Source: Candidatus Brocadia sp. WS118
GTDB taxonomy: Bacteria; Planctomycetota; Brocadiia; Brocadiales; Brocadiaceae
Direction: 5' to 3'
Length of the DNA: 64,000 nucleotides
Assembly (NCBI GenBank): GCA_007618135.1
Contig: PHFX01000152.1
Coordinates: forward strand, 62,001-126,000
Below, one piece after another: positions 1-64,000 of the stretch. Positions within the stretch are counted from its first letter, which is position 1. Each line of letters opens with the position of its first letter. The notes beneath the pieces were generated by a model. It was not told where the DNA came from. It worked only from the letters and a program-made list of their open reading frames with translations, and did no database searches. A program made the translations under genes and the position numbers.

Positions 1-230
1 TGATGGATGCCTTTGCATCGATCATTTCCAATAATTTAAACGTCGTCATGAAAATCCTGACATCCATAACCATCGTCATCAGCTTCCCCACCCTCATCGC
101 CAGTTTGTACGGCATGAACGTCCGCCTCCCCGGACAACATCTCCCGTATGCATTTTCATTGACGCTGTTAGCATCTCTGATGATATCTTCGATTGTTGTG
201 CTTGTTTTTTGGAAAAAGAACTGGATATGA
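1..230 (+). CDS. corA: CorA family Mg2+/divalent cation transporter, C-terminal fragment
   Basis: Only the last 75 residues are in the window; the gene begins upstream of base 1. The fragment holds the two closing membrane helices of a CorA channel. The first carries the family signature Gly-Met-Asn (in LYGMNV) that forms the ion selectivity filter, and the second ends in a short basic tail (KKNW), which in this family faces the cytoplasm. CorA proteins are pentameric inner-membrane channels for Mg2+ or Co2+. The gene is followed 64 bases later by aroA on the same strand. The internal ATG at position 3 is just a codon within the frame, not the start. Which ion is moved cannot be told from this fragment. 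Confidence 0.85.
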   Translation, partial: MDAFASIISNNLNVVMKILTSITIVISFPTLIASLYGMNVRLPGQHLPYAFSLTLLASLMISSIVVLVFWKKNWI

Positions 231-294
231 TCACCCCAAAAGATTATCAGGAGATTTTGTAAATTAATAAACCTTGTTTCGTGAAAAGTTTGCC

Positions 295-1569
295 ATGATT
301 ACCATAAAACCGGTAAAGGGAACAATTGATGCCGTGGTCAAGGTGCCCGGTTCAAAGAGTTATACAAACCGCGCGCTTATCACGGCAGCGCTGGCCGATG
401 GGACATCCACGATTACCAATGCCCTTTTCAGCGACGATACCAAATATATGGCATCCAGCCTGAATGCCCTGGGAATACCCGTTGATGCACATCAAAATAC
501 CAGCAGATTTGTCGTGCATGGTAAGAGAGGAAGTATTCCGGCAGCACAGGGGAATTTGTTTGTCGGGAATGCGGGGACTGCGATGAGGTTTTTAACAGCC
601 ATGCTGACCCTGGGCAACGGGATATATGAAATAGATGGTGTGCCGCGCATGCGGCAAAGGCCCATCCAGGATTTGCTTGACGGTTTACAGCAGCTTGGCG
701 CGGATGCCGTATCGAAAAATAATGACGGCTGCCCGCCGGTGATAGTCCGGGCGAAAGGATTACAGGGCGGATTAACCGTGGTAAAAGGTGACTTGAGCAG
801 CCAGTATTTCAGCGCGCTATTGATGACATCTCCGTATGCAAAAAAAGACGTTATCATTGAAGTGAAGGGTAACCTGGTTTCAAAACGGTATGTGGACATG
901 ACGGTGGCTTTGATGCGTGAGTTTGGGGTGCAAATAGAGAATCATGGCTATAAAAGGTTTATCGTAAAATCCGGGCAGCGTTACCAGGCAACAAACTACG
1001 AAGTAGAGGGAGACGCATCGGCTGCTTCTTATTTTTTTGCCGCTGCCGCCATTACCGGTGGAAAGGTAAGGGTTGTGGGCATTGGAAGTAATTCCTTACA
1101 GGGGGACATTCATTTTGTTGACGTTTTGAAGGGCATGGGCTGCCAGGTTACCGTCGGCAGCAACTGGATTGAGGTACAGGGAGGGGATTTGCGCGGCGTA
1201 GATATTGACATGGGCGATATGCCCGATGTGGTACAAACACTCGCTGCAGTATCGGTATTTGCACAGGGGAAAACCCGGGTCCGCAACGTAAAAAATATGC
1301 GTATCAAGGAAACCGACCGGATTGCCGCAGTAGTCAATGAATTGCGGCGGATGGGGATTTCTGCGGTAGAGGATGAGGATGGTTTTGAAATTGAACCGTC
1401 TCCGCCATGCCCGGCTGAGATAGAGACCTATGACGATCACCGCATGGCTATGAGTTTTGCTTTGATTGGCCTGCGTTCGTCTGGAATCACGATAAAAAAT
1501 CCCGAATGTATTGCAAAGACGTTTCCCGATTATTTTCAACGTCTAGAAGCCTTGCGGGGTGGAAAATAG
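295..1569 (+). CDS. aroA: 3-phosphoshikimate 1-carboxyvinyltransferase (EPSP synthase)
   Basis: This enzyme joins shikimate-3-phosphate and phosphoenolpyruvate in the sixth step of the shikimate pathway to aromatic amino acids. The 424-residue length fits the family. Visible motifs are PGSKSYTNR near the N-terminus (substrate-binding Lys-Ser), NAGTAMRFL (PEP loop), RMRQRPI, SSQYFSALL, KETDRIA and the closing DDHRMAMSF. The frame is open upstream to a TTG at 274, but the ATG at 295 is preferred because MITIKPVKG aligns with the usual N-terminus. No strong ribosome binding site precedes either. NAGTAMR has Ala at the position next to the Gly that decides glyphosate sensitivity, so the enzyme looks like the ordinary sensitive type (inference). 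Confidence 0.96.
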   Translation: MITIKPVKGTIDAVVKVPGSKSYTNRALITAALADGTSTITNALFSDDTKYMASSLNALGIPVDAHQNTSRFVVHGKRGSIPAAQGNLFVGNAGTAMRFLTAMLTLGNGIYEIDGVPRMRQRPIQDLLDGLQQLGADAVSKNNDGCPPVIVRAKGLQGGLTVVKGDLSSQYFSALLMTSPYAKKDVIIEVKGNLVSKRYVDMTVALMREFGVQIENHGYKRFIVKSGQRYQATNYEVEGDASAASYFFAAAAITGGKVRVVGIGSNSLQGDIHFVDVLKGMGCQVTVGSNWIEVQGGDLRGVDIDMGDMPDVVQTLAAVSVFAQGKTRVRNVKNMRIKETDRIAAVVNELRRMGISAVEDEDGFEIEPSPPCPAEIETYDDHRMAMSFALIGLRSSGITIKNPECIAKTFPDYFQRLEALRGGK

Positions 1570-1621
1570 TATTGAATTAGGCTGCCTTCGGCGCTTTATT
1601 CAAAGAAAAGATCGAACCGCA

Positions 1622-1679
1622 GAACAAGGAATATCGAAGAGTGAAGTAAAAATACTTCATCATTCAACATTCCTTGTTC
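1622..1679. repeat. Long nested hairpin repeat between aroA and ribD
   Basis: An 11-base arm, GAACAAGGAAT (1622-1632), is matched by its exact reverse complement at 1669-1679. Nested inside is TGAAGTA (1642-1648), loop AAAA, TACTTCA (1653-1659). There is no T-run after it, so it is not a classic terminator. It looks like a miniature palindromic intergenic repeat of the kind dispersed through such genomes. Whether it is multicopy cannot be seen here. Confidence 0.6.
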
Positions 1680-1709
1680 GATATTCGGCGTATTGCTTTT
1701 CAATAGTAA

Positions 1710-1728
1710 AGCGACGAGGCTCGTCGCT
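1710..1728. repeat. Short GC-rich hairpin (AGCGACGA / TCGTCGCT)
   Basis: An 8-base perfect stem with a 3-base loop lies 46 bases before ribD, just after the longer hairpin repeat. No T-run follows. It could be a second unit of the same repeat type or a messenger-stabilising stem ahead of ribD. Confidence 0.45.
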
Positions 1729-1774
1729 CTACAACTGCAGCTTTGAAATTCCTAAACCTTAAAACTCACATTTT

Positions 1775-2890
1775 ATGAGCATCTTGAGTACAACGCCAGA
1801 TCTTGATGAAAAATATATGACCCTTGCCCTGGAATTGGCAGAAAAGGGGCGTGGAACCGTAGAGCCCAATCCGATGGTGGGCGCGGTGCTGGTAAAAAAT
1901 GGTGAGATTCTTGGAAAGGGATATCACCAGGCCTTTGGAGAGGCTCATGCTGAGATACATGCAATTCGTGAGGGCGGAAAAAGCTGTAAAGGTGCGACGC
2001 TCTATGTATCCATAGAGCCATGCGCACACTATGGCAAAACGGCGCCGTGCGTTGATGCCATTATTAAGGCAGAGATTGCTAAAGTAGTCATAACGGTCAT
2101 TGATCCGAACCCCATTACCTCCGGCAAGGGGATACAAAAATTGAAAGAGGCTGGGATAGAAGTAAGACTGGGCGTTATGGAAGTGCAGGCCAAAAAGCTC
2201 AATGCCCCTTTCTTTAAATTAATGCAAACCGGACTCCCTTACATCCTGGTAAAATGGGCAATGTCGCTCGATGGCAAGATCGCCACCTACAGCGGGAATT
2301 CCCGGTGGATTACGTCAGAGGAGTCACGTGTGTATGTGCATAAGATCCGCGGGCAGGTGGACGGAATCTTAGTAGGAATCAACACCGTAGTGCGTGATGA
2401 CCCCTTATTGACTTGCCGTTTAGAAGGGGGAAGAAACCCGCGGAGAATTATTGTCGATAGCAATGCAACCCTGCCTTTACGTTCCCGGCTTCTCAATACC
2501 ATCGGCGAAAGTGAAATCATGGTTGCTGTCACGAAAAATGCACCTCAGGAGCGCATTGAGAATCTGAAACACGTGGGGTGCAAAATTATTCAAACGAAGG
2601 ATACGGGTGGGCGTGTTGATTTCCATGAACTCTTCCGGCAACTGGGAGAAATGAAACTGACCAACATTCTCGTGGAGGGCGGGAGCAGAATTATTACCTC
2701 AATGATCGAAGGTCATTTCGCCGACAAAATTATCGTATTTATCGCCCCCGTTATTATTGGGGGTGAAGGTGCCCTGTCACCCGTTCTTGGGAAAGGGATT
2801 GATATGATGGGCAAAGCAGTGAAGATGAGTGAAATTAACATAAAAAGGTTTTTCAATGATATTGCTGTTGAAGGTATCCTGGAATACTGA
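1775..2890 (+). CDS. ribD: Bifunctional riboflavin biosynthesis protein RibD (deaminase/reductase)
   Basis: RibD carries out two successive steps of riboflavin synthesis: deamination of the pyrimidine intermediate, then NADPH-dependent reduction of its ribosyl chain. Residues 1-145 form the zinc deaminase domain, with HAEIHAI (His plus catalytic Glu) and PCAHYGKTAPC (two zinc Cys). Residues 148-371 form the reductase domain, with KWAMSLDGKIAT, SRWIT, VDGILVGINTVVRDDPLLTCR and the closing LVEGGSRI. Length is normal. No FMN riboswitch can be recognised in the 205 bases upstream, and no other rib gene is adjacent, so riboflavin genes are apparently scattered in this genome (inference). The start follows no clear ribosome binding site. 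Confidence 0.96.
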   Translation: MSILSTTPDLDEKYMTLALELAEKGRGTVEPNPMVGAVLVKNGEILGKGYHQAFGEAHAEIHAIREGGKSCKGATLYVSIEPCAHYGKTAPCVDAIIKAEIAKVVITVIDPNPITSGKGIQKLKEAGIEVRLGVMEVQAKKLNAPFFKLMQTGLPYILVKWAMSLDGKIATYSGNSRWITSEESRVYVHKIRGQVDGILVGINTVVRDDPLLTCRLEGGRNPRRIIVDSNATLPLRSRLLNTIGESEIMVAVTKNAPQERIENLKHVGCKIIQTKDTGGRVDFHELFRQLGEMKLTNILVEGGSRIITSMIEGHFADKIIVFIAPVIIGGEGALSPVLGKGIDMMGKAVKMSEINIKRFFNDIAVEGILEY

Positions 2891-2949
2891 TTTAAGCCTA
2901 ATGCCTGAAAAGTAACATCGGGGAATGAGGGAGAACCGGTAACCGGTAA

Positions 2950-3147
2950 TTACAAAGTATCAAGATCGCTATCCTCATCATCTAAAGCTTTTTCAATTTC
3001 AAATTCAATCTCTCTTCGTGGTTCAAGCACCAACTTCTTGTATCTCTCCTTAATAAAGGCCAGACGCTCAGTTTTTTTGCGCTGATTGTCCGTTGCATAA
3101 TTTACATCAAAAATCATTTTCTCTTGTTCTCCTTGCCAATTTTTCAT
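2950..3147 (-). CDS. Small acidic/charged hypothetical protein
   Basis: A 65-residue frame rich in Lys, Arg and Glu, ending in an acidic tail (DDEDSDLDTL). I recognise no family. The first ATG (3147) has no ribosome binding site. A second ATG at 3117 lies 11 bases after AAGGAG and would give a 55-residue protein starting MIFDVNYATDNQ, so that start is more likely. It is divergent from the fabG-like gene, with about 210 bases between them. Composition predicts a soluble, mostly helical protein. It could be a real small gene or chance; the ribosome binding site and charged composition favour a real one. Confidence 0.45.
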   Translation of the reverse strand: MKNWQGEQEKMIFDVNYATDNQRKKTERLAFIKERYKKLVLEPRREIEFEIEKALDDEDSDLDTL

Positions 3148-3248
3148 GAGTGCGAACTAAAAGCCGAATGTTAAAAAACAAAAGGAATTATATATTCAGC
3201 TTAACTAATGTCAAGCGCAAACTAAATAATTTTTTTGATGTTTTTACC

Positions 3249-3277
3249 TTGCATTTCAAAATTTATTTCTTTACTAT
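3249..3277 (+). promoter_or_regulatory. Candidate sigma-70 promoter upstream of the fabG-like gene
   Basis: TTGCAT at 3249-3254 and TACTAT at 3272-3277 are separated by 17 bases in an AT-rich stretch, about 80 bases before the start at 3360. The match is fair, not strong. Confidence 0.35.
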
Positions 3278-3359
3278 AAATCCGGCTGAAACGGTATAAA
3301 CTAAAAAAATTACAGCCTTTGATTTTTCTAAAAAGATCCCCGGAAGGAGGAATAATGAG

Positions 3360-4103
3360 ATGCAATTCAAGGAGAAGGTAGCAATAGTCACGGGAGGAAC
3401 ACGAGGTATTGGAAAAGCAATTGCTCTGGAACTGGCAAAGAACGGTTGTAATGTCGCCTTCAATTATAATAAAAATACTGATGCAGCAAATGCACTGGTG
3501 AAAGAGATCGAGGCTAGGGGTACAAAGGCGGTTTCGTTCCAGGTAAATGCAGCCAGTTTTGAAGGCGCTAAGAATATGGTAAAGGAGGTTAAAGAAACGT
3601 TTGGAAGAATCGATTTCCTGGTAAACAATGCCGGTATTACCAGGGATAAACTCCTTGCCCTTATGAGCGAGAGTGACTGGGATGAGGTTATCAATACCAA
3701 TCTCAAGAGTGTTTATAACTTTTCCAAGGCTGTCATTACGCAGATGATCAAACAAAAGTCGGGAAGTATCTTAAATATTACTTCCGTGAGCGGCTTAATG
3801 GGGATAGCCGGACAGGTAAACTATTCTTCATCTAAGGCGGGTATGGTTGGTTTTACCAAGGCCCTTGCAAAGGAGGTGGGAAAGGCCAATATTATCGTGA
3901 ATGCCATTGCCTGTGGTTTTATTGAAACGGATATGACATCCGTTCTGCCCCAGGAATATAAAGACAAAATGATCGAAATGATCCCGGTAAGGAGATTTGG
4001 AAAACCCGAAGAAATTGCAAAGGTAGCCTCCTTTCTGTTATCTGATGATGCCAAATACATTACCGGACATGTGATTAGCGTAGACGGTGGATTGGCCATT
4101 TAG
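3360..4103 (+). CDS. fabG: 3-oxoacyl-ACP reductase FabG-like short-chain dehydrogenase
   Basis: A 247-residue short-chain dehydrogenase, most like the NADPH-dependent beta-ketoacyl-ACP reductase of fatty acid elongation. It has the cofactor glycine motif TGGTRGIGKAIA, NNAGITRD, the catalytic Ser followed by Tyr-x3-Lys in NYSSSKAG, and the typical C-terminal GHVISVDGGL. GGAGG at 3346-3350 is spaced 9 bases from the ATG. An earlier ATG at 3355 is in another frame. The gene stands alone, without the fabD or acpP neighbours usual for fabG, so another short-chain dehydrogenase role remains possible. The sequence TRD after NNAGI is typical of true FabG. Confidence 0.85.
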   Translation: MQFKEKVAIVTGGTRGIGKAIALELAKNGCNVAFNYNKNTDAANALVKEIEARGTKAVSFQVNAASFEGAKNMVKEVKETFGRIDFLVNNAGITRDKLLALMSESDWDEVINTNLKSVYNFSKAVITQMIKQKSGSILNITSVSGLMGIAGQVNYSSSKAGMVGFTKALAKEVGKANIIVNAIACGFIETDMTSVLPQEYKDKMIEMIPVRRFGKPEEIAKVASFLLSDDAKYITGHVISVDGGLAI

Positions 4104-4276
4104 AAAAATAACACGGTTCACCGCCGAGACTCTGACGTGAGCTCGGCCAAACGAGCGCAGAGGTCGTAGAAAACACTTCCCTTCGTCCTCTTAACGAAGG
4201 AGATTGAGAGGGTTGTTTTGTGCGACCCTATTGGCCTTTTCTGTGATGTGAACTATTGACAGGACAACGAAAGGTA

Positions 4277-4594
4277 ATGTATATGTTATTTCTCTTAAAG
4301 GTCGAGATAAACCAGATGCCTCAGATGCCGGTAAAGGACTTTTTGGGTTACGTGATAAAGGAGTGGGAATATTTTTCACGATTCCAGCGCCGGGGAAAAA
4401 TTTTGGCCGGCGGAAAGTTGGCGGGCAAGCGGGGGGCTGCCGCTATTATCGATGCCGAGTCCAACGAAGAAATGGATGAAATCGTTTCAAAACTCCCCCT
4501 CTTCCCGTTTTTTACTAATATAGAAATTACACCTCTTGTGCCAATGGAAAAGGCCCTGCTCGACACAAAGAGAATTCATTCCCTCATGAAATAA
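4277..4594 (+). CDS. Muconolactone-isomerase/YCII-like small protein
   Basis: A protein of about 105 residues with the layout of the dimeric alpha-beta barrel fold: an N-terminal hydrophobic strand (MYMLFLLKVEI), a helix with the Arg-rich QRRGKILAGGKLAGKRGAAAI, and a C-terminal part SNEEMDEIVSKLPLFPFFTNIEITPL. This pattern is seen in muconolactone delta-isomerase-like proteins, many of which have no known substrate. The ATG at 4277 follows AAGG closely and is preferred over the upstream ATG at 4256. No catabolic genes lie nearby, so an actual muconolactone role is unlikely. Confidence 0.6.
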   Translation: MYMLFLLKVEINQMPQMPVKDFLGYVIKEWEYFSRFQRRGKILAGGKLAGKRGAAAIIDAESNEEMDEIVSKLPLFPFFTNIEITPLVPMEKALLDTKRIHSLMK

Positions 4595-4676
4595 AATCAT
4601 GAAATATAAATATCTATAAAAAACCACCAGCTTGATAATCATTGCAATTACTTGTCTCATTTCATGTTGCCGATTA

Positions 4677-6011
4677 TCAACGTGCATCGCGCGTGTGGTG
4701 AGACCTTCGTGCTGACGAATCGGTCACGTGGGAAACCTGAGAGCAACGCTGCTTCTTTGTCCTTGTGGTTGGTGCCGTTCTGGTAGTGGTTCCGAAAGTT
4801 GTTGACTTATGCGGTCTGGTCCGCCGTGCTGTGGTCTGTTTGTGATGCCGCTGCGGTTGATGTCTTGCAACTTCTGCCTTTTGCGCAGGCGCTGTGTACT
4901 TGAAATCTTTCAGTGTCCGCCGTTCCAGCTTTACGCCAAGGGCACTCTCTATGGTGCGTACCATGGATGCATCTTCCCGCGTGATAAGGGTAAACGCATC
5001 TCCGGTTTTAGCCGCACGGCCGGTACGACCAATGCGATGAGTATAAGCTTCTACGGTGTCAGGTATGTCGTAGTTAATTACATGTGAAATACGTGAAACA
5101 TCGATACCGCGAGCGGCAATATCGGTTGCTACCAGAATCTTGTGCAAACCGCTACGGAAGCCATCGAGGGCCGCTTGACGCTGGTTTTGCGATAGGTTGC
5201 CCTGCAGTGAAGTCGCACGGTAGCCCGATTTTTCCAGTTGCCGTGCTATCTGCTTTGCCCGATGCTTAGTACGCGTAAAAACGAGTACGGATTCTGTGTC
5301 TGTGTGATGCAAAATCTCCATCAGCAACGCAGTTTTGAGGTGCTGATCGACCGGATACAGCGCATGTGAGACGGTGGTTAATGGTACTGTGTGATCGATT
5401 TGTACGGTAACTGGGTCACGCAAGATGTCGTGCGCCAGACGGCGGATGTCGGAAGGCATCGTAGCCGAGAAAAACAGTGTCTGCCGCTGCGCTGGCAGGT
5501 GCTTTAATATCTTCCGAACATCAGGCAAAAAGCCCATGTCGAACATACGGTCTGCCTCGTCCAGCACGAGCACTTCTAACGCGGATACCCTGATCGTGCC
5601 CTGTCTTATATGATCGAGAAGACGACCGGGGCACGCTACCGCAATTTCTGCTCCGCGACGCAGTTTCTGAATTTGTGGGTTTATAGCCACACCCCCGTAA
5701 AGAGTAACACTGCGTAATCCCGTTTGACTACCCAATCCGCAAACCGTCTCGTTTATCTGCTCTGCCAGCTCACGGGTAGGTGCAATTATGAGGGCACGAA
5801 GGTGTCCGCGCGTCCCCTGCATCAGACGTTGCAATATCGGCAGCACAAATGCTGCAGTTTTGCCCGTTCCTGTCTGGGCAAGGGACATAATATCGCGACC
5901 CTGAAGAATTGATGGAATAGATTGAAGTTGTACCGGCGTAGGGGTAATGTACCCGAGCGCCTGCACACCAGCCGCAATCTGCGGATGGAAATTAAATATT
6001 TTAAAATTCAC
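4677..6011 (-). CDS. rhlE: DEAD-box ATP-dependent RNA helicase, RhlE type
   Basis: A 444-residue DEAD-box helicase that remodels RNA in ribosome assembly or turnover. Motifs in order: Q-motif TPTPVQLQSIP, AQTGTGKT (motif I), PTRELAEQ (Ia), DEADRMFD (II), FSAT (III), VLVFTRTKHRA (IV), ATDIAARGID (V) and HRIGRTGRA (VI). After about residue 375 comes a basic, Arg/Thr/His-rich tail typed as disordered, usual for RhlE-like proteins. AAGGAG lies 9 bases before the ATG. The coding sequence reads as more GC-rich than its neighbours, with Arg codons such as CGC and CGT common, which could reflect transfer from a proteobacterium (inference). Confidence 0.93.
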   Translation of the reverse strand: MNFKIFNFHPQIAAGVQALGYITPTPVQLQSIPSILQGRDIMSLAQTGTGKTAAFVLPILQRLMQGTRGHLRALIIAPTRELAEQINETVCGLGSQTGLRSVTLYGGVAINPQIQKLRRGAEIAVACPGRLLDHIRQGTIRVSALEVLVLDEADRMFDMGFLPDVRKILKHLPAQRQTLFFSATMPSDIRRLAHDILRDPVTVQIDHTVPLTTVSHALYPVDQHLKTALLMEILHHTDTESVLVFTRTKHRAKQIARQLEKSGYRATSLQGNLSQNQRQAALDGFRSGLHKILVATDIAARGIDVSRISHVINYDIPDTVEAYTHRIGRTGRAAKTGDAFTLITREDASMVRTIESALGVKLERRTLKDFKYTAPAQKAEVARHQPQRHHKQTTARRTRPHKSTTFGTTTRTAPTTRTKKQRCSQVSHVTDSSARRSHHTRDAR

Positions 6012-6673
6012 TGAAACTCCTTGTGGTTAAAATATGGGCCAGGTCACGTTAGTTACAGGCCCTCTGATAAATGATAATTCAATTGCTGTTGTAGCATTAG
6101 AAACTAACGGACCAGGATTATTCAAAAGTTGGGAGGGAACGATTTGAATGTGAGCTGTGAACCTGCGTCGTGGGTCAAAGACTCTTGTCCAGTCTGATAG
6201 ATATTAGAAGACTACGAATAGCCAATTACCTACTTCAGTTAGCGACTATTACGTATTCCTACCTATACTATCAAACTCCATATCCAATGAGTATAAGTGT
6301 GAAAGGTTACGCTGTATCCTTTATACGTAGCAGGTTATCTGGAACCTATGCCACATACAACAATGCCGCTTAACGATTAAAGTATACCCATAGTATACAG
6401 GAAATTCCTGTTAATAAAACAAAATACTAAAATATATTTTTTCTGTCACCGTAATTCTTGCTTTCGCGGGATCATGGATCACCTCTTGCTTTTGATATAG
6501 TACCTGAATCCTGCAACCATTCTTCGCTCCATTGCAGGATTCAGGTGGTATTAAAATTACGCCTGCTGATAAAATTTTTTTCGTTGATTGTCCTGCTTTT
6601 TATTGTTTCAATATTTACTCTCTTAACGAGTAAATTATTCGACGGCTTGCTTTTCATTGAGAAGAAATCTATC
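6012..6673. other. Long intergenic region between rhlE and gcvPA
   Basis: About 660 bases without a gene I can support. It is the divergent promoter region for rhlE and gcvPA. The frame of gcvPA stays open back to 6458 and would encode a hydrophobic segment (LLIKFFSLIVLLFIVSIF), but the glycine dehydrogenase family starts at the ATG at 6674, so this extension is taken as leader sequence. I see no glycine riboswitch. One strong inverted repeat is listed separately. Confidence 0.6.
6502..6546. repeat. Perfect 15-bp inverted repeat with 15-base loop upstream of gcvPA
   Basis: ACCTGAATCCTGCAA at 6502-6516 is exactly complementary to TTGCAGGATTCAGGT at 6532-6546. No T-run follows on either strand, so it is not an intrinsic terminator. 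It lies about 130 bases before the gcvPA start and could be a regulatory stem in the leader or a palindromic repeat. Confidence 0.6.
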
Positions 6674-8014
6674 ATGGATTACGTCCCGAATACCGAAGGT
6701 GATAAAGAAAAGATGCTTCATGAAATGGGGATATCTTCTTTCGAACCGCTTCTTGAAGGCATTCCCAAGACGCTGAGAAATTTTTCATTAAAATTACCAC
6801 AAGGTCTTTCTGAGCCACAGGTATTAAAATCCTTAAAATATTTAAGTGAGAAAAATACGAATACGAATCAATGCATTTCATTTTTAGGTGCGGGCGCCTA
6901 TGAGCATTATATCCCGTCTCTCATTGACCATCTGACATTCAGGAGTGAATTTTACACCTGTTACACACCTTATCAGCCCGAAGTAAGCCAAGGCACCCTT
7001 CAGGCAATTTACGAATTCCAATCACTCATGTGCGAACTCACCAGTATGGATGTAGCCAATGCCTCCATGTACGACGGTTCAACCGCCTTTGCTGAAGCAG
7101 CGTTATTATCCATACGATTGAAGGAAAAAAATAAAATCATTTGCTCGCGCGCTACTCATCCGGAATACCGGCACGTGCTCAGGACCTATTTAAAAGGAAT
7201 GGGTACAGAGATACTGGAAATAGACACCCCTGATGGGATAACCGATATGAACCAATTAGAGGGGGCCATTGATGACAATACCGCCGCGGTACTTATTCAA
7301 AGTCCCAATTTCTTTGGCTGTATTGAAGACATGGAGGCCATTTCACAGATTGCTCACCGGCATGATACCCTTTTTATAGCCTGCGTAAACCCTATTTCTC
7401 TTGGTATTCTGAAACCCCCTGGTGAATATGATGCTGACATTGCCGTTGGTGAAGCCCAGGTTTTAGGAAATTATCTGAATTATGGCGGTCCCTATCTGGG
7501 TTTTTTTACCGTAAAAAAAGAGTTTTTACGCAAGATGCCAGGAAGGATTGCAGGAGAGACGGTTGACCATCACGGGACGCGATGTTTTGTCCTCACCCTT
7601 CAGGCCAGAGAACAGCATATCCGAAGGGAGAAAGCAACCTCCAATATATGCACCAATCAGGCGCTCCTGGCATTACGGGCATGCATCTACCTTTGCACCC
7701 TTGGGAAAAAAGGCCTGGCAGAACTTTCCCGGCTCAATGTACAAAAAAGCCATTACACGTATGAAAGACTCTGTACCCTGGACATCTTTGAGCCTGCCTT
7801 TAAACAACCATTCTTTAATGAATTTACTATAAAATCGAAAAGTACTCTTTCGATAAGAAAAGTTAATGAGCACCTGATTAAAAAAGGGATTATTGGTGGA
7901 TTAGAACTCTCTGAATATTACCCCGATCTAGCCAATAGTATGCTTCTGTGTGTAACAGAAACGAAGACCAAAGAGTCGATCGATCAACTGATTGCAGAGT
8001 TAACCAGCCTGTAA
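6674..8014 (+). CDS. gcvPA: Glycine dehydrogenase (decarboxylating) subunit 1, P-protein alpha
   Basis: This is the N-terminal half of the split P-protein of the glycine cleavage system, which with GcvPB decarboxylates glycine and passes the aminomethyl group to lipoylated GcvH. The 446-residue product starts MDYVPNTEGDKEKML, the usual family start, and contains FLGAGAYEHYIPS, FYTCYTPYQPEVSQGTLQAIYEFQ, ASMYDGSTAFAEA and GGPYLGFF, all typical of GcvPA. The split arrangement is common outside enteric bacteria. The partner gcvPB starts 2.6 kb downstream with a diguanylate cyclase gene in between. No gcvT or gcvH is present in the window. No clear ribosome binding site is seen (GAGAAG only). Confidence 0.95.
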   Translation: MDYVPNTEGDKEKMLHEMGISSFEPLLEGIPKTLRNFSLKLPQGLSEPQVLKSLKYLSEKNTNTNQCISFLGAGAYEHYIPSLIDHLTFRSEFYTCYTPYQPEVSQGTLQAIYEFQSLMCELTSMDVANASMYDGSTAFAEAALLSIRLKEKNKIICSRATHPEYRHVLRTYLKGMGTEILEIDTPDGITDMNQLEGAIDDNTAAVLIQSPNFFGCIEDMEAISQIAHRHDTLFIACVNPISLGILKPPGEYDADIAVGEAQVLGNYLNYGGPYLGFFTVKKEFLRKMPGRIAGETVDHHGTRCFVLTLQAREQHIRREKATSNICTNQALLALRACIYLCTLGKKGLAELSRLNVQKSHYTYERLCTLDIFEPAFKQPFFNEFTIKSKSTLSIRKVNEHLIKKGIIGGLELSEYYPDLANSMLLCVTETKTKESIDQLIAELTSL

Positions 8015-8056
8015 TGTAAGAGGTTTAGGAATTTCAAACTTTTTGTTATTGCCTTA

Positions 8057-8124
8057 CACACCCCTACCCCTCTCAAGAGGGGAATTTGGAAAGGCCCCTC
8101 TTGGGAGGGGATTCAGGGGTGGGT
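8057..8124. repeat. GC-rich palindromic intergenic repeat (CCCCTCTCAAGAGGGG type)
   Basis: The segment contains CCCCTCTCAAGAGGGG (stem of six, short loop) followed by a second stem, CCCCTCTTGGGAGGGG, flanked by ACCCCT and AGGGGT. A related CCCCTC-loop-GAGGGG element occurs inside the methyltransferase gene near 45430. It looks like a dispersed palindromic repeat. Confidence 0.6.
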
Positions 8125-8163
8125 ATGAATCATGTTATATAAAATTAGCCGAAGGCCTAATTT

Positions 8164-8246
8164 ATGTACAGGAATTTCAATTACCCCCCATAATCCCCCC
8201 CGTTTACGGGGGGAAACAGGAGGGAAAGTTGCTGAAGGTCTAATTT
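8164..8246. repeat. Dispersed ~80-bp repeat, copy A
   Basis: This segment, read on the minus strand, matches two other places in the window (62282-62366 and 63059-63137). Shared blocks are the left end TTAG.CCTTC.GC, then TTTCC..CCTGTTTCCCC, the poly-G ATTATGGGG block, and the right end AATTGAAATTCCT. A short imperfect palindrome, AAATTAGCCGAAGGCCTAAT, sits just before it at 8142-8161. The core folds as CCCCCCGTTTACGGGGGG. It codes for nothing recognisable. Confidence 0.8.
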
Positions 8247-8312
8247 GTTAACATCTGCAATATTGATGGACGTTAAGGCTTCCTTTATACTTACCGAAAA
8301 AGGCGTTAGCAA

Positions 8313-10529
8313 GTGAATTTCACGAAAATATTTCAATTGAGAAGCATCAAAAGAAAACTTATTTTGTTCACTTCTTTCCTTGTCATTTTGCCAGCAGGAA
8401 TTTTTATTGGTCTTGTAGCGCATTTTCACCAGCGGAGCCTCATCACGATAGAACAAATGAATACAAACCTCATGAATACTGTCATCCAGAATGAATGGAA
8501 AGAAAAGGCACATACCCTGGCATACATTCTGGCCAAGGAGATTGGACAATCCACGAATGAACTTAACATTTCTGAGATAAATCATCTTGCAACCCTGGGC
8601 ATGGAAGGAAAGGGTTTCCGCTATGTCACGGTACAGGACGAAGAGGGAAAGGAATTAGTTGATTCAACCGAAAGATTTGGATTGCAAAGAAATGTCCTTA
8701 CGAATGAACTGACACGAAGTGCACTCGCTTCAGATGATTTGATCACACAAACACAGAACGATATTGTTACTATCGCTGCGCCCATCCTTTATGGTTCCAA
8801 GGTACTTGGTGTTGTACGTATCGGTTTTTCTCTCACTGGAATTCAAATAATCCCTGATACACTCCACGGTAAGATCGGCTCTCACATGAAGCAATCGGCG
8901 ATAGTATTCAAACGAGATACCCTCCTTTTATTACCGGCAATCACCTTTCCTATTATGATTATAGGTTGGATACTCATACGTAGATTAACTTCCCCCATAC
9001 AGCAGCTGATGCTGGAAACAGAAACAATTGCCAAAGGAAACATGACCCGCCGAATTGAGACCAATTCAGGAGACGATGTAGGCAAGATCGCCCATGCTTT
9101 TAATAAAATGATCGCAGATTTGCGGGAGACCATCGTTTCAAAGGAGTATGCAGATAACATCATAAAAAGTATGGATGACTCCCTTGTAGTTGCATCTCCT
9201 GAATTTACGATACAAATGGTGAATCGGTCAACCTGCGAACTCCTGGGATATAACGAGCAGGAGCTTATTGGTAAGCCAATTAACATGCTATTTTCGGAAG
9301 AAGATACCGCTGACACATCCTGGTTTGATTTAATTGAAAAAGACCTCATTCATAATACAGAAAAAACCTATGTGTCAAAGGATGGCAGAAAAATAGCGGT
9401 GCTCTTTTCTGGCACTGCAATTCGTGGGAATAACGGCGCCATTCGGGGAATTGTATGTGTAGCACTCGATATCACCGAACGGAAACGAATAGAGGCGGAA
9501 CTGAGGAAAGCAGTAGCACAGAGGGATGCAAACATTAAAGATCTCGGATATCTCATGTATTTTTCTACTCTCATGAATGAAGAAGTACGGGAGGATAAAT
9601 TAGTTCATCACATGGCTAAAGCCTTACAGGAACACTTTCAGCCGGAACTCCTGGCCGTGGTAACTGTGGATAAGATGAAAAACGTGTTAGACGCATCACT
9701 CATAACCCCTCCGATGCCATTCAACAAACTTATCAGGGAGGAAGTTATTTCTGATCCGTCATTATGCGAGGTAATAAGAACAGGTCGTGAAATTATTATT
9801 GATAATACCGCCGAAGGCATACCCTGTGAATGCATTGCCCATAACATTGAAGGGGGAGGATATGCATGCCTTCCCCTGATAACGGGTGGCACTATCGCAG
9901 GAATGGTCCTGATAGGAAAAAAAGATAAAAGTTACTGGCTTAACGAAGAGATACGCAAACTCATTTTGGTCTATGTAGGGTTGACAGCATCAGCCCTTCA
10001 ACGAGTCAGACTTATTGACCTAACCAGACGTGCAGCTATAACGGATTCACTTACGGGAGCATATAACAGGCGATTCTTTGACGAGATGTTGAAGAACCAA
10101 ATCGCACTGGCAAAAAGGCGTAACGAATCACTTGGACTTGTCATTGCCGACCTGGATCACTTTAAAAACATAAACGATACTTACGGACATATCGTAGGAG
10201 ATCAGACATTACAACAGATAGCTTCTATCATGAAAAATTCCATACGGTCGTCAGACGTTCTGGCACGGTATGGGGGAGAAGAATTTGTTATTATCATGCC
10301 TTCTATTGATATAACCAATACCCTTAAGAAAGCGGAAAGTATTCGCGAGCAGGTAGAATCTTTTCAATTTAAGGTTGACTCCCTCGGGCGGTCTCCTCAA
10401 ATAACCATAAGTATCGGAGTTGCTTCCTTCCCGGATCATGGCGCCGAATGTGACACCCTGATAGCGTCTGCCGACATGGCCCTCTATAAGGCTAAGAAGG
10501 GGGGAAGGAACCGTGTCGAATCACCATAA
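8313..10529 (+). CDS. Membrane sensor diguanylate cyclase (HAMP-PAS-GAF-like-GGDEF)
   Basis: A 738-residue protein predicted to make cyclic-di-GMP. Residues 11-33 form a membrane helix, about 34-200 a periplasmic sensor, 201-222 a second helix (LLLLPAITFPIMIIGWILI), and 222-275 a HAMP linker (PIQQLM..IAKGNMTRRI..GDDVGKIAHAFNKM). A PAS domain follows (about 280-395, closing with the PAC-type VCVALDITERKRIEAELRKA), then a GAF-like region (about 410-560) and a C-terminal GGDEF domain. The active site is GGEEF in ARYGGEEFVIIMP, so catalysis is expected; no upstream RxxD inhibitory site is evident. The start is a GTG with weak GAAAAAGG upstream. It lies between gcvPA and gcvPB on the same strand, 45 bases before gcvPB, so it may be co-transcribed with them. 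Confidence 0.92.
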   Translation: MNFTKIFQLRSIKRKLILFTSFLVILPAGIFIGLVAHFHQRSLITIEQMNTNLMNTVIQNEWKEKAHTLAYILAKEIGQSTNELNISEINHLATLGMEGKGFRYVTVQDEEGKELVDSTERFGLQRNVLTNELTRSALASDDLITQTQNDIVTIAAPILYGSKVLGVVRIGFSLTGIQIIPDTLHGKIGSHMKQSAIVFKRDTLLLLPAITFPIMIIGWILIRRLTSPIQQLMLETETIAKGNMTRRIETNSGDDVGKIAHAFNKMIADLRETIVSKEYADNIIKSMDDSLVVASPEFTIQMVNRSTCELLGYNEQELIGKPINMLFSEEDTADTSWFDLIEKDLIHNTEKTYVSKDGRKIAVLFSGTAIRGNNGAIRGIVCVALDITERKRIEAELRKAVAQRDANIKDLGYLMYFSTLMNEEVREDKLVHHMAKALQEHFQPELLAVVTVDKMKNVLDASLITPPMPFNKLIREEVISDPSLCEVIRTGREIIIDNTAEGIPCECIAHNIEGGGYACLPLITGGTIAGMVLIGKKDKSYWLNEEIRKLILVYVGLTASALQRVRLIDLTRRAAITDSLTGAYNRRFFDEMLKNQIALAKRRNESLGLVIADLDHFKNINDTYGHIVGDQTLQQIASIMKNSIRSSDVLARYGGEEFVIIMPSIDITNTLKKAESIREQVESFQFKVDSLGRSPQITISIGVASFPDHGAECDTLIASADMALYKAKKGGRNRVESP

Positions 10530-10574
10530 ATCTTTTGCTTTAAAGACTATCGTTCGCCATAAGGAATAAAAACC

Positions 10575-12080
10575 ATGCACCAGATTGAACCACTCATCTT
10601 TGAAAAATCGTCTCCCGGCAGACGCTGCTTTACCCTCCCTGCCTGTGACGTGCCTGAAAAACCCATCACTCATCTTCTTCCTGAAAAGATGATACGAAAA
10701 CATGCGGTAAAATTACCCGAAGTTTCAGAGATTGACGTTGTCCGCCATTTTACCAGACTCTCTCAGAAAAATTTCTGCATAGATACCAATTTTTATCCCC
10801 TGGGTTCATGCACCATGAAATACAATCCTAAAATTAACGAAGATACCGCACGCCTGGATGGTTTCACGAAATTACATCCCTATCAGCCGGTCGATCAATG
10901 CCAGGGCATCCTGGAACTCCTCTTCGACCTGGAGCAACTCCTTGTAACTATTTCAGGGATGTATGCCTTTACGTTACAACCTGCCGCAGGCGCACACGGC
11001 GAATTAACAGGCATGTTGATAATCCGGGCATACCTGGAGAAACATGGTGAAAAGAGGCGCAAGATTATTATTCCTGATTCCGCCCATGGCACCAATCCTG
11101 CATCCGCCGCCCTTTGTGGTTATGAGGTAGAGTCTATCCAATCGAACAGAGACGGACTTATCGACTTAAAAAGACTGAAGTCTGCCGTTACGAAAGACAC
11201 TGCCGCCCTCATGATCACGAATCCCAATACCCTTGGATTGTTTGAAAGGGACATCCTGGATATATGCAAGATCGTTCACGACGCTGGTGGGCTTGTTTAT
11301 TGTGACGGGGCTAACATGAACGCCCTTTTGGGAATCGCCAGGCCAGGGGATATGGGTATCGACATTTTACATCTGAATATGCATAAGACCTTTTCGACTC
11401 CCCATGGTGGTGGAGGGCCTGGTGCCGGCCCTATAGGCGTTACTGAGAAACTGAAGCCCTTTTTGCCTGTCCCCCGGATTGAAATGGCAGAACAATCGTT
11501 AAAAGAGGGTATGAATAATACGAAGCATGATAAATCTGCAACCAAAACCTATGTCTTAAATTATCAGCATCCTGATTCTATAGGAAGTGTAAGAGCATTT
11601 TATGGTCATATTGGCATAATGGTCAGGGCATATACCTATCTCTTGTCCCTTGGCAAAGAAGGAGTTTGCAAGGTGGGCGAATTTTCTATCCTAAATGCCA
11701 ACTACCTGCGTCATAAACTTATAAAATATTATGACATTCCCTATGGGAAAACCTGTATGCACGAATTTGTCATCTCAGCCAAAAAACAACGGGAAAAAGG
11801 CGCCTCTGCGCTCGATATTGCCAAGAGGCTGCTTGATTACGGTTTCCACGCCCCTACGATTTATTTCCCTCTTATTGTGGAAGAGGCTTTAATGGTCGAA
11901 CCCACTGAGTCAGAATCGATGGAGACATTAAATGCCTTTGCAGACGCTATGATTCAAATAGCTACAGACATAGAACAACGGCCAGAGGCGATACGCAACA
12001 CACCCCAAACCACTCCCATAGGTCGTCCCGATGAAGTAAAGGCCGCCCGAGAACCAAAATTGAAGTGGGAAAAACAGTAA
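10575..12080 (+). CDS. gcvPB: Glycine dehydrogenase (decarboxylating) subunit 2, P-protein beta
   Basis: The PLP-binding half of the split glycine cleavage P-protein. The 501-residue product contains the cofactor-lysine segment LNMHKTFSTPHGGGGPGAGP, the N-terminal FYPLGSCTMKYNPKINE, and PDSAHGTNPASAA, all characteristic of GcvPB. AAGGA precedes the ATG by about 9 bases. It follows the diguanylate cyclase gene by 45 bases. The C-terminus ends REPKLKW as usual. The enzyme needs lipoylated GcvH, which links it to the lipA and lipB genes at 38-41 kb. Confidence 0.96.
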   Translation: MHQIEPLIFEKSSPGRRCFTLPACDVPEKPITHLLPEKMIRKHAVKLPEVSEIDVVRHFTRLSQKNFCIDTNFYPLGSCTMKYNPKINEDTARLDGFTKLHPYQPVDQCQGILELLFDLEQLLVTISGMYAFTLQPAAGAHGELTGMLIIRAYLEKHGEKRRKIIIPDSAHGTNPASAALCGYEVESIQSNRDGLIDLKRLKSAVTKDTAALMITNPNTLGLFERDILDICKIVHDAGGLVYCDGANMNALLGIARPGDMGIDILHLNMHKTFSTPHGGGGPGAGPIGVTEKLKPFLPVPRIEMAEQSLKEGMNNTKHDKSATKTYVLNYQHPDSIGSVRAFYGHIGIMVRAYTYLLSLGKEGVCKVGEFSILNANYLRHKLIKYYDIPYGKTCMHEFVISAKKQREKGASALDIAKRLLDYGFHAPTIYFPLIVEEALMVEPTESESMETLNAFADAMIQIATDIEQRPEAIRNTPQTTPIGRPDEVKAAREPKLKWEKQ

Positions 12081-12180
12081 AAGTCGCATCGCAAATCTTA
12101 CGGCTGCTCATAAAGCAATCAATGACTTCTCTCCGGTTTGAGCCATTATGAAAATAGATAGCAAATTTTTCGAGGTTAAC

Positions 12181-13533
12181 ATGGCATATTATCCGTCTTG
12201 TAATGGTGTATTCGACACATGGCGCAGGGCAAGTGTGAGTATAAAGATCACGATTTTAAGCCTTTTGATTGTATTCATCACTACTCTCTATCCTTTCGGG
12301 TTTTCATTGAGAGGGCTTGACAACAGGAGAGCCTTTCATTATTTCATCTTAGAATTGCATCCATCTAGCATATACGATGTTCTCAATAATATTTTGTTGT
12401 TTCTTCCTTTTGGTTTTGGTTTTTCCGGCTATTTCATTCAAATAAAAGGGGCTGGTATACTAAAAACTCTTGCAGGAGCCATTTTTGCTGGTTTTGGATT
12501 ATCTTATACCGTTGAAATTCTGCAAATTTTTTTACCCTCAAGAACTTCCTCACTAACCGACGTTTTCTCAAATAGTGTCGGAGGGTTTCTCGGGTTTCTC
12601 TCTTTTTATTTATGGGAATTTAAAGTTGAATTTATCATCTTTGTTAAGAAAAGACTGTTGCTAATTATTTTAGGATATTCATTGTTGGTTTTTTTTATTA
12701 CTATCTCCTTACCCCTTTTTACAAGACTTAGCAATTGGGACAAGACTTTTCATCTTCTTCTTGGCAATGAACGGACAGGAAACCGGCCATGGCAAGGTTC
12801 TGTTTCTGAAATGTATATTGCCGATAGGGCAATTTCAAAGCAAGAGATATATCTTGCTTTTCATGAGGAAAACTTTATGAATTTAATCGGAGATTCACTT
12901 CTGGGTTTGTACCAATTGACCGGCAATGGAAGTTATCGCGATAAAACGGGACATCTTCCCGATTTGGTCTGGCAGGGCAAACGACAGGATGTCTGCCAGG
13001 GTAACGGAATTTTACTTGGAACTGATCAATGGTTAATGACGACAACCCCTGCAGAATACTTGACGCAAAGGATATCTGAGACTTCACAATTTACCATACG
13101 GTTAACGGTGGCAACCGCAGACACTATGCAGAGCGGGCCTGCCCGAATCATCACACTTTCAAAAGATCCTTCTCTTCGCAACTTTACTCTTGGACAGGAA
13201 AAGAATGACTTGGTTTTCCGTCTTCGCACACCCCTAACGGGGAAAAATGGATTCTATCCGCAAATAGTAGTAGCCGATATTTTTTCATCTCCGAAGCCGC
13301 GTAATTTGATTATTACCTATGATGGATCGACTCTGTATGTTTATGTTGATGGAATGGAAAATTCACACGCTTTCGAGTTTAGCCCGATTTCCACTCTTGT
13401 GAGCTATGTATTTCCAATCGGGTCATATGGTATGAAGTTTTTTAAGATACTCTATTATGTGCTTGTTTTTGCTCCCATAGGTATCTTATGCCTATTTATC
13501 ATCAAAAAACAGAATAACACGATCTTTAAATGA
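12181..13533 (+). CDS. VanZ-like membrane protein with LamG-type domain
   Basis: A protein of about 450 residues. The N-terminal third has four membrane helices with the VanZ-like pattern NNILLFLPFGFGFSG and SRTSSLTDVFSNSVGGFLGF. After another helix near 170-190 comes an extracytoplasmic region of about 200 residues resembling a concanavalin A-like/LamG fold (LGNERTGNRPWQGSVSEMYI, ADRAISKQEIY, LIITYDGSTLYVYVDG). A last helix is at the C-terminus. VanZ proteins are linked to envelope or glycopeptide phenotypes, and the LamG-like part suggests binding of polysaccharide or protein at the surface. The ATG at 12181 has GAGG 5 bases upstream and is preferred over the ATG at 12148. I cannot name the function. 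Confidence 0.7.
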   Translation: MAYYPSCNGVFDTWRRASVSIKITILSLLIVFITTLYPFGFSLRGLDNRRAFHYFILELHPSSIYDVLNNILLFLPFGFGFSGYFIQIKGAGILKTLAGAIFAGFGLSYTVEILQIFLPSRTSSLTDVFSNSVGGFLGFLSFYLWEFKVEFIIFVKKRLLLIILGYSLLVFFITISLPLFTRLSNWDKTFHLLLGNERTGNRPWQGSVSEMYIADRAISKQEIYLAFHEENFMNLIGDSLLGLYQLTGNGSYRDKTGHLPDLVWQGKRQDVCQGNGILLGTDQWLMTTTPAEYLTQRISETSQFTIRLTVATADTMQSGPARIITLSKDPSLRNFTLGQEKNDLVFRLRTPLTGKNGFYPQIVVADIFSSPKPRNLIITYDGSTLYVYVDGMENSHAFEFSPISTLVSYVFPIGSYGMKFFKILYYVLVFAPIGILCLFIIKKQNNTIFK

Positions 13534-13555
13534 GCATTTATGCTTGACCTTGAGG

Positions 13556-13570
13556 TTATCATAATGATAA
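13556..13570. promoter_or_regulatory. Fur-box-like 7-1-7 palindrome
   Basis: TTATCAT-A-ATGATAA is a perfect 7-1-7 inverted repeat. The overlapping ATAATGATAATC matches 12 consecutive bases of the classical Fur consensus. It lies about 30 bases before the small gene at 13601, where an operator would sit. The match covers only part of the full 19-base consensus. Confidence 0.35.
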
Positions 13571-13600
13571 TCCACGAAACGACAAATTGGGAGAAATTTA

Positions 13601-13870
13601 ATGGATCAACATGTTGAAAAAGGATACACCGAATATCAGAAAAAGGTTATCAGGAATTTTTACGAAAATAAGGACCTTCGACTTGTGCAAAAACTGGGGG
13701 AATTAGTCTCAGATATGTATCTGGAAACAAGTGAGAAAAAAAGGGAATCCGGATGGAATAGGATAAGGAAAATGCTTATTGATCTAAAGGTGCATCCGAA
13801 TGAGATTGAATTCTTGATGAAGGATAAAAATCTTACCGTAATTTCAAAGAAATTGGCAGAGATGTTTTGA
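13601..13870 (+). CDS. Small hypothetical helical protein
   Basis: 89 residues, highly charged and predicted mostly helical, with no signal peptide, no membrane segment and no recognisable motif. GGGAGAAA lies before the ATG with good spacing, which supports translation. A Fur-box-like palindrome sits just upstream. The text around NRIRKMLIDLKVHPNEIEFLMKD could be a protein-interaction helix pair. I do not recognise the family. Confidence 0.6.
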   Translation: MDQHVEKGYTEYQKKVIRNFYENKDLRLVQKLGELVSDMYLETSEKKRESGWNRIRKMLIDLKVHPNEIEFLMKDKNLTVISKKLAEMF

Positions 13871-14068
13871 TGTTTATAATGCGATTAGCAATCGTATTGA
13901 GATAAATTTACGCCAAGGTAAGGACAATAAGCTTATGGGTTAAAATGGAAAACCAGCAGTCAGAAGCCAGAGTTTAGAGCTTGAATAACCGTTTAATCAA
14001 ATAGTTTCAGTTTTTATTCCGACCTGTGATTCCTGGATTATGAACGTTTGCAATGAAGCCAAAAACAT

Positions 14069-15043
14069 CTATTTTCCTTGCTTGCTCTTTTTTTTGTATA
14101 GCGAAAAGTAGCCCTCTGCCTCTTTCTCCATGCCCTTTGCTTTATGGGCATTTCCCAGATCATTATAAATTTCTACATTATCCGGGTTAGACATTACTGC
14201 CGTCTGAAAGGCATCGATTGCCTCATCATATTGTTTATTCTTCATATAATTCCTACCAAGCCGGCATTGGGCATCTGAATTACTTACATTTATTTCAACC
14301 GTTCTGTTGTAATATTGAATGGCCTTCTCTGTATTCCCCATTTTATCATATAACAGGCCGATATTATAGAGCGCTGTTTCGTGCCCCGGGTCAATTTCAA
14401 GCGCCGTATTATATTCCATCAGGGCTTCCTTATCCATACCTTTCATTGAATACACAATGCCTAAGTTCGAATGCGCTATAGCAAGACCCGGATCGAATTC
14501 TATCCGCTTCTTCAATATCTGAATCGCTTCATCGTACTTACCGACTTTTGTATAGGCAATACCCAGAAGAGAATAGGCAGACCGGTACTCGGGATTAATT
14601 TGAATAGTGTTACGAAATGCCGCAATAGCGTTATCAAAGGCGCCTTCATCAAAATACGCCGAACCAAGATTGTAATGGGCTTCGGCGTCTTTGGGTTTTT
14701 GTTCAATAGCCTTCTGAAATGCCTCGATAGCCTTGCCATACAATCCCTTTTGTGTGTATGCAACGCCGAGTTTATTATATACACCGGGGAAACTGGGATT
14801 TTTGGCAAGCGCCCTATTATACATTTCAATCGCTTCATCAAAAAGGCCGTACTGTGCATAATGCATACCTTGTTTGTACAGTTCATCTGCTACATCCATA
14901 CGTCCGAATCGTGTCTCACCTTGCGTTTTCCCTTTAGTTTCAGCTGCAACCGCCCCTTCTTTTGCAAAACAACAGGCTAGAAGCAATAAGGTGATCATGG
15001 CAATACCGCCGATCACTGTACCTGCTAAATTGTTCTTATTCAC
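14069..15043 (-). CDS. Secreted or membrane-anchored TPR-repeat protein
   Basis: A 324-residue protein with an N-terminal hydrophobic signal (GTVIGGIAMITLLLLACCFA). The segment LLLLACC resembles a lipobox, so it may be a lipoprotein. From about residue 50 onward it consists of roughly seven or eight tetratricopeptide repeats, with the canonical spacing of Gly/Ala/Tyr/Pro as in EAIEMYNRALAKNPSFPGVYNKLGVAY. Such proteins are scaffolds for complexes and are very abundant in anammox bacteria. The start is GTG with GGGGAGAAAG upstream. It is the first in a row of minus-strand genes but is separated from the transporter genes by 116 bases. Confidence 0.88.
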   Translation of the reverse strand: MNKNNLAGTVIGGIAMITLLLLACCFAKEGAVAAETKGKTQGETRFGRMDVADELYKQGMHYAQYGLFDEAIEMYNRALAKNPSFPGVYNKLGVAYTQKGLYGKAIEAFQKAIEQKPKDAEAHYNLGSAYFDEGAFDNAIAAFRNTIQINPEYRSAYSLLGIAYTKVGKYDEAIQILKKRIEFDPGLAIAHSNLGIVYSMKGMDKEALMEYNTALEIDPGHETALYNIGLLYDKMGNTEKAIQYYNRTVEINVSNSDAQCRLGRNYMKNKQYDEAIDAFQTAVMSNPDNVEIYNDLGNAHKAKGMEKEAEGYFSLYKKKSKQGK

Positions 15044-15159
15044 TACACTTTCTCCCCTAACTTAACCTGAAAATAACCGATGAAAATAAAGTGTATCAGA
15101 TATTTCTCTTTGTGGCTTTAAAAAAATTATTTTATCAATTATCAGGGTATTGATTCATC

Positions 15160-16026
15160 TTATCTTTTCCATGAGAAAACCATTTTCCCAAGGAATGATA
15201 CTAGGAGGATCGCACTGAGCAAGACAATGTCAGCAGGGCCTGTGGGAAGATCAAAACGGTATGAAAGGTAAAAGCCGAGGAAGGAAGCAACAACGCCAAT
15301 GATTGAAGAGACGATGCAAAAAGGAAGTATTCCGCGCGTGATCATTCTGGCGGTAATTGCCGGTATCAGCAGAAAGCCAAAGATGACCAGCGGACCGACG
15401 GTCATCACACCAAATGAGATGACGACGCCAATAATAAGATAGAGCAGCACATCCCAGAGGATTACCTTTTTGCCAATCGTAGTAGCCATATCTGCATCAT
15501 AGGACACCACGATGAAGCTGCGATGAAACCCAATTAAACAAAGGAAAATGGTACCGTAAATGGCCAGCATTAGCCACAGATAGATATCCGGAATGGAGAC
15601 AATCTCTCCTTTGAGCAGGGAAAGCACTTCGGTTTGTCCATAGGGGTTCCACGAAACAAACAATATGGAAACTGCTCCTGCGATTGAATAGGTAAACCCA
15701 ATGCGGTTTTCGGTAAAACCCTTCCTTCTCCGTTCAAGGATGGCCAAAATAAATATGGCGACAAGGGTAAAAAAGACAGAACCCGTCAGGGCCATAAATT
15801 TTTCAGATTCCATATGGGGAAGAAAATGGATCCCCAGCGTGTGCAATAAAAAGGCAAAGGTAATTCCTGCATTTGATACCTGGGGCAAGGCTATGCCTAA
15901 AAGTACCATACGGCGTAATACGAAAAATATCCCCACTTGCGGACATACAAACCCAACAATCAATCCGGCATAGAGGGAGTTTTTCAAAAGAAAATGCGGA
16001 CTCAGTATTTCCAGGAGTTGTTCCAT
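15160..16026 (-). CDS. Zinc/manganese-type ABC transporter permease (ZnuB-like)
   Basis: A 288-residue inner-membrane protein with about eight hydrophobic helices, belonging to the ABC-3 permease family for zinc, manganese or iron. Typical segments are SLYAGLIVGFVCPQVGIFFVLRRMVLLG, ALPQVSNAGI and VGPLVIFGFLLIPAITARM. It lies downstream of the ATPase gene (88 bases) and the binding-protein gene on the same strand, so the three form one transporter. The metal cannot be assigned from the permease. Confidence 0.9.
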   Translation of the reverse strand: MEQLLEILSPHFLLKNSLYAGLIVGFVCPQVGIFFVLRRMVLLGIALPQVSNAGITFAFLLHTLGIHFLPHMESEKFMALTGSVFFTLVAIFILAILERRRKGFTENRIGFTYSIAGAVSILFVSWNPYGQTEVLSLLKGEIVSIPDIYLWLMLAIYGTIFLCLIGFHRSFIVVSYDADMATTIGKKVILWDVLLYLIIGVVISFGVMTVGPLVIFGFLLIPAITARMITRGILPFCIVSSIIGVVASFLGFYLSYRFDLPTGPADIVLLSAILLVSFLGKMVFSWKR

Positions 16027-16114
16027 GCTTTTCTGTTATCTCAAATTAATCATCGGGAAAAGAGTTTTTCTTGGTTTTCCAATGCGGCAAGTATCTCTGT
16101 CTGCCACGGTCCGG

Positions 16115-16834
16115 TCAATGCCACAAAGTTCCCTGGAATGACGCTTCTTCAGCTATCAATGGCGCAAGGATCTCAAGCGAATCACCGATCAGCACCTTGT
16201 TGTTATTAATCCAAATTAATTTATCTATCCACTTGGGGATACTATGAATTTCATGAGTAACCATGACAATCGTCAATGCATGCTTTTTGTACAACAGGGA
16301 AATAAGTTCCATGATCATTCTCTGCGCCATAATATCGACTCCGGTGATAGGTTCATCCAGCAGGAGAATACCAGGTTTTGTGGCCAGTGCCCGCGCTATC
16401 AGTATCCGCTGTTTCTGGCCGCCGGACAATTCAGAGAACAGGTGTTTTTTCAGCTCAAACATGCCAACATCCTTCAGGCACTGTTCTACCCAGGCACGAT
16501 TTGTTTTTGTGGTGGGACAGAATGGTTTTACCTGCCCAAAGGTGCCCATGAGAACCACCTCTTCAGCAGTAAATGGGTATATCTCATCCAATATCTGACG
16601 CTGAGGCACATAACCAAATCCGGGGTAATGGGCGTTACCGTATGTAATAGTCCCCTGAATAGGTGGAATGATCCCCAGAATGGTCTTAAACAAGGTGGTT
16701 TTACCACAGCCGTTTGGTCCAAACATGACGGTAAATTCCCCTGTTTTTAAGGAAAAATTAATGTCGGCAAGAATCTGACGTCCGTGATAACCAACAGAGA
16801 CATCTCTTAAGGCAATACAATGGTCTGTATTCAT
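16115..16834 (-). CDS. Metal ABC transporter ATP-binding protein (ZnuC-like)
   Basis: The cytoplasmic ATPase that powers the transporter, about 239 residues. It shows Walker A GPNGCGKTTLF, the signature LSGGQKQR, Walker B ILLLDEP, the D-loop region and the switch His in VTHEIHSIPKWID. QRQILDEIYPFTAEEVVLMGTFG is typical of the metal-ABC subfamily. The frame begins with a TTG at 16858; the ATG at 16834 (MNTDHCIALRDVSVGY) is more likely, though no strong ribosome binding site precedes it. It lies between the binding-protein and permease genes. Confidence 0.9.
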   Translation of the reverse strand: MNTDHCIALRDVSVGYHGRQILADINFSLKTGEFTVMFGPNGCGKTTLFKTILGIIPPIQGTITYGNAHYPGFGYVPQRQILDEIYPFTAEEVVLMGTFGQVKPFCPTTKTNRAWVEQCLKDVGMFELKKHLFSELSGGQKQRILIARALATKPGILLLDEPITGVDIMAQRMIMELISLLYKKHALTIVMVTHEIHSIPKWIDKLIWINNNKVLIGDSLEILAPLIAEEASFQGTLWH

Positions 16835-17009
16835 CTTTGTTTTTGCATAGTTTGTCAATAGTTACAATCTTGCGGCCTACGGCAAGTCCGTGCTGAGAAA
16901 TAGCCCGGGAGTCGCCGGTGAAGTATTTTGACCAGCTTAAACCACTGGTTATTCTTCGGCGGTAATCTGCTATTTTAGCTGTTATTTATCGTTCTCAGTC
17001 TACTCCGAC

Positions 17010-17927
17010 CTATGATTTTGTTTTAAGGGCCGATGTAATTTGATTAATAGTATAATCAAAAAGGGTCACATAGTCATCCGTTTCTTTTAATCCCCCTACC
17101 ATGATTGGCAAGATAACAACCTTTGCCCCGGTTTGATCTGCTACAAATTCTGGAATTTTGCGTTCGCGGAACTGCTCAATCATAATCAGTTTCACTCCTT
17201 CATCCTTCATCATGGGAATAAGTTGGCTAATGTGGGTGGGTGATGGAGGAATTCCTGGTTTTGGCTCAAGGGTATCCACCACATCCAGATTGAACCGTTT
17301 CGCAAAGTAAGGAAATGTTTTATGATATGTGACAATCTTCGTACCCTGAAAAGGTGCTAACATTTTTTGCCATTCCGGTAATTTATCATCCAGTCTCTTT
17401 ACAAAATCATTTAAATTATTTTTATAATACCTGCCATTTGCAGCATCAATTTGACATAACCGATCACAGAGATGTGTTGCAACGGCCTTTCCATTTGATG
17501 GGTCAAGCATGAAATGAGGATTACCAAAGGGATGAACGTCGCCCATGGCGCGGTTAAGCGTGACAGGCGCTTCTAAAACAGAAATTCCTGCAGAGGCAAC
17601 GAAGTATCCGGGATTTCCAGGAAGTATTTTTTGATTTCTTGCGCCAGTAACCAAGGTTGGTAGCCATCCAATTTCCAGCTGTAATCCACCGTCGATAAGC
17701 ATGTCTGCTTTATTCAGCTTAACAATAAATCCAGGTTTTGCATCCACAAAATGGGGATCTTCCGTGGGTTTTGCAATGCTGGTTACTTCCACCTTATCCC
17801 TGCCAATTTCCCTGGCAATAGCACCCAGATCGGAAGTCGTTGCAACAATTTTTAACTTTGCATGGGCGGTAGACGTCCAGATTATTACCAAGAACAGGTA
17901 AAAACAAGTGCAATATTTTATTTTCAT
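17010..17927 (-). CDS. Periplasmic metal-binding protein of a Zn/Mn ABC transporter (ZnuA-like)
   Basis: A 305-residue solute-binding protein. The signal peptide ends at TSTAHA, followed by KLKIVATTSDLGAIA. Candidate metal ligands are His in TEDPHFVDAKPG, His in GNPHFMLDP, His in TYHKTFPYF, and an acidic residue near ETDDYVTLFDY, in the order usual for the cluster A-I family. The His-rich loop of classic ZnuA is nearly absent (only DVHPFGNPH), so manganese or iron is as possible as zinc. The frame is open to 17978, but the ATG at 17927 has AGGAGG 5-6 bases upstream and starts the signal peptide, so it is the start. Followed by the ATPase gene. Confidence 0.9.
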   Translation of the reverse strand: MKIKYCTCFYLFLVIIWTSTAHAKLKIVATTSDLGAIAREIGRDKVEVTSIAKPTEDPHFVDAKPGFIVKLNKADMLIDGGLQLEIGWLPTLVTGARNQKILPGNPGYFVASAGISVLEAPVTLNRAMGDVHPFGNPHFMLDPSNGKAVATHLCDRLCQIDAANGRYYKNNLNDFVKRLDDKLPEWQKMLAPFQGTKIVTYHKTFPYFAKRFNLDVVDTLEPKPGIPPSPTHISQLIPMMKDEGVKLIMIEQFRERKIPEFVADQTGAKVVILPIMVGGLKETDDYVTLFDYTINQITSALKTKS

Positions 17928-18283
17928 GGTATCCTCCTGTTTATGAAAATCACGTGCATGCCCCCCGAAGAGAGGCAAAGACAGTTACTGCCTAAAGGTA
18001 TAGACAAATTCATGTCCGTTTCTTTTTGGCTATATTATCGGGCAGGACTTTCTGCAATTTATCGTATAGCATCCGGAAAAATCTTTAAAAAGGCCTTAAC
18101 CGAACGGCAAACTTGTGACAGTCTGCTCTGACCTCTGCCCTCTGCCCTGTTTGAAGCACTTGTGTCAAAACAATCTCATGCAGTATACTATATTTTTCAC
18201 CGAATACAATGAGAGTCTATCATAAAACAAGATTCTGCTTTTTGTCTTTCATCTTTCCCTGCGTCTTCAGTAGTTAACCGTTT
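17928..18283. other. Intergenic region between porin and metal-binding-protein genes
   Basis: About 355 bases on the minus-strand path from the porin gene to the binding-protein gene. Besides the AGGAGG ribosome binding site at its left edge I see no gene, terminator or clear operator. The length suggests the transporter may have its own promoter. Confidence 0.5.
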
Positions 18284-19993
18284 TTAAAATTTATGCGCTC
18301 CGTGTGAACCCAGTAAAAATTCAAACTGAAGAAATACGGAATGTTCTGTGCTGTTATTTCCCAGGATATCATCGTAGTTATACTGCAGCCGCATCTTCGA
18401 GAATTCTGATGAATAAAAGGTGAGATTGGGCGAAAGCCGCCAACGTTCGTATCCTAAAGGATCTGTTGCGCCATCCTCTCCATCGGCATAATCACCACGA
18501 AGTCCGGCCACCCACCGTTTCTTAAATCCCCAGGCAATCTGGGAGTAGGCGCCCCAGTTATCCATGGTGTCATCTGGCAGGCCGGCATTAACATCTTCGC
18601 CAGCCTCAAAACGTCTCCCCATAACCTCGGTCTGCCATGTCACAAAGGGAAAACCGCCGCTTGCATACCTGGACTTCCACTTCCAGAACATGTCAAGACC
18701 ATACACCATGGTATCCTTATCCTGTCCGGTAGAATTTGGGCCAAAGGCGGCCGATGCGCCTAATAAAACCGTTGTTTCATCTGTCACATCAAAAGAAGTG
18801 GTAATACGTGGAGTGTAAAGCATGTCTTCCATGCCACGCACCCGTGTTTCAACTGCCTCCCGTCCAAAGAGTGCATCTTCATTTCTGAAACTATGGGCGG
18901 TCTCACCCTGACTATCCTGTACCGTGATAAACAATTCCGTATAGTTGTCAGTTGGCGCTAACCATGATAACCGTGCCCCTGGATTCCGCAATCCATCGGG
19001 ACCTAAGAACCGGCCATTAACCAGCGGCTGGTCTGCAAAGTCCCACGCATGAGGATGAAATGGATTCAGTCGCCCAAATTCGGTAAAAAAGGTGCCTGCT
19101 TTTACCTGCAAATTTAAAGGGAGGGACATGGATGTTAAAAAGGCCTCCTCCACCTCAAGAAACGATTCACCGTCATTATCAATCTGGTATATAATATTTG
19201 CTTGTCCCTTAAAATAAGGATCCACCGCTCCTTCAAACGTGGTTTCCAGATTTTGTACGGTAAATCCACGCTGATTAGGGTCGTGTCCGCCGGGCTCAAG
19301 GGTTTCCAGGTCTTCTGCTGTGGACCCTGCTGCGGCAAACAGCCCATCAAATGAAATATTCATGTAACTCTTTCCCGTGCTCCATAGGGTAATGGGTTGT
19401 TCAGGCGACCACGTTCCGGTTTCGGGACTTGCGGGTTGAGGAGAAACGGCAACCTTGTGCTGCATTTCTTCAAGACGGGAATCATAGGCCTTTTGTATTT
19501 CCTGTAAACGGGCGTCATAATCTGATTCCATATTTTCTATGGCAGACTCCACGTTCTGAAGCTTCCCTGCAACTGCATCGTATTCCTCTTTTTTCATACG
19601 ACTGTTTTCAGCACCAGGAATTGGAGCTTCTGCAGCACTTGCTGGTTGAGAGACTACTTTAGTTGTTTGTGTCCTTCCTTTTTCAAGAGCAGCGATCTTT
19701 TCTTGCATCTCTTTTAACCGTGTTTCATAATCCTGTTTCATGTTGAGAAGCAGTTCCTTCATACCCTGAAGTTGTTCGACAATTTCTTCAAATTCGTCCT
19801 TTCTAATACGGATATCTTTTGAGTCTCCAGATGTTTCTTCTTGTCCTTCTGTAATGCTCATCGGTTGAGAATCTTTATCGGTTGTTGATGTCACTTCACC
19901 ATGTACTTTGGTAGTTGAGAACGGCCATTCGTAGCCGCCTGTAATGAGTATGCATAGGAACAATATATACAATATATACTTCAGCAGTTTCAT
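18284..19993 (-). CDS. Outer-membrane porin-like protein with N-terminal coiled coils
   Basis: A 569-residue protein. A signal peptide or anchor (YILYILFLCILITGGYEW) is followed by two coiled-coil blocks, about residues 55-110 and 130-190. Each opens with a similar phrase (RIRKDEFEEIVEQLQGMKELL and RMKKEEYDAVAGKLQNVESAI), so the block is duplicated. The rest (about 210-569) alternates aromatic and polar residues as in beta-barrels and ends ...YDDILGNNSTEHSVFLQFEFLLGSHGAHKF. It resembles phosphate-selective or DcaP-like trimeric porins. AGGAG precedes the ATG. The adjacent metal transporter genes suggest it lets metal or a metal complex through the outer membrane (inference). Confidence 0.75.
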   Translation of the reverse strand: MKLLKYILYILFLCILITGGYEWPFSTTKVHGEVTSTTDKDSQPMSITEGQEETSGDSKDIRIRKDEFEEIVEQLQGMKELLLNMKQDYETRLKEMQEKIAALEKGRTQTTKVVSQPASAAEAPIPGAENSRMKKEEYDAVAGKLQNVESAIENMESDYDARLQEIQKAYDSRLEEMQHKVAVSPQPASPETGTWSPEQPITLWSTGKSYMNISFDGLFAAAGSTAEDLETLEPGGHDPNQRGFTVQNLETTFEGAVDPYFKGQANIIYQIDNDGESFLEVEEAFLTSMSLPLNLQVKAGTFFTEFGRLNPFHPHAWDFADQPLVNGRFLGPDGLRNPGARLSWLAPTDNYTELFITVQDSQGETAHSFRNEDALFGREAVETRVRGMEDMLYTPRITTSFDVTDETTVLLGASAAFGPNSTGQDKDTMVYGLDMFWKWKSRYASGGFPFVTWQTEVMGRRFEAGEDVNAGLPDDTMDNWGAYSQIAWGFKKRWVAGLRGDYADGEDGATDPLGYERWRLSPNLTFYSSEFSKMRLQYNYDDILGNNSTEHSVFLQFEFLLGSHGAHKF

Positions 19994-20060
19994 ACCATTC
20001 TCCTGGAAAACACTTTGAAATGAGAAGGCAGGTAATAATTTACCGTTTAGGAATTCAATA

Positions 20061-20086
20061 TAGGGGCACGGTGCACCGTGCCCCTA
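20061..20086. repeat. Perfect 26-bp palindrome (TAGGGGCACGGTG and its complement)
   Basis: Bases 20061-20073 are followed immediately by their exact reverse complement at 20074-20086. It lies between the Cys/His-rich small gene and the porin gene, both on the minus strand. There is no T-run after it. It may be a REP-like dispersed element or a messenger-processing stem between the two genes. Confidence 0.7.
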
Positions 20087-20127
20087 CGGACTTTTTGCCT
20101 TTGTGTCTTAGTGGGTTAAATTTTTGG

Positions 20128-20538
20128 TTATGCAGAATACCAGGAGAAAGCGGGAGGCGGACGAATGGTAAATTTATGGATGAATAAAGACGGAAGTATT
20201 GGATTGAAATCCCGCGGAGAACTATTGTAAACAAAATCGAATTGCGCGTCTACGGTTAAAAATGGTACTTCAGATGAAGGAGTCTTTAACCATTGACAGA
20301 TTTGGCATATTTCGGAGTCGTGCTGAGTAATATCATCTCTATTTCCAACCAGCTGGCATCCGGCATTATCGTGACTACCATAAGACTCGGTTTGCAGTTC
20401 ATGACTACAATGGTTGGAGCTGAACACACCATTATGGAATCCCCCCATCGTAAGACACAAGAGGAGATATGGAATAAGGAGACTGAGAAAGAAGATATTG
20501 TAGGTATTTCTTTTTCTGTTAAACTGATTTAACATCAT
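20128..20538 (-). CDS. Small secreted His/Cys-containing protein, DUF2946-like
   Basis: A 136-residue protein with an N-terminal membrane or signal segment (IFFLSLLIPYLLLCLTMGG), a middle rich in His and Cys (SNHCSHELQTESYGSHDNAG, then HDSEICQICQWLKTP) and a closing IRPPPA. This layout resembles the DUF2946/DUF2946-like small proteins found beside metal-transport and outer-membrane receptor genes. It is followed on the same strand by the porin and metal ABC genes, suggesting a periplasmic metal-binding or sensing part of one uptake locus. No clear ribosome binding site is seen. The family call is tentative. Confidence 0.55.
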   Translation of the reverse strand: MMLNQFNRKRNTYNIFFLSLLIPYLLLCLTMGGFHNGVFSSNHCSHELQTESYGSHDNAGCQLVGNRDDITQHDSEICQICQWLKTPSSEVPFLTVDAQFDFVYNSSPRDFNPILPSLFIHKFTIRPPPAFSWYSA

Positions 20539-20639
20539 CTTACGGATGAAAATAAAATAGGTTCTGCCGGAATATACAAAAATGATGCTAATGTATTTTT
20601 ATGATAAGTCAAGTAAAATATGTACCCTGTAAAGCCGGA

Positions 20640-20904
20640 TCCTTGCCAAGTTTGATTACGACAAAAACCCGAAGGAGATCTTTCCGTTTGACCAGTCACA
20701 AGAACGTTACAGCATGTACGCACTGAATGTCTATCTGTTACTGCCGATGCACTTGCATGGTATGTTAAAAGGGCGTACCTGATTTTGCAATTAGCCGCAT
20801 TTATGAACAAATTATTTACCTTTGTGAGAGATAACCGAAGAGAGCTGGTGGTAGAAATCATACTCGTAAATGAGTTAATGATGGCAAAGATCATAACAAT
20901 TTAG
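20640..20904 (+). pseudogene. Possible degraded coding remnant
   Basis: Within the gene-poor stretch 20539-21027, the plus strand holds frames that look protein-like but are broken by stops. One runs from about 20685 to the stop at 20904 without a good start, with the segments ADALAWYVKRAYLILQLAAF and LFTFVRDNRRELVVEIIL; another reads FDYDKNPKEIFPFDQSQERY and then stops. I cannot name the parent gene. It could also be chance open sequence. The other part of the interval is AT-rich, with an imperfect AAAAAT...ATTTTT dyad near 20578-20600 that could serve the minus-strand metal locus. Confidence 0.25.
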
Positions 20905-21027
20905 TTTTTTGCATATTTGACAATTATATCATTCAGGAAAGGCCCAATCAGGATATCTTTTATTGTCTCCACAAGACCACCACTTCGGGACGTATACGTA
21001 CGAATACAAATAATATATAAGGCTGTA

Positions 21028-22380
21028 TCACAATTTTGGAGAAATATTCCGGCTGAATGCGAACACAACTTTTGCGTGTGCCGGCTTCCCGCTGATTTCA
21101 AGCACCGGATATGCCAGAAAATTAATTGGCCCTGATGCTGGCCGGGGATCTGGCTTCAGATCACGTCCGCGGCTGAATTCGATACGGTTTGCCGGATGAT
21201 GACCAAAGAAATATCCCGCTAAGCTGTTGCACTTGTTCGCCTCACTTATGTCAACAGGCCACCACTTGCCTTCGGTATAAAATTCAACCCAGCAATGATA
21301 GCCGTCAATGCCACCTTCATTACGCTCAGAAGGAATTGCCGCCCCGACAGCAAAACGCGCCGGAATACCAACCGCCCGGCACAAGGCGATGAAGAAGGCA
21401 TGAAAATCAGAACAGTTACCGCTGCGTGTATTGCAGGCATATACAGCGTCGCCCTGGCCCCAGCCGGAACCGAACCTGACATACCGAAAATTGTCAATTA
21501 CATAGTCGTAAAGTGTCCTTGCACGGGCAAGATTTCCTGTCTTACCTGCTACGATTGAATTGGCCAGTTCCTGAAACATTTGTTCGTCAGGTACAAGAGA
21601 TTCCGGTTGAAGATATTTTTCCACACCGGACGATTCCGCATTATAAACTCCTTTTTCCAGACGCTGCACCTGAAACCGCATGGTGACGGCCTGGCCACTG
21701 TGCTCGGGGCCGAGTTTCATGAAAAGAACGCGGTTGCCATATTCAGACTCATGCAGTATTTCATACCGTGCAGGGGTCTCTATTGCCATGACGTTAATGG
21801 TCTGAAATGCATCAGATGCCGGGAAAGGCAGCCACAGAGCGGCAGAACCGCCGATCTCTGGCAGAAATGCCTGGTAGATAAACTCAAACTCATCTCTGCC
21901 GGAGATCACACCCAGTAATTCCGGTGCAGCATCGTCCACTTCAACGCGGTGCCACGTTTTATCGCTCCGCTGTTTCCATGCATACAAGGGTTTTCCGTTA
22001 ACCTTGTGAACGGTCGTTTCAGTCACAACCATTTCGTCCGGATCGCCGTAAAGAAAAAAATCCACGTCATAAACGTTTCCATCAGGACAAGCCAGGTCGA
22101 CGCATGCAAAATGGATGTCTGGCTCAATCGTAGCCAAATACTCTGTATGAATGCGAACCAGCTTCAGATTGAGTTCTTCCCCTCGAAAAGACAATCTGAA
22201 ACAGCCATTACCCAGGCGACTTTGTTCTTCGATATGGGTTTCAATTCCTTTCTGTATGTCCCTGGTAACAACATGTGATATGAACGTTGGCGTGTCTTGC
22301 ATTTCCTTATGCAGAATAGAACATCCTGAAAATAATATACAAACAACCAGCGCTGCTGGTACCGTCTTTCGCCAGTTCAT
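21028..22380 (-). CDS. Transglutaminase-like lipoprotein
   Basis: About 450 residues. The start at 22380 (MNWRKTVPAALVVCILFSGC) follows AAGGGAG and gives a lipoprotein signal with Cys at residue 20; the frame upstream to 22482 is unlikely to be translated. Residues 30-230 are a beta-rich region of unknown role. Residues 280-420 are a transglutaminase/protease-like core with the Cys-His-Asp triad in RSGNCSDFHAFF, GYHCWVEFY and WWPVDISEA. Such envelope proteins act as peptidases or amide-bond enzymes or only as binding domains. No partner gene (such as an alpha-E protein or ATP-grasp enzyme) lies nearby. Confidence 0.85.
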   Translation of the reverse strand: MNWRKTVPAALVVCILFSGCSILHKEMQDTPTFISHVVTRDIQKGIETHIEEQSRLGNGCFRLSFRGEELNLKLVRIHTEYLATIEPDIHFACVDLACPDGNVYDVDFFLYGDPDEMVVTETTVHKVNGKPLYAWKQRSDKTWHRVEVDDAAPELLGVISGRDEFEFIYQAFLPEIGGSAALWLPFPASDAFQTINVMAIETPARYEILHESEYGNRVLFMKLGPEHSGQAVTMRFQVQRLEKGVYNAESSGVEKYLQPESLVPDEQMFQELANSIVAGKTGNLARARTLYDYVIDNFRYVRFGSGWGQGDAVYACNTRSGNCSDFHAFFIALCRAVGIPARFAVGAAIPSERNEGGIDGYHCWVEFYTEGKWWPVDISEANKCNSLAGYFFGHHPANRIEFSRGRDLKPDPRPASGPINFLAYPVLEISGKPAHAKVVFAFSRNISPKL

Positions 22381-22608
22381 AATTCTCCCTTTTAATTTTC
22401 TTATGGAAGTCATTCTTATGCGATAATAAATTAACAAAAAACATGATGCAAGCTTTTTTTCGAGCCTCGTTGCTTTGTACACCCATCTTCACGAGAATTT
22501 TGTATCAGAATAGTTTATAACTTTTCATGCTGAAAGAGAGATGGAATTTTATTAAGATATAGCTATTGCCAGCATGATATTTATCAATATTAATTAGGAA
22601 ATAACCCC

Positions 22609-24222
22609 ATGTACGATCTGACAAATTTTACCATCCAGGACATGACCCAATGTGGAGATGCACTGGAGCATCTTGGGTATAAGGCGAAAGATATAGAGGA
22701 ACTGGCCGATTCGGTGGTTCGTTATTTCTACGACCACCTCATTGACAGTCGGACAGGTGAAAAGGCCTCTGCACTGGTGCGCTTTTTCATAACATATCCA
22801 TACGATAACCTTGACGAGGAATTACGCCAATTAGCCAGTAAGATGCCGGGCGGACAATCCTTGACTAAGTCCACAAGTTGCATAGTACTCCTGTCAACCG
22901 TGGGACTGCAACCTGAGTGGAATTCGAAAAAGCTTTCCAAAGGACACAGGGTCATTCCACTGGTAGATAAGCAAACGGCGGAAAAACATCCGATGATTGC
23001 CCAATTGGTTTACCAGTTGGGGATCGATATTGACAAGGTGCTCCATCCCTGCCCTACTCTAGAGATTGAGCTAGAAAGCAAGATTTTTAATGTGTTTCAC
23101 GTGCCCGATGCCCTGGGAAGCCCCCATATTCCAGCTCAGACTGAATTTGTGATCCCTTTCGGGATTAAATCGGCATTGGGATTTGGAAGTATGTTGCCTA
23201 CGGGAAATTTATTTACGGTGGTTATCTTTTCGAAAATGAGGGTTCCTCGGAACACGGCAGAAATGTTCAAATATCTTGCCTTGAATACAAGGATGGCGGT
23301 ATTGCCCTTTGTGTCAAAAAAAATTTACGTAAATGAAAAGAACGTGCTTGACGAAACCGAGAGACTCAGGTCGATCATTGCCACACAAACGAGTTTATTG
23401 AGTGTATACAAAAAGACCGCGGTTAATCAGTCCAGGCGTTTGGAGGGCTTTTCATTAAAATTTACCCTGACTCTGGCAAAATTTACCAAAAAGGCCTGGC
23501 TCTATATTTCCTTGATAACCGCTTCGTCATTCTTTTTGTATGTTTTTTATGCGACACATGTCGAGTTTATGATGCACGTGGCTGCAATCCCCCTCGAAGT
23601 ATTGCTGGGCGCCTTATTAATAGAAAGACTTTTAGAAAGGAAAGAGAGGGCAGAAAAATTCAATCAATTGATGTATATAAAGAGTTATCTGTACCGGTCA
23701 GAGATGCGCAACCTTTTTATTACCAATTTTAATTCCTTAAAATTCCCGGTAATAACGATGTCAAAAATCAAAAATGCAAACTTAGAAGAATTAAAACAGA
23801 TGCGCAGCGATGCGGACCACCTGGAATATTTTTCACTGGATGCAATGGAATTGGTGGTTGAGGAGTATGTTTCAGCCTATCACGTATTTCGTGACTTTAT
23901 GGATCGGGCAAGCACGTACGGCATAGATAGCCTTTTTCAGGATATGATTTATGTTTTGCATTTCATCCAGGATGTTAAATTGTTTAAGCAGGCGAACCCT
24001 GATAAGCCTTTCATCTATGAAGCACAGGAACATCCTTTCTTAATGGAAAAAGTGAGAAAGGTTATAGGGGATGGTACCCAGAAATTTCTGGATTATATGG
24101 TTGAGCTAAAAGAAAAAAAGCCAGACCTCTTCTACGACCTTTTAACCGACTATGAATTAACATCACGCAGAATAACCCCGTTATTGAACGAACGAAAAAA
24201 GGCTGATACCACTATACAATAA
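22609..24222 (+). CDS. Membrane protein with putative sensory N-terminal domain, unknown function
   Basis: 537 residues. The first ~270 residues start MYDLTNFTIQDMTQCGDALE and form a soluble domain; I recall this kind of opening in front of some bacterial histidine kinases, but no kinase domain follows here. Residues 250-285 look like a coiled coil, two hydrophobic helices lie around 300-345 (LYISLITASSFFLYVFYA and VAAIPLEVLLGALLI), and the remaining ~190 residues are helical and soluble. AGGAAATAACCCC precedes the ATG. The 3' end overlaps the convergent MATE gene by 11 bases. It may be a sensor that acts through protein contact rather than phosphorylation (inference). Confidence 0.6.
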   Translation: MYDLTNFTIQDMTQCGDALEHLGYKAKDIEELADSVVRYFYDHLIDSRTGEKASALVRFFITYPYDNLDEELRQLASKMPGGQSLTKSTSCIVLLSTVGLQPEWNSKKLSKGHRVIPLVDKQTAEKHPMIAQLVYQLGIDIDKVLHPCPTLEIELESKIFNVFHVPDALGSPHIPAQTEFVIPFGIKSALGFGSMLPTGNLFTVVIFSKMRVPRNTAEMFKYLALNTRMAVLPFVSKKIYVNEKNVLDETERLRSIIATQTSLLSVYKKTAVNQSRRLEGFSLKFTLTLAKFTKKAWLYISLITASSFFLYVFYATHVEFMMHVAAIPLEVLLGALLIERLLERKERAEKFNQLMYIKSYLYRSEMRNLFITNFNSLKFPVITMSKIKNANLEELKQMRSDADHLEYFSLDAMELVVEEYVSAYHVFRDFMDRASTYGIDSLFQDMIYVLHFIQDVKLFKQANPDKPFIYEAQEHPFLMEKVRKVIGDGTQKFLDYMVELKEKKPDLFYDLLTDYELTSRRITPLLNERKKADTTIQ

Positions 24223-25555
24223 CCTGCTTCCATCTCCCTCTTTTGTAGAGACAATAGATAGCAATGGCACGAATAATCCAGTCTATTGCTGCTCCAAGCC
24301 ATACCCCTGCTAACCCCAAATGAAAGGTAACACCTAATACATATGCCAGGGGAACATGAAGACATAAAGTACCGACAATGGCTACAATCATGGGACTCAC
24401 CGTATCGCCTGCACCACGAAGACCACCTGCATAGACCATATAGATCGCTAAAGCAGGCTGCTCGATAGCAGAAATCATGAGGCAGACGGTAGCCAACGAA
24501 AGCACGTTGGCTTCTGGTTGAAATAACCCGACGATCTGTTTTGGCAATAGCAGGAAGACTAAGGCAAAAAATCCCATTAACCCAAGGGCAAAACAGCAAC
24601 TGCGTTTCATGCTAAGAAATGCCAAGTTACTATTCTTTGCTCCGAGGCTCTGTCCTACTAAAGTGGCAGTTGATACGGCGAGAGCGAATCCAGGCATGAA
24701 CGAAATTGACTCAATTCGAAGGGCAATCTCGTGCGCCGCCAGCGATATGGTGCCAAGCATGGTAACAATTTTAGTAAAAAACAAAAATCCCATCTGTGTT
24801 AAGAAGGTATCAATGGCAGCCGGGATAGAGACGCGGATAATTCTTCGCATAGACTCAAGATGCAATCGAACCATCTGCTGTATCGATATGTTAATAATAG
24901 CCTCTTTTTCAAAGAGTTTTTTCATGAGCAGGCCGGTACCAATAAAATATGCAATTACCGTAGCATACCCTACCCCAGAAACACCTAATCTCGGAAATGG
25001 TCCAATGCCAAAGATTAACAACCAATTAAACAGAATGTTAATGATATTAATGACCAGGGTTACCTTCATAGGCGTCTTGGTATCACCTGCTCCACGGAGA
25101 ATCCCGCTGCATGCAAGCATGATAAGCCGAAACACCATAAAACCGCTGACAATCTGGAGATAACCAACTCCAAGGTCTACAACTATTGGCTCTGCACTCA
25201 TTACTACCAACAGTTTTCTCGCAAAAATGACTAAAAACGGCGAGACGGCAACGCCCAGCACAAGAGACATGAGAATTGACTGCCCTGCAACTATCTGCGC
25301 CTTGACCATTTCTTTTGCCCCAACGTGTCGTGCGATAATGCTTGCAGAAGCAATATTGAGGGAAGAGAAGACCATGGAGACAATAAAATAAACGGTGCCT
25401 GCAAGGCCTACTGCTGCAATAGATGCAGTTCCCAAACGAGCTATCATGATGGTATCTGAGACAAAAACGCTCATATGAAAAATATTTTCGATAACTATTG
25501 GAATACTTAACTTGAAAATATTTTTATTCAGATTATTTTCTGTTAGCTCGAGCAT
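24212..25555 (-). CDS. MATE family efflux transporter
   Basis: A 447-residue inner-membrane protein with twelve predicted helices in two related halves, as in the multidrug and toxin extrusion family, which exports drugs or metabolites using Na+ or H+. Typical segments are IPIVIENIFHMSVFVSDTIMI near the N-terminus, GVGYLQI, GILRGAGDTKTPM and, in the second half, GGLRGAGDTVSPM at the equivalent position. Length is normal. It stands alone, convergent with the sensory membrane protein gene. The substrate cannot be predicted. Confidence 0.92.
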   Translation of the reverse strand: MLELTENNLNKNIFKLSIPIVIENIFHMSVFVSDTIMIARLGTASIAAVGLAGTVYFIVSMVFSSLNIASASIIARHVGAKEMVKAQIVAGQSILMSLVLGVAVSPFLVIFARKLLVVMSAEPIVVDLGVGYLQIVSGFMVFRLIMLACSGILRGAGDTKTPMKVTLVINIINILFNWLLIFGIGPFPRLGVSGVGYATVIAYFIGTGLLMKKLFEKEAIINISIQQMVRLHLESMRRIIRVSIPAAIDTFLTQMGFLFFTKIVTMLGTISLAAHEIALRIESISFMPGFALAVSTATLVGQSLGAKNSNLAFLSMKRSCCFALGLMGFFALVFLLLPKQIVGLFQPEANVLSLATVCLMISAIEQPALAIYMVYAGGLRGAGDTVSPMIVAIVGTLCLHVPLAYVLGVTFHLGLAGVWLGAAIDWIIRAIAIYCLYKRGRWKQVIV

Positions 25556-25781
25556 GCGTATAACGATATTCGTTATTTTTAGGGAAGTAGAGCGGGTGTA
25601 TTATAAAAAACAAACATAAAAAACCAAATACAAAATAATAAATTTATTATGAGTGGACGTAACTGACGAAATAGATTGAAGCGTTGTACTTGAACTGATG
25701 AGATGCGTTGATTTGATTTGTAAAATAAGGGGGTTTTTGAAGTGAGGAGAAAAATACTGCAGCGTGCTTTAACCTCACAGG

Positions 25782-27026
25782 TTAAAGCAAAGGCAACCCT
25801 TTAGGGACTACGACGATACCTCGTTCTGTAACGGTGAACTGTCTGGCATCTTCTTCCGGGTTATATCCGATCTGTTTACCATCCGGTACTACGACTGATT
25901 TATCAATAATGGTATTCCGAATTTTGACATTTTTACCGATCCGAACCCCCTCCATGATAATTGAATCATAGACTTCAGAATAATCTTCGATTCTCACGTT
26001 TGGCGATATAACAGACTTCTCCACACGTGCCCCACTAATAATACAGCCATGAGAAACCAGTGAATTCAAAACGATACCACACCTCCCCCCGGGAAATAGT
26101 TCTGAAAACACGGTCTTTGCAGGAGGAAACTGTTCATAATACGTGCGAATTGGCCAGGATGTGTCGTAGAGGTTAAAAATAGGTTCTATTTGAACAAGAT
26201 CCATATTCGCATCCCAGTAAGCATCCAGCGTCCCTATGTCCCTCCAATATTTAACAGCTTTGTTGTTTTTATCATTAAATATATATGCAAACAAGCGACT
26301 ATTTTTGATCATAGAAGGAATAATGTTCTTCCCAAAATCATGGCTGGTATCTTGTTTAGCGTCTCCGATTATCTGTTTTACTAATACTTCCGTATTGAAG
26401 AGATATATTCCCATGGACACCAGCGCAACATTGGGATTTGATGGCATCGGTTTTGGATGAGCTGGCTTTTCCACAAAATCCGTAATTTGCAGTTCATTAT
26501 CGATACTTACAATTCCAAAACGATTCGCCTCATTTAATGGAACCTCTATACAGGGTATCGTTACATCCGCATGCTTTGATTCATGAAAAGTTATTAATTC
26601 ACGATAATCCATTTTGTAAATATGGTCACCTGCTAAGATCAATACTTTTTCTGGCCTTTCCCTTTCCAATACGTAGATATTTTGATGTACGGCATCGGCT
26701 GTCCCCTGGTACCATAAATCACTGGTTCTTTTTTGTGGTGGTATCGTTTCAATAAACTCACCTAATTCATGATTGCCGATATTCCATCCAATTCGCAAAT
26801 GCCTGTCCAGGGAATAGGATTTATACTGTGTCAATACGGAAATCTTTTTCAAGCCTGAGTTAAGACAATTACTTAAGGGAAAATCAATAATACGATAGAT
26901 GCCGCCGAAGGGAACAGCTGGTTTTGCCCTGTCTTTTGTCAGCGGGTAGAGACGTTCACCCTGCCCACCTGCAAGCAGCATCACCAGCACCTGTTCAGCT
27001 TTGTCATAAATAAAAAGAGAGGACAT
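25782..27026 (-). CDS. glgC: Glucose-1-phosphate adenylyltransferase
   Basis: This enzyme makes ADP-glucose, the glucosyl donor for glycogen. The 414-residue protein contains the nucleotide-binding MLLAGGQGERLYPLTKDRAKPAVPFGG, YQGTADAVHQN, AGDHIYKMDY and FVEKPAHPKP, then a C-terminal left-handed beta-helix (SHGCIISGARVEKSVISPNV, GVRIGKNVKIRNTII). It starts with an extension of about 13 residues compared with enteric GlgC. It lies 34 bases downstream of the rho gene, which ends at 27061 on the same strand, so it may share that transcript. No other glycogen genes are in the window. Anammox bacteria are known to store glycogen. Confidence 0.95.
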   Translation of the reverse strand: MSSLFIYDKAEQVLVMLLAGGQGERLYPLTKDRAKPAVPFGGIYRIIDFPLSNCLNSGLKKISVLTQYKSYSLDRHLRIGWNIGNHELGEFIETIPPQKRTSDLWYQGTADAVHQNIYVLERERPEKVLILAGDHIYKMDYRELITFHESKHADVTIPCIEVPLNEANRFGIVSIDNELQITDFVEKPAHPKPMPSNPNVALVSMGIYLFNTEVLVKQIIGDAKQDTSHDFGKNIIPSMIKNSRLFAYIFNDKNNKAVKYWRDIGTLDAYWDANMDLVQIEPIFNLYDTSWPIRTYYEQFPPAKTVFSELFPGGRCGIVLNSLVSHGCIISGARVEKSVISPNVRIEDYSEVYDSIIMEGVRIGKNVKIRNTIIDKSVVVPDGKQIGYNPEEDARQFTVTERGIVVVPKGLPLL

Positions 27027-27060
27027 ATAGTGTCTATAAACTCCAAATAAATTAAAATTA

Positions 27061-28395
27061 TTACGTAATATTCATCGTCATGAGGAATTCAGCATTGGTC
27101 TTTGTTTTGGCCAATCTGTTTTTAAGTAATTCCATAGCTTCTACAGGGTTCATTTCGTTGAGCACCTTTCGAAGCATCCACATGCGTTTAATCTCCTCTG
27201 GATTTACGATCAACTCTTCTTTTCTGGTACCGGAGCGGGTAATGTCTATAGCGGGAAATAATCTGCGATCTGCCAGTTTTCTGTCCAGATGCAGTTCCAT
27301 ATTGCCCGTCCCCTTAAACTCCTCGAAGATAACTTCATCCATCCTGCTTCCGGTATCAATCAATGCAGTTGCAATAATCGTGAGACTGCCACCCTCCTCA
27401 ATATTTCTTGCTGCACCAAAAAACCTCTTGGGTTTTTGGAGTGCACTGGCATCCACACCACCAGAAAGGATTTTCCCGCTATGAGGAACCTCGGTATTGT
27501 ACGCCCTTGCTAACCTGGTGATGGAATCAAGAAGAACGACAACGTCTTTACCATATTCAACCATCCGTTTTGCCTTTTCAATCACCATTTCAGCCACCTG
27601 AATGTGCCGGCTTGCCGGTTCATCAAAGGTCGATCCAATAACTTCAGCTTCAACCGATCTGTCCATATCGGTTACCTCTTCCGGCCGTTCATCAATAAGA
27701 AGGATAATCAGGTATACTTCGGGGTGATTCTTGGTAATACTGTTTGCAATCTTTTGCAATAACACGGTTTTCCCTGTCCGGGGAGGCGCAACAATTAATC
27801 CCCTCTGACCCTTTCCAATCGGGGTAACCAGATCCATAATCCTTGTTTCAAGTTCTGTCGAATTTTTTTCCAAAAAGATTCTTTCCGTGGGATGCAAAGG
27901 AGTCAGATCATCAAAAACAATCTTTTCCCCCATAATTTCCGGATTCTCAAAATTGATCGCCTCTACCCGCAATAAAGCAAAGTACCTTTCTGTGTCCTTC
28001 GGTGGTCTGATCTGCCCGGACACGATAACCCCGGTCCGGATACCGAACCGACGGATCTGGGACGGAGAGATGTAGATGTCATCCGGGCAAGGCAAATAAT
28101 TGTAATCCGGCGACCGTAAAAACCCAAATCCTTCAGGAAGCACCTCAACTACCCCTTCTCCGTACATAAGACCGTTCTGATTAACCCTCTCTTTCAGGAT
28201 TTTAAAAATCAAGTCTTGCTTTTTCAGTCCTGTATATTCTTTAATCCCCTCACTTTTTGCGGTCTCCTGCAATTCCTTAATAGTCATTTTCTGCAATTCG
28301 GTAATATGCATCTCGCCACGTTTAATTTCTTCATATTTTTCATTTGTTTCTTGATCTACAATCACAGGTTCTTTTTTCCCATTTGTTGCCGACAT
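27061..28395 (-). CDS. rho: Transcription termination factor Rho
   Basis: The hexameric RNA helicase that ends transcription. The 444-residue protein has an N-terminal charged extension of about 25 residues, the SAP-like Rho N-domain ([18 protein letters not shown]), the RNA-binding cold-shock-like domain ([20 protein letters not shown]) and the ATPase core with the P-loop [21 protein letters not shown] (Walker B region), [10 protein letters not shown] and [20 protein letters not shown] (Q- and R-loops). AAGGAGGGAG precedes the ATG. It lies 30 bases downstream of coaE, which ends at 28426, so polA-coaE-rho-glgC form a possible operon. Confidence 0.97.
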
Positions 28396-28425
28396 GTAAT
28401 ACTCCCTCCTTTAAATAATTGAGAA

Positions 28426-29037
28426 TCAGTTTTTTCCCAGGTAAAGTTGCCAAAATTCATTTATTTGTCTGTATGTGTTTTCCTCGGTAAAATTATTATC
28501 GATGACGTAATCAGATTTCTTTCTCTTTTCTTCTAAACTCATTTGATACCGTTCTCTTCTTTCTAATTCACCCTCTTGCCAGTGTCGGCTGATTTTACCC
28601 CTGCTTACCCTGTGATCTCGTCCGGTATTTACAAAGATGATAAAATCACAGAGTAAAGAAAGATCGGACTCCTCCAATAATGCTGCATCAATTACAATAG
28701 CCCTGCGACGTCCCCGTTTTTCTATCTCGCCTATCCTCGATCGTATCTGTTCAATGACAATAGGATGCAGGATACTGCACAGACCGTCTAAACTGTTCTT
28801 ATCCTGAAATACAATCTCTGCAAGCCGCGATCGGTCTATCTTGCCATTAATATCCAGGACACTGTTTCCAAACCTTTCTATAATTTTAGCTTTTATATCT
28901 TTTTTGGTGAGGAGCTTATGGCACATTTCATCGGCATCAATCGTCTCTGCACCTAGCGAAGCGAGCATGCGGGCAATGGTACTTTTTCCGCTTGATATCC
29001 CGCCGGTTATGCCAATAATCTTCGGTTTTAAGTTCAC
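28426..29037 (-). CDS. coaE: Dephospho-CoA kinase
   Basis: Last enzyme of coenzyme A synthesis, phosphorylating the ribose 3'-hydroxyl of dephospho-CoA. The 203-residue protein has the P-loop GITGGISSGKSTIARMLA, then ETIDADEMCHKLL, LHPIVIEQI and VIDAALLEESDLSLLCDFIIFV. Length is normal. Its start overlaps the end of polA by 4 bases, so the two are translationally coupled; the polA-coaE pairing is common in bacteria. Confidence 0.95.
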   Translation of the reverse strand: MNLKPKIIGITGGISSGKSTIARMLASLGAETIDADEMCHKLLTKKDIKAKIIERFGNSVLDINGKIDRSRLAEIVFQDKNSLDGLCSILHPIVIEQIRSRIGEIEKRGRRRAIVIDAALLEESDLSLLCDFIIFVNTGRDHRVSRGKISRHWQEGELERRERYQMSLEEKRKKSDYVIDNNFTEENTYRQINEFWQLYLGKN

Positions 29038-31700
29038 TCGGTTTCCATCCAGTTTACCCCGGTCTTTATGTTTACCTTGATTGGAACGTTCAGCGAAACG
29101 GCGCGACTCATCTCCTCTTGCACCAGGGAGCGCGTCAATGTGATGGTGTCTTTTTGCACCTCGAAAAGCAATTCATCGTGTATTTGAAGGAGCATTTTCG
29201 CCCCATAGATGCCCTTCTGTAATTTTGTGTGAATGTTATTCATGGCAACCTTGATTAAATCGGCTGCAGAGCCTTGAATAATCGTATTAACAGCAATGCG
29301 TTCCGAAAGGTTTCTGCGTTTTTTATCTTCAGAACAAATATCTGGTATAAACCGTTTTCTATGAAAAAGCGTTTTTACATAACCGCAGGTTCTTGCTCCA
29401 TCTACAACCTTAGTTCGAAATCTTTTTACCCCCTGGAATAAAGCAAAATAGGAGTCAATGAACTCCCGTGCCTTTTCCAATGATAGCCCTGTATCGCGGG
29501 AAAGCCCAAATTCACTCAGTCCGTAAACTATTCCAAAATTGACTGCCTTTGCATTGCGTCTCATCTCCGGGGTCACATTTTCTATCGGGACGCTATAGAT
29601 GGCAGCGGCAACAGACGAGTGAATATCCTTATCCTGGTGAAACGCCGCCACCAGGGCCTCGTCTTCGGAAAAATGCGCCAGAATGCGTAATTCTATCTGC
29701 GAATAATCTGCCGATAAAAACATGGTGTCATTTCCGGAAGGAATAAAGGCACGCCGAATCTGCCGCCCAATTTCTGTACGAATTGGAATATTTTGCAGGT
29801 TTGGTTCGCTACTGCTGAGCCGTCCCGTTGCTGTTACTGTCTGATTAAATGAGGTATGTATGCGGCCAGTGTTGGGATTTACCATATCAGGCAAGGCGTC
29901 GACATACGTATTTTTTAATTTCATAAGCTGACGGTATTCGAGGACTAACTTAGGTAAGGTATGTTGCCATGCAAGGGTAGTCAGGACATTTGCATCTGTT
30001 GATAATCCCGTTTTGGTGCGCCTTAGACGTGGCAATTCAAGTTTTTCAAAAAGAACTTCACTCAATTGCCTGGGTGAACTGATATTAAACTCGTATCCTG
30101 CCGAAGCATAGATTTCCTTTTCAATCTGCTGCAATTTCGCAGTTAAAGTATCGGACATCTCGTGCAAAAGATGAGTGTTTAAACCTATCCCATTCCACTC
30201 CATTTCGGCTAGGACATAAATCAAAGGTATCTCTATGCCCTGAAGAAGATCCAATAACGCACCTTCTTTGAGGCGTGGTTCCATGACGGCGGCTAAACGA
30301 AATGCGATATCGGCATCCTGACAGGCATATGTACAGACCTTTGCAACATCTGCCTGATCCATCGTGATCTGTTCCTTTCCTGATCCTATCACTTCCGATG
30401 TGGTTATGGTCTTATACGATAAATACTCAAAGGCAATATCATCCAGATTATGATTCCTCTTTTCTGGATTCAGGAGATAGGAGGCAATCATCGTGTCAAA
30501 GACAATCCCTTGCAAAAGAATGTTATTCCTTCTGAGTACAAGGAGGTCGTATTTAATATTCTGCCCGATTTTCTTGATATTATCATCTTCTAAAACAGCC
30601 CGGATTTTTGAAAGTACGATGTCTGCGCTTACATGTGCTGTTCCTTCCGGCGCCATCAATGGTATATAATACGCTTCTCTTGCCTGCCAGGAAAATGAAA
30701 TCCCCACGATCCTGGCGGCAAGGGGATTCGTGCTGGTTGTTTCTAAATCTATGGCAAATATCCTCTGTGCAACCAATTGATTAAGAAATTCATGATACTT
30801 TTCTATGGTATCTACAAGATGATATCGTGTTTCCTCGGTCTTTGCCGTTGCAACCATGTCCGTAAGAAGGGTTTGAAATCCAAATGCCCTGAACAGACTT
30901 TTTAGTTCTGTATTTTCTGCGGTGTTTAACTTGCACGCATTCATGTCTAATGGGATAGGGATGTCACGATACAGTATCAGCAGCTTCTGAGAGAGCCTTG
31001 CCTGGTCTGCAAATAATCGCAGGTTTTCCTGCCTTTTTTTTCCGGTAATGAGATTTACATTTGTAAGCACGGATTCCAACGATCCCCACTTTTGGATAAG
31101 TTCCAATGCTGTTTTATTGCCGACACCAGGCACCCCAGGTATATTATCCGAACTATCGCCAGAGAGGGCCAGGACGTCTACCACCTGTTCCGGTCGTATA
31201 CCCTTTTCCTTGAAGAGAGACTCTGGGTCAACCATCTTCCCTTTTTTTGCATGTAATATCTTTACCTTCGGATTTAGCAACTGTTCCATATCTTTATCTG
31301 AAGTGACGATAACAACTTCAACTGGTTTGTCAGATAGTAATTTCACCAGGGTACCAATTACATCGTCTGCCTCGTAACCTTTAGCAGCATAAATGGGAAT
31401 ATTAAAGGCCCTGACGATTTTATAAATCAAAGGAATTTGTACCTGCAATTCATCAGGTGTTGGTTTACGGTTTGCTTTATACTCACGATAACTACTATGT
31501 CTATGGGTGATACCTTTTGTATCAAATACTACCGCTACGTATTCAGGATGATGCTCCCTGAGTAATTTCTGCAGCATCCTCGTAAATCCATACACGGCAT
31601 TTACAGGCTTTCCTTCAGGAGTTGTCAGTCTTGCCGTAATGGCATAAAAAGCCTGGTAGCACTGTGAATGACCATCAATGATAAAAAATCGCTCTGACAT
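29034..31700 (-). CDS. polA: DNA polymerase I
   Basis: An 888-residue repair and Okazaki-fragment polymerase with all three activities. Residues 1-290 are the 5'-3' exonuclease (FDTKGITHRHSSYREYKANR, YEADDVIGTLVK, GDSSDNIPGVPGVGNKTA). Residues 300-490 are the 3'-5' proofreading domain with acidic residues intact (FAIDLETTS, IGQNIKYDLLVL, YACQDADIAF). The polymerase domain holds SSSEPNLQNIPIRTE, FLSADYSQIELRILAHFSED, RRNAKAVNFGIVYG and LQIHDELLFEV. An intact proofreading site distinguishes it from polymerases of several other lineages. It overlaps coaE by 4 bases. Confidence 0.97.
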   Translation of the reverse strand: MSERFFIIDGHSQCYQAFYAITARLTTPEGKPVNAVYGFTRMLQKLLREHHPEYVAVVFDTKGITHRHSSYREYKANRKPTPDELQVQIPLIYKIVRAFNIPIYAAKGYEADDVIGTLVKLLSDKPVEVVIVTSDKDMEQLLNPKVKILHAKKGKMVDPESLFKEKGIRPEQVVDVLALSGDSSDNIPGVPGVGNKTALELIQKWGSLESVLTNVNLITGKKRQENLRLFADQARLSQKLLILYRDIPIPLDMNACKLNTAENTELKSLFRAFGFQTLLTDMVATAKTEETRYHLVDTIEKYHEFLNQLVAQRIFAIDLETTSTNPLAARIVGISFSWQAREAYYIPLMAPEGTAHVSADIVLSKIRAVLEDDNIKKIGQNIKYDLLVLRRNNILLQGIVFDTMIASYLLNPEKRNHNLDDIAFEYLSYKTITTSEVIGSGKEQITMDQADVAKVCTYACQDADIAFRLAAVMEPRLKEGALLDLLQGIEIPLIYVLAEMEWNGIGLNTHLLHEMSDTLTAKLQQIEKEIYASAGYEFNISSPRQLSEVLFEKLELPRLRRTKTGLSTDANVLTTLAWQHTLPKLVLEYRQLMKLKNTYVDALPDMVNPNTGRIHTSFNQTVTATGRLSSSEPNLQNIPIRTEIGRQIRRAFIPSGNDTMFLSADYSQIELRILAHFSEDEALVAAFHQDKDIHSSVAAAIYSVPIENVTPEMRRNAKAVNFGIVYGLSEFGLSRDTGLSLEKAREFIDSYFALFQGVKRFRTKVVDGARTCGYVKTLFHRKRFIPDICSEDKKRRNLSERIAVNTIIQGSAADLIKVAMNNIHTKLQKGIYGAKMLLQIHDELLFEVQKDTITLTRSLVQEEMSRAVSLNVPIKVNIKTGVNWMETE

Positions 31701-31977
31701 TCTATGTTAGCGATGTAAAGCCTTGCGTGCCATCAAAACAATGATTTACTCAGGAGCATCTGAAAATAATGCAGACAGGCAATTGCTGGGCAAGACAAAT
31801 TGCGGAGATAGACCGTACAATTTCTTTATGATTTATATTTCAAAGTTGTGGGAAATAAAAACATTGTAACTCTGTAATAAAATTAATACAATTTATTAAC
31901 GCCGTTGGAAATACCAGAGCAAATTAAGGAAAGGTTAGCGTACAGCTTTTGCTAACTTCGGGCTGGACAACCTATCA

Positions 31978-32006
31978 TTATCCAAAAATAATACTGTTTT
32001 GGATAA
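31978..32006. repeat. 10-bp inverted repeat TTATCCAAAA / TTTTGGATAA
   Basis: Perfect arms at 31978-31987 and 31997-32006 with a 9-base spacer, about 280 bases upstream of polA. Arm length and spacing could fit an operator for a dimeric regulator; a terminator is unlikely because the stem is AT-rich and no long T-run follows. Confidence 0.45.
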
Positions 32007-32136
32007 AATTCGATATAAAGAATAGCATCATTAAAAATTATTGTCAAGTGAAATAATAAATTTTGCTTCAGGCAATCTCTTATAATCATTCTGCAGAAAC
32101 CTGGTACGCCATTTTATAAAAAAACAAGAATATTCC

Positions 32137-32165
32137 TTGAAAATATTCATCGAAGGTGTTATTCT
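32137..32165 (+). promoter_or_regulatory. Candidate promoter for tRNA-Met
   Basis: TTGAAA (32137-32142), a 17-base spacer and TATTCT (32160-32165) give a plausible sigma-70 promoter about 85 bases upstream of the tRNA. Confidence 0.4.
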
Positions 32166-32249
32166 TTCAACTACTACAGCATCATGTAATTTTAAATTAT
32201 TTCATTCGCCTTTCAGAAATAATTCATCTCAAAAATAACTTTATGAAGT

Positions 32250-32325
32250 GGCGGTGTAGCTCAGTTGGTAGAGCAGCGGACTCATAAGCCGCGCGTCGGG
32301 GGTTCAATTCCCTCCACCGCTACCA
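32250..32325 (+). tRNA. tRNA-Met (CAT), elongator type
   Basis: A 76-base cloverleaf with encoded CCA. The acceptor stem is GGCGGTG paired with CACCGCT (G-T closing pair). The D-arm is GCTC-AGTTGGTA-GAGC. The anticodon loop is CTCATAA with anticodon CAT at 32283-32285, and the T-arm is GGGGG-TTCAATT-CCCTC. The innermost anticodon-stem position pairs A with G. The G-T first pair, lacking the mismatch of initiators, and overall sequence favour elongator Met, but a lysidine-modified Ile tRNA with the same anticodon cannot be excluded by eye. Confidence 0.93.
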
Positions 32326-32431
32326 AAATCTCTTGATTAACCACACGATAAACGCCAAGCTTTGCACGAAAAGAAGATTCCCGTTTATTTACTTTTGTCT
32401 TTATATAACCCATTTATAATGAGGGATAACC

Positions 32432-33019
32432 GTGAAAAAATTTACAGGCATACTGGCCATTACTCTATTTTGTATTATCCAATCAGTTTGGGCTAGTTCG
32501 TCCAACCCACGCATTCGTTTAGAAACCAACAAAGGTATTATTATCCTGGAGTTTGAGACAGAAGCAGCCCCAAAAACGGTGGAAAATTTTCTCCGCTATG
32601 TCCAGGATGGATTTTACCATGGCACCATCTTTCACCGGGTGATAAAAGGTTTCATGGTCCAGGGTGGAGGTTTAACGGCTGACATGCGGGAAAAACCTGC
32701 ACGGGACCCCATCGTTAACGAAGCCGATAACGGACTCAAAAACCGGCGCGGTACGGTGGCTATGGCACGCACTATGGATCCCCACTCCGCCACTGCTCAA
32801 TTCTTTATCAACACCGTTGACAACCCCTTTCTTGACCACAAAGAGAAAACCACTAAAGGCTGGGGTTATTGCGTATTTGGCAGAGTTGTGGAGGGTATGA
32901 ATATAGTAGACACCATTGAGAACCTGCCTACCACAACCAAGGCAGGACACCAGGATGTTCCGGCTTCTCCCGTCATTATTGAACAAGCGAATGTTGATAC
33001 TATAAGCGCAAACAAATAG
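32432..33019 (+). CDS. Secreted peptidylprolyl isomerase, cyclophilin type
   Basis: A 195-residue protein with a signal peptide (GILAITLFCIIQSVWASS) and a cyclophilin domain that isomerises peptidyl-prolyl bonds in proteins outside the cytoplasm. Conserved segments are YVQDGFYHGTIFHRVIKGFMV (catalytic Arg), GTVAMARTMDPHSATAQFFI and FGRVVEGMNIVD. It resembles bacterial PpiA/PpiB-like cyclophilins. The start is GTG with GAGGGATAACC upstream. It lies between tRNA-Met and a J-domain membrane protein gene; all three are on the plus strand but not obviously one operon. Confidence 0.93.
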   Translation: MKKFTGILAITLFCIIQSVWASSSNPRIRLETNKGIIILEFETEAAPKTVENFLRYVQDGFYHGTIFHRVIKGFMVQGGGLTADMREKPARDPIVNEADNGLKNRRGTVAMARTMDPHSATAQFFINTVDNPFLDHKEKTTKGWGYCVFGRVVEGMNIVDTIENLPTTTKAGHQDVPASPVIIEQANVDTISANK

Positions 33020-33102
33020 GATAAAATATTCTTTCCCTGACCGTCCTAATTTTACGATGACGGTGACGTATGTATAGGCTGGGATTTTAAGGTATTTTAA
33101 GT

Positions 33103-34305
33103 ATGAAAGAATTAATAGGCTTTATAGCAATTATTATTACTCTGCTACTTTTGTTGCTATTGGCTTTCGGTTTACTTCGAGTAGCGCTAATAACCTTGCC
33201 TGCCTGTACTGTGGCTATAAGTGTAATGCTTTTAGTCTTGTATCTCTTTCGTACACATAGAATCTATTATTTGAACTCACATGGGGCTTTGTCAAGGATC
33301 CTTGTAGTTCAGTTTGATGGACAAAAATTACATTGGGAGATGGAAGAATCACAAATTGAATTGTATGCAAAAGCGAAACTGGCAACGTTCTTTAGCATTA
33401 TTTTAGCAATAGCATCACTCTGGTTAATATTAAGCATCATTTATGAAAAGGGCGCCTTCGATAATCTAACGAGACTTTCATCGCATGCCAACATGATCCT
33501 AGGATATATCATATCCGGAATTGGTGTTATTGTGACAATCATAAAGGCAAAACCCGGAGAAACTTTTAAGGATGCAATATGGGACCGAGGCAGCTGTCTC
33601 GTGGGTCAGATAAATACCCAGCTTGAGAGAATCCATGAGTTACGTTCGTTGGAAACTTCCATCAAATCGATTACACATCAGTTGAAAGTATCTTTTCCTA
33701 TAGATTTCAAAACCGAAATTCAAGAATATGTCAATAATCACAAAAATGAACTTCTCTCTGATACTACGGGGTTGAATAATTTGATTGCTGAAAACATCAA
33801 ACGAGCACAAGAAGACAGGGTGTCTTTAGAAAAAGCAAACAATCACTACCGTGCCGCCATGAAACTTTACACAATCGTGGCTATTGAAGTAAACTGGACC
33901 TGTAGTATGCCCTTGATAAAGGAAATGGAATATGATTATGAAGGTTTAACCTCAGAAAATTTAAAATCACTTCTCTCGAATAGAAAATGGGATGATTTTC
34001 ACGACGTAGTAAAAGAAATTATGAAGGATCTTCAACAACTGAGAGAGCTAGCCATAAAATATCAGGAAACAGGGACAAATGGTTACAAGAAAGAAACTGA
34101 TGAAGAGAAAGCATACCGTATTATGGAAATCCCTCCTTCTGCCTCAGATGAAGAAATTAAGCAGGCTTACCGAGAGCTGGCGCTTAACTATCATCCTGAT
34201 AATGCAGAACGAACTACCCATGGCATCAAAAAATTGGCGGAGGATCGCTTTAAAGAGATTAACTGGGCATATGATTTCTTAAAAGAAATTCGAAACCTCT
34301 ACTAA
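33103..34305 (+). CDS. Membrane protein with C-terminal J domain
   Basis: 400 residues. Hydrophobic helices lie at about 5-25, 29-48, 88-112 and 124-150. A long helical region (160-340) with coiled-coil character follows, then a J domain at about 345-400 with the DnaK-stimulating HPD in YHPDNAERTT and the preceding EEIKQAYRELALN. It should recruit DnaK to the inner face of the membrane. There is no Gly/Phe region or zinc finger, so it is a class C J-protein. AAGG precedes the ATG. The next gene, a von Willebrand A protein, begins 12 bases later, so they are likely co-translated and act together. Confidence 0.8.
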   Translation: MKELIGFIAIIITLLLLLLLAFGLLRVALITLPACTVAISVMLLVLYLFRTHRIYYLNSHGALSRILVVQFDGQKLHWEMEESQIELYAKAKLATFFSIILAIASLWLILSIIYEKGAFDNLTRLSSHANMILGYIISGIGVIVTIIKAKPGETFKDAIWDRGSCLVGQINTQLERIHELRSLETSIKSITHQLKVSFPIDFKTEIQEYVNNHKNELLSDTTGLNNLIAENIKRAQEDRVSLEKANNHYRAAMKLYTIVAIEVNWTCSMPLIKEMEYDYEGLTSENLKSLLSNRKWDDFHDVVKEIMKDLQQLRELAIKYQETGTNGYKKETDEEKAYRIMEIPPSASDEEIKQAYRELALNYHPDNAERTTHGIKKLAEDRFKEINWAYDFLKEIRNLY

Positions 34306-34317
34306 GGAATACGATAC

Positions 34318-34980
34318 ATGGATAAAGAGAAATCTGTTATTGATTCAACGAATAGAGATAGTGATCTCGCAAGATATCAGCAAAAAAAATGGGTAAAGAA
34401 ACTTGTGGCCGCGTCGGGAAAACCAGTAATAAAACGACAGCGTTCCAGAAATGTATATCTCCTCGTGGATTGCTCAGGAAGTATGGCGGAGGGCAACAAA
34501 ATTGAGCAGGCAAAAAGGGGCGCCATCGGTTTTGCCAAAGAAGCACTTGGGATGGAATACTCGGTAGGTCTCATTCAATTTGCATCTCAAGCAGAACAGC
34601 TACTTGAACCACAGAGTGACCTTACTAGTCTTAATACTACAGTTGAAAACCTGTCAGCCAGTGGTTCAACGAATATGGCAGATGCTATCAAAATAGCAAG
34701 AGATAATCTTCTAGACAAGGCTGGCGATAAAGTAATCTGTTTGATCACAGACGGAATGCCAGATGATAAAAAAACCACGCTTGAAGCAGCGGATGAATTA
34801 AGAACACTGGGAGTAGAAATCATGACCCTTGGAACGGATGATGCCGACAAAGAGTTCCTTGAAGAACTTGCAACCCGAAAAGAGCTTTCATGTAAAGTCT
34901 CACGAGAACAGCTTGAGAGGGGCATTATTTCAATGGCAAAGATGTTACCTCACACCTTGGAAAGGAATAACTTTCGTTAA
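34318..34980 (+). CDS. von Willebrand factor type A domain protein
   Basis: A 220-residue cytoplasmic protein with one VWA domain from about residue 43 to 210. The metal-binding MIDAS site is complete: DCSGSM (D-x-S-x-S), Thr in SGSTNMADAI and Asp in ITDGMPDD. No signal peptide or membrane segment is present. AAGGA lies upstream with good spacing. It follows the J-domain membrane protein gene by 12 bases. VWA proteins often pair with MoxR-type ATPases, but none is nearby; here the partner seems to be a chaperone recruiter. Its target is unknown. Confidence 0.88.
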   Translation: MDKEKSVIDSTNRDSDLARYQQKKWVKKLVAASGKPVIKRQRSRNVYLLVDCSGSMAEGNKIEQAKRGAIGFAKEALGMEYSVGLIQFASQAEQLLEPQSDLTSLNTTVENLSASGSTNMADAIKIARDNLLDKAGDKVICLITDGMPDDKKTTLEAADELRTLGVEIMTLGTDDADKEFLEELATRKELSCKVSREQLERGIISMAKMLPHTLERNNFR

Positions 34981-35152
34981 GTTTTTAAGAAACGTCCTAG
35001 AGAAACTATTGCTTATCATAGTATAACTCGTTATTATTTATTCTTAACCATTAATTATTTTTGATTGTGAATAAATCCTAAATTTCCATAGGTAAAATGG
35101 GGATTTAGGTTTATTTTTTTATATCTCTTAAAAATAGGAGACGGACTTACAC

Positions 35153-36241
35153 ATGGGCTTAAATTGTGGTATCGTTGGATTGCCAAACGTGGGAAAATCC
35201 ACCATCTTTAATGCACTGACTTCTGCCAAGGCTGCCTCGGCAAATTATCCTTTTTGTACCATAGATCCCAATGTGGGTATCGTCGCTGTTCCAGATCAAC
35301 GTTTGGACAAAATAGCGGAACTGATCCCGACTGAAAAAATTGTTCCTACCACCGTCGAATTTGTAGATATCGCAGGTTTAGTAAAGGGTGCCAGCCAGGG
35401 GGAAGGTTTGGGAAACCAATTTTTAGGACATATTAAAAGTGTCAATGCTGTTTTACATGTGGTGCGATGTTTTGAGAAAAGTGATATCGTTCATGTAGAG
35501 GGCGGAATAAACCCGATCAGGGATATTGAAATTATCAATACGGAACTGATTCTTGCAGATTTGGAGACCGTTGAAAAGCGATTAGGTAAAAATGAAAAGT
35601 TGATGAAGACGGGAGACAAACACATTATTGCCTCTGTTGGGGTGTTAAAAAAAATCCGCGAGGGACTGAATAATAGTACGCCTGTTAGACTGTTTGCACT
35701 AACGGATGACGAAAGAAAACACATCGATGACCTGCATTTATTGACTGCAAAACCGGTTTTATATGTTATTAATATCTTTGATTACGAAAAGGATAAACCA
35801 TACATAGACATGATCACCGATTATTCCACGAAAGAAAATTCCAAATGCGTTGTTATTTCTGGTGATATAGAAGCAGAAATCTCTCAGATGGAACCAACAG
35901 AGAGGAAGATATACTATCAGGAGATGGGAATAGAAGAATCAGGGCTTGAAAGATTGATCCGCGAAACGTATCGTTTGTTGGGCTTAATTACCTACTTTAC
36001 GGCGGGACCTAAAGAGATAAAGGCATGGACTATTAAACAAGGAACAAAGGCTCCTCAGGCAGCTGGCGTAATTCATTCTGATTTTGAACGTGGATTTATC
36101 TGTGCTGAGACTTACAATTATAATGATCTGGTATCGATAGGATCAGAACAAAAAGTCAAAGAAAAGGGGGTTTTAAGACTCGAGGGGAAGGAATATGTTG
36201 TGAAAGACGGGGACATTATGCATTTCAGGTTTAATGTATGA
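35153..36241 (+). CDS. ychF: Ribosome-associated GTPase/ATPase YchF (OLA1 family)
   Basis: A 362-residue conserved P-loop protein that binds ribosomes and prefers ATP in the family members studied. Motifs are G1 GLPNVGKSTIFNAL, G2 region NYPFCTIDPN, G3 DIAGLVKGASQGEGLGNQFL, and a G4 position with the changed NIFDYE in place of NKxD, typical of this family. A coiled-coil insertion (residues 125-200) is followed by the C-terminal TGS domain (GPKEIKAWTIKQGTKAPQAA, IHSDFERGFI). Length is normal. AGGAG is 12 bases upstream of the ATG. Confidence 0.96.
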   Translation: MGLNCGIVGLPNVGKSTIFNALTSAKAASANYPFCTIDPNVGIVAVPDQRLDKIAELIPTEKIVPTTVEFVDIAGLVKGASQGEGLGNQFLGHIKSVNAVLHVVRCFEKSDIVHVEGGINPIRDIEIINTELILADLETVEKRLGKNEKLMKTGDKHIIASVGVLKKIREGLNNSTPVRLFALTDDERKHIDDLHLLTAKPVLYVINIFDYEKDKPYIDMITDYSTKENSKCVVISGDIEAEISQMEPTERKIYYQEMGIEESGLERLIRETYRLLGLITYFTAGPKEIKAWTIKQGTKAPQAAGVIHSDFERGFICAETYNYNDLVSIGSEQKVKEKGVLRLEGKEYVVKDGDIMHFRFNV

Positions 36242-36318
36242 GAATTTCTGTAAGTCTTTAGTCTGCATGTGTTATAACTCAAGCGTATATGCACGGGTCG
36301 TACCATAGTCGTACCTGG

Positions 36319-36441
36319 TTAAATTGACTGCGAAATAACAGGTTTTGAAATACCCTCTTTGCCATTTAGGATATAATTTTCTAACCTTCCAATCATATCC
36401 CCCTTAGAGTCTAAATCCCTAGCACGTGAAATTGTTATCAT
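36319..36441 (-). CDS. Possible very small protein (40 aa)
   Basis: A short minus-strand frame in the otherwise empty 383-base stretch 36242-36624 between ychF and nnrE. It begins MITISRARDLDSKGDMIGRL, and the frame remains open upstream of the ATG to a stop about 75 bases earlier. There is no strong ribosome binding site, and I recognise no family. It may be the tail of a decayed gene. The rest of the interval is AT-rich with no terminator or promoter that I would defend. Confidence 0.2.
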   Translation of the reverse strand: MITISRARDLDSKGDMIGRLENYILNGKEGISKPVISQSI

Positions 36442-36624
36442 AATTTTATTCCTATTACCAAGCCATTGTAATATCAAAAGTCTTGAAATAGCCTATGGCT
36501 AATTTAACCAATACAGCAAAAAAAATCTACCGAGTAACCTCAAAACACATAAGCCGGAATAAGAAACTATCTAACACTTTCGTCCTTTGTAAAATTACCA
36601 TTAATCTCTTGAGAACTTGTTGAC

Positions 36625-37299
36625 ATGGAAAAGTCTTTAACCCGCGAAGAGCTACGGAAATTGGATCAGAAGGCCATTGAGGAATATAAGATCCCTGGCA
36701 TCATCCTTATGGAAAATGCCGGTCGGAATGTAGCTGAAGAAGTTTTGAAATCAATACAAAATCCACAAAAAACAAGAGTGGCCATTTTGTGTGGGAAAGG
36801 AAATAACGGTGGTGATGGTTTTGTCGTGGCGAGACACCTTCACAACCGCAACATTTCCGTAAATGTCTTTCTCGTTGCAAAAATTTCTGATATTGTAAAG
36901 GATGCAGATGCGGGTACGAACTTGCAAATACTCTTACATATGAAAATCCCCGTTAGAGAAGTACATGATACCACAGGAGCAATCAGTGTCTTAAAAGAAT
37001 TGGGCGGTTACGACATCATCGTTGATGCATTGTTTGGAACGGGACTTTCCGGTGAAGTGCGAGAGCCGTTTAAAACCCTCATCGTGGGTGTTAATAATCT
37101 CAATAAGCCCGTCGTATCTGCGGATATACCATCGGGACTTGACTGCGATAATGGAACTGTATTAGGCAGTGCCATTAAGGCAAATAAAACGGTAACCTTT
37201 GCGGTAAGCAAGAAAGGTTTTTATCTGGGAAACGGACCAACAAACGCAGGAGAAATTGTCATAACCAATATCAGCATCCCGAGAGAAATAATACCCTAA
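36625..37299 (+). CDS. nnrE: NAD(P)H-hydrate epimerase (YjeF N-terminal domain)
   Basis: This enzyme repairs hydrated NAD(P)H by epimerising the R form so that a dehydratase can act. The 224-residue protein holds only the epimerase domain: LDQKAIEEYKIPGIILMENAGRNVA, CGKGNNGGDGFVVARHL, IVDALFGTGLSGEV and SADIPSGLDCDNGTV. In many bacteria it is fused to the dehydratase NnrD; here there is no such domain, so the dehydratase should be encoded elsewhere. No strong ribosome binding site is visible. Confidence 0.9.
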   Translation: MEKSLTREELRKLDQKAIEEYKIPGIILMENAGRNVAEEVLKSIQNPQKTRVAILCGKGNNGGDGFVVARHLHNRNISVNVFLVAKISDIVKDADAGTNLQILLHMKIPVREVHDTTGAISVLKELGGYDIIVDALFGTGLSGEVREPFKTLIVGVNNLNKPVVSADIPSGLDCDNGTVLGSAIKANKTVTFAVSKKGFYLGNGPTNAGEIVITNISIPREIIP

Positions 37300-37344
37300 C
37301 ACTGATTTATTTACCAAACCTTCTGGTTTACACGATATCTCTAT

Positions 37345-38241
37345 TTATACCGATACGCAATTTTTGCCAGAAGACTTAGCCTGATGCATCAATTGGTTTA
37401 CTCTTTTCAACAACGTATCTACATTATCATTTGACCGCGCAACAGTGGCTGATACAGAAACCGTTACGCGAATAGCGTCAGCCCCCGCAAAAAAACCCGA
37501 TTGCTTAATAAGAATACGAATTTTATTCGCTATGGTCTGCAAATGATTTTCAGTAACATTCATGGCAATTACCATAAATTCTTCACCACCCCACCGGCCT
37601 ACCATATCTGTTGCCCTTACGCTATTCAACAGCGTCTTTGACACCATTTTTAACACCGCATCCCCAATCTTAGCGCCATACAAATCATTTATCCTTTTGA
37701 ACCCATCGATATCCACTAAAAAAACCCCGTATGACCAGCCGTACCTATGCATAACACCGAACATGGTTCGCAAATTCATTTCTAACCCTCGGCGTTTCAT
37801 CAATCCTGTGAGGGAATCAAGCAAGGCACACTTTTCAAGTTCTTCAATTTTGTGAGTATACTCTATCTTTGAAGAATTGTCATAAAGTTCCTCGATAGCG
37901 CCAATAACCTGTCCATCCAAATTTTTCAAAGGCAATATACGGACTAAGACTGGTACACGATAACCATCCTTGTGATGAGCATACACCTCCATACTCCGTG
38001 GGTTACCGTCATTCATTGTTCCTGTAGCCATGCATTCGTTCTCACAGACACCCCTCCCCTGGTCGTCTACATACATTAAAATATCATCTCTGCAACACCT
38101 TCCTACGGTATCGGAATTCTTATAACCGGTAAGAGTTTCAGTGTTTTTATTCCAGTAGGTTATTACCCTATCCCGGTTAACAGCACAAATCCCCCCAGAC
38201 AAACTATCCAACAAGCTTTTGTGTATATCAGCATTCGTCAT
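37345..38241 (-). CDS. PAS-GGDEF diguanylate cyclase
   Basis: A protein of about 298 residues, cytoplasmic, with an N-terminal PAS domain (about 5-130; LLDSLSGGICAVNRDRVITYWN, a Cys-rich insert with CCRDDILMYVDDQGRGVCENEC, then a PAC end) and a GGDEF domain (140-298) with the intact active site RWGGEEFMVIAM. The four Cys between residues 55 and 80 could hold a metal, cluster or redox switch. The start at 38241 (MTNADIHKSLL) follows GGAGGAAG and is preferred over the frame's start at 38274. It is downstream of lipA on the same strand by about 120 bases. Confidence 0.9.
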   Translation of the reverse strand: MTNADIHKSLLDSLSGGICAVNRDRVITYWNKNTETLTGYKNSDTVGRCCRDDILMYVDDQGRGVCENECMATGTMNDGNPRSMEVYAHHKDGYRVPVLVRILPLKNLDGQVIGAIEELYDNSSKIEYTHKIEELEKCALLDSLTGLMKRRGLEMNLRTMFGVMHRYGWSYGVFLVDIDGFKRINDLYGAKIGDAVLKMVSKTLLNSVRATDMVGRWGGEEFMVIAMNVTENHLQTIANKIRILIKQSGFFAGADAIRVTVSVSATVARSNDNVDTLLKRVNQLMHQAKSSGKNCVSV

Positions 38242-38362
38242 TACTGCCACTTCCTCCAATACATAAAAACCCAATCATCCATCAGATAACGTTATTTTGT
38301 CCTCGTATTATCGGCCAAATATGAAAATACTTAAGACTGAAAACACCCCTGTAAATACTGAT

Positions 38363-39220
38363 TTACCCATTAGGCAAAATCTTATCGGATTGTATCTTTG
38401 CATGATAGGAACTTCGCACAAGAGGTCCCGATTCTATAGAATTAAACCCCATGTTCTTTCCTTCAAACCGGAGTCTTTCAAATTCTTCTGGCTTATAATA
38501 ACGATCGATCGGCAGGGCATTTCTCTTCGGACTCAGATATTGTCCAATCGTAAGCATATCGCAATGTGCATTTTTTATATCAGCCATAACATCAATTATC
38601 TCATCCCATGTCTCACCCAGTCCTACCATAAATCCTGATTTTGTTATTAATGATGGATTTTGCTTGTGTATATCTTTCAGTAATTTTAAAGACCGCCCGT
38701 AATTGGCCATTGGCCTTACAAACGAATAAAGACGGGATACCGTTTCTATGTTATGGTTAACGATGTCAGGTCCGGCATTAATCACCGTTTCTAATGCTGC
38801 TGCTGATCCACGAAAATCAGGTATTAATACTTCGATCTTACAATTTTTGATATGCTTCCGAATGAGTGTAATTGTCTCAGCATAAACTGATGCACCACCA
38901 TCAGGTAAGTCGTCCCTTGTCACGGAGGTTATTACGACGTAGCTAAGTTTCATCTTCACAATGGCCGCTGCGATTCGTTGCGATTCATTTTTGTCGGCCA
39001 TATAGGGATGTCCCTTTTTTACAGCACAAAATCCACATTGTCTGGTACATATGTCTCCAAGTATTAAAAATGTTGCGGTACGCTGTTCAAAACACTCGCC
39101 AATATTTGGGCACATAGCCTCTTCACATACGGTATGAAGCCGCTCTTCTCGTAAGATACTTTTTATCTCTGTGAAATTTTTTCCTGATGGCAACTTTATC
39201 TTTAGCCAATGGGGACGCAT
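38363..39220 (-). CDS. lipA: Lipoyl synthase (radical SAM)
   Basis: LipA inserts two sulfurs into the octanoyl chain on lipoyl domains of E2 and GcvH proteins. The 285-residue protein carries the auxiliary cluster motif CEEAMCPNIGEC, the radical-SAM motif CTRQCGFC, VVITSVTRDDLPDGG, NHNIETVSRLY and, at the end, the RSSYHA segment that supplies the Ser ligand of the auxiliary cluster. Length is normal. It is the last gene of a minus-strand block with E1, E2, lipB and a kinase-like gene, 203 bases after the latter. Substrates in this window include the E2 protein and, through GcvH, the glycine cleavage system. Confidence 0.97.
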   Translation of the reverse strand: MRPHWLKIKLPSGKNFTEIKSILREERLHTVCEEAMCPNIGECFEQRTATFLILGDICTRQCGFCAVKKGHPYMADKNESQRIAAAIVKMKLSYVVITSVTRDDLPDGGASVYAETITLIRKHIKNCKIEVLIPDFRGSAAALETVINAGPDIVNHNIETVSRLYSFVRPMANYGRSLKLLKDIHKQNPSLITKSGFMVGLGETWDEIIDVMADIKNAHCDMLTIGQYLSPKRNALPIDRYYKPEEFERLRFEGKNMGFNSIESGPLVRSSYHAKIQSDKILPNG

Positions 39221-39423
39221 AATAAAATCCGTGACAATGATATATATTAAGGTTTAATTTCAAAGTTGAGATTCTTCGGTCGTTTCACTTCCTCAGAATG
39301 GCAGAATAATGCGAAAATGTCATCTGAGCGGAGCAAAGAATCTAATTTAAGATTGAAAGGTGTGGGGTTAAGAAATGAAAAGAGTAAGAGAATTCATAAG
39401 GGCAAAACTTTGCAAGGTTATAT

Positions 39424-40236
39424 TTACCCATTTTTTCTCTTAAGAATACTAGAGATTTCTTCCTTCAAAGCATTCCGCCACAGTAAATATTTCCTAGGAA
39501 AGGGCTTGTCTTTCTTTAACATAGTATACAAATAATTAATCCTCGACTCTACCATCAGTTTAGCCATCTCTGTGTTATCATGCACGTAGGTATTTATTAA
39601 CTCTAATATTCTGTCTTTATTAACATAAAATTTTTCTACTATTTCTATGATATGTGGCATATCATGAATAACACTTTTACTGAAGAACAATACGACCGAA
39701 TCAGGAAAAGATAATATATCGTCGTCTTTACCGATAACAAGAGATGCATTGTGATCTATAGCATGTATCTTCCCATCATCGGTAAATAATACATTTCCTA
39801 AATGCCTGTCGCTATTCCCAATGATAAAATCAAAAACCTTCAACCGTTCGTAATCTTTCTTTTCTTCATCCGTAAATCTATCAATCTGATACCCATCCTT
39901 GGCGTTCTTAATCCAATCCTGAACCGAACCATCATACTGTATATTACCAATAGTATCATCAATCACCATCGTTTTGGGCACCAACCCAAGACCTACGATC
40001 TTGTCAATTTGATAAACAATCGCTTCCCGGATTGCAGTATCGGGATTTTCAGCCATCCAGTAATGCCGGATGTCACATTTGAATAGTACTGTACTTCCAT
40101 CCTTAAATATTATCTTTTCAGGTCCACGTGGCCCACCCATCCATCGGTCGTATTCGATATGATCTATCTCTTTGTCCTTTATCGTGCCAAAGATCCCTTC
40201 TTTAATGCCTCTTTCAAAAATATTTTTTTCTATCAT
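39424..40236 (-). CDS. PI3K/HipA-fold kinase-like protein
   Basis: 270 residues with the key residues of the PI3/4-kinase and HipA-like fold in order: Lys53 in TVLFKCDIRHYW (ATP lysine), Glu71 in AIREAIVYQI, the catalytic loop FIIGNSDRHLGNVLF (Asp143, Asn148) and the metal Asp161 in HAIDHNASL. A complete set suggests an active kinase. The target may be a protein or lipid. It lacks the HipA N-terminal domain, and no hipB-like antitoxin gene is adjacent. It lies between lipB (136 bases upstream) and lipA (203 bases downstream) on the same strand, in the pyruvate dehydrogenase block. There is no clear ribosome binding site. A role in control of the complex is speculation. Confidence 0.7.
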   Translation of the reverse strand: MIEKNIFERGIKEGIFGTIKDKEIDHIEYDRWMGGPRGPEKIIFKDGSTVLFKCDIRHYWMAENPDTAIREAIVYQIDKIVGLGLVPKTMVIDDTIGNIQYDGSVQDWIKNAKDGYQIDRFTDEEKKDYERLKVFDFIIGNSDRHLGNVLFTDDGKIHAIDHNASLVIGKDDDILSFPDSVVLFFSKSVIHDMPHIIEIVEKFYVNKDRILELINTYVHDNTEMAKLMVESRINYLYTMLKKDKPFPRKYLLWRNALKEEISSILKRKNG

Positions 40237-40372
40237 ATTGGGGTTTTTACCTTTTTGTTAAAGTATAAAACAAAAATTTCTATTTCTTATATCATAATTA
40301 TCAAAGAGGATATTAAAAAACCAAGACCAACTTTCTGGAGTAAAATGATACATATATTTTATGCAATTCCCC

Positions 40373-41080
40373 TTATCCCATTACAAAATTTTTTCCCACC
40401 CCTAACCGCTGAATCATGGCACTTATTCCGATAGATACCAGCTGTCCCTGAAATACATCAGAATAGTGACCTGCAAGCTCACGGCAAATCGCTTTTATAC
40501 TTATATTTTTCTTTAATAAATTTTGGAGTGAGGTAACCATTACTCCCTGAATTCCACAGGGTGTAATGAATTGAAAAGGAGATACGTCGTTATTCACATT
40601 CAGTGAAAACCCGTGTATAGTATAACCCCATGCAATTCTAACCCCAATAAACCCAATCTTTGCCCCTTTTACCCAGACGCCAGTGTAACCCTCTTTTCGT
40701 TCAGCGGCAATATTACAACCTGATAGTGTCCTTATCATCACCTCTTCCAGCATTCGCAGATATTGGTAATAATCGTTTGTATACGTGGACATTTTTATGA
40801 TGGGATACCCAATCACCTGGCCAGGACCGTGATAAGTTGCTAATCCCCCCCGGTCGGTCTTATAAACAGCGAAACCATTTTTCACGTAATATTCACGATT
40901 CGATATTAAGTTGCCTTCTTTGTACCTACGCCCAAAGGTAAATGTCGGTGGATGTTGAAGCAAGATGAGACAATCTTCTATATTGCCTGAAATTCTTGCC
41001 TCAAGCAAGGCCTTTTGAAGCTCCCACGCCTTACCATACTCCACCATACCCAGTTGGAGGAGAAGATTTTTCCTTCTCAT
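40373..41080 (-). CDS. lipB: Octanoyltransferase (lipoyl(octanoyl) transferase)
   Basis: LipB moves octanoate from acyl carrier protein to the lysine of lipoyl domains, the step before LipA. The 235-residue protein has DRGGLATYHGPGQVIGYPI (the RGG-x-x-TYHGPGQ signature), AKIGFIGVRIAWGYTIHGFSLN with the catalytic Lys, and TPCGIQG with the catalytic Cys. GGGAG lies 10 bases before the ATG at 41080. The first 50 bases overlap the end of the E2 gene in another frame, a long overlap that implies translational coupling to the protein it modifies. Confidence 0.95.
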   Translation of the reverse strand: MRRKNLLLQLGMVEYGKAWELQKALLEARISGNIEDCLILLQHPPTFTFGRRYKEGNLISNREYYVKNGFAVYKTDRGGLATYHGPGQVIGYPIIKMSTYTNDYYQYLRMLEEVMIRTLSGCNIAAERKEGYTGVWVKGAKIGFIGVRIAWGYTIHGFSLNVNNDVSPFQFITPCGIQGVMVTSLQNLLKKNISIKAICRELAGHYSDVFQGQLVSIGISAMIQRLGVGKNFVMG

Positions 41081-42281
41081 ACAGAGGGATCTCCCATTCT
41101 TCTAAAATAGCCTTTACCTTACGAAGGAATGCATCGGCATCAGCTCCGTCCATGACTCGATGATCAAATGAAAGACTAAGGTACACCATTGACCGTATTG
41201 CAATTGCATCACCTATGATGACGGGCCTTTTTGTAATTGATCCAACGCCCAAAATAGCTACCTGCGGCAATAAAATAACAGGGGTTCCAAACAGGCTTCC
41301 ATTAATACCGTAATTCGTAATGGTAAATGTCCCTTCCCGGACGTCTTCTGGTTTTAGTTTCTTGGTGCGTGCACGTTGTGCTATATCCTGGATTTCCCGT
41401 GATAACTGTAAAAGATCTTTCTTATCAGCATCTTTTATTACAGGGACGATCAATCCGTCTTCAAGGGACACCGCTATTCCAACGTTGACGTAGTTTTTCT
41501 GTAAAATGCCATCATCTGCCCATGAGGCATTCAAAATAGGCTGTTCTTTAAGGGCACGGGCCGTTGCAAGGGTAATAAAGGGAAGATATGTAAGATGAAC
41601 CCCATCCTTTTTTAACCGGTCTTTGTTTAGTTCACGATATCGTTCAACCTTTGTCATATCAACTTCAAAAACCGTCGTTACATGGGCGGCCGTCCGTTTG
41701 CTCTGCAACATCCTATCGGCCGTGATTTTTCGCTTGGGACTTAAAGGAATATAAATCTCCTTGTCCAGTATCCTTTTTTCAGCCTCAACAGAGGGAGTAA
41801 CAACAGCACCGGACCCTGAAGTCACATAATCCAAAACATCCTTTTTCGTGACTCGCCCGCCTTCGCCGGTACCCTTCACCTCTTCTAAATTAACGTTATG
41901 TTCTTTGGCCAATCTTCTCACCAAAGGGGAATACCTTTTTTCTACCTCTTCTGTCTCCTGAATTCCTTTTGCAACCTCAACATTTTCAATCTTTTTTGCA
42001 ACTTCAGGCTTTTCTGGAGATATGCTCACCCCTTCTTTTGGTTCAATCGGTTCGATTTCTGCTAATATTGTCTGGACAGGCAGAGTTCTCCCTTCGGGAT
42101 GGAGAATCTTTTTTATAATCCCGTTGACTGACGATGGTACCTCTGTATCAATTTTATCAGTGCTGATTTCCACGATGGGTTGTTCCTTTTCAACCCTATC
42201 CCCCTCGTGCACAAGCCACTTGGTAATGGTCCCCTCCGCTACACTTTCACCCATTTGTGGCATAATCACATTAATAGGCAT
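41031..42281 (-). CDS. pdhC: Dihydrolipoamide acyltransferase (E2) of a 2-oxoacid dehydrogenase, likely pyruvate
   Basis: The core of the dehydrogenase complex, which accepts the acyl group on lipoate and passes it to CoA. The 416-residue protein has one lipoyl domain with the modified Lys in EISTDKIDTEVPS, a linker, a peripheral-subunit-binding domain (YSPLVRRLAKEHNVNLEEVKGTGEGGRVTKKDVLDY) described here by its core LVRRLAKEHNV, and a catalytic domain ending with SLSFDHRVMDGADADAFL (catalytic His-Asp). The frame starts with TTG at 42287; the ATG at 42281 has GAGGAG 9 bases upstream and is chosen. It follows E1 beta by about 28 bases. No E3 gene is in the window. Confidence 0.94.
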   Translation of the reverse strand: MPINVIMPQMGESVAEGTITKWLVHEGDRVEKEQPIVEISTDKIDTEVPSSVNGIIKKILHPEGRTLPVQTILAEIEPIEPKEGVSISPEKPEVAKKIENVEVAKGIQETEEVEKRYSPLVRRLAKEHNVNLEEVKGTGEGGRVTKKDVLDYVTSGSGAVVTPSVEAEKRILDKEIYIPLSPKRKITADRMLQSKRTAAHVTTVFEVDMTKVERYRELNKDRLKKDGVHLTYLPFITLATARALKEQPILNASWADDGILQKNYVNVGIAVSLEDGLIVPVIKDADKKDLLQLSREIQDIAQRARTKKLKPEDVREGTFTITNYGINGSLFGTPVILLPQVAILGVGSITKRPVIIGDAIAIRSMVYLSLSFDHRVMDGADADAFLRKVKAILEEWEIPLYEKEKSSPPTGYGGVW

Positions 42282-42309
42282 ATTCAAAATCTCCTCACAC
42301 TGACTCCCA

Positions 42310-43284
42310 TTAATAGCGCATTAATTTCTCAATCGCTGAAACGACATCTTTTCCTTGCGGGATAAAGGCTTCTTCCATCTGTGCACTATACGGGACGGGC
42401 GTATCCGGTGCTGCAACACGAATAACAGGCCCATCCAGATAATCAAAGCAATATTCATTAATCAAGGCAGAGACTTCGGCGCCAACACCACCCGTCTTCG
42501 TTTGTTCATGCAATACGACAACTTTGTTTGTCTTTTTTACGGTATTAAAGATTGCTTTTTTATCTAACGGCAAGATTGTTCTCAAGTCAATGATTTCACA
42601 AGAAATTCCCTTTTGCTTGAGCAACTGTGACGCCTCAAGTGCGGTATGAACCATTGCCCCGTACGTGATAACCGATACATCCGTGCCCTCCAGGGCAATT
42701 CTCGCCTTTCCTATGGGAACAACGTAATCTTCTTCAGGAACAGTGTCTTTAATGCGCCGGTAAAGATATTTGTGTTCACAATAGATAACAGGGTCGTTAT
42801 CACGAATGGACGCCTTTAACAAACCTTTAGCATCATATGCGGTAGAAGGCGCAACGATTTTTAGTCCAGGAATATTAAAAAAGAACCCCTCAATACACTG
42901 TGAGTGAAATGCCCCGCCATGGATATTTCCTCCGTATGGTGCCCGTACAACAATGGGAGTAGCGCCCCCCCAACGATAATGATTCTTTGCTGCTACATTT
43001 ACCAGTTGATCAAATGCACAGGAGATAAAATCGGCAAACTGCATCTCCACAATGGGACGCATACCAACAAGTGCTGCACCAATGGCAGCGCCGGTAAAAC
43101 CCGATTCTGACAACGGGGTGTCTAAAACACGCCATTCGCCATACTTATCTGAAAGACCTTCTGTTACACGAAAAGCGCCCCCATAAACCCCCACGTCTTC
43201 ACCCAGGATGAACACGCTGGTATCTCGTGCCATTTCTTCGTCCATCGCCTCTTTAATCGCATCGAGATAGGTAATCTCTTTCAT
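42310..43284 (-). CDS. pdhB: Pyruvate dehydrogenase E1 component, beta subunit
   Basis: The beta half of the thiamine diphosphate enzyme that decarboxylates pyruvate (or a branched-chain 2-oxoacid) and loads lipoate. The 324-residue protein shows MARDTSVFILGEDVGVYGGAFRVTEGL, ADFISCAFDQLVN, PYGGNIHGGAFHSQ and the C-terminal GVGAEVSALINEYCFDYLD. AAGGAGC lies before the ATG, inside the end of the E1 alpha gene, which overlaps by 4 bases. The order E1 alpha, E1 beta, E2, lipB, lipA suggests pyruvate dehydrogenase, but related acetoin and branched-chain enzymes look alike. Confidence 0.94.
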   Translation of the reverse strand: MKEITYLDAIKEAMDEEMARDTSVFILGEDVGVYGGAFRVTEGLSDKYGEWRVLDTPLSESGFTGAAIGAALVGMRPIVEMQFADFISCAFDQLVNVAAKNHYRWGGATPIVVRAPYGGNIHGGAFHSQCIEGFFFNIPGLKIVAPSTAYDAKGLLKASIRDNDPVIYCEHKYLYRRIKDTVPEEDYVVPIGKARIALEGTDVSVITYGAMVHTALEASQLLKQKGISCEIIDLRTILPLDKKAIFNTVKKTNKVVVLHEQTKTGGVGAEVSALINEYCFDYLDGPVIRVAAPDTPVPYSAQMEEAFIPQGKDVVSAIEKLMRY

Positions 43285-44267
43285 ATTCTCTGCTCCTTTT
43301 CTATAGGCGTTGCATAAAGGCCCTTCAAACCATCTTCTGGGTTGGGATACGGACTTTCTTCAGCAAATGCCTCAGCCTCTTCGATCTCTTTTTTTACCCG
43401 TGAGTCAATGCCATCCAGTTCCTCTTTTCCGGCAACATTGTTTTCCATGAAATATTTTTCCATATGTAAAACAGGGTCCCTTTTCTTCCATTCTTCTAAT
43501 AATTCTCGTGGGACATATTTGGCGCTGTCATGCTCTGAATGGCCATGCATCCTCATAGTCTTGCATTCTATAAAGGTAGGTCCTCCACCATTCCTGGCAA
43601 TATCATAAGCCTCCTTCGCGGCCTTGTAAACCTCCACAGCGTTATTACCATCTACGATCTTACTGGGCATACCATAAGCAAGGGCACGTTCCGCAACATC
43701 CTTAATTGCCATCTGGAGCTTTAATGGAGTAGAATAGGCATACTTGTTGTTATTACAGATAAATACAATGGGTAATTTCCTTACAGAGGCGAAATTCATT
43801 CCTTCGTGGAAATCACCACGGCTTGTTCCACCATCACCGGTACAGGCTGCTATAACCCTCTTTTCACCGCGTATTTTAAAAGCAAGGGCAGCACCAGTTC
43901 CCACAGGATAATTATCTGCCAGATGACTGGGAAAGCCAAAGACACCAAAATTCAAATCTCCAATATGGACATTCCCTTCCTTCCCCCCGGTAACACCGGT
44001 CTTTTTTCCGAAGTACTGAGCCATGATACGTTTTGCCGAAATACCTCGAATTAAAAAGACACCCATGTCTCTAAAATATGGGGCTGCAATGTCATTTTTC
44101 TCAAGGGCATAACCATACCCCACAGAAATAGCCTCAGTACCATTACTCGTCCACGCCCCCCCCAATATCCTTCCTTGATGATACAATGATGTAACCCGTT
44201 CTTCCAACCTTCGTGTTAATTTCAGATAATAGTATAATTGCAATAAATCTTCTCGCTTAATATCCAT
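43281..44267 (-). CDS. pdhA: Pyruvate dehydrogenase E1 component, alpha subunit
   Basis: The alpha half of E1, 328 residues. It carries the thiamine diphosphate motif GDGGTSRGDFHEGMNFAS ending with NNNKYAYSTP, the preceding FPSHLADNYPVGTGAALAFK, and the phosphorylation-loop-like MRMHGHSEHDSAKYVP region. In the mitochondrial enzyme this last loop holds the serines that are phosphorylated by a regulatory kinase; here HSEHDSAKYV keeps two Ser in that region. AGGTGG precedes the ATG. A half-ferritin gene lies 79 bases upstream on the same strand. Confidence 0.94.
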   Translation of the reverse strand: MDIKREDLLQLYYYLKLTRRLEERVTSLYHQGRILGGAWTSNGTEAISVGYGYALEKNDIAAPYFRDMGVFLIRGISAKRIMAQYFGKKTGVTGGKEGNVHIGDLNFGVFGFPSHLADNYPVGTGAALAFKIRGEKRVIAACTGDGGTSRGDFHEGMNFASVRKLPIVFICNNNKYAYSTPLKLQMAIKDVAERALAYGMPSKIVDGNNAVEVYKAAKEAYDIARNGGGPTFIECKTMRMHGHSEHDSAKYVPRELLEEWKKRDPVLHMEKYFMENNVAGKEELDGIDSRVKKEIEEAEAFAEESPYPNPEDGLKGLYATPIEKEQRI

Positions 44268-44346
44268 CGTTTAGTCCACCTGAAATCACAATCTGATAAT
44301 ATTTTCTCTGCACCCTTTGCGTGCTTTGCGGTGAATTACCAGGGAT

Positions 44347-44592
44347 TTATAGACCGCCGGTAATGGCCCGGTCAATCTCAATCTGGGCCTTAAGTTCCAT
44401 CACATGATTAGTTAGCTCAGCAATATGCCCCTTCTCCCACTCCGCAAGGGTGAGTAACATTTTGCGAGTGGCAGGCTTTGCCGCCTGCAATGCCGCCCGA
44501 TAGTAATAATCATATGATTCCTGTTCGTGCTTAATTGCCTCAATGAGCAGATCTATTATGGCGCCTGGTTCTGATGTCTGATTAACCTTCAT
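44347..44592 (-). CDS. Half-ferritin / rubrerythrin-like two-helix protein
   Basis: 81 residues forming two predicted helices. Helix one has AIKHEQESYDYYYRAALQAA (Glu then Glu-x-x-Tyr) and helix two has LLTLAEWEKGHIAELTNHV (Glu-x-x-His), the pattern of one half of a ferritin-like diiron bundle, so a dimer could build a full site. There is no rubredoxin-like tail. GGAGGGGGG precedes the ATG, a strong ribosome binding site. It sits upstream of the pyruvate dehydrogenase genes on the same strand. Functions such as iron storage or peroxide handling are plausible but unproven; encapsulin cargo ferritins also have two helices, yet no encapsulin gene is present here. Confidence 0.65.
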   Translation of the reverse strand: MKVNQTSEPGAIIDLLIEAIKHEQESYDYYYRAALQAAKPATRKMLLTLAEWEKGHIAELTNHVMELKAQIEIDRAITGGL

Positions 44593-44685
44593 ACAACCCC
44601 CCTCCTGAAATAAATACCGTTCCCCACGGAAATACTCGTAGTGCGTTCAGCATAATATTTCGTGATATGTCATATTTCCCCGTAA

Positions 44686-45969
44686 TTAACGGGCACTCAT
44701 GGTTATTGTTGATAACGGTCTTAAACTGGTCAGCTGAGGATTTTTCACATTCTTATGCTGAATTAACACCTTGAAGACTTCTCCCATCCCTTCGGGGTGG
44801 AAAAGATTTTTTACCTTTAATATCGTTTCAATATCGTTATGTATAGTATTTAATTTATCGAGTATACCTAATGCAATCAAATAATGGGATTGTTTTGTAA
44901 AACCCGTTACTTCTAACTGCATTAATCTTCCTGCGCTTATCAGGTTCGTAAAGTCTACATGAGCCGTAATATCTTGTTCACCCAGTCGTTCGTAGTAATC
45001 CTGGTTAACCGTATGATCATAATAACATCGCAGTGTTCCTTCCCGCATGTTTTCATGATACAACCTATCTTGTGTATCACCATAATCAATCGTTATAATA
45101 AATCCTCTGTCTAATTTTTCTGAAACGTATCTTAGCCAGTCTGCTACACCTAAATTTACCTCACATACCTGATCTTCTTTAAGAGATATTTTGTTCGTTT
45201 CAAGATAATTTTGTAAGGCCGGTACTGATACCGCGTCATCTATTTCACAAAAATTTGCCCCATTATAACCCACATAGGTCTCTTTTAAAACCTTATTTTT
45301 TACCTTTAACCGGTGTACCGGCATAGCATCAACAAATTCATTGGACAAAAAACATCCCTGAATCTTATCGAAGGAAAATCCATCCTTTGAGTAGGTATGC
45401 CACAACACCTTTCCACCCAAATCTTTCCCCTCTAACAAGAGGGGCGGGGGAGGTGTTCCTTTTTCCTCTACACAGAAAGGCGCAAGGATGTGTTGTTTGA
45501 TAGGGTAATCAAACCAATTTCTTTTTTCTGCCGTTTCTTTTGTTATGTTTGCTCTATTCAATTTAGCCGTGATGAAAGAATTAAGAAGTCTCTCTTGTTT
45601 CTCTCTTGAGTAAGGATTTGCTTCAATAATGATATAATGAAGGTTGTTATAAAATTCCGGACATTCTTCTTCAATACAGTGAATAATGTCATGACACAAC
45701 CACCCCCTGTTAGCACCCATCTCAACAACGGTAAATGGCCCTTCCCCCATAATCCTCCACATTTCTTCCAGTTGTTTTGCAATGAGCTCACCGAAAATCT
45801 TATGGACGGTTGGGCTTGTATAGTAATCACCAAATCTTCCCACCTGCTCTGCATCTGAATTATAATAACCGTATTTCGGATGATACAGTGCCATTTGCAT
45901 AAACTCGGCAAAGGTAATCTTCCCTTTTTTGTTGATTTTCTTAATTATTAAATCTTTAAGCGAATGCAT
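44686..45969 (-). CDS. MidA/NDUFAF7-like SAM-dependent methyltransferase
   Basis: A 427-residue member of the DUF185 family, arginine methyltransferases of which the mitochondrial NDUFAF7 modifies a complex I subunit. Conserved parts are MALYHPKYGYYNSD, GDYYTSPTVHKIFGELIAKQL, VVEMGANRGWL (SAM-binding motif), GCFLSNEFVDAMPVHRL, GFIITIDYGD and DITAHVDFTNLI. Between about residues 150 and 190 there is extra sequence including GTPPPPLLLEGKDLGG, encoded by a palindromic repeat that stays in frame (listed separately). No complex I genes are nearby. No ribosome binding site is obvious. Confidence 0.85.
   Translation of the reverse strand: MHSLKDLIIKKINKKGKITFAEFMQMALYHPKYGYYNSDAEQVGRFGDYYTSPTVHKIFGELIAKQLEEMWRIMGEGPFTVVEMGANRGWLCHDIIHCIEEECPEFYNNLHYIIIEANPYSREKQERLLNSFITAKLNRANITKETAEKRNWFDYPIKQHILAPFCVEEKGTPPPPLLLEGKDLGGKVLWHTYSKDGFSFDKIQGCFLSNEFVDAMPVHRLKVKNKVLKETYVGYNGANFCEIDDAVSVPALQNYLETNKISLKEDQVCEVNLGVADWLRYVSEKLDRGFIITIDYGDTQDRLYHENMREGTLRCYYDHTVNQDYYERLGEQDITAHVDFTNLISAGRLMQLEVTGFTKQSHYLIALGILDKLNTIHNDIETILKVKNLFHPEGMGEVFKVLIQHKNVKNPQLTSLRPLSTITMSAR
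45405..45456. repeat. Palindromic repeat lying in frame inside the MidA-like gene
   Basis: ACACCT at 45405-45410 pairs with AGGTGT at 45451-45456, and CCCCTC (45427-45432) pairs with GAGGGG (45439-45444) over a 6-base loop. On the coding strand it encodes GTPPPPLLLEGKDLGGKV, low-complexity sequence at a point where family members are shorter. The CCCCTC-loop-GAGGGG unit resembles the intergenic element at 8057-8124. Confidence 0.6.
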
Positions 45970-46484
45970 ACACTTTACATCTTAAGCTATTAGCTTTCAG
46001 CTTTATTTTGTGTTTTTGTGACTCGGTGGTAAATAATTCACCTAACAGCATATGAAAGCAATTATATCCAGAGAGAACCTCCTCTTCCACTTCTTTATTC
46101 ACTTGTCTTTTTAATATTACAAAAGTTAAGGATTATTGAGTGGATTTGTTCTTTGTCCAATCGAAAAATCACTATTATTCATCCAGAACCGGAAAAACTC
46201 AAGAGAGCAGCTAGGAGTGCTATCTCAAAACAATGGGATACATGGATAAAACAGCATAAGTTAATTATATGTCAAAGGAAAATAGAAGAATCCTCTTGGC
46301 AAGACATCACAAATAACCTGTTCAAAACGGGAGGATAGGGCGAGACTTAGAAAACAAAGAATTGGCTCTTTTGCAGCCGACATTGCCTCATTCAAGTTAT
46401 GCTTGGAGATTAGCCATGCCTCAATATTATCAAACTTCTTATCACCAATTCAAAAACTAAACAAGGAGAAGAAAAATGCAAGCA
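45970..46484. other. Gene-poor region with possible gene remnants
   Basis: 515 bases between two minus-strand genes. On the plus strand it holds three short protein-like frames. 46052-46114 encodes 20 residues beginning MKAIISRENLLFHF, reminiscent of the start of a sliding clamp (DnaN). 46153-46338 encodes 61 residues (HPEPEKLKRAARSAISKQW) that I cannot place. At 46475 AAGGAG plus ATG opens MQALNTINQFLKV, which runs a few codons into the epimerase region and stops. None is convincing as a working gene; decayed fragments are more likely. Confidence 0.35.
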
Positions 46485-47387
46485 TTAAACACGATTAATC
46501 AATTCCTGAAGGTAGTGCTTTACACCTTGCATGCCTGCATAATACACACCCAATGACTTGGATTGGGCGTTGTCAATCGTATGGACAGATTGCCTGGGTG
46601 TGCCGCTAATATTTGATTTGGAGGCGCAGATATCCTTTGCCATGTGGGCTACGCTCATGTTATCCACATAAAAGTCTGAGAGATTATAAATCTTCCCCGC
46701 TGCGCCTTTGTTGCCGATCGCCAAATCTATCGCCTGAGCTACGTCTTCCACCTGCACAACCTTCCCACCGCCTGAAACTTCAACATTTACTCCATGCTTG
46801 ATGTCCTTGACGATGTTATACCAGGCGGAGTGGGCCAGATGTGGATTTATCCCATAGATACCTACGGGACGAAAGATGGTCGCGTCAAAGGCCTTTGAAA
46901 TAAAATATGAGTGGCAAAATGCCTCAACCGATGCCTTATAGGCACCGTAATTGGAATCCGGCATCAAGGGGTGTAATTCATTCAGCTTGATATGGGGAAA
47001 GATATGCCCGTATACCGCACACGAACTGATAAAGATGAATTGCTTAATACCCGCTTGTTTTGCAGCATCTAATAATTCTATGCTTGCCAAGAGATTCGCC
47101 TCGACGAATCGTTTCAGGTTTTTATTCGCTGCTTCATGAAAAGAAGCCCCATTTCTTTCATAGGCCATGTGGATGACCACATCAGCGCCCTGCACAAATT
47201 TCTTCAGGGTCCCTTTATCCGTCATGTCACCTTGTACAAAGGTGATCTTTTTCTCATAATCTTTCAGATGCAAGGTGTTGCTGGTATCCCGTACAAGGGC
47301 TTGGATCAGAACATCCCTCGTAAAGAGTTTTTTTGCTATATAATGACCAAGAAAACCGGTTAAACCAGTTATGGCAATTTTCACCAT
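46485..47387 (-). CDS. NAD-dependent epimerase/dehydratase family protein
   Basis: A 300-residue extended short-chain dehydrogenase. It has the NAD motif GLTGFLGHYIAKKL, DVVIHMAY, FISSCAVYGH, the catalytic Tyr-x3-Lys in YGAYKASVEAF and FRPVGIYGINP. Such proteins act on sugar nucleotides, steroids or flavonoid-like alcohols; the substrate cannot be told. AGG-rich sequence (CGAGGAAGG) precedes the ATG. It stands alone, followed by remnants and preceded by tRNA-Glu on the other strand. Confidence 0.85.
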   Translation of the reverse strand: MVKIAITGLTGFLGHYIAKKLFTRDVLIQALVRDTSNTLHLKDYEKKITFVQGDMTDKGTLKKFVQGADVVIHMAYERNGASFHEAANKNLKRFVEANLLASIELLDAAKQAGIKQFIFISSCAVYGHIFPHIKLNELHPLMPDSNYGAYKASVEAFCHSYFISKAFDATIFRPVGIYGINPHLAHSAWYNIVKDIKHGVNVEVSGGGKVVQVEDVAQAIDLAIGNKGAAGKIYNLSDFYVDNMSVAHMAKDICASKSNISGTPRQSVHTIDNAQSKSLGVYYAGMQGVKHYLQELINRV

Positions 47388-47601
47388 ATACCTTCCTCGG
47401 TTAAAAAAACATGAAAATGCCCTGGAACAGGAAAGAGTAAGCTATAAGACAGTATTAATTTATACTTATCAGCAGTTGAAATGCAACGCTTTTCTCAAGA
47501 ATAATTAGCGATTATATTCTGAGGCTTGGGTGTAAGGTCATTTTCACCCACCAGTAGCTACAACAGGATGGACAGAGACCTTATTCCCAGATTAAATTTT
47601 A

Positions 47602-47630
47602 TTGACATCGCAAAATAAATATAGTATTTT
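47602..47630 (+). promoter_or_regulatory. Strong candidate promoter for tRNA-Glu
   Basis: TTGACA (47602-47607, perfect -35), a 17-base spacer and TATTTT (47625-47630), ending 55 bases before the tRNA. The surrounding stretch 47388-47685 holds no gene. Confidence 0.6.
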
Positions 47631-47685
47631 TTATATCGAAATTTTACGTGGGCAACGTAAATGCATTTTTCCTTGTATTTACCAG

Positions 47686-47758
47686 GCCCCCATCGTCTAG
47701 TGGCCCAGGATGCCAGGTTCTCAGCCTGGAGACAGGGGTTCAAATCCCCTTGGGGGTA
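47686..47758 (+). tRNA. tRNA-Glu (CTC)
   Basis: A 73-base cloverleaf: acceptor GCCCCCA with TGGGGGT, a D-arm beginning GTCTAGTGGCCCAGGAT, anticodon stem CCAGG/CCTGG with loop TTCTCAG (anticodon CTC at 47720-47722), and T-arm AGGGG-TTCAAAT-CCCCT. CCA is not encoded (the sequence reads ACT after the acceptor). The CTC anticodon reads GAG codons only, so a TTC tRNA-Glu should exist elsewhere. Confidence 0.95.
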
Positions 47759-47891
47759 CTTAAATAATTATCATTACATGCAAGGAAAATCATTCCTGTC
47801 ATTTTGCGGAAGGTAATTATTTTCACTCGTTTTTACAACATTCAGCGAAACCCTCATACAATACTCCCACACGAATCAAAGGAGATAAGAG

Positions 47892-48398
47892 ATGCATGCA
47901 AAGATTTGGAAAACGAAACGCATTCCCTGTAAGACTTTTTTTTTATCAATTTCAGTTATACTTTCTTTTTTGCTCCACCCGGAGGTCTTTTGTAAACCAA
48001 GAGAAGAAAGCCGCTGGAATATTCAGGGATATGCTTTGAAAAATATGGCTCCTAAAAAAAACTCGAAATCTGATGCTATAGTTATCATGGGTGCTTTTGC
48101 CAGTGTAGATGAACCTACAACAGAACTTATTCCTCTCACCTATGAATATCCAACATTCAGCAGGTTTTATGTAGGCATTGTTATCATGAATACCAGTGAC
48201 AAAGACAAGGACGTAACAGTAACCTTTGAGCTTTTCGGCATTAGGAGCGGAAAAGAAGACGCAGAGTTTACGATTCCGGGAGAAAGTACCTTTTTAGCCT
48301 ATATTGATGATACGCTTGGCAGGGCAGGATTCTATACGTATAAAATAGGCCTCAAAAACCTAGACAGTTCAAAGATAACCTTAAGGATGACAGAATAA
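47892..48398 (+). CDS. Secreted/periplasmic hypothetical protein
   Basis: 168 residues with a signal peptide (TFFLSISVILSFLLHPEVFC; the last Cys might be lipidated, but the preceding residues are not a good lipobox). The mature part is beta-rich, with an immunoglobulin-like feel around RFYVGIVIMNTSDKDKDVTVTFELFG and ESTFLAYIDDTLGRAGFYTY. AAAGGAGAT precedes the ATG. It is followed by the NapH-like gene after about 105 bases on the same strand, so the two may work together. I recognise no named family. Confidence 0.7.
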   Translation: MHAKIWKTKRIPCKTFFLSISVILSFLLHPEVFCKPREESRWNIQGYALKNMAPKKNSKSDAIVIMGAFASVDEPTTELIPLTYEYPTFSRFYVGIVIMNTSDKDKDVTVTFELFGIRSGKEDAEFTIPGESTFLAYIDDTLGRAGFYTYKIGLKNLDSSKITLRMTE

Positions 48399-48503
48399 CC
48401 TTTCTTTTGTTCTATCTCCTTTTCAAACCATCTATGCCGTTCTCTTAAGCCCACAAGATATCCTGCTTTTTTTCAAATAAATTCGTTGTGGCTCTGCTGC
48501 ATT

Positions 48504-50024
48504 ATGAACGTCAACAAGAAAAGACTTTTGGTCCTGTTTTTTATAAATATTGTAATCGTTGTTCATATCATTCTCTGGTATCAATTTGGTTGTCAAAAAA
48601 TCGGGACACTGAGTTTAAATGGTATCGTTAGCCTCTTTGGGATGGGCTTGTTAAACTCCGCAGCAGTCTTTTTTATTGTTACTATATTCATAACAGCCAT
48701 ATTGGGAAGATTATTTTGTGGTTGGGGATGCCACTTTGCTTTCTTTCAGGAGGCTGCCTTAAAGATCCTCAACAAGCTCGGAGTCTCTCCGCAGATCGTC
48801 AACTCAAAGGCAACCATTATTCAGTATGTCTTTCTGCTGAAGACACTAACCGCTATCTATGAATTCTGGCTTATCTACGGTTATCCTCAGTTCCGCATAG
48901 GTTTCGGCGATACGCAGGTAATGACGGTAGATCTTCCCAGAAGTCCACTTATAATCGCATTGTTTATCCTGTTTGATGCCTTCTTATTGATCTATCTTAT
49001 GGGGTCACGGGCATTTTGCCGGTATGTATGCCCATGGGCGCCTATGCTAGCGATTTTTGATAATCTAAGCGTTTGGCGCATTCGAAAGGTTCATGAATGC
49101 ACGGGCTGTATGAGTTGTACGCGGAGTTGCACGATGGGAATTCAAGTCCATGAAGAAATTGCTCAACACGCTGCGGTAGTAAACACAAACTGCATTCGAT
49201 GCTTTGCATGCACAAACGCATGTCAAAATGGAACGTTACGCTATCGACCGGGGTTCAATGTAATTTCAGGAGCCTATCGGTTCAGATGGCTGATTTCAGG
49301 TTCATCGGGGTATTTCTGGTATTACGACTTATTACTGGTCGCTTGCGGATTAATGGTTGCGTATTATACTCAAAAATGGCTGGGGAGTTTTCAGACATTT
49401 CTCGGCGCAGCATGGGGATTGTGTTTTGGAGTTTCCATGATAAAACTCTTAGAAAAGAGATATGTGTCCTCACCGGAAACGACCCCAAAAAAAAGAAGGC
49501 TTCTGCCTATAGGCCTCATAATCTTTTCCACTCTTGCCTGGTGTTGGGCAACCAGCACCCCTCACGACATTCGTCTTCTGCTCAGAGGAAACAGATTTCT
49601 GGAGTACCTGGAATATGATAAGGCTATTGCAACCTATCGTCAAGCACTCACTGAATATTCGTCACAAAATGAGATCCGTGCCGCCCTTGCATTAACGTAT
49701 AAAGAAAAGGGTGATTATTGCCGCGCCATAACAGAGTACAAGACCCTCATTAGCAGTAATCCGGACAACGCCAAACTGCATAATAATTTAGGGACGGTTT
49801 ATTACCGGAATGAAAATTACGATTTGGCAATCGAAGAATACAAAACGGCAATAACATTAGACGAGCACCTCGACGCAGCTTACGGCAATATGGGTTTGGT
49901 ATTTTTAAAGGAAGGAAACATCAAAGAGGCAATTCGTTTTCTCAGAAAAGTCTTTCAAAATGAAGATGAAATGGTACAATATATACTCTTAATATATAAA
50001 AATAATCAGAAACAAAATGGATAG
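48504..50024 (+). CDS. NapH/CcoG-like iron-sulfur membrane protein fused to TPR repeats
   Basis: About 506 residues. The N-terminal part has membrane helices and Cys motifs typical of the NapH/NosR-type quinol-linked ferredoxins (GRLFCGWGCHFAFFQEAA, FCRYVCPWAPM), followed by two 4Fe-4S motifs, CTGCMSCTRSC and CIRCFACTNACQNG. Two more helices come after these (about 280-350). The last 140 residues are three to four TPR repeats (AKLHNNLGTVYYRNENYDLAIEEYKTAI), a fusion not usual for this family. It probably passes electrons from quinol across the membrane to a periplasmic or cytoplasmic partner docked on the TPRs (inference). The start at 48504 (MNVNKKRLL) is preferred over the frame's ATG at 48486. 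Confidence 0.8.
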   Translation: MNVNKKRLLVLFFINIVIVVHIILWYQFGCQKIGTLSLNGIVSLFGMGLLNSAAVFFIVTIFITAILGRLFCGWGCHFAFFQEAALKILNKLGVSPQIVNSKATIIQYVFLLKTLTAIYEFWLIYGYPQFRIGFGDTQVMTVDLPRSPLIIALFILFDAFLLIYLMGSRAFCRYVCPWAPMLAIFDNLSVWRIRKVHECTGCMSCTRSCTMGIQVHEEIAQHAAVVNTNCIRCFACTNACQNGTLRYRPGFNVISGAYRFRWLISGSSGYFWYYDLLLVACGLMVAYYTQKWLGSFQTFLGAAWGLCFGVSMIKLLEKRYVSSPETTPKKRRLLPIGLIIFSTLAWCWATSTPHDIRLLLRGNRFLEYLEYDKAIATYRQALTEYSSQNEIRAALALTYKEKGDYCRAITEYKTLISSNPDNAKLHNNLGTVYYRNENYDLAIEEYKTAITLDEHLDAAYGNMGLVFLKEGNIKEAIRFLRKVFQNEDEMVQYILLIYKNNQKQNG

Positions 50025-50039
50025 AAAGGGAGGGCATAT

Positions 50040-50339
50040 ATGGCAAATCTTTATACATGCAAAACGTGTGGTTTGGTGACGGAAGAAAAAGGTCATCTTT
50101 GTAATCCAATTCCGGCAAAAAAAGTTGTCGCCTGTAAATTTTGTGGAACGATATCCAGTGATCCCCGGCATGTCTGTGCGCCCAAGCTCGTTAATTTAAA
50201 ATATATTTGCGATTCTTGTGGTCGACTTGCATCAAAACGTGAAATGCTCTGCCGGCCATCGCCTTTACCAAAACCAAAAAAGACCGTAAAAAAATCTGTA
50301 TCAAAAAAAATTAGAAAATCCAACAAATCAAAGAAATAA
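50040..50339 (+). CDS. Triple zinc-ribbon-like small protein
   Basis: 99 residues with three repeated metal-binding units: CKTCGLVTEEKGHLC, CKFCGTISSDPRHVC and CDSCGRLASKREMLC. Each has Cys-x2-Cys followed by (His)-x-Cys about nine residues later. A Lys-rich tail (KKSVSKKIRKSNKSKK) could bind nucleic acid. AAAGGGAGGG precedes the ATG. It starts 15 bases after the NapH-like gene, so it is in the same operon. It may be a metal-binding accessory or an RNA-binding protein; I cannot name it. Confidence 0.8.
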   Translation: MANLYTCKTCGLVTEEKGHLCNPIPAKKVVACKFCGTISSDPRHVCAPKLVNLKYICDSCGRLASKREMLCRPSPLPKPKKTVKKSVSKKIRKSNKSKK

Positions 50340-50436
50340 GCATAGATTTTACCAGGACGTTTAATCCAGTTTTGTATCTGCCGGAAAAGTGATTCGGCTT
50401 TTTTGGAATGAACTGATAAGATACTGTGTGTTGAAA

Positions 50437-50514
<78 letters not shown>

Positions 50515-50552
50515 TCGCTATTCTTATTACTCTCCAAAAAAGGCAATGATTC

Positions 50553-50580
50553 ATTATACGATCCTTTTATCTAAATACAA
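50553..50580 (-). promoter_or_regulatory. Candidate promoter for tRNA-Pro
   Basis: On the minus strand a perfect -10, TATAAT (50558-50553), is preceded after 16 bases by TTGTAT (50580-50575). It lies 38 bases ahead of the tRNA 5' end. Confidence 0.5.
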
Positions 50581-50728
50581 GTAAAAACATTTATCTATTG
50601 CAAATCCTCGTATGCAGTATGATAATTTAAAAATAACGAAACCCGATATGAGCATTTAAAAGAATTTAAGTTGGTAACTCTTTATATGCACTAAAGTTAG
50701 AACAGTTTCATATTTTGAGAAATTTTTC

Positions 50729-50756
50729 TTGACAGCGAATTTTATAACATTAAAAT
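50729..50756 (+). promoter_or_regulatory. Promoter driving the c-di-GMP riboswitch transcript
   Basis: TTGACA (50729-50734), a 16-base spacer and TAAAAT (50751-50756), followed by about 35 AT-rich bases and then the aptamer. It is placed where the riboswitch transcript should begin. Confidence 0.6.
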
Positions 50757-50791
50757 ATTGATATATTTAAATCTATTATAAAATAATAATT

Positions 50792-50877
50792 CATATTCAG
50801 ATAAAGGCAAACCCTGGGTAACCAGGGGACGCAAAGTAAAGGGTCTTAATAAAGACAGCCTTACTGCCGAAGATATG
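50792..50877 (+). ncRNA. Cyclic-di-GMP-I (GEMM) riboswitch aptamer
   Basis: The sequence carries the GEMM hallmarks in order: GGCAAACC, a stem CTGG-GTAA-CCAG with the GNRA tetraloop, GGGACGCAAAG, a second stem GTCTT-AATA-AAGAC, then AGCC and ACTGCCGAAG. The outer stem CATAT/ATATG closes the structure. This class binds cyclic-di-GMP. The 3' strand of the aptamer is shared with the terminator stem that follows, so ligand binding should decide between terminator and read-through. The regulated gene is the zinc-ribbon gene at 51016. Confidence 0.88.
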
Positions 50878-50910
50878 TAAGAAAAGTATCTTTGCAGTAA
50901 GGTTTTTTTA
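50859..50910 (+). terminator. Intrinsic terminator of the riboswitch expression platform
   Basis: CCTTACTGC (50859-50867) pairs exactly with GCAGTAAGG (50894-50902), with an inner AAGATA/TATCTT helix, followed by seven T. The left arm overlaps the aptamer's 3' strand, so forming the aptamer should prevent this hairpin. That predicts an ON switch: c-di-GMP allows read-through. Confidence 0.85.
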
Positions 50911-51015
50911 TTTAAGGATAGAATATAAAAATATGCATATTGGGAACAATATTATCCGCGGTTTTGTTTTTTTAAGCAGTATAAAATTACATTTCAATCT
51001 ATCCAGGAGTTCATT

Positions 51016-51285
51016 ATGAGTGTTCAACAAAAAGAAAAATCAAAACGTAAAACTCAAAGAAAGTATAACGAAAAAAACCTTTCCCTAAAAAATGTTTATA
51101 CTGATAAAGCGGAAAGGATTTGTCTCATGTGTGGCAAAAAATTTATTAGCCGGGGACCACACAACAGAAGATGTCCGAGGTGCAACCAGAAGATAGACCA
51201 GGCCGCGGAAAACACGTTTTACATGCCGACCGTGTATAACAACGATGGGAGTTCTGTGGGAGATTTTATACAAATACCTTATTAA
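51016..51285 (+). CDS. Single zinc-ribbon protein under c-di-GMP riboswitch control
   Basis: 89 residues. A basic N-terminus (KEKSKRKTQRKYNEKNL) is followed by CLMCGKKFISRGPHNRRCPRC, a Cys4 zinc-binding ribbon with an RGPHNRRC loop, and a C-terminal tail NTFYMPTVYNNDGSSVGDFIQI. There is no signal peptide. CAGGAG precedes the ATG by 8 bases. The gene is monocistronic, between the riboswitch-terminator and a strong terminator at 51315. It is probably a nucleic-acid-binding or regulatory protein; small ribbon proteins of this type are abundant but mostly unstudied. Confidence 0.85.
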   Translation: MSVQQKEKSKRKTQRKYNEKNLSLKNVYTDKAERICLMCGKKFISRGPHNRRCPRCNQKIDQAAENTFYMPTVYNNDGSSVGDFIQIPY

Positions 51286-51314
51286 GAAACAGGGGTATAC
51301 GAATATTTGCTAGA

Positions 51315-51350
51315 AGGGTTGTGTAATAAGGATTACACAACCCTTTTTTA
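51315..51350 (+). terminator. Intrinsic terminator after the zinc-ribbon gene
   Basis: A 13-base stem AGGGTTGTGTAAT / ATTACACAACCCT with loop AAGG and a six-T run. It is a textbook terminator, about 30 bases after the stop codon. Confidence 0.92.
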
Positions 51351-51419
51351 TGCCTGTATTACTGTTCTAATGTAATAACCATCAGGACAAAAGGTTTTGA
51401 TTGTAACATATTTATTCGT

Positions 51420-51776
51420 TTAGAGTCTTTTTGCTATCTCGCCTAAAAGTTTTTCTTTATTAAAAGGCTTCTCGAGGAATGAGACATTTCCCAGCGCCTG
51501 AAAACACCGGTACGTTTTTTCATCTAGTGCAGAGGCCATAATAATAGGAACCTCCCTATATCGGCTATCCTTTCTCAGCATTGCAAAAATCCTGTCACCC
51601 GTAACTCCTTCCATCAAGATATCCAGGATCACTAAATCATATTTCTTTTCTTTTGTTTTTTTAAGTCCTTCGTCTGCGTTTGAGGCAAGGGTGATGGTAA
51701 ATTGTCCCCCTTGTAGCATGTCCTTATAAAACTCCTGCATTTCCAGATCGTCTTCTATAATTAATATCTCCTTCAT
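51420..51776 (-). CDS. Single-domain response regulator
   Basis: 118 residues comprising only a receiver domain: acidic pair in IIEDDLEMQ, phosphorylated Asp in LVILDILMEG, Ser in MASALDEKTY at the switch position, and Lys in LEKPFNKEKL. There is no output domain, so it works by protein contact. AAAGGAG precedes the ATG. It is 48 bases downstream of the histidine kinase gene on the same strand and is likely its partner. Confidence 0.93.
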   Translation of the reverse strand: MKEILIIEDDLEMQEFYKDMLQGGQFTITLASNADEGLKKTKEKKYDLVILDILMEGVTGDRIFAMLRKDSRYREVPIIMASALDEKTYRCFQALGNVSFLEKPFNKEKLLGEIAKRL

Positions 51777-51824
51777 TCCTTTTCAACTCCTTTGAAAAGA
51801 TTGTACGAAGTGAAAAAAATCCCA

Positions 51825-53396
51825 CTAACGGTCTCCTGCCACAGGTAAGGTAAATTTAAACTGGGATCCCATTCCCTTTCCCTGAGATTCAACCCAAATT
51901 TTGCCTTTATGTATTTGAACAATGTTTTTACAAATTGCAAGACCAATTCCTGATCCATACGCTGAAGGTGTTTCCTTGTAAAACTTTTCAAATACCCGTC
52001 TTTTCGTTTCCTCATCCAATCCTCTGCCGATGTCTTCTACAGTTACCTCTAGTGCATCCGGCAGCGCCCTCGCCAATATGTTAATTTTCCCTTGTTCTGT
52101 GAATTTTATCGCATTATCGATCAGGTGGGCTACCAACTGGTATATTTTATCCCGGTCTGCTCTTATCATAGGAAGACCAGACGGCAGAAGATTGACGATG
52201 ACATTTCCTTTTGCGGTGGCTGCATCCGTCATTTCACAGACAATTTGTTTCACCATATCGACGACAGAAAATAAAGATACATTCAACAATTCCATCCCTG
52301 ATTCTAGCTTCGATATATCAAGGATGTTTTTTATGCTGTTCTTTAAACGGCCGATATTATTTCTGAGTATTTCATGCACCTGAAAACCTCTTTCCGGAAC
52401 GCCCCCATTCTCTTTTTTAAGAGAACGTTCAAACATATCAACAGCCATCTCTATCTTTGCAACGGGGGTCTTCAGCTCGTGAGTAACGTCACGAATCAGA
52501 TTGTCCTTTAATTCTTCCAATTTTTTTCTTTCGGTAATATCGCGACAAAACCCCTCAATGCCAACGATAGTATTACCTTCTTTAATAGGAAGCGCTTCGA
52601 TTGACAGCCAAACAACCATCCCTTGCTTATGAATCACCCGAAACTCGAGATCCAGTAAAATGCCACGCAACCCATGCAATAACTGATAAATTTCATTCTG
52701 CACCCGTTCCTGATCATCACTGTGGCAGAGAGCTAGTCCATACCCCGGGCTATGATAAAATTGTTCTGCCGGATAACCCGTAATCTTTTCTACTGCAGAA
52801 CTCATCAGGTGAAACTTTCCCTCACTCGTACATTCAAAGATAATATCCGGAGAACTTTCTATAATATCCCGGTATTTTTTCTCCGCTTCTTTAATTTTGT
52901 TAAAAAGGCGGGTATTCTCAATTGCCATAGCCAATTGAGGCGCAATTTGTGAGAAAAAATGGATATGTTTCTTTGAATAATAGTCCTTCTGTTTAGCGCC
53001 AAAATTTACACTTCCAATCACATTTCCCTTGTATTCTAAAGGAAAACCCAACCGTGATCGTATACCTTCTTTAAATAAAACAGCGTCCGTAAGAAACCGA
53101 CCCTTTGACGTATCATCGACAATCACCGGCTCGCGAAATTGCACAACGCGTTTCATCAGGCTTCCTTCCATAGGATAGAAGACACCTTCCTTCAGTGCTG
53201 TATATTCATAGTCCTTTGACAGGACAAAGTTCTCGTAGAGATTATTATCTTCCGTGATAAGCGTAATGCTCAGCCGGTCAAAATCAATTACCTTCAGGAG
53301 CTCGTTGCTCATCGTCTGGTAAACATCCCGAATATCCAGACTCGAAAATATAATTTTATTGATGTTAAAAACAATCTCTTTTTTGCTGGTAAACAC
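51825..53396 (-). CDS. Sensor histidine kinase (GAF-PAS-HisKA-HATPase)
   Basis: A 523-residue cytoplasmic kinase. A GAF domain (about 15-165) is followed by a PAS domain with PAC end (170-290, EGFCRDITERKKLEELKDN), the HisKA dimerisation helix with the phosphorylated His in DVTHELKTPVAKIEM, and the ATPase domain with LIDNAIKFTEQG (N box), VEDIGRGLD (G1) and GSGIGLAICKNIV (G2). There are no membrane helices, so it senses an internal signal. The start is GTG, 6 bases after the macrodomain gene ends, with no clear ribosome binding site, suggesting coupled translation. The stop is followed by the response regulator. Confidence 0.92.
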   Translation of the reverse strand: MFTSKKEIVFNINKIIFSSLDIRDVYQTMSNELLKVIDFDRLSITLITEDNNLYENFVLSKDYEYTALKEGVFYPMEGSLMKRVVQFREPVIVDDTSKGRFLTDAVLFKEGIRSRLGFPLEYKGNVIGSVNFGAKQKDYYSKKHIHFFSQIAPQLAMAIENTRLFNKIKEAEKKYRDIIESSPDIIFECTSEGKFHLMSSAVEKITGYPAEQFYHSPGYGLALCHSDDQERVQNEIYQLLHGLRGILLDLEFRVIHKQGMVVWLSIEALPIKEGNTIVGIEGFCRDITERKKLEELKDNLIRDVTHELKTPVAKIEMAVDMFERSLKKENGGVPERGFQVHEILRNNIGRLKNSIKNILDISKLESGMELLNVSLFSVVDMVKQIVCEMTDAATAKGNVIVNLLPSGLPMIRADRDKIYQLVAHLIDNAIKFTEQGKINILARALPDALEVTVEDIGRGLDEETKRRVFEKFYKETPSAYGSGIGLAICKNIVQIHKGKIWVESQGKGMGSQFKFTLPVAGDR

Positions 53397-53402
53397 AGTA
53401 TT

Positions 53403-53939
53403 CTATTGTATGAGTGCTTTTAGCGTATTTTCGTAAATCTGGCATGCCTTAAAGTTAAAGAGGACAAAACGCACTACCTGAATATCAGTATGAGTCTCTA
53501 AATAGGCTATCACGGTTTTTAAAGCTATCATGGCTGCTTCGTTCAAGGGATAACCATATGCGCCGGTACTGACAGACGGAAATGCCACGCTTCTGAGTTT
53601 ATATTGAGATGTAAGGGCGAGACTATTTTTATAGGCTTTAGCCAATAATTCCGGCTCGTTCCTCTTGCCGTCATGATAAACCGGTCCAACCGTATGAATG
53701 ACATACTTTGCCTTCAAGTTCCCTCCGGTGGTAATTCGCGCCTCGCCCGTTGGACACCCCCCTAGCTTTTTGCACGCCTCTAATATCGCAGGCCCTCCTG
53801 CCCGGTGGATTGCCCCATCTACCCCGCCACCGCCCAAAAGACTCGAATTTGCCGCGCTAACGATAGCATCTGTTTCCTGTTCCGTAATATTGCCCTCAGT
53901 GAGTTCCAAAACTGTCTTGTTTATGGTAATTTTTATCAT
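53403..53939 (-). CDS. Macrodomain protein (ADP-ribose/O-acetyl-ADP-ribose binding)
   Basis: A 178-residue single macrodomain of the MacroD/YmdB type, which binds ADP-ribose or removes it from proteins or O-acetyl-ADP-ribose. Conserved are AIVSAANSSLLGGGGVDGAIHRAGG (given by its core NSSLLGGGGVDGAIH), CPTGEARITTGGNL, VIHTVGPVYHDG and SVSTGAYGYPLNEAA. The catalytic Asn and Asp of the MacroD class are present. AGGAT precedes the ATG. It is the first gene of an operon with the histidine kinase and response regulator. Confidence 0.93.
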   Translation of the reverse strand: MIKITINKTVLELTEGNITEQETDAIVSAANSSLLGGGGVDGAIHRAGGPAILEACKKLGGCPTGEARITTGGNLKAKYVIHTVGPVYHDGKRNEPELLAKAYKNSLALTSQYKLRSVAFPSVSTGAYGYPLNEAAMIALKTVIAYLETHTDIQVVRFVLFNFKACQIYENTLKALIQ

Positions 53940-54175
53940 TTCTGTTATCCTGACAAACCCGGTTCAGAATTCCTTACCAACGGATTTACAGCATTCCCTT
54001 GGTTTGGTTATTGGAATTTATTTAATGGCAATTGTCAAGCATAAAAACCTTGAAATCCTAACCGGTTTATGAAATAATTTACCAAATTTAGAGCAGAACG
54101 ACTCTCCTGCAAACCGGGAAACCCTAACCACAATATCCTGCGCAGAGTCAGTGCAAGCGGGTGATAGTACAAAGT

Positions 54176-54808
54176 ATGGACGTTAAAGAAGCTATTCAGA
54201 AACGCCGAAGTATTAGAAGATACACATCAGACCCCGTATCGGATGACCTGATATTACAGCTTTTGGAAAGCGCAAGGCTTGCCCCGTCAGGCTCCAACAC
54301 GCAGCCCTGGAAATTTGTTGTGGTGAAAGACGCCGAAACAAGAAAAAAATTGCAGTCGGCTTCGTATCATCAACGGCATGTTGGACAAGCGCCTGTCATC
54401 ATTGCATGTTGCGCAGATATGAAGGCATTTGGAGAATTCCCGGAACGAATTGATGAACTGATCGATGCCGGCGCACTCCCTGCAAAAACCCGCGAAGTCT
54501 TCGTCCCGTCATTAAAAAAAGGCGGGATAAGCGCCGACACGAAATGGCATTTGCTCATTGCCGCTACAGGAAATACGGATATTGCCATTGAACACATCGT
54601 TCTTCACGCTGTGGAACTGGGCTTGGGAACATGCTGGGTCAGATGGTTCGATGACATGAAGGTCAAAGAAATACTCGACATCCCGAACAATATTGAAATT
54701 ATCGCCTTGCTCCCGCTAGGCTATCCAGCAGAAAAGCCACCGCAAAGACCGAGATTTGCCCTTGAAAAAATTGTTTATTATGAAAAATATGGAAATCAAA
54801 AAATTTAA
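54176..54808 (+). CDS. Nitroreductase family FMN oxidoreductase
   Basis: About 210 residues. It shows the FMN phosphate site KRRSIRRYTSDPV, the flavin-binding APSGSNTQPWKFVVVKD, then LGLGTCWVRWFDDMK and the C-terminal LLPLGYPAEKPPQRPR. These enzymes reduce nitro compounds, quinones or flavins with NAD(P)H; some make or break flavin-related cofactors. The ATG at 54176 is preferred over a GTG at 54161. The last 29 bases overlap the pyruvate carboxylase gene, so the two are translated together. Confidence 0.9.
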   Translation: MDVKEAIQKRRSIRRYTSDPVSDDLILQLLESARLAPSGSNTQPWKFVVVKDAETRKKLQSASYHQRHVGQAPVIIACCADMKAFGEFPERIDELIDAGALPAKTREVFVPSLKKGGISADTKWHLLIAATGNTDIAIEHIVLHAVELGLGTCWVRWFDDMKVKEILDIPNNIEIIALLPLGYPAEKPPQRPRFALEKIVYYEKYGNQKI

Positions 54809-57800
54809 AAAACTCCTTGTTGCCAACCGCAGTGAAATAGCAATCCGGGTCTGCCGGGCAGCATATGAAATCGGCATACGAACGGTGGCAATCTACTCTC
54901 ATGAAGACCGCTTTGCACTCCATCGATTTAAGGCGGACGAGGCATACCAGATTGGGAAGGGAAAAGACCCGGTAAAGGCGTATTTGGATATCGACGGCAT
55001 CATTCAACTGGCAACAGAGAAGGAAGTGGATGCCATTCACCCTGGTTACGGGTTTCTCTCAGAGAACGCCAACTTTGCCCGCGCCTGTGAAAAGGCTGGC
55101 ATTGCCTTCGTCGGCCCCCGTCCGGAAATTCTCGATATGCTCGGCAATAAAACCTCGGCCAAAACAATTGCAGAGAAGGCTCAGGTACCCATACTTTCCG
55201 GATGTAATCACCCCGTCAAAAGTCTTGATGAGGCCAAAGTTCTTTGCAATACCCTGGGTTATCCGGTTATTATCAAGGCTGCCCATGGCGGCGGCGGACG
55301 CGGTATGCGCGTGGTTCGCAATGAACTGGATTTAAGCCGTCGTCTTCTTGAAGCACAACGTGAATCCCTGACGGCCTTTGGTTCTGATGAGTGTTTCATA
55401 GAAAAATATGTCGAAAAGGCGCGTCATATTGAGGTGCAGATCCTAGGCGACAAATACGGCAACATTGTGCACCTGTTTGAACGTGATTGCTCACTCCAGA
55501 GACGTCACCAGAAAATTGTTGAGATTGCACCGGCACAGAATCTCGACGAAAACGTCAGGCGAAGTATCTACGAGGCAGCTGTTAACATATGTAAATCAGT
55601 TCATTATGATAACGCAGGAACCGTTGAATTTCTTCTCGATACAGAAACGAATCAGTTTTATTTTATCGAGATTAACCCCAGGATTCAGGTTGAGCACACG
55701 GTCACCGAAATCATTACCGGCTTCGATCTGGTGAAGAGACAGATTCTTATCAGTGCGGGATTTCCTCTTAATTCACCGGAAATTCTTATACCGAACCAGG
55801 AAGCGATTCTGATACATGGCATCGCCTTTCAGTGCCGGATTACCACCGAAGACCCTTCCAACAAATTTATTCCCGACTACGGCCGTGTCCAGCATTACCG
55901 TTCTGCCGGAGGGATGGGTATCCGGCTTGACGCCGGGACTGCCTTCTCAGGAGCCCTCGTAACACCCTACTATGATTCCATGCTGGTGAAAGTCACTGCC
56001 TATGGCTCCTGCTTTGAAGAAACCATACATCGTATGGACAGGGCATTGCACGAATTCAGGATTCGCGGCGTGAAAACCAATATCCCATTTCTCATTAATC
56101 TGATTAACCATAAAGATTTCCATAGTGGGAAATGCACGACACGTTTTATTGATGAAAATCACGATATCTTCCGCTTTCAAAGCCGCAGAGACCGCGCCTT
56201 TCGCATAATGCGTTTTATCGGAGACATTCTCGTGAACGGACACCCTCTTGTTAAGGAGGCACCTAAGACGGCTTGTCGCCGTGAAGCGCCGGTTCCCGCT
56301 GTTGACCGCAAACAAGCCAGACCCAAAGGCAGCCGTAACCTCCTTCTCGAAATGGGACCTGCCAAATTTGCACAGCATATTCTTAAAGAGAAGAAACTCT
56401 TGATTACGGACACCACCTTCCGCGATGCACATCAGTCCCTCCTGGCTACCCGCATGAGAACGGTAGATATGCTGAAAATAATAGACGTGTACTCAAGAAA
56501 TCACGCGGATTTTTTCTCACTGGAAATGTGGGGTGGCGCAACGTTTGATACCGCCATGAGATTCCTCTGGGAATGTCCCTGGGAACGGCTGCACCACATG
56601 CGCAAGCTGGCCCCCAATATCCTTTTTCAGATGCTGCTCAGGGCATCGAATGGCGTTGGCTACACCAACTACCCTGATAACGTCGTCAGGGCATTTATCA
56701 GACAGTCTGCAGAAAGCGGCATTGACATTTTCCGTGTCTTCGATTCACTTAACTGGGTTGAAAATATGAAAGTAGCAATGGATGCCGTTCTGGAAACCCA
56801 TGCCTTATGCGAAGCTGCCATCTGTTACACCGGCGATATTCTCCATCCAAAACGGAATAAGTACACGCTGGACTATTATGTAAAAATGGCGAAGGAGCTG
56901 GAAGGACTTGGCGCCCACATCCTGGCAATCAAGGATATGGCAGGACTCCTGAAGCCTTACGCCGCCTATGAACTGGTGAGTTCTCTGAAATCTGAACTGA
57001 AGATCCCCATACACCTTCATACCCATGATACGTCGGGCGGCCAGATCGCTACGCTTATCAAGGCAGCAGAGGCTGGTGTGGATATTGTTGACGCTGCCAT
57101 AGGACCATTTTCCGGACTGACCTCGCAGCCCAATATGAATACCCTTGTGGAAATGATGCGTTTTCACGAACGAGACACGGGTATGGACTTCAAGGCGCTC
57201 GGATCGCTCTCAGCATACTGGGAAGTGGTCAGAGAGTATTATGAGATGTTTGAATCTATCCAGAAAGCAAGCACGGCAGAGGTTTATCACCACGAAATCC
57301 CCGGCGGGCAATTTACCAACCTCTTCCAGCAGGCACAATCTATGGGTTTGGCACACCGCTGGCACGAAATCACCAACGTCTATGCAGACGTCAATCAGCT
57401 TTTTGGGGATATTGTGAAAGTCACTCCATCTTCAAAAGTCGTCGGAGATATGACCCTCTTTCTCGTAACGAATAACATCAATGCCCGCGATATTATCGTC
57501 AATTCCAGGGATATCTCCTTCCCCACCTCAGTAGTAGAATTCTTTGAAGGCCGTCTCGGTCAGCCTACCGGAGGTTTCCCGCGAGAAGTGCAGGAGAAAA
57601 TTCTGCGCGGCGCTCCGGCTTCTACGGAAAGACCCGGCGCTAACCTGCCACCCGTGAATCTTGATGAAATCAAAGAAAAGGTTGAAACACGTGTCTCACG
57701 AACAATTACTAAAGAAGAGCTTATGTCCTATTTGATGTATCCTGACGTCTTTGTTCACTATGCCGAGCACCGGAAGAAATATGACGATGTTTCCGTTATT

Positions 57801-58238
57801 CCCACGGATGTCTTCTTTTATGGCCTGCCCATAAACGAAGAAGTCTCCATTGAAATCGAGGAAGGAAAGACGCTGATTTTCAAACTTGTAGCCATGAGCC
57901 CGGTAAATGCGGAGGGAAACTGCACCGTATTTTTTGAATTTAATGGCCAGCCGCGTGAAGTAGTTATTGCCAATCGCAAGGTAGCTGCCTCAGTGATCAA
58001 ACGCCCTCAGGCAGATGATGAAAATGCCAAACATGTCGGGGCTCCCATGCCGGGCATGGTCGTCAATGTAAAAGTAGCGGCCGGAAATAAAGTCAGTAAA
58101 AATGATCCGCTTCTTATTATGGAAGCCATGAAGATGGAAGCGACTGTTTATGCAGAACACGATGGTGTAATCGGCCAGGTCCTGGTTAAGGCAAAAGAGA
58201 GTGTTGAGGCAAGAGATCTCCTGATCGTCTACCAATAA
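54780..58238 (+). CDS. pyc: Pyruvate carboxylase
   Basis: A single-chain biotin enzyme of about 1152 residues that makes oxaloacetate from pyruvate and bicarbonate. The biotin carboxylase domain comes first (KKLLVANRSEIAIRVCRA, AAHGGGGRGMRVV, FIEKYVEKARHIEVQ, FIEINPRIQVEHTVTE). The carboxyltransferase follows (LLITDTTFRDAHQSLLATRM, EMWGGATFD, KDMAGLL, HTHDTSGGQ), then the allosteric/linker region and the biotin domain with MEAMKMEA near the C-terminus. Two ATGs (54780 and 54789) are possible starts; both lie inside the nitroreductase gene. It feeds the TCA cycle and gluconeogenesis from acetyl-CoA-derived pyruvate. Confidence 0.97.
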   Translation: MKNMEIKKFKKLLVANRSEIAIRVCRAAYEIGIRTVAIYSHEDRFALHRFKADEAYQIGKGKDPVKAYLDIDGIIQLATEKEVDAIHPGYGFLSENANFARACEKAGIAFVGPRPEILDMLGNKTSAKTIAEKAQVPILSGCNHPVKSLDEAKVLCNTLGYPVIIKAAHGGGGRGMRVVRNELDLSRRLLEAQRESLTAFGSDECFIEKYVEKARHIEVQILGDKYGNIVHLFERDCSLQRRHQKIVEIAPAQNLDENVRRSIYEAAVNICKSVHYDNAGTVEFLLDTETNQFYFIEINPRIQVEHTVTEIITGFDLVKRQILISAGFPLNSPEILIPNQEAILIHGIAFQCRITTEDPSNKFIPDYGRVQHYRSAGGMGIRLDAGTAFSGALVTPYYDSMLVKVTAYGSCFEETIHRMDRALHEFRIRGVKTNIPFLINLINHKDFHSGKCTTRFIDENHDIFRFQSRRDRAFRIMRFIGDILVNGHPLVKEAPKTACRREAPVPAVDRKQARPKGSRNLLLEMGPAKFAQHILKEKKLLITDTTFRDAHQSLLATRMRTVDMLKIIDVYSRNHADFFSLEMWGGATFDTAMRFLWECPWERLHHMRKLAPNILFQMLLRASNGVGYTNYPDNVVRAFIRQSAESGIDIFRVFDSLNWVENMKVAMDAVLETHALCEAAICYTGDILHPKRNKYTLDYYVKMAKELEGLGAHILAIKDMAGLLKPYAAYELVSSLKSELKIPIHLHTHDTSGGQIATLIKAAEAGVDIVDAAIGPFSGLTSQPNMNTLVEMMRFHERDTGMDFKALGSLSAYWEVVREYYEMFESIQKASTAEVYHHEIPGGQFTNLFQQAQSMGLAHRWHEITNVYADVNQLFGDIVKVTPSSKVVGDMTLFLVTNNINARDIIVNSRDISFPTSVVEFFEGRLGQPTGGFPREVQEKILRGAPASTERPGANLPPVNLDEIKEKVETRVSRTITKEELMSYLMYPDVFVHYAEHRKKYDDVSVIPTDVFFYGLPINEEVSIEIEEGKTLIFKLVAMSPVNAEGNCTVFFEFNGQPREVVIANRKVAASVIKRPQADDENAKHVGAPMPGMVVNVKVAAGNKVSKNDPLLIMEAMKMEATVYAEHDGVIGQVLVKAKESVEARDLLIVYQ

Positions 58239-58242
58239 CAAG

Positions 58243-58262
58243 CTGATATGGGGCAATATCAG
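58243..58262. terminator. Weak hairpin between convergent pyc and amt-kinase genes
   Basis: CTGATAT-GGGGCA-ATATCAG is a 7-bp AT-rich stem followed on the plus strand by AGGTTTTG. It lies in the short gap between the ends of convergent genes, a place where a terminator is expected, but the stem is weak and the T-run is short. Confidence 0.3.
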
Positions 58263-58296
58263 AGGTTTTGATCATTTCATGATTGCGCCCGTCTTT

Positions 58297-60369
58297 TCAT
58301 CTCATATTTACCTGAGCGGTGTTTGACAAAACCGGCACGCATTTTTTTATGGGTAACGCAATAATGAAGGTACTTCCCTTTCCAAACATACTTTTTGCCC
58401 ATATCTTGCCACCGTGCAATTCAACCAGGCGCTTTGCAAGAGCCAGACCAAGTCCGGTTCCTTCGTACTGCCGTGAAAATGAACTATCAATCTGGCAAAA
58501 AGCCTTAAATAATTTATCCATGTCTTCCTGCCGGATTCCAATACCCGTGTCACTCACGGCAATTTGAACATGTTGATTCATAAGCTTTGCATTAATGGAA
58601 ACCCTGCCATGATCTGGCGTAAATTTGAAGGCATTCGAAAACAAGTTGTACAGAATCTGCTTGAATTTTACTTTATCAGCGGTTATCGGCGGTATGTCCT
58701 CATGAATATACGTACGCACGCTGATACCTTTCTTATGGAAAGATCCTTCGACGGTATTTAATACCTCATGAATGGTCTCTTCTACCGGGAAGACCTCAAA
58801 CTGAAGCTCTAATTTTCCAGCCTCGATCTTTGAAAGGTCAAGAATGCCATTGATCATGTTCAGGAGGTGCTGCCCACTACTATGAATATCACCCACAAAG
58901 TCTTTTTGCTCCGTATTGAGGGAGCCGCTCACTTCGTCGCGTAAAACCTCGGCAAAGCCAATAATGGCATTTAACGGGGTACGCAGTTCGTGTGACATGG
59001 TTGCTAAAAACTCTGACTTGAGTTTATTGGCCTTTTCAAGTGCCACATTTGCCTTCTGAAGTTCCTCGGTGCGTTCTGCAACCCTTTTCTCCAAGATAAC
59101 ATTCATGTCTTGAAGCCTGGTAATACGCATGAAATCAAGCCATGAAGCTACGTCTTCATATTCGGCAATATTCAGCCCCCGCCGTTCTTCTTCCGGACTT
59201 ACCCGGATGCCTATAGTCTTCTTTATGCACCAGAAAAAGAGCATGCCCAGACCGAATGACCATGCAAAGGCCACGCCGACACCTATCGCCTGAACGCCAA
59301 GCTGATGCATGCGGTTACCATTTTCCACCAGAAGTTTGGTTGTATCACCAAAAGGGGCAACACAAAGCGTCCCGATAGCGCCACCTACCCCATGAACCGC
59401 AACTGCAGAAACGGGATCGTCTATCCTCAGCACCTTTTCAATGAAATCCTGGGCGAGGATTGACAGGATACCAGCAATAAGACCAATGTAAACAGCGCCA
59501 TCGGGACTTACCAGATCTGACCCTGCAGTAACTGCCACTAAACCGGCCAATATTGCCGTAAAGAGCTTGCTGGCATTGAGTTTCTTCTCTCTTACATAAT
59601 TAAATATCAGCGCCGATACCCCCGCTGCAGCCGGAGATAGATTGGTGTTGGTAATAACAAGCCCAATATCTGCGCTTGCCTTGAGCAAACTGCCACCATT
59701 AAATCCAAACCAACCAAACCAAAGGAAAAAGGTACCTATGGTAACTAACGGAATATTGTGGAGACCCATCTGGTTAGAAGAACCGTCCGGATTGTATTTG
59801 CCAAGCCTTGGCCCCACGACAATAGCCCCTGACAGGGCAAACCATCCGCCAACAGAATGCACGATCGTAGAACCTGCAAAATCAATAAACCCCAATTTTT
59901 CCAGCCAGCCTGACTGTTCCGGGCAAAAAAGATGCCCCCACGCCCAATGGCCAAAAACCGGATAAATAATGCCGGTTACAAATACGACTGCGATAACATT
60001 GGAAACAAAATTTGACCGTTCGGCAATAGCTCCTGTCAAAATGGTAGCAGCAGTAGCAGCAAAGACCAATTGAAAAAAGAAAAAACTATACGCTAAATTG
60101 CCCTGATGTAACATTACTCCCAGAGCAAAGAAATGGTCTGTGCCGATCCAGCCGGAATAGCTGTTGCCAAACATCAATCCAAATCCGGAAATATAAAACG
60201 TAAGGGAAGCGACCAGGGTGACCATGAGGTTTTTGATACAAACACTGATGACATTTTTGGATTGTGCAAATCCCGCTTCATAGGAAGTAAAGCCAAGTTG
60301 CATGAAAAACACCATGCAAGCCGCAGCCATAACCCAGATGTGATTCATGTTTATTTGTATGTTTTCCAT
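58297..60369 (-). CDS. Ammonium transporter-histidine kinase fusion (Amt sensor kinase)
   Basis: A 690-residue fusion. Residues 1-385 are an Amt/Mep/Rh ammonium channel with eleven helices, including FIDFAGSTIVHSVGG (Asp163, His171) and SAVAVHGVGGAIG (His326), the twin His of the pore. A coiled coil (420-450) leads into HisKA with the phosphorylated His460 in ATMSHELRTPLNAI, then the ATPase domain (LFSNAFKFTPDHG, VSDTGIGIRQ, GTGLGLALAKRLV). An Amt sensor kinase of this build was characterised from Kuenenia stuttgartiensis (Ks-Amt5), where the Amt part senses ammonium. No receiver domain is present. It lies 31 bases after a PilZ membrane protein gene. Confidence 0.95.
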   Translation of the reverse strand: MENIQINMNHIWVMAAACMVFFMQLGFTSYEAGFAQSKNVISVCIKNLMVTLVASLTFYISGFGLMFGNSYSGWIGTDHFFALGVMLHQGNLAYSFFFFQLVFAATAATILTGAIAERSNFVSNVIAVVFVTGIIYPVFGHWAWGHLFCPEQSGWLEKLGFIDFAGSTIVHSVGGWFALSGAIVVGPRLGKYNPDGSSNQMGLHNIPLVTIGTFFLWFGWFGFNGGSLLKASADIGLVITNTNLSPAAAGVSALIFNYVREKKLNASKLFTAILAGLVAVTAGSDLVSPDGAVYIGLIAGILSILAQDFIEKVLRIDDPVSAVAVHGVGGAIGTLCVAPFGDTTKLLVENGNRMHQLGVQAIGVGVAFAWSFGLGMLFFWCIKKTIGIRVSPEEERRGLNIAEYEDVASWLDFMRITRLQDMNVILEKRVAERTEELQKANVALEKANKLKSEFLATMSHELRTPLNAIIGFAEVLRDEVSGSLNTEQKDFVGDIHSSGQHLLNMINGILDLSKIEAGKLELQFEVFPVEETIHEVLNTVEGSFHKKGISVRTYIHEDIPPITADKVKFKQILYNLFSNAFKFTPDHGRVSINAKLMNQHVQIAVSDTGIGIRQEDMDKLFKAFCQIDSSFSRQYEGTGLGLALAKRLVELHGGKIWAKSMFGKGSTFIIALPIKKCVPVLSNTAQVNMR

Positions 60370-60400
60370 ATCGAATATACTATCCGTAATGTTGTTATGA

Positions 60401-61819
60401 TCATGATGGGGACGATATTATAATCCTGTCAATTTGGTTCGATTCATTCTGTCCCTCTTCTTCCGAAGCTATTTGTAATCCGATAACAGGTTGCGTTTCG
60501 TTCGTTATCCGCCTGATTACGAACTGTTTCTTTTTCAGGAAATGATCTACGATGAAATCCGCTACACGTGGTTCAATTGGAGATTCGCCTTGCAACGTGA
60601 CGACCTGTCCATTGTTCCGCAGAAGATCAGTAGCCTCTAATTTCAAGGAAACGCCTTCGCGGGAATAATCACACAGGGAGGCTTTTATTGTCGTTTTTCG
60701 ATCCTGCAAACAGACCTCTAACAACGGTTGCTTCCACTCCCATACCTGGCGGGGAAATTTGCGTCGATCGTTACTATATGGCGTACGGCATTTAGACGCA
60801 TGTAGCGCATCGAAAACATATTTCAACCTTGAAGCATGTGAATCGATAGTCTCTTTAATAATCCGATTGCGGTCTGCTATTCGAGATTCCATATGAAACA
60901 AGTCTACACAAGACGTCAGCCATAACTTCAGAAAATGATCTTCGAGTATCTCAAAAGGTTTTCCGCTTTGCTGCATCTGATATTTAAACACCGGCATATG
61001 AGCTCCGACGCAGAGATTCGATGAACGCTGGCTTGCGCTTCGTCCAAAGGTATATGGCTGAAAATGAGCCATATTATCAATAATCATAAGCCAGCCTGTT
61101 GGATTTTGCGCATAGAATCTGACTGCAGATTCAATATAAGGATAGTTCTGAAGCCTGTCAAAAGTATGGGCAAAATCGCTGTAGAGTCGCAAATGAAAGA
61201 TAGGATCATCAGTTGACAGTGTTTTTGTCCTGTCCGTATTGATTATCTTTTCAACCTCATGGGCGGTGCTCTCATAAAACGTGCGGAAAACTGCTGTCTC
61301 TTGAAACACGTCAAGGAGAAGAATCTTGATGTCGAGCCCCTTAGCTATCTTTTCGTTCAGGGTGGAAAGCAATTCATCGAGATGGACATTTTCCGAGAAG
61401 GTAACACCGAGAAGCCAAACCCGTTTTTCTGCATTTTCAACAGCATCGTAGACATCACTTTTTACATCTTTACGGGAGCAATAGATATTCGTTAACCCGC
61501 AGAGGGCTGCCGACCCGATAAGCCGGTTGGTATGTTGCAGGGATTTTTCTAAGGAATTTCTGTTGTCATCAATCAGTTGGTGAGTGGCTTGAAGGGTCTC
61601 TTTTAAAATACTTCGTATATGCGCAAATATTTCCCACCATAGATATGCATATTCCATAATATGCACACACATTATAGCACTGAAGACAAGAAGCAGATGC
61701 TTCACGATCTCCGGAATATTGTGCCAGTAACGGGGTAACAGAATGTTCATAGTAACTGCGATAAAAAAGAATAAACATGCTATTACCATCCTAATAAACG
61801 GTCTCGGTCTTTCATTCAT
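60401..61819 (-). CDS. Membrane protein with C-terminal PilZ (c-di-GMP receptor) domain
   Basis: 472 residues. Helices at about 10-29 and 40-62 anchor it. Residues 95-290 form a soluble domain (AEKRVWLLGVTFSENVHLDE, WLMIIDNMAHFQPYTFGR) that resembles a phospholipase-D-like fold without the HKD catalytic motif; this resemblance is tentative. A C-terminal PilZ domain begins near 350 with RRKFPRQ (R-x3-R) and LCDYSREGVSLKL (D-x-S-x-x-G), the two c-di-GMP-contacting motifs, both intact. GGAGGTGAT before the ATG is a near-perfect anti-Shine-Dalgarno match, so translation should be strong. The Amt-kinase gene follows 31 bases downstream. Confidence 0.82.
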   Translation of the reverse strand: MNERPRPFIRMVIACLFFFIAVTMNILLPRYWHNIPEIVKHLLLVFSAIMCVHIMEYAYLWWEIFAHIRSILKETLQATHQLIDDNRNSLEKSLQHTNRLIGSAALCGLTNIYCSRKDVKSDVYDAVENAEKRVWLLGVTFSENVHLDELLSTLNEKIAKGLDIKILLLDVFQETAVFRTFYESTAHEVEKIINTDRTKTLSTDDPIFHLRLYSDFAHTFDRLQNYPYIESAVRFYAQNPTGWLMIIDNMAHFQPYTFGRSASQRSSNLCVGAHMPVFKYQMQQSGKPFEILEDHFLKLWLTSCVDLFHMESRIADRNRIIKETIDSHASRLKYVFDALHASKCRTPYSNDRRKFPRQVWEWKQPLLEVCLQDRKTTIKASLCDYSREGVSLKLEATDLLRNNGQVVTLQGESPIEPRVADFIVDHFLKKKQFVIRRITNETQPVIGLQIASEEEGQNESNQIDRIIISSPS

Positions 61820-62128
61820 AAATCATCACCTCCGTGTGAATGAACATTGCTCCGGCTTGTCAAGTAAGTTCACGCAGAGCACTTGCATGTTACATTCAGA
61901 CCGCGGAATTACTCGCTTGTCTATGGTTATTATAGGCAAGGAAAATTAATTTAAGATGTATTCATTCAAATACTCCTCTTAAAAGGCAAAGTAAATACCA
62001 ATCTCATAAAATAAGATTATATCCGTCATCGTCCTTGCTGTAAGATCTGATTCCCGCTGGACTTTCAATTATAAATAAAGACAGAATATACTACATAAAA
62101 GTCACTAGTTTTATTTAATACCATCGAT

Positions 62129-62180
62129 AAAAGTGTGCCATGTCACATAAGTGTGTCGTCACAAAAGTGTGCCATGACGC
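62129..62180. repeat. Three tandem ~17-bp repeats (iterated operator or IS end)
   Basis: Three adjacent units: AAAAGTGTGCCATGTCAC (62129-62146), ATAAGTGTGTCGTCAC (62147-62162) and AAAAGTGTGCCATGACGC (62163-62180). They share (A)AAGTGTG(C/T)C(A)TG/C and alternate 18, 16 and 18 bases. They lie about 310 bases upstream of the PilZ-Amt kinase operon. They could bind a regulator cooperatively, or be the multiple terminal repeats of an IS21-like element whose body is gone. Confidence 0.7.
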
Positions 62181-62281
62181 ACATTAATACTCTCTATAAC
62201 AATCATACCACAAATTTTTCATTTTTCAACAAACCCTGAACGAAAAGTTACTGTGAAAGGGTGGTGGTGTGGATAAAAGGT

Positions 62282-62366
62282 AAATTATGCCTTCGGCGAC
62301 TTTCCCCTCCTGTTTCCCCCAGTTTACGGGGGGATTATGGGGGGTAATTGAAATTCCTATACATAA
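62282..62366. repeat. Dispersed ~80-bp repeat, copy B
   Basis: Plus-strand copy with CCTTCGGCGACTTTCCCCTC, GTTTCCCCCAGTTTACGGGG, the ATTATGGGGGG block and AATTGAAATTCCTATACATA. It matches copy C in the same orientation and copy A in the opposite one. It lies just beyond the 3' end of the secreted-protein gene. Confidence 0.85.
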
Positions 62367-62390
62367 CTATACGTTGGTATAAAAAGAAGG

Positions 62391-63044
62391 TTATTCATGT
62401 TTCCCTTTGCATATTACATTATCTTTTGGGTTGTGTGATAGAAAAAGTTTTGTGGGTCCTGGGGCTGGCTTCAGGCTGAGATTATCATACCATCCGGCAA
62501 CACTTCCATGCATCCAATCCTGCCGTGTCTCTGTAAAGACAGTAATTACCTCTTTCGATGGAATGATTATCAGAGAAAATTCCACCCATGGTGAAATAGC
62601 ATTACCGCCGATATAATATTTGTTCAACGCAGTATAGGCAAGTGCCGGATTCCAGGAACTATCAAGGATTCCGATAATTGCTACATCCCCTATGTCATCA
62701 CCATAAAATGACACGTAACCAGTTAACACATAAGGGGTATTTACAATTACCTTAACTTCCTGATAAAGCCCCCCTCGCGCAGTTCCACCAGAACCAACTT
62801 GTTGTGTCAGGGCAAAGAAACCGCTGGTACTGGGTGGCACAGGAATTCCAATATTGCCAGGAAGAGCAATCGTCAGATGTACCGGCAATTCTGCCGGCGC
62901 TCCATCACCATCCCATGGATAGGTTTCCCAATACCTCCAACCCGTAATGTCCCCTGTTTCAAAATCACCGTTTTTCAGTATTTCAGCGGCAAATAATGAA
63001 CGTATGAACACGATAAGTATGAATACCAGGACACTATATTTCAT
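62391..63044 (-). CDS. Secreted protein with carbohydrate-binding-like fold
   Basis: 217 residues with a signal peptide (YSVLVFILIVFIRSLFAAE). The mature part opens ILKNGDFETGDITGWRYWET, the standard beginning of CBM4/9-type or galactose-binding-like jelly-roll domains, and continues with GGLYQEVKVIVNTPYVLTGY and VFTETRQDWMHGSVAGWYDN, also typical. It probably binds sugar or protein at the cell surface or in matrix. There is no ribosome binding site near the ATG. The gene is bracketed by copies B and C of the dispersed repeat. Confidence 0.75.
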   Translation of the reverse strand: MKYSVLVFILIVFIRSLFAAEILKNGDFETGDITGWRYWETYPWDGDGAPAELPVHLTIALPGNIGIPVPPSTSGFFALTQQVGSGGTARGGLYQEVKVIVNTPYVLTGYVSFYGDDIGDVAIIGILDSSWNPALAYTALNKYYIGGNAISPWVEFSLIIIPSKEVITVFTETRQDWMHGSVAGWYDNLSLKPAPGPTKLFLSHNPKDNVICKGKHE

Positions 63045-63058
63045 TTGGTGTACAACAT

Positions 63059-63137
63059 AAATTAGGCCTTCAGCTACTTTCCCCCCTGTTTCCCCCCGTA
63101 AACGTGGGGATTATGGGGATAATTGAAATTCCTATAC
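63059..63137. repeat. Dispersed ~80-bp repeat, copy C
   Basis: Plus-strand copy: AAATTAGGCCTTCAGCTACT, CCCCCCTGTTTCCCCCCGTA, ATTATGGGGAT and AATTGAAATTCCTATACT. It lies between the secreted-protein gene and the PDZ-TPR gene. Confidence 0.85.
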
Positions 63138-63167
63138 TTGTTAAAAAAACTGACCACATACATTTCT

Positions 63168-64000
63168 CTATTTCCGCTTTGGTTTCAATCTCTTATATGT
63201 TGCGTACTCTTTATCGGCTTCATTTTTCAGACCCTTTTTATCATAGACAATACTTAGATTAAAATGGGCAATGGCGCAATTTGGGTCTACTTCAATAGCC
63301 TTTTTATATTCCTCGATTGCCTCGTCATACATCCCTTTGCGCAAATAAAGATCGCCTATTTCGTTATACACCTCAGGGGTTTTTGAACTCAAGGTGTCGA
63401 GAGAAGATTCTGGCGCCACAGACACAGGTTTTGCTTCCGCCACATGAGACTGCTGCGACTCAGATGACACAAACTGCCGGTGCTGAATTACCGGCACGGA
63501 TAGAGTTACCGTCTTGATTTCTTTTGCGCGCAACAAACTCAGCTTTGCTTCTTTGCCGGCGGTTTTTTCAATGAGTTGTTTCAAATGGTTCCGGTTCTCA
63601 ATTTTTTCCCCATTTAATTCCACAATGAGGTCTTCTGTCATAATATTCGCGGCAAATGCAATGCTTCCCGGTTGAACATGAACAACAATGACACCCTGTT
63701 GTTTTATCTTATATCCGAACCAATTCTTGTTCTCCTGGGTAAGATTGCATAACAAAAGCCCCAGATGATTGTGGGATTCCAGGAACGTAATTGCCATACC
63801 TTTGCACCACGAAGTATATCTTACGCCATAATCAGTCCCTCCCAATTCACCATACCCATCCCACGTTTTTGAAGCCCCCGTGTCGTATTGAACATTAATC
63901 ACTGCCTGCGCGCCCACCGCACGACCTTTTTCTTCTATTTTAGATGCCAAAATATCATGCCCGGAAAAACCGTACTCACCCAGACTGACTTCGCCTAATT
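63168..64000 (-). CDS. PDZ-TPR protein with YbjQ-like N-terminal region (5' end outside window)
   Basis: At least 276 residues; the frame continues past base 64000, so the start is missing. The visible N-terminal part reads GEVSLGEYGFSGHDILASKI, then EEKGRAVGAQAVINVQYDTG, resembling heavy-metal-binding/YbjQ-type pentamer domains. A PDZ domain follows (QGVIVVHVQPGSIAFAANIM, DLIVELNGEKIENRNHLKQLIEK), then a Ser-rich linker and two to three TPRs (EVYNEIGDLYLRKGMYDEAI). It is probably an envelope scaffold. The internal codon at 63950 is not the start. Confidence concerns the domain layout; the function is unknown. Confidence 0.8.
   Translation of the reverse strand, partial: LGEVSLGEYGFSGHDILASKIEEKGRAVGAQAVINVQYDTGASKTWDGYGELGGTDYGVRYTSWCKGMAITFLESHNHLGLLLCNLTQENKNWFGYKIKQQGVIVVHVQPGSIAFAANIMTEDLIVELNGEKIENRNHLKQLIEKTAGKEAKLSLLRAKEIKTVTLSVPVIQHRQFVSSESQQSHVAEAKPVSVAPESSLDTLSSKTPEVYNEIGDLYLRKGMYDEAIEEYKKAIEVDPNCAIAHFNLSIVYDKKGLKNEADKEYATYKRLKPKRK

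Follow-up and report, generated by a model that had tools for sequence, protein, structure and literature searches.

The locus and its zinc-finger gene

We analysed a stretch of 64,000 nt (the window) from the anammox bacterium Candidatus Brocadia sp. WS118. It carries the following features, of which the anatomy, conservation and distribution were established by sequence, whereas the ligand, the direction of control, the activity of the second promoter and the role of the protein are what we infer from them.

50440-50514, minus strand: divergent tRNA gene (anticodon GGG as read, Pro; Rfam RF00005, 68.2 bits)
50729-50756, plus strand: sigma-70-type promoter for the riboswitch RNA, TTGACA-N16-TAAAAT, agreeing with the consensus at 11 of 12 bases
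50797-50872, plus strand: c-di-GMP-I (GEMM-I) aptamer (Rfam covariance-model matches)
50858-50909, plus strand: intrinsic terminator on the aptamer 3' strand (50858-50867 pairs with 50894-50902; T-run 50903-50909)
50943-50968, plus strand: GGAAC-N17-TGTT element, probable older ECF-type promoter (27 of 27 orthologues, eight genera)
51005-51009, plus strand: ribosome-binding site AGGAG (GGAG-type box conserved in the orthologue alignment)
51016-51285, plus strand: 89-aa basic Cys4 zinc-finger protein (C36, C39, C53 and C56; CxxC...CxxC)
51316-51349, plus strand: final intrinsic terminator with a 12-bp perfect stem (51316-51343), AAGG loop and T-run (read directly)
8313-10529, plus strand: Cache/HAMP-PAS-GAF-GGDEF protein, Asp at the base-selectivity position
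37345-38274, minus strand: PAS-GGDEF protein, Asp at the base-selectivity position

A preliminary description of the locus had listed a promoter, a GEMM aptamer, a terminator sharing a strand with it, an 89-residue gene and a final terminator, and all of these were confirmed within 50729-51349, as were, elsewhere in the window, the two GGDEF enzymes it mentioned. Neither of the two plus-strand terminators was listed by a simple terminator scan of the window. On the other side of the tRNA gene lies a 99-aa Cys-rich protein (window 50040-50339, plus strand) with repeated CxxC-type knuckles and a basic tail, which gave weak zinc-ribbon matches only.

We found a clear orthologue of the 89-aa protein, 75-97% identical, in most Brocadiaceae genomes searched (eight genera). 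Its named relatives belong to Candidatus Brocadia and other Brocadiaceae, the closest being that of Ca. B. carolinensis (97% identity), and more distant relatives of the CLMCG...NRRC type occur elsewhere in the order. No Pfam model scored above its cut-off (the best, DZR, reached 18.7 against 27.3), no NCBIfam model came near one, and neither sequence nor fold searches of solved structures returned a significant homologue. The AlphaFold model, with a mean pLDDT of 65.5 (about 71-87 by tens over residues 31-70), shows a beta-hairpin and a helix beginning at the second CxxC; Foldseek gave weak matches only, other small zinc fingers among them. The model suggests, with moderate confidence, that the Cys4 domain is a treble-clef-like zinc finger. 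The protein had been called a zinc ribbon, but at that same moderate confidence the predicted fold is not the classical ribbon. The basic N-terminus and the moderate-confidence model make it probable that the product is a regulator associated with nucleic acids or transcription. The view that the predicted target of the riboswitch is a lone gene with an atypical small Cys4 product was supported.

A conserved element between the riboswitch and the gene

The same tRNA adjoins the gene in nearly all Brocadiaceae orthologue loci fetched (eight genera), and a riboswitch precedes the zinc-finger gene in 11 of 11 Brocadia genomes. At the tRNA-anchored site in the seven other genera we found neither an Rfam match nor a remnant of GGCAAACC plus GACGCAAAG. 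The gap between tRNA and gene is 449-553 nt in the Brocadia loci measured (L043, in which the tRNA was not placed, was left out) and 168-254 nt in genera g3, g4, g6, g7 and g10; in g9 and g11 it is longer (368-564 nt), without an aptamer. The window's aptamer is 97% identical to those of the two orthologues compared, and every other cassette is at most 84% identical to it over the full length.

Another element, GGAAC-N17/18-TGTT, was found 5' of all 27 orthologues from the eight genera, 72-91 nt before the start codon; its chance of occurring in a shuffled 150-nt upstream region was 0.0011 per sequence. In the orthologue alignment GGAAC is invariant and the next base is A or C, unlike the flanks, which barely align between genera; the form at the element in the window's genome is GGGAAC. 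In Brocadia the element follows the riboswitch terminator and precedes the start codon, a placement because of which it looks like an older, ECF-like promoter that bypasses the riboswitch. The promoters recognized by EcfG have the consensus GGAAC-N16/17-CGTT. The window's element resembles these and other ECF promoters in its GGAAC -35-like box, 17-nt spacer and GTT-type -10, but differs in having TGTT and in that no regulon was seen.

Transcription from this putative second, ECF-like promoter (50943-50968) would start past the terminator and make expression independent of the riboswitch, so that c-di-GMP would add to a basal level rather than be the sole gate. The riboswitch, therefore, is probably not the only control of the gene. 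The locus had been described as a self-contained unit controlling the gene. Its parts are all present, but, because a conserved second-promoter-like element (at all 27 orthologues) sits 3' of the riboswitch terminator, this wording is too strong; the preliminary description missed the element between the terminator and the reading frame.

The riboswitch could nevertheless be the sole control, as first proposed, with all transcripts starting at ~50763 and GGAAC-N17-TGTT serving as a leader element or protein operator. The sigma-70 promoter is strong, and TTGAC with a TAAAAT-like -10 is conserved in 11 of 11 Brocadia orthologues. We also found no wide regulon of the GGAAC element, as its strict form is almost unique to the zinc-finger gene and a looser pattern gave few matches elsewhere, near the control rate. 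However, seven genera that lack the riboswitch have the element as well, about as far from the start codon, and a -35 box accounts better than a symmetric operator for an invariant GGAAC followed by a variable base (A or C). Sole control by the riboswitch thus seems unlikely to us, while the element itself may, instead of a promoter, be an operator or a leader-RNA motif.

By the simplest reading of the comparison, a promoter-aptamer-terminator cassette has come to be positioned 5' of the old promoter, and the gene would therefore now have two inputs; that the other genera lost the riboswitch is a less parsimonious explanation. We consider it likely that the locus combines a c-di-GMP-I ON riboswitch peculiar to Brocadia with a conserved zinc-finger gene that is older and has retained its ancestral promoter. 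The orthologues that have the riboswitch and those that lack it form a natural contrast between the presence and the absence of second-messenger control at a single gene.

Ligand and direction of the switch

In a whole-genome scan, RF01051 (c-di-GMP-I), the model with which the preliminary description had proposed a search, matched the aptamer with 73.5 bits (E 2.9e-14), far exceeding its gathering threshold of 35. In the window, the family left after clan competition was RF03167 (c-di-GMP-I-GGC), with 70.4 bits (E 1.2e-14), above its gathering threshold of 59; besides the aptamer, a permissive RNA-family search gave nothing else of note. We did not take the RF03167 label at face value. The window's RNA has CGCAAA and the RF03167 consensus CGCGAA, which puts A, not G, at position 47, where we take G to be the defining base of c-di-GMP-I-GGC from the consensus and the family name only; the RNA was therefore filed under c-di-GMP-I proper. 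Position 47 had also been read as G in cassettes with GGGGGCGCAAAG, but this was a register error of the pattern, the base being A, and such GGC tallies were not used.

The pocket bases are G50806 (G20), A50833 (A47) and C50867 (C92). Their numbering follows an alignment to a Vc2 sequence that was one base off, and the positions are therefore given by homology. With these bases (G, A and C) and its high score the aptamer resembles RF01051; it differs in its short P3 stem and in belonging to a highly amplified, uniform cassette set.

The base change of cGAMP riboswitches (GEMM-Ib) is an A at position 20. The window's aptamer has G20, and A20 was found in only 2 of the 97 cassettes of three Brocadia genomes, both in G002. 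In cGAMP switches a base is changed at the pocket position contacting the G or A of the ligand (PMC9481103), and G20 acts as a selectivity factor rather than a hard filter (PMC9262584). The genome encodes six PilZ domains and 20 GGDEF domains. Asp, the canonical choice at the base-selectivity residue of GGDEF domains, was present in all 17 that were readable. The cGAMP-making GacA has Ser at this residue (PMC6456294), and no Hypr-type GGDEF was found among the 17 readable domains. The pocket bases and the GGDEF domains thus point to c-di-GMP, not cGAMP, as the ligand, cGAMP being judged unlikely from G20 and the lack of a Hypr-type enzyme among the readable domains. In the window a variant family, c-di-GMP-I-GGC, survives clan competition as the top Rfam match, which might suggest 3',3'-cGAMP or another cyclic dinucleotide instead. 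Given that RF01051 outscores this family, that position 47 departs from its consensus, and that neither position 20 nor the readable GGDEF domains are of the cGAMP type, we regard this as very unlikely. As a separate observation, two aptamers of G002 (Ca. Brocadia pituitae), L183 and L192, have an A replacing the G at the position that discriminates cGAMP from c-di-GMP.

The expression platform is coupled to the aptamer through a common strand. The terminator stem forms between GCCTTACTGC (50858-50867), the aptamer 3' strand, and GCAGTAAGG (50894-50902), followed by seven T, and C50867, the expected ligand-pairing C, is paired with G50894 in it. Region 50780-50915 is most stable in the terminator form (-43.7 kcal/mol; shuffled sequences average -23.1; z -5.85), and the best fold with the terminator 3' strand blocked reaches -26.6. 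Since the common strand makes aptamer and terminator mutually exclusive, the ligand should permit read-through. RNA polymerase would start at TTGACA...TAAAAT (50729-50756). Without c-di-GMP, GCCUUACUGC (50858-50867) would pair with GCAGUAAGG (50894-50902) and transcription would stop at ~50905; with c-di-GMP, strand 50858-50867 would be kept in the aptamer, leading to read-through. The riboswitch is, thus, predicted to be a transcriptional ON switch for c-di-GMP, a direction already proposed from the stem overlap and well supported by the anatomy.

A comparable arrangement is the pilM riboswitch of Geobacter metallireducens, a transcriptional ON switch that senses cGAMP and whose terminator sequesters the ligand-pairing C (PMC9262584). 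The window's riboswitch shares with it the GEMM-I fold, the ON layout, a terminator on the aptamer 3' strand and the sequestered C. The two differ in that pilM combines cGAMP with a pilus gene, whereas here G20 predicts c-di-GMP and the target is a small zinc-finger protein.

The terminated leader of ~140 nt might itself be the product, acting in trans as a small RNA or serving as a ligand sink, with control of the gene incidental; a promoter and terminator of its own would yield a discrete short RNA at most of the ~38 loci in the genome. Most cassettes, however, lie on the coding strand 5' of a gene, and the pairing of riboswitch and zinc-finger gene is kept in 11 of 11 Brocadia genomes, which makes this explanation highly improbable. 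An OFF switch, with termination stabilised by the ligand, does exist among c-di-GMP-I riboswitches (Cd1; PMC9262584), but is hardly credible here with one strand common to two mutually exclusive structures.

The cassette set in Brocadia

We found ~38 GEMM-I aptamers in the window's genome, and 47 and 58 in two complete Brocadia genomes at E < 0.001; a stricter scan gave 19-48 aptamers in Brocadia genomes and 1-28 in other Brocadiaceae. In 77 of the 97 cassettes from three Brocadia genomes, an aptamer arm can form at least 7 bp with a downstream strand ending in a T-run, and the arm pair in those 77 is nearly always AGCCTTACTGC with GCAGTAAGGCT. Among the genes that follow Brocadia cassettes are those for type IV-type and Flp pilins, an amidase, a cytochrome c', a DUF11 surface protein, a caspase-domain protein and a sigma-54 response regulator, as well as a polysaccharide-type gene. 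Only four gene groups, the zinc-finger gene included, are found behind riboswitches in all three Brocadia genomes compared. The zinc-finger gene appears to be best explained as belonging to a regulon of ~38 c-di-GMP riboswitch cassettes, most of them directed at the cell surface.

In the well-studied, GEMM-rich species Geobacter sulfurreducens, 17 GEMM-I riboswitches have been described (PMC6456294, PMC8835794). The Geobacter regulon is similar in its many riboswitches per genome and in its targets (pili, polysaccharide and cytochromes). It is, however, mostly cGAMP-binding, whereas the Brocadia aptamers of three genomes are nearly all of the c-di-GMP type by sequence; Brocadia, moreover, belongs to a different phylum and has 19-58 aptamers per genome.

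Both the riboswitch class and the ON-switch layout are known; the interest lies in the anammox host, in how large and uniform the set is, in the unusual target and in the clean comparison across genera. Anammox cells function as granules and biofilms. With predicted ON switches placed genome-wide 5' of pilins, surface proteins and polysaccharide genes, c-di-GMP becomes a candidate regulator of aggregation that can be put to the test. Among the open-access papers searched, none dealt with c-di-GMP riboswitches of anammox bacteria. We also propose, tentatively and at somewhat less than even chance, that the c-di-GMP riboswitch regulon of Brocadia is of exceptional size, with about 20-58 aptamers per genome in one standard attenuator cassette, and that its growth would be seen here in a cassette placed 5' of a conserved regulatory gene that has an ECF-like promoter of its own, putting a DNA- or RNA-binding zinc finger under two inputs, a stress sigma factor or c-di-GMP. 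If this is true, the zinc finger would feed the state of the second messenger into a wider programme.

Several individual cassettes showed further features. L002 (G000:C229:1-609, reverse) lies directly 5' of a 58-aa ORF that ends in ...FAEPKLTFIEPKLTKHGDATRITGNGFFSAFVP, looks like a lasso/RiPP leader (FxxPxLxxxGxxxxxT) and has no Pfam match. L010 (G000:C3:33284-33398, reverse) lies ~50 nt 5' of a caspase-domain (Peptidase_C14) protein, a relative of which is also behind a riboswitch in G002. At L004 (G000:C276:5057-5136), on a 15.9-kb contig that is possibly a mobile element, an aptamer without the usual terminator precedes a replication-initiation-like ORF. Recurrent insertions, such as GTAGTTTAAGACG...TATCCTTTCGTG or GTAGGGGCGTATTGC-type repeats, are seen in the P3 loop of many Brocadia aptamers (L007, L014, L071, L079, L085 and others), which gives the impression that small elements have inserted there. 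Finally, two c-di-GMP-I aptamers form a tandem pair in Ca. Brocadia pituitae (G002:C1:2195099-2195292).

Follow-up and report, generated by a model that had tools for sequence, protein, structure and literature searches.

A membrane-anchored PilZ-like protein as a candidate accessory of the Amt-histidine kinase in Brocadiales

Introduction

Anammox bacteria use ammonium as their energy substrate. Of their Amt sensor kinases, one has been characterised, Ks-Amt5 from Kuenenia stuttgartiensis (kuste3690, KSMBR1_3866, PDB 6eu6). It consists of an Amt domain fused to HisKA and HATPase_c domains, without HAMP or PAS domains, and its phosphorylation responds to ammonium in vitro (PMC5764959). Its intramembrane site for two ammonium ions is built from Q24, E31, N47, D50, T51, T109 and T112, D50 being one of the two acidic ligands (PMC5764959). 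Ammonium-dependent autophosphorylation without transport has been demonstrated for Ks-Amt5 only, and the partner response regulator remains to be found (PMC5764959).

A literature search retrieved no paper linking PilZ to anammox Amt kinases. Amt-diguanylate cyclase fusions lead from ammonium to c-di-GMP within one protein. The gene pair described here resembles them in possibly linking an Amt sensor to c-di-GMP signalling; unlike in these fusions, its Amt domain is fused to a kinase, and the c-di-GMP link would be a separate receptor protein.

Results

Gene pair in Candidatus Brocadia

The window, i.e. the whole stretch of 64,000 nucleotides of Candidatus Brocadia sp. WS118 DNA analysed here, belongs to a 5.04-Mb assembly. 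Its minus strand carries the gene for an Amt-histidine kinase and, 31 bp upstream of it, the gene for a protein that we call PilZm:

61825..61833 (-), ribosome-binding site of PilZm, GGAGGTGAT (sequence; GGAGG-like site upstream of 21/21 homologues)
60401..61819 (-), PilZm, membrane-anchored PilZ-like protein of 472 aa from a Brocadiales-restricted family (ORF, distribution, dN/dS)
60370..60400 (-), intergenic gap of 31 bp (ORF coordinates)
58297..60369 (-), Amt-histidine kinase of the Ks-Amt5 type, 690 aa (Pfam domains and best PDB match)

The original prediction had placed an Amt-histidine kinase fusion 31 bases behind a membrane PilZ gene, had noted a good ribosome-binding site in front of the latter and had pointed out that the pair lacks a receiver or output domain, and in all of this it was correct. 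GGAGGTGAT is separated from the PilZm start by 9 nt; the Amt kinase genes mostly have a weak ribosome-binding site, which fits the low expression (<100 RPKM) of both Amt-histidine kinase genes of K. stuttgartiensis (PMC7438415). No terminator-like site was found in the 31-bp gap. A promoter-like match lies at 60432-60403(-), so that the kinase could possibly be transcribed separately. The nearest receiver gene found (51420-51776(-)) was considered as a partner of the Amt kinase and rejected, as it is located directly behind another histidine kinase and was not found beside the Kuenenia gene.

Amt-histidine kinase

Pfam recognised Ammonium_transp (E value 4e-114), HisKA (2e-23) and HATPase_c (1e-28) in the kinase:

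59146..60336 (-), Amt domain, residues 12-408, with the Ks-Amt5 selectivity filter, Phe gate, His pair and F27/Y30/F34 (Pfam and alignment; roles from PMC5764959)
60220..60222 (-), V50 codon, in the place of Ks-Amt5 D50 (alignment)
58816..59019 (-), HisKA domain, residues 451-518, with phospho-acceptor H460 in SHELRTPLN (Pfam and alignment)
58345..58677 (-), HATPase_c domain, residues 565-675 (Pfam)

The best PDB match was Ks-Amt5 (6eu6, E value 5e-191); 8qj3 and 8qpf, which are longer Amt proteins, matched over the Amt part only. As in Ks-Amt5, the Amt domain is fused directly to HisKA and HATPase_c without HAMP or PAS, and the Amt motifs and the pore-blocking residues F27, Y30 and F34 are all present. 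The whole orthologue in the Kuenenia genome is 68% identical to the window kinase. Six of the seven ligands of the two-ammonium site are kept, whereas D50 is replaced by valine, and this replacement may alter the affinity for ammonium or the number of bound ions. Valine occupies this position in Brocadia and Jettenia, glutamate in the genera g2, g4, g10 and g11, and aspartate in two of the three g6 genomes and in g9. The residue at position 50 showed no simple link to the presence of PilZm.

Domains of PilZm

In order, PilZm has a pair of hydrophobic helices (by hydropathy, roughly residues 4-32 and 34-62), a conserved domain and a PilZ-like C-terminus:

61622..61801 (-), membrane hairpin of two helices, residues 7-66, which runs on as a long helix as far as about residue 106 (hydropathy; helix prediction for 7-34 and 37-106)
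60785..61507 (-), soluble alpha/beta domain of residues 105-345, conserved and N-terminal (no invariant column beyond R317; weak PLD-like lead)
60470..60769 (-), PilZ domain, residues 351-450 (sub-threshold in Pfam; fold matches to PilZ structures)
60749..60763 (-), RxxxR motif, RKFPR, residues 353-357 (alignment)
60653..60670 (-), DxSxxG motif, DYSREG, residues 384-389 (alignment)

With PF07238 (PilZ), PilZm scored 15.8 bits, i.e. below the gathering cut-off of 22.5, and it was not detected in a whole-genome Pfam search for PilZ. PF07238 matched four of 21 PilZm homologues at E values up to 1, the best being 0.013. NCBIfam held no family for PilZm, and PDB sequence searches with PilZm, both as a single sequence and as a profile, returned nothing significant. 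The predicted model of PilZm was poor overall (pLDDT 46) and moderate over the PilZ barrel (about 70). Its residues 361-456 form a six-strand beta-barrel that matched PilZ structures first (BcsA, Foldseek E value 1e-4), and VIA aligned it to PP4397 (2gjg) with a Z score of 9.1 and an rmsd of 2.3 over 79 residues. Since both PilZ motifs, RxxxR and (D/N)xSxxG, are present as well, we conclude that the C-terminus of PilZm is PilZ-like by its predicted fold and its motifs despite the sub-threshold score, and that the upstream protein had been rightly called a PilZ protein. The predicted six-strand barrel and both motifs are shared with the PilZ receptors BcsA (PilZ domain), PP4397/VCA0042 and YcgR. 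Unlike in these receptors, the barrel is sub-threshold in Pfam and shares its protein with an unrecognised domain and a membrane hairpin, and the PilZ domain is dispensable within the family.

The N-terminal domain gave a weak lead only. PLDc_2 matched weakly in three of the 21 members (best E value 0.0019). An AlphaFold2 model of the domain alone was poor (pLDDT 37) and gave no Foldseek match under an E value of 0.1; its weak matches include PLD folds (3hsi, 9fhk and 8yr6) and the DUF1669 domain of FAM83. In hhalign, the domain matched PLD proteins of the same genome no better than controls did. The N-terminal domain is thus possibly PLD-like, but an active PLD enzyme is ruled out, because the HxK of the catalytic motif HxK(x)4D is absent from the protein.

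Conservation within PilZm

All residues invariant among the 21 PilZm homologues lie at or before R317. Mean pairwise identity was 0.73 for residues 1-115, 0.71 for residues 116-320 and 0.55 for the PilZ domain. Pairwise dN/dS was well below 1 in every region, mostly 0.02-0.15 for the two N-terminal segments and 0.10-0.44 for the PilZ domain, which is therefore still constrained, only less than the N-terminal part. Substitution patterns thus mark the PilZ domain as the least constrained folded part of PilZm. The conserved core is the N-terminal stretch of 320 residues, an unrecognised membrane domain confined to Brocadiales.

The PilZ part varies among lineages. Both arginines of RxxxR are lost in the three Jettenia genomes (YKVPS, YNLPS and YKIPS), the glycine of DxSxxG is missing in G018, G019 and G021, and the whole PilZ domain is missing in the genus g11 (G038-G040), whose N-terminal part is 70-72% identical to that of the window protein. 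These losses, together with the sub-threshold Pfam score and the highest dN/dS among the folded regions, would be expected if the PilZ domain bound no c-di-GMP anywhere in the family and served as a structural or protein-binding barrel, any modulation of the kinase being independent of c-di-GMP. We consider this quite improbable, as neither motif is damaged in the window, in its nearest relatives, in G017, G020, G023, G029 and G035 or in any of the five genomes of the second family with PilZm, taken to be Scalinduaceae (the family name is inferred). Their conservation in Scalinduaceae indicates that intact PilZ motifs are probably ancestral, and the ancestral PilZm probably bound c-di-GMP.

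Distribution of PilZm and the Amt kinase

PilZm was found in 26 of the 62 genomes of the order, 21 of them Brocadiaceae and five Scalinduaceae; three of the 21 (G025, G031 and G033) hold fragments only. Outside the order, a profile search across 392 genomes of the phylum yielded no PilZm. Among named organisms, Candidatus Brocadia carolinensis (89% identity) and Candidatus B. pituitae (90%) have the closest relatives of the window PilZm. Sixteen intact Brocadiaceae copies, that of the window among them, could be checked, and in every one PilZm immediately precedes the Amt kinase gene on the same strand, so the neighbourhood comparison across Brocadiales proposed with the original prediction bears out a conserved pair. 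Among relatives, the two genes overlap by up to 19 bp or are as much as about 90 bp apart; in one of the checked loci (G014), the reading frame of the kinase is itself split. In G022 both genes are at contig ends. In G039 each is on a contig of its own, and in G040 coordinates the ends of the two contigs share 11 bp, pointing to an inserted element or a break in the assembly. Altogether, the pair is kept with short same-strand gaps in Brocadia, Jettenia and parts of three other Brocadiaceae genera.

Full-length Amt kinase orthologues are spread more widely than PilZm. Eleven Brocadiaceae genomes have the kinase without an intact PilZm: the three with remnants and eight in which PilZm is absent (G012, G013, G016, G030, G032, G036, G041 and G042). 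For G016, 960 bp upstream of the kinase were examined, and the whole-genome search gave no PilZm match either. The kinases without an intact PilZm occupy several separate places on the kinase tree, a rough tree used without a formal test. Conversely, no Brocadiaceae genome was found to carry PilZm while lacking the Amt kinase. G031 is the K. stuttgartiensis genome, its Amt domain being identical to that of 6eu6 at all but one of 403 positions. Upstream of the kinase it retains no more than a remnant of about 50 codons, which matches PilZm residues 409-458, lies 20-169 bp before the start codon and has stop codons nearby. Since Ks-Amt5 responds to ammonium in vitro (PMC5764959), the kinase evidently senses ammonium without PilZm.

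This distribution bears on the proposal, made originally, that the output of the Amt kinase includes the PilZ protein, ammonium being coupled to c-di-GMP effects in one transcript. The adjacency of the genes, the intact PilZ motifs in the window and the lack of a receiver domain in the pair all favour such an output, but intact Amt kinases beside an absent or decayed PilZm, Kuenenia included, show that PilZ cannot be an obligatory output. Moreover, PilZm has no phosphoacceptor domain, and relatives have lost the PilZ domain or its motifs. We therefore regard the output role as improbable.

Gene neighbourhood

Other neighbours of the pair are conserved as well. Many relatives share, upstream, a secreted-looking protein (62391-63044) and a PDZ-TPR protein (63168-63998) and, downstream, a nitroreductase, a macrodomain protein, a GAF-PAS kinase and a receiver. 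PilZm and the Amt kinase could thus be functionally unlinked neighbours, left over from a conserved gene order, and two Scalinduaceae genomes (G044 and G045), in which no Amt kinase is near PilZm, agree with this. However, the pair survives in G035, where none of the other window neighbours is present, and in Jettenia, where the upstream side is entirely different. Order and strand are kept in each of the 16 contiguous copies, and in three further Scalinduaceae genomes PilZm has another kind of Amt kinase in its vicinity. We hence regard unlinked neighbours as unlikely, and a functional link of PilZm to ammonium sensing as likely from gene order, because the pair is conserved with short same-strand gaps and outlasts changes in its neighbourhood. 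A PilZ-carrying flavoprotein of 601 aa in G035 was also considered as a fusion partner of PilZm, but its domain order is unfit for a simple fusion.

Discussion

The reading that we favour, and to which we give about an even chance, is that PilZm modulates the Amt kinase as an optional accessory and that c-di-GMP is an additional input, depending on the lineage. PilZm and the kinase would be made from linked, probably co-transcribed genes, and a two-helix hairpin would anchor PilZm in the membrane. The conserved N-terminal domain, on the cytoplasmic side, would most likely touch the Amt kinase or its signalling partners and so tune signalling. The C-terminal PilZ domain would be the c-di-GMP input where both motifs are kept, as in this Brocadia, and other lineages would do without it. 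The kinase would work without PilZm as well, its signal passing to an unlinked response regulator. Gene order, domain content, conservation and the repeated absence or decay of PilZm are observations, whereas contact with the kinase, the direction of regulation and c-di-GMP binding are inferred.

An accessory would be expected to show the asymmetry seen in Brocadiaceae, where the kinase often occurs without PilZm and PilZm was never found without the kinase. Without a receiver domain, PilZm is not expected to accept a phosphoryl group, and it is unlikely that an output is repeatedly lost while its sensor persists; input or tuning is therefore preferred to output. With 20 GGDEF domains in the genome, c-di-GMP signalling is likely present. 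The partly syntenic surroundings and the PilZm of G044 and G045, not near an Amt kinase, speak against an accessory, as does the promoter-like match that could allow separate transcription of the kinase. In the original prediction, ammonium was joined to c-di-GMP; the likely link to ammonium sensing stands with the conserved pair, whereas c-di-GMP as its conserved point does not, given that the PilZ motifs or domain are lost in several lineages. The c-di-GMP part is the weakest of the story; a connection with ammonium sensing is plausible and extends further than was known at first.

PilZm is hence a candidate accessory protein tied to the ammonium sensor by gene order, and it went unseen in Kuenenia because only a gene remnant is left there. 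K. stuttgartiensis thus differs from Brocadia both in this remnant and in having D50 in place of valine. Brocadia, Jettenia and the PilZ-less genus g11 form a natural set for asking whether c-di-GMP feeds ammonium sensing.

A further-reaching reading, which we hold only tentatively and think rather unlikely, is that PilZm represents an undescribed Brocadiales-specific family of membrane accessories serving two classes of Amt kinase, in which c-di-GMP would set the gain of ammonium sensing, as a messenger acting on the sensor instead of issuing from it, and this input would have been discarded repeatedly in separate lineages. The second class is that of the Scalinduaceae genomes G047, G048 and G053, in which genes for PilZm, a DUF2231 protein, a response regulator, an Amt-HisKA_2 kinase and another response regulator follow in a row. 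As in the window, the PilZm homologue (54-56% identity) shares its strand with an Amt kinase. Unlike the window pair, these clusters have a kinase of another class (about 35% identical to the window Amt kinase), response regulators and, on the same strand, a gene for a hybrid-cluster protein. One of the three also carries a small rubrerythrin-like ORF.

Intactness of the PilZm and Amt kinase genes in relatives

The gene of the membrane-anchored PilZ-like protein (PilZm) survives as a remnant in K. stuttgartiensis, where about 50 codons matching residues 409-458 of PilZm lie close 5' of the gene for Ks-Amt5, the characterised ammonium-sensing Amt kinase. In B. carolinensis (G014), a close relative of the window genome, the Amt kinase frame is broken into two; the break is due to a frameshift or else to an error in the assembly.

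L085 9080-9229: PilZm gene remnant, K. stuttgartiensis, upstream of the Ks-Amt5 gene, found as a match to PilZm
L099 8071-10114 (-): split Amt kinase frame, B. carolinensis

Ammonium site of the Amt kinase

D50 of Ks-Amt5 is one of the two acidic ligands at the ammonium site, whereas Brocadia and Jettenia carry V at this position; in the alignment, several other genera have E. Replacement of D50 could alter the affinity or the ion number at this site.

Window 60220-60222 (-): codon of Amt kinase residue 50, placed by residue alignment with Ks-Amt5

Regions flanking the gene pair

The sequence AAAAGTGTGCCATG(T/A)C(A/G)CA occurs twice in direct orientation 5' of the PilZm gene, the copies being 34 bp apart. 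The repeat core occurs at 8 sites genome-wide, once as an inverted pair, and the repeats are perhaps the ends of a mobile element. At PilZm-less loci, a homologue of the secreted-looking protein encoded at 62391-63044 lies directly 5' of the Amt kinase, with a gap of 19-57 bp in three genomes.

Window 62129-62147 and 62163-62181: direct repeat pair, upstream of PilZm
Window 62391-63044 (-): secreted-looking protein, sub-threshold CBM_4_9 match

On the 3' side, locus comparison showed that the window shares with G014 and G015 a pyruvate-carboxylase-type gene between the nitroreductase and Amt kinase genes; all other relatives lack it in this position.

Window 54756-58238 (+): pyruvate-carboxylase-type gene, between the nitroreductase gene and Amt kinase

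Other contexts of PilZm and its PilZ domain

In the presumed family Scalinduaceae, signalling clusters contain a hybrid-cluster protein, PilZm, DUF2231, response regulators, an Amt-HisKA_2 kinase and a Tll0287-like protein.

L078 6365-14545; L079 3380-16007; L080 3806-17183: Scalinduaceae signalling clusters

One Brocadiales genome (G035) encodes a flavoprotein whose PilZ domain shares about 40-45% identity with the PilZ domain of PilZm. PilZ-less members of this flavoprotein family are common in the order, and in G045 a family gene (L081 9652-11046) lies directly 3' of PilZm.

L137 2720-4525 (-): 601-aa flavoprotein with C-terminal PilZ domain, G035

A receiver gene lies 5' of the PilZ-carrying flavoprotein gene in G035.
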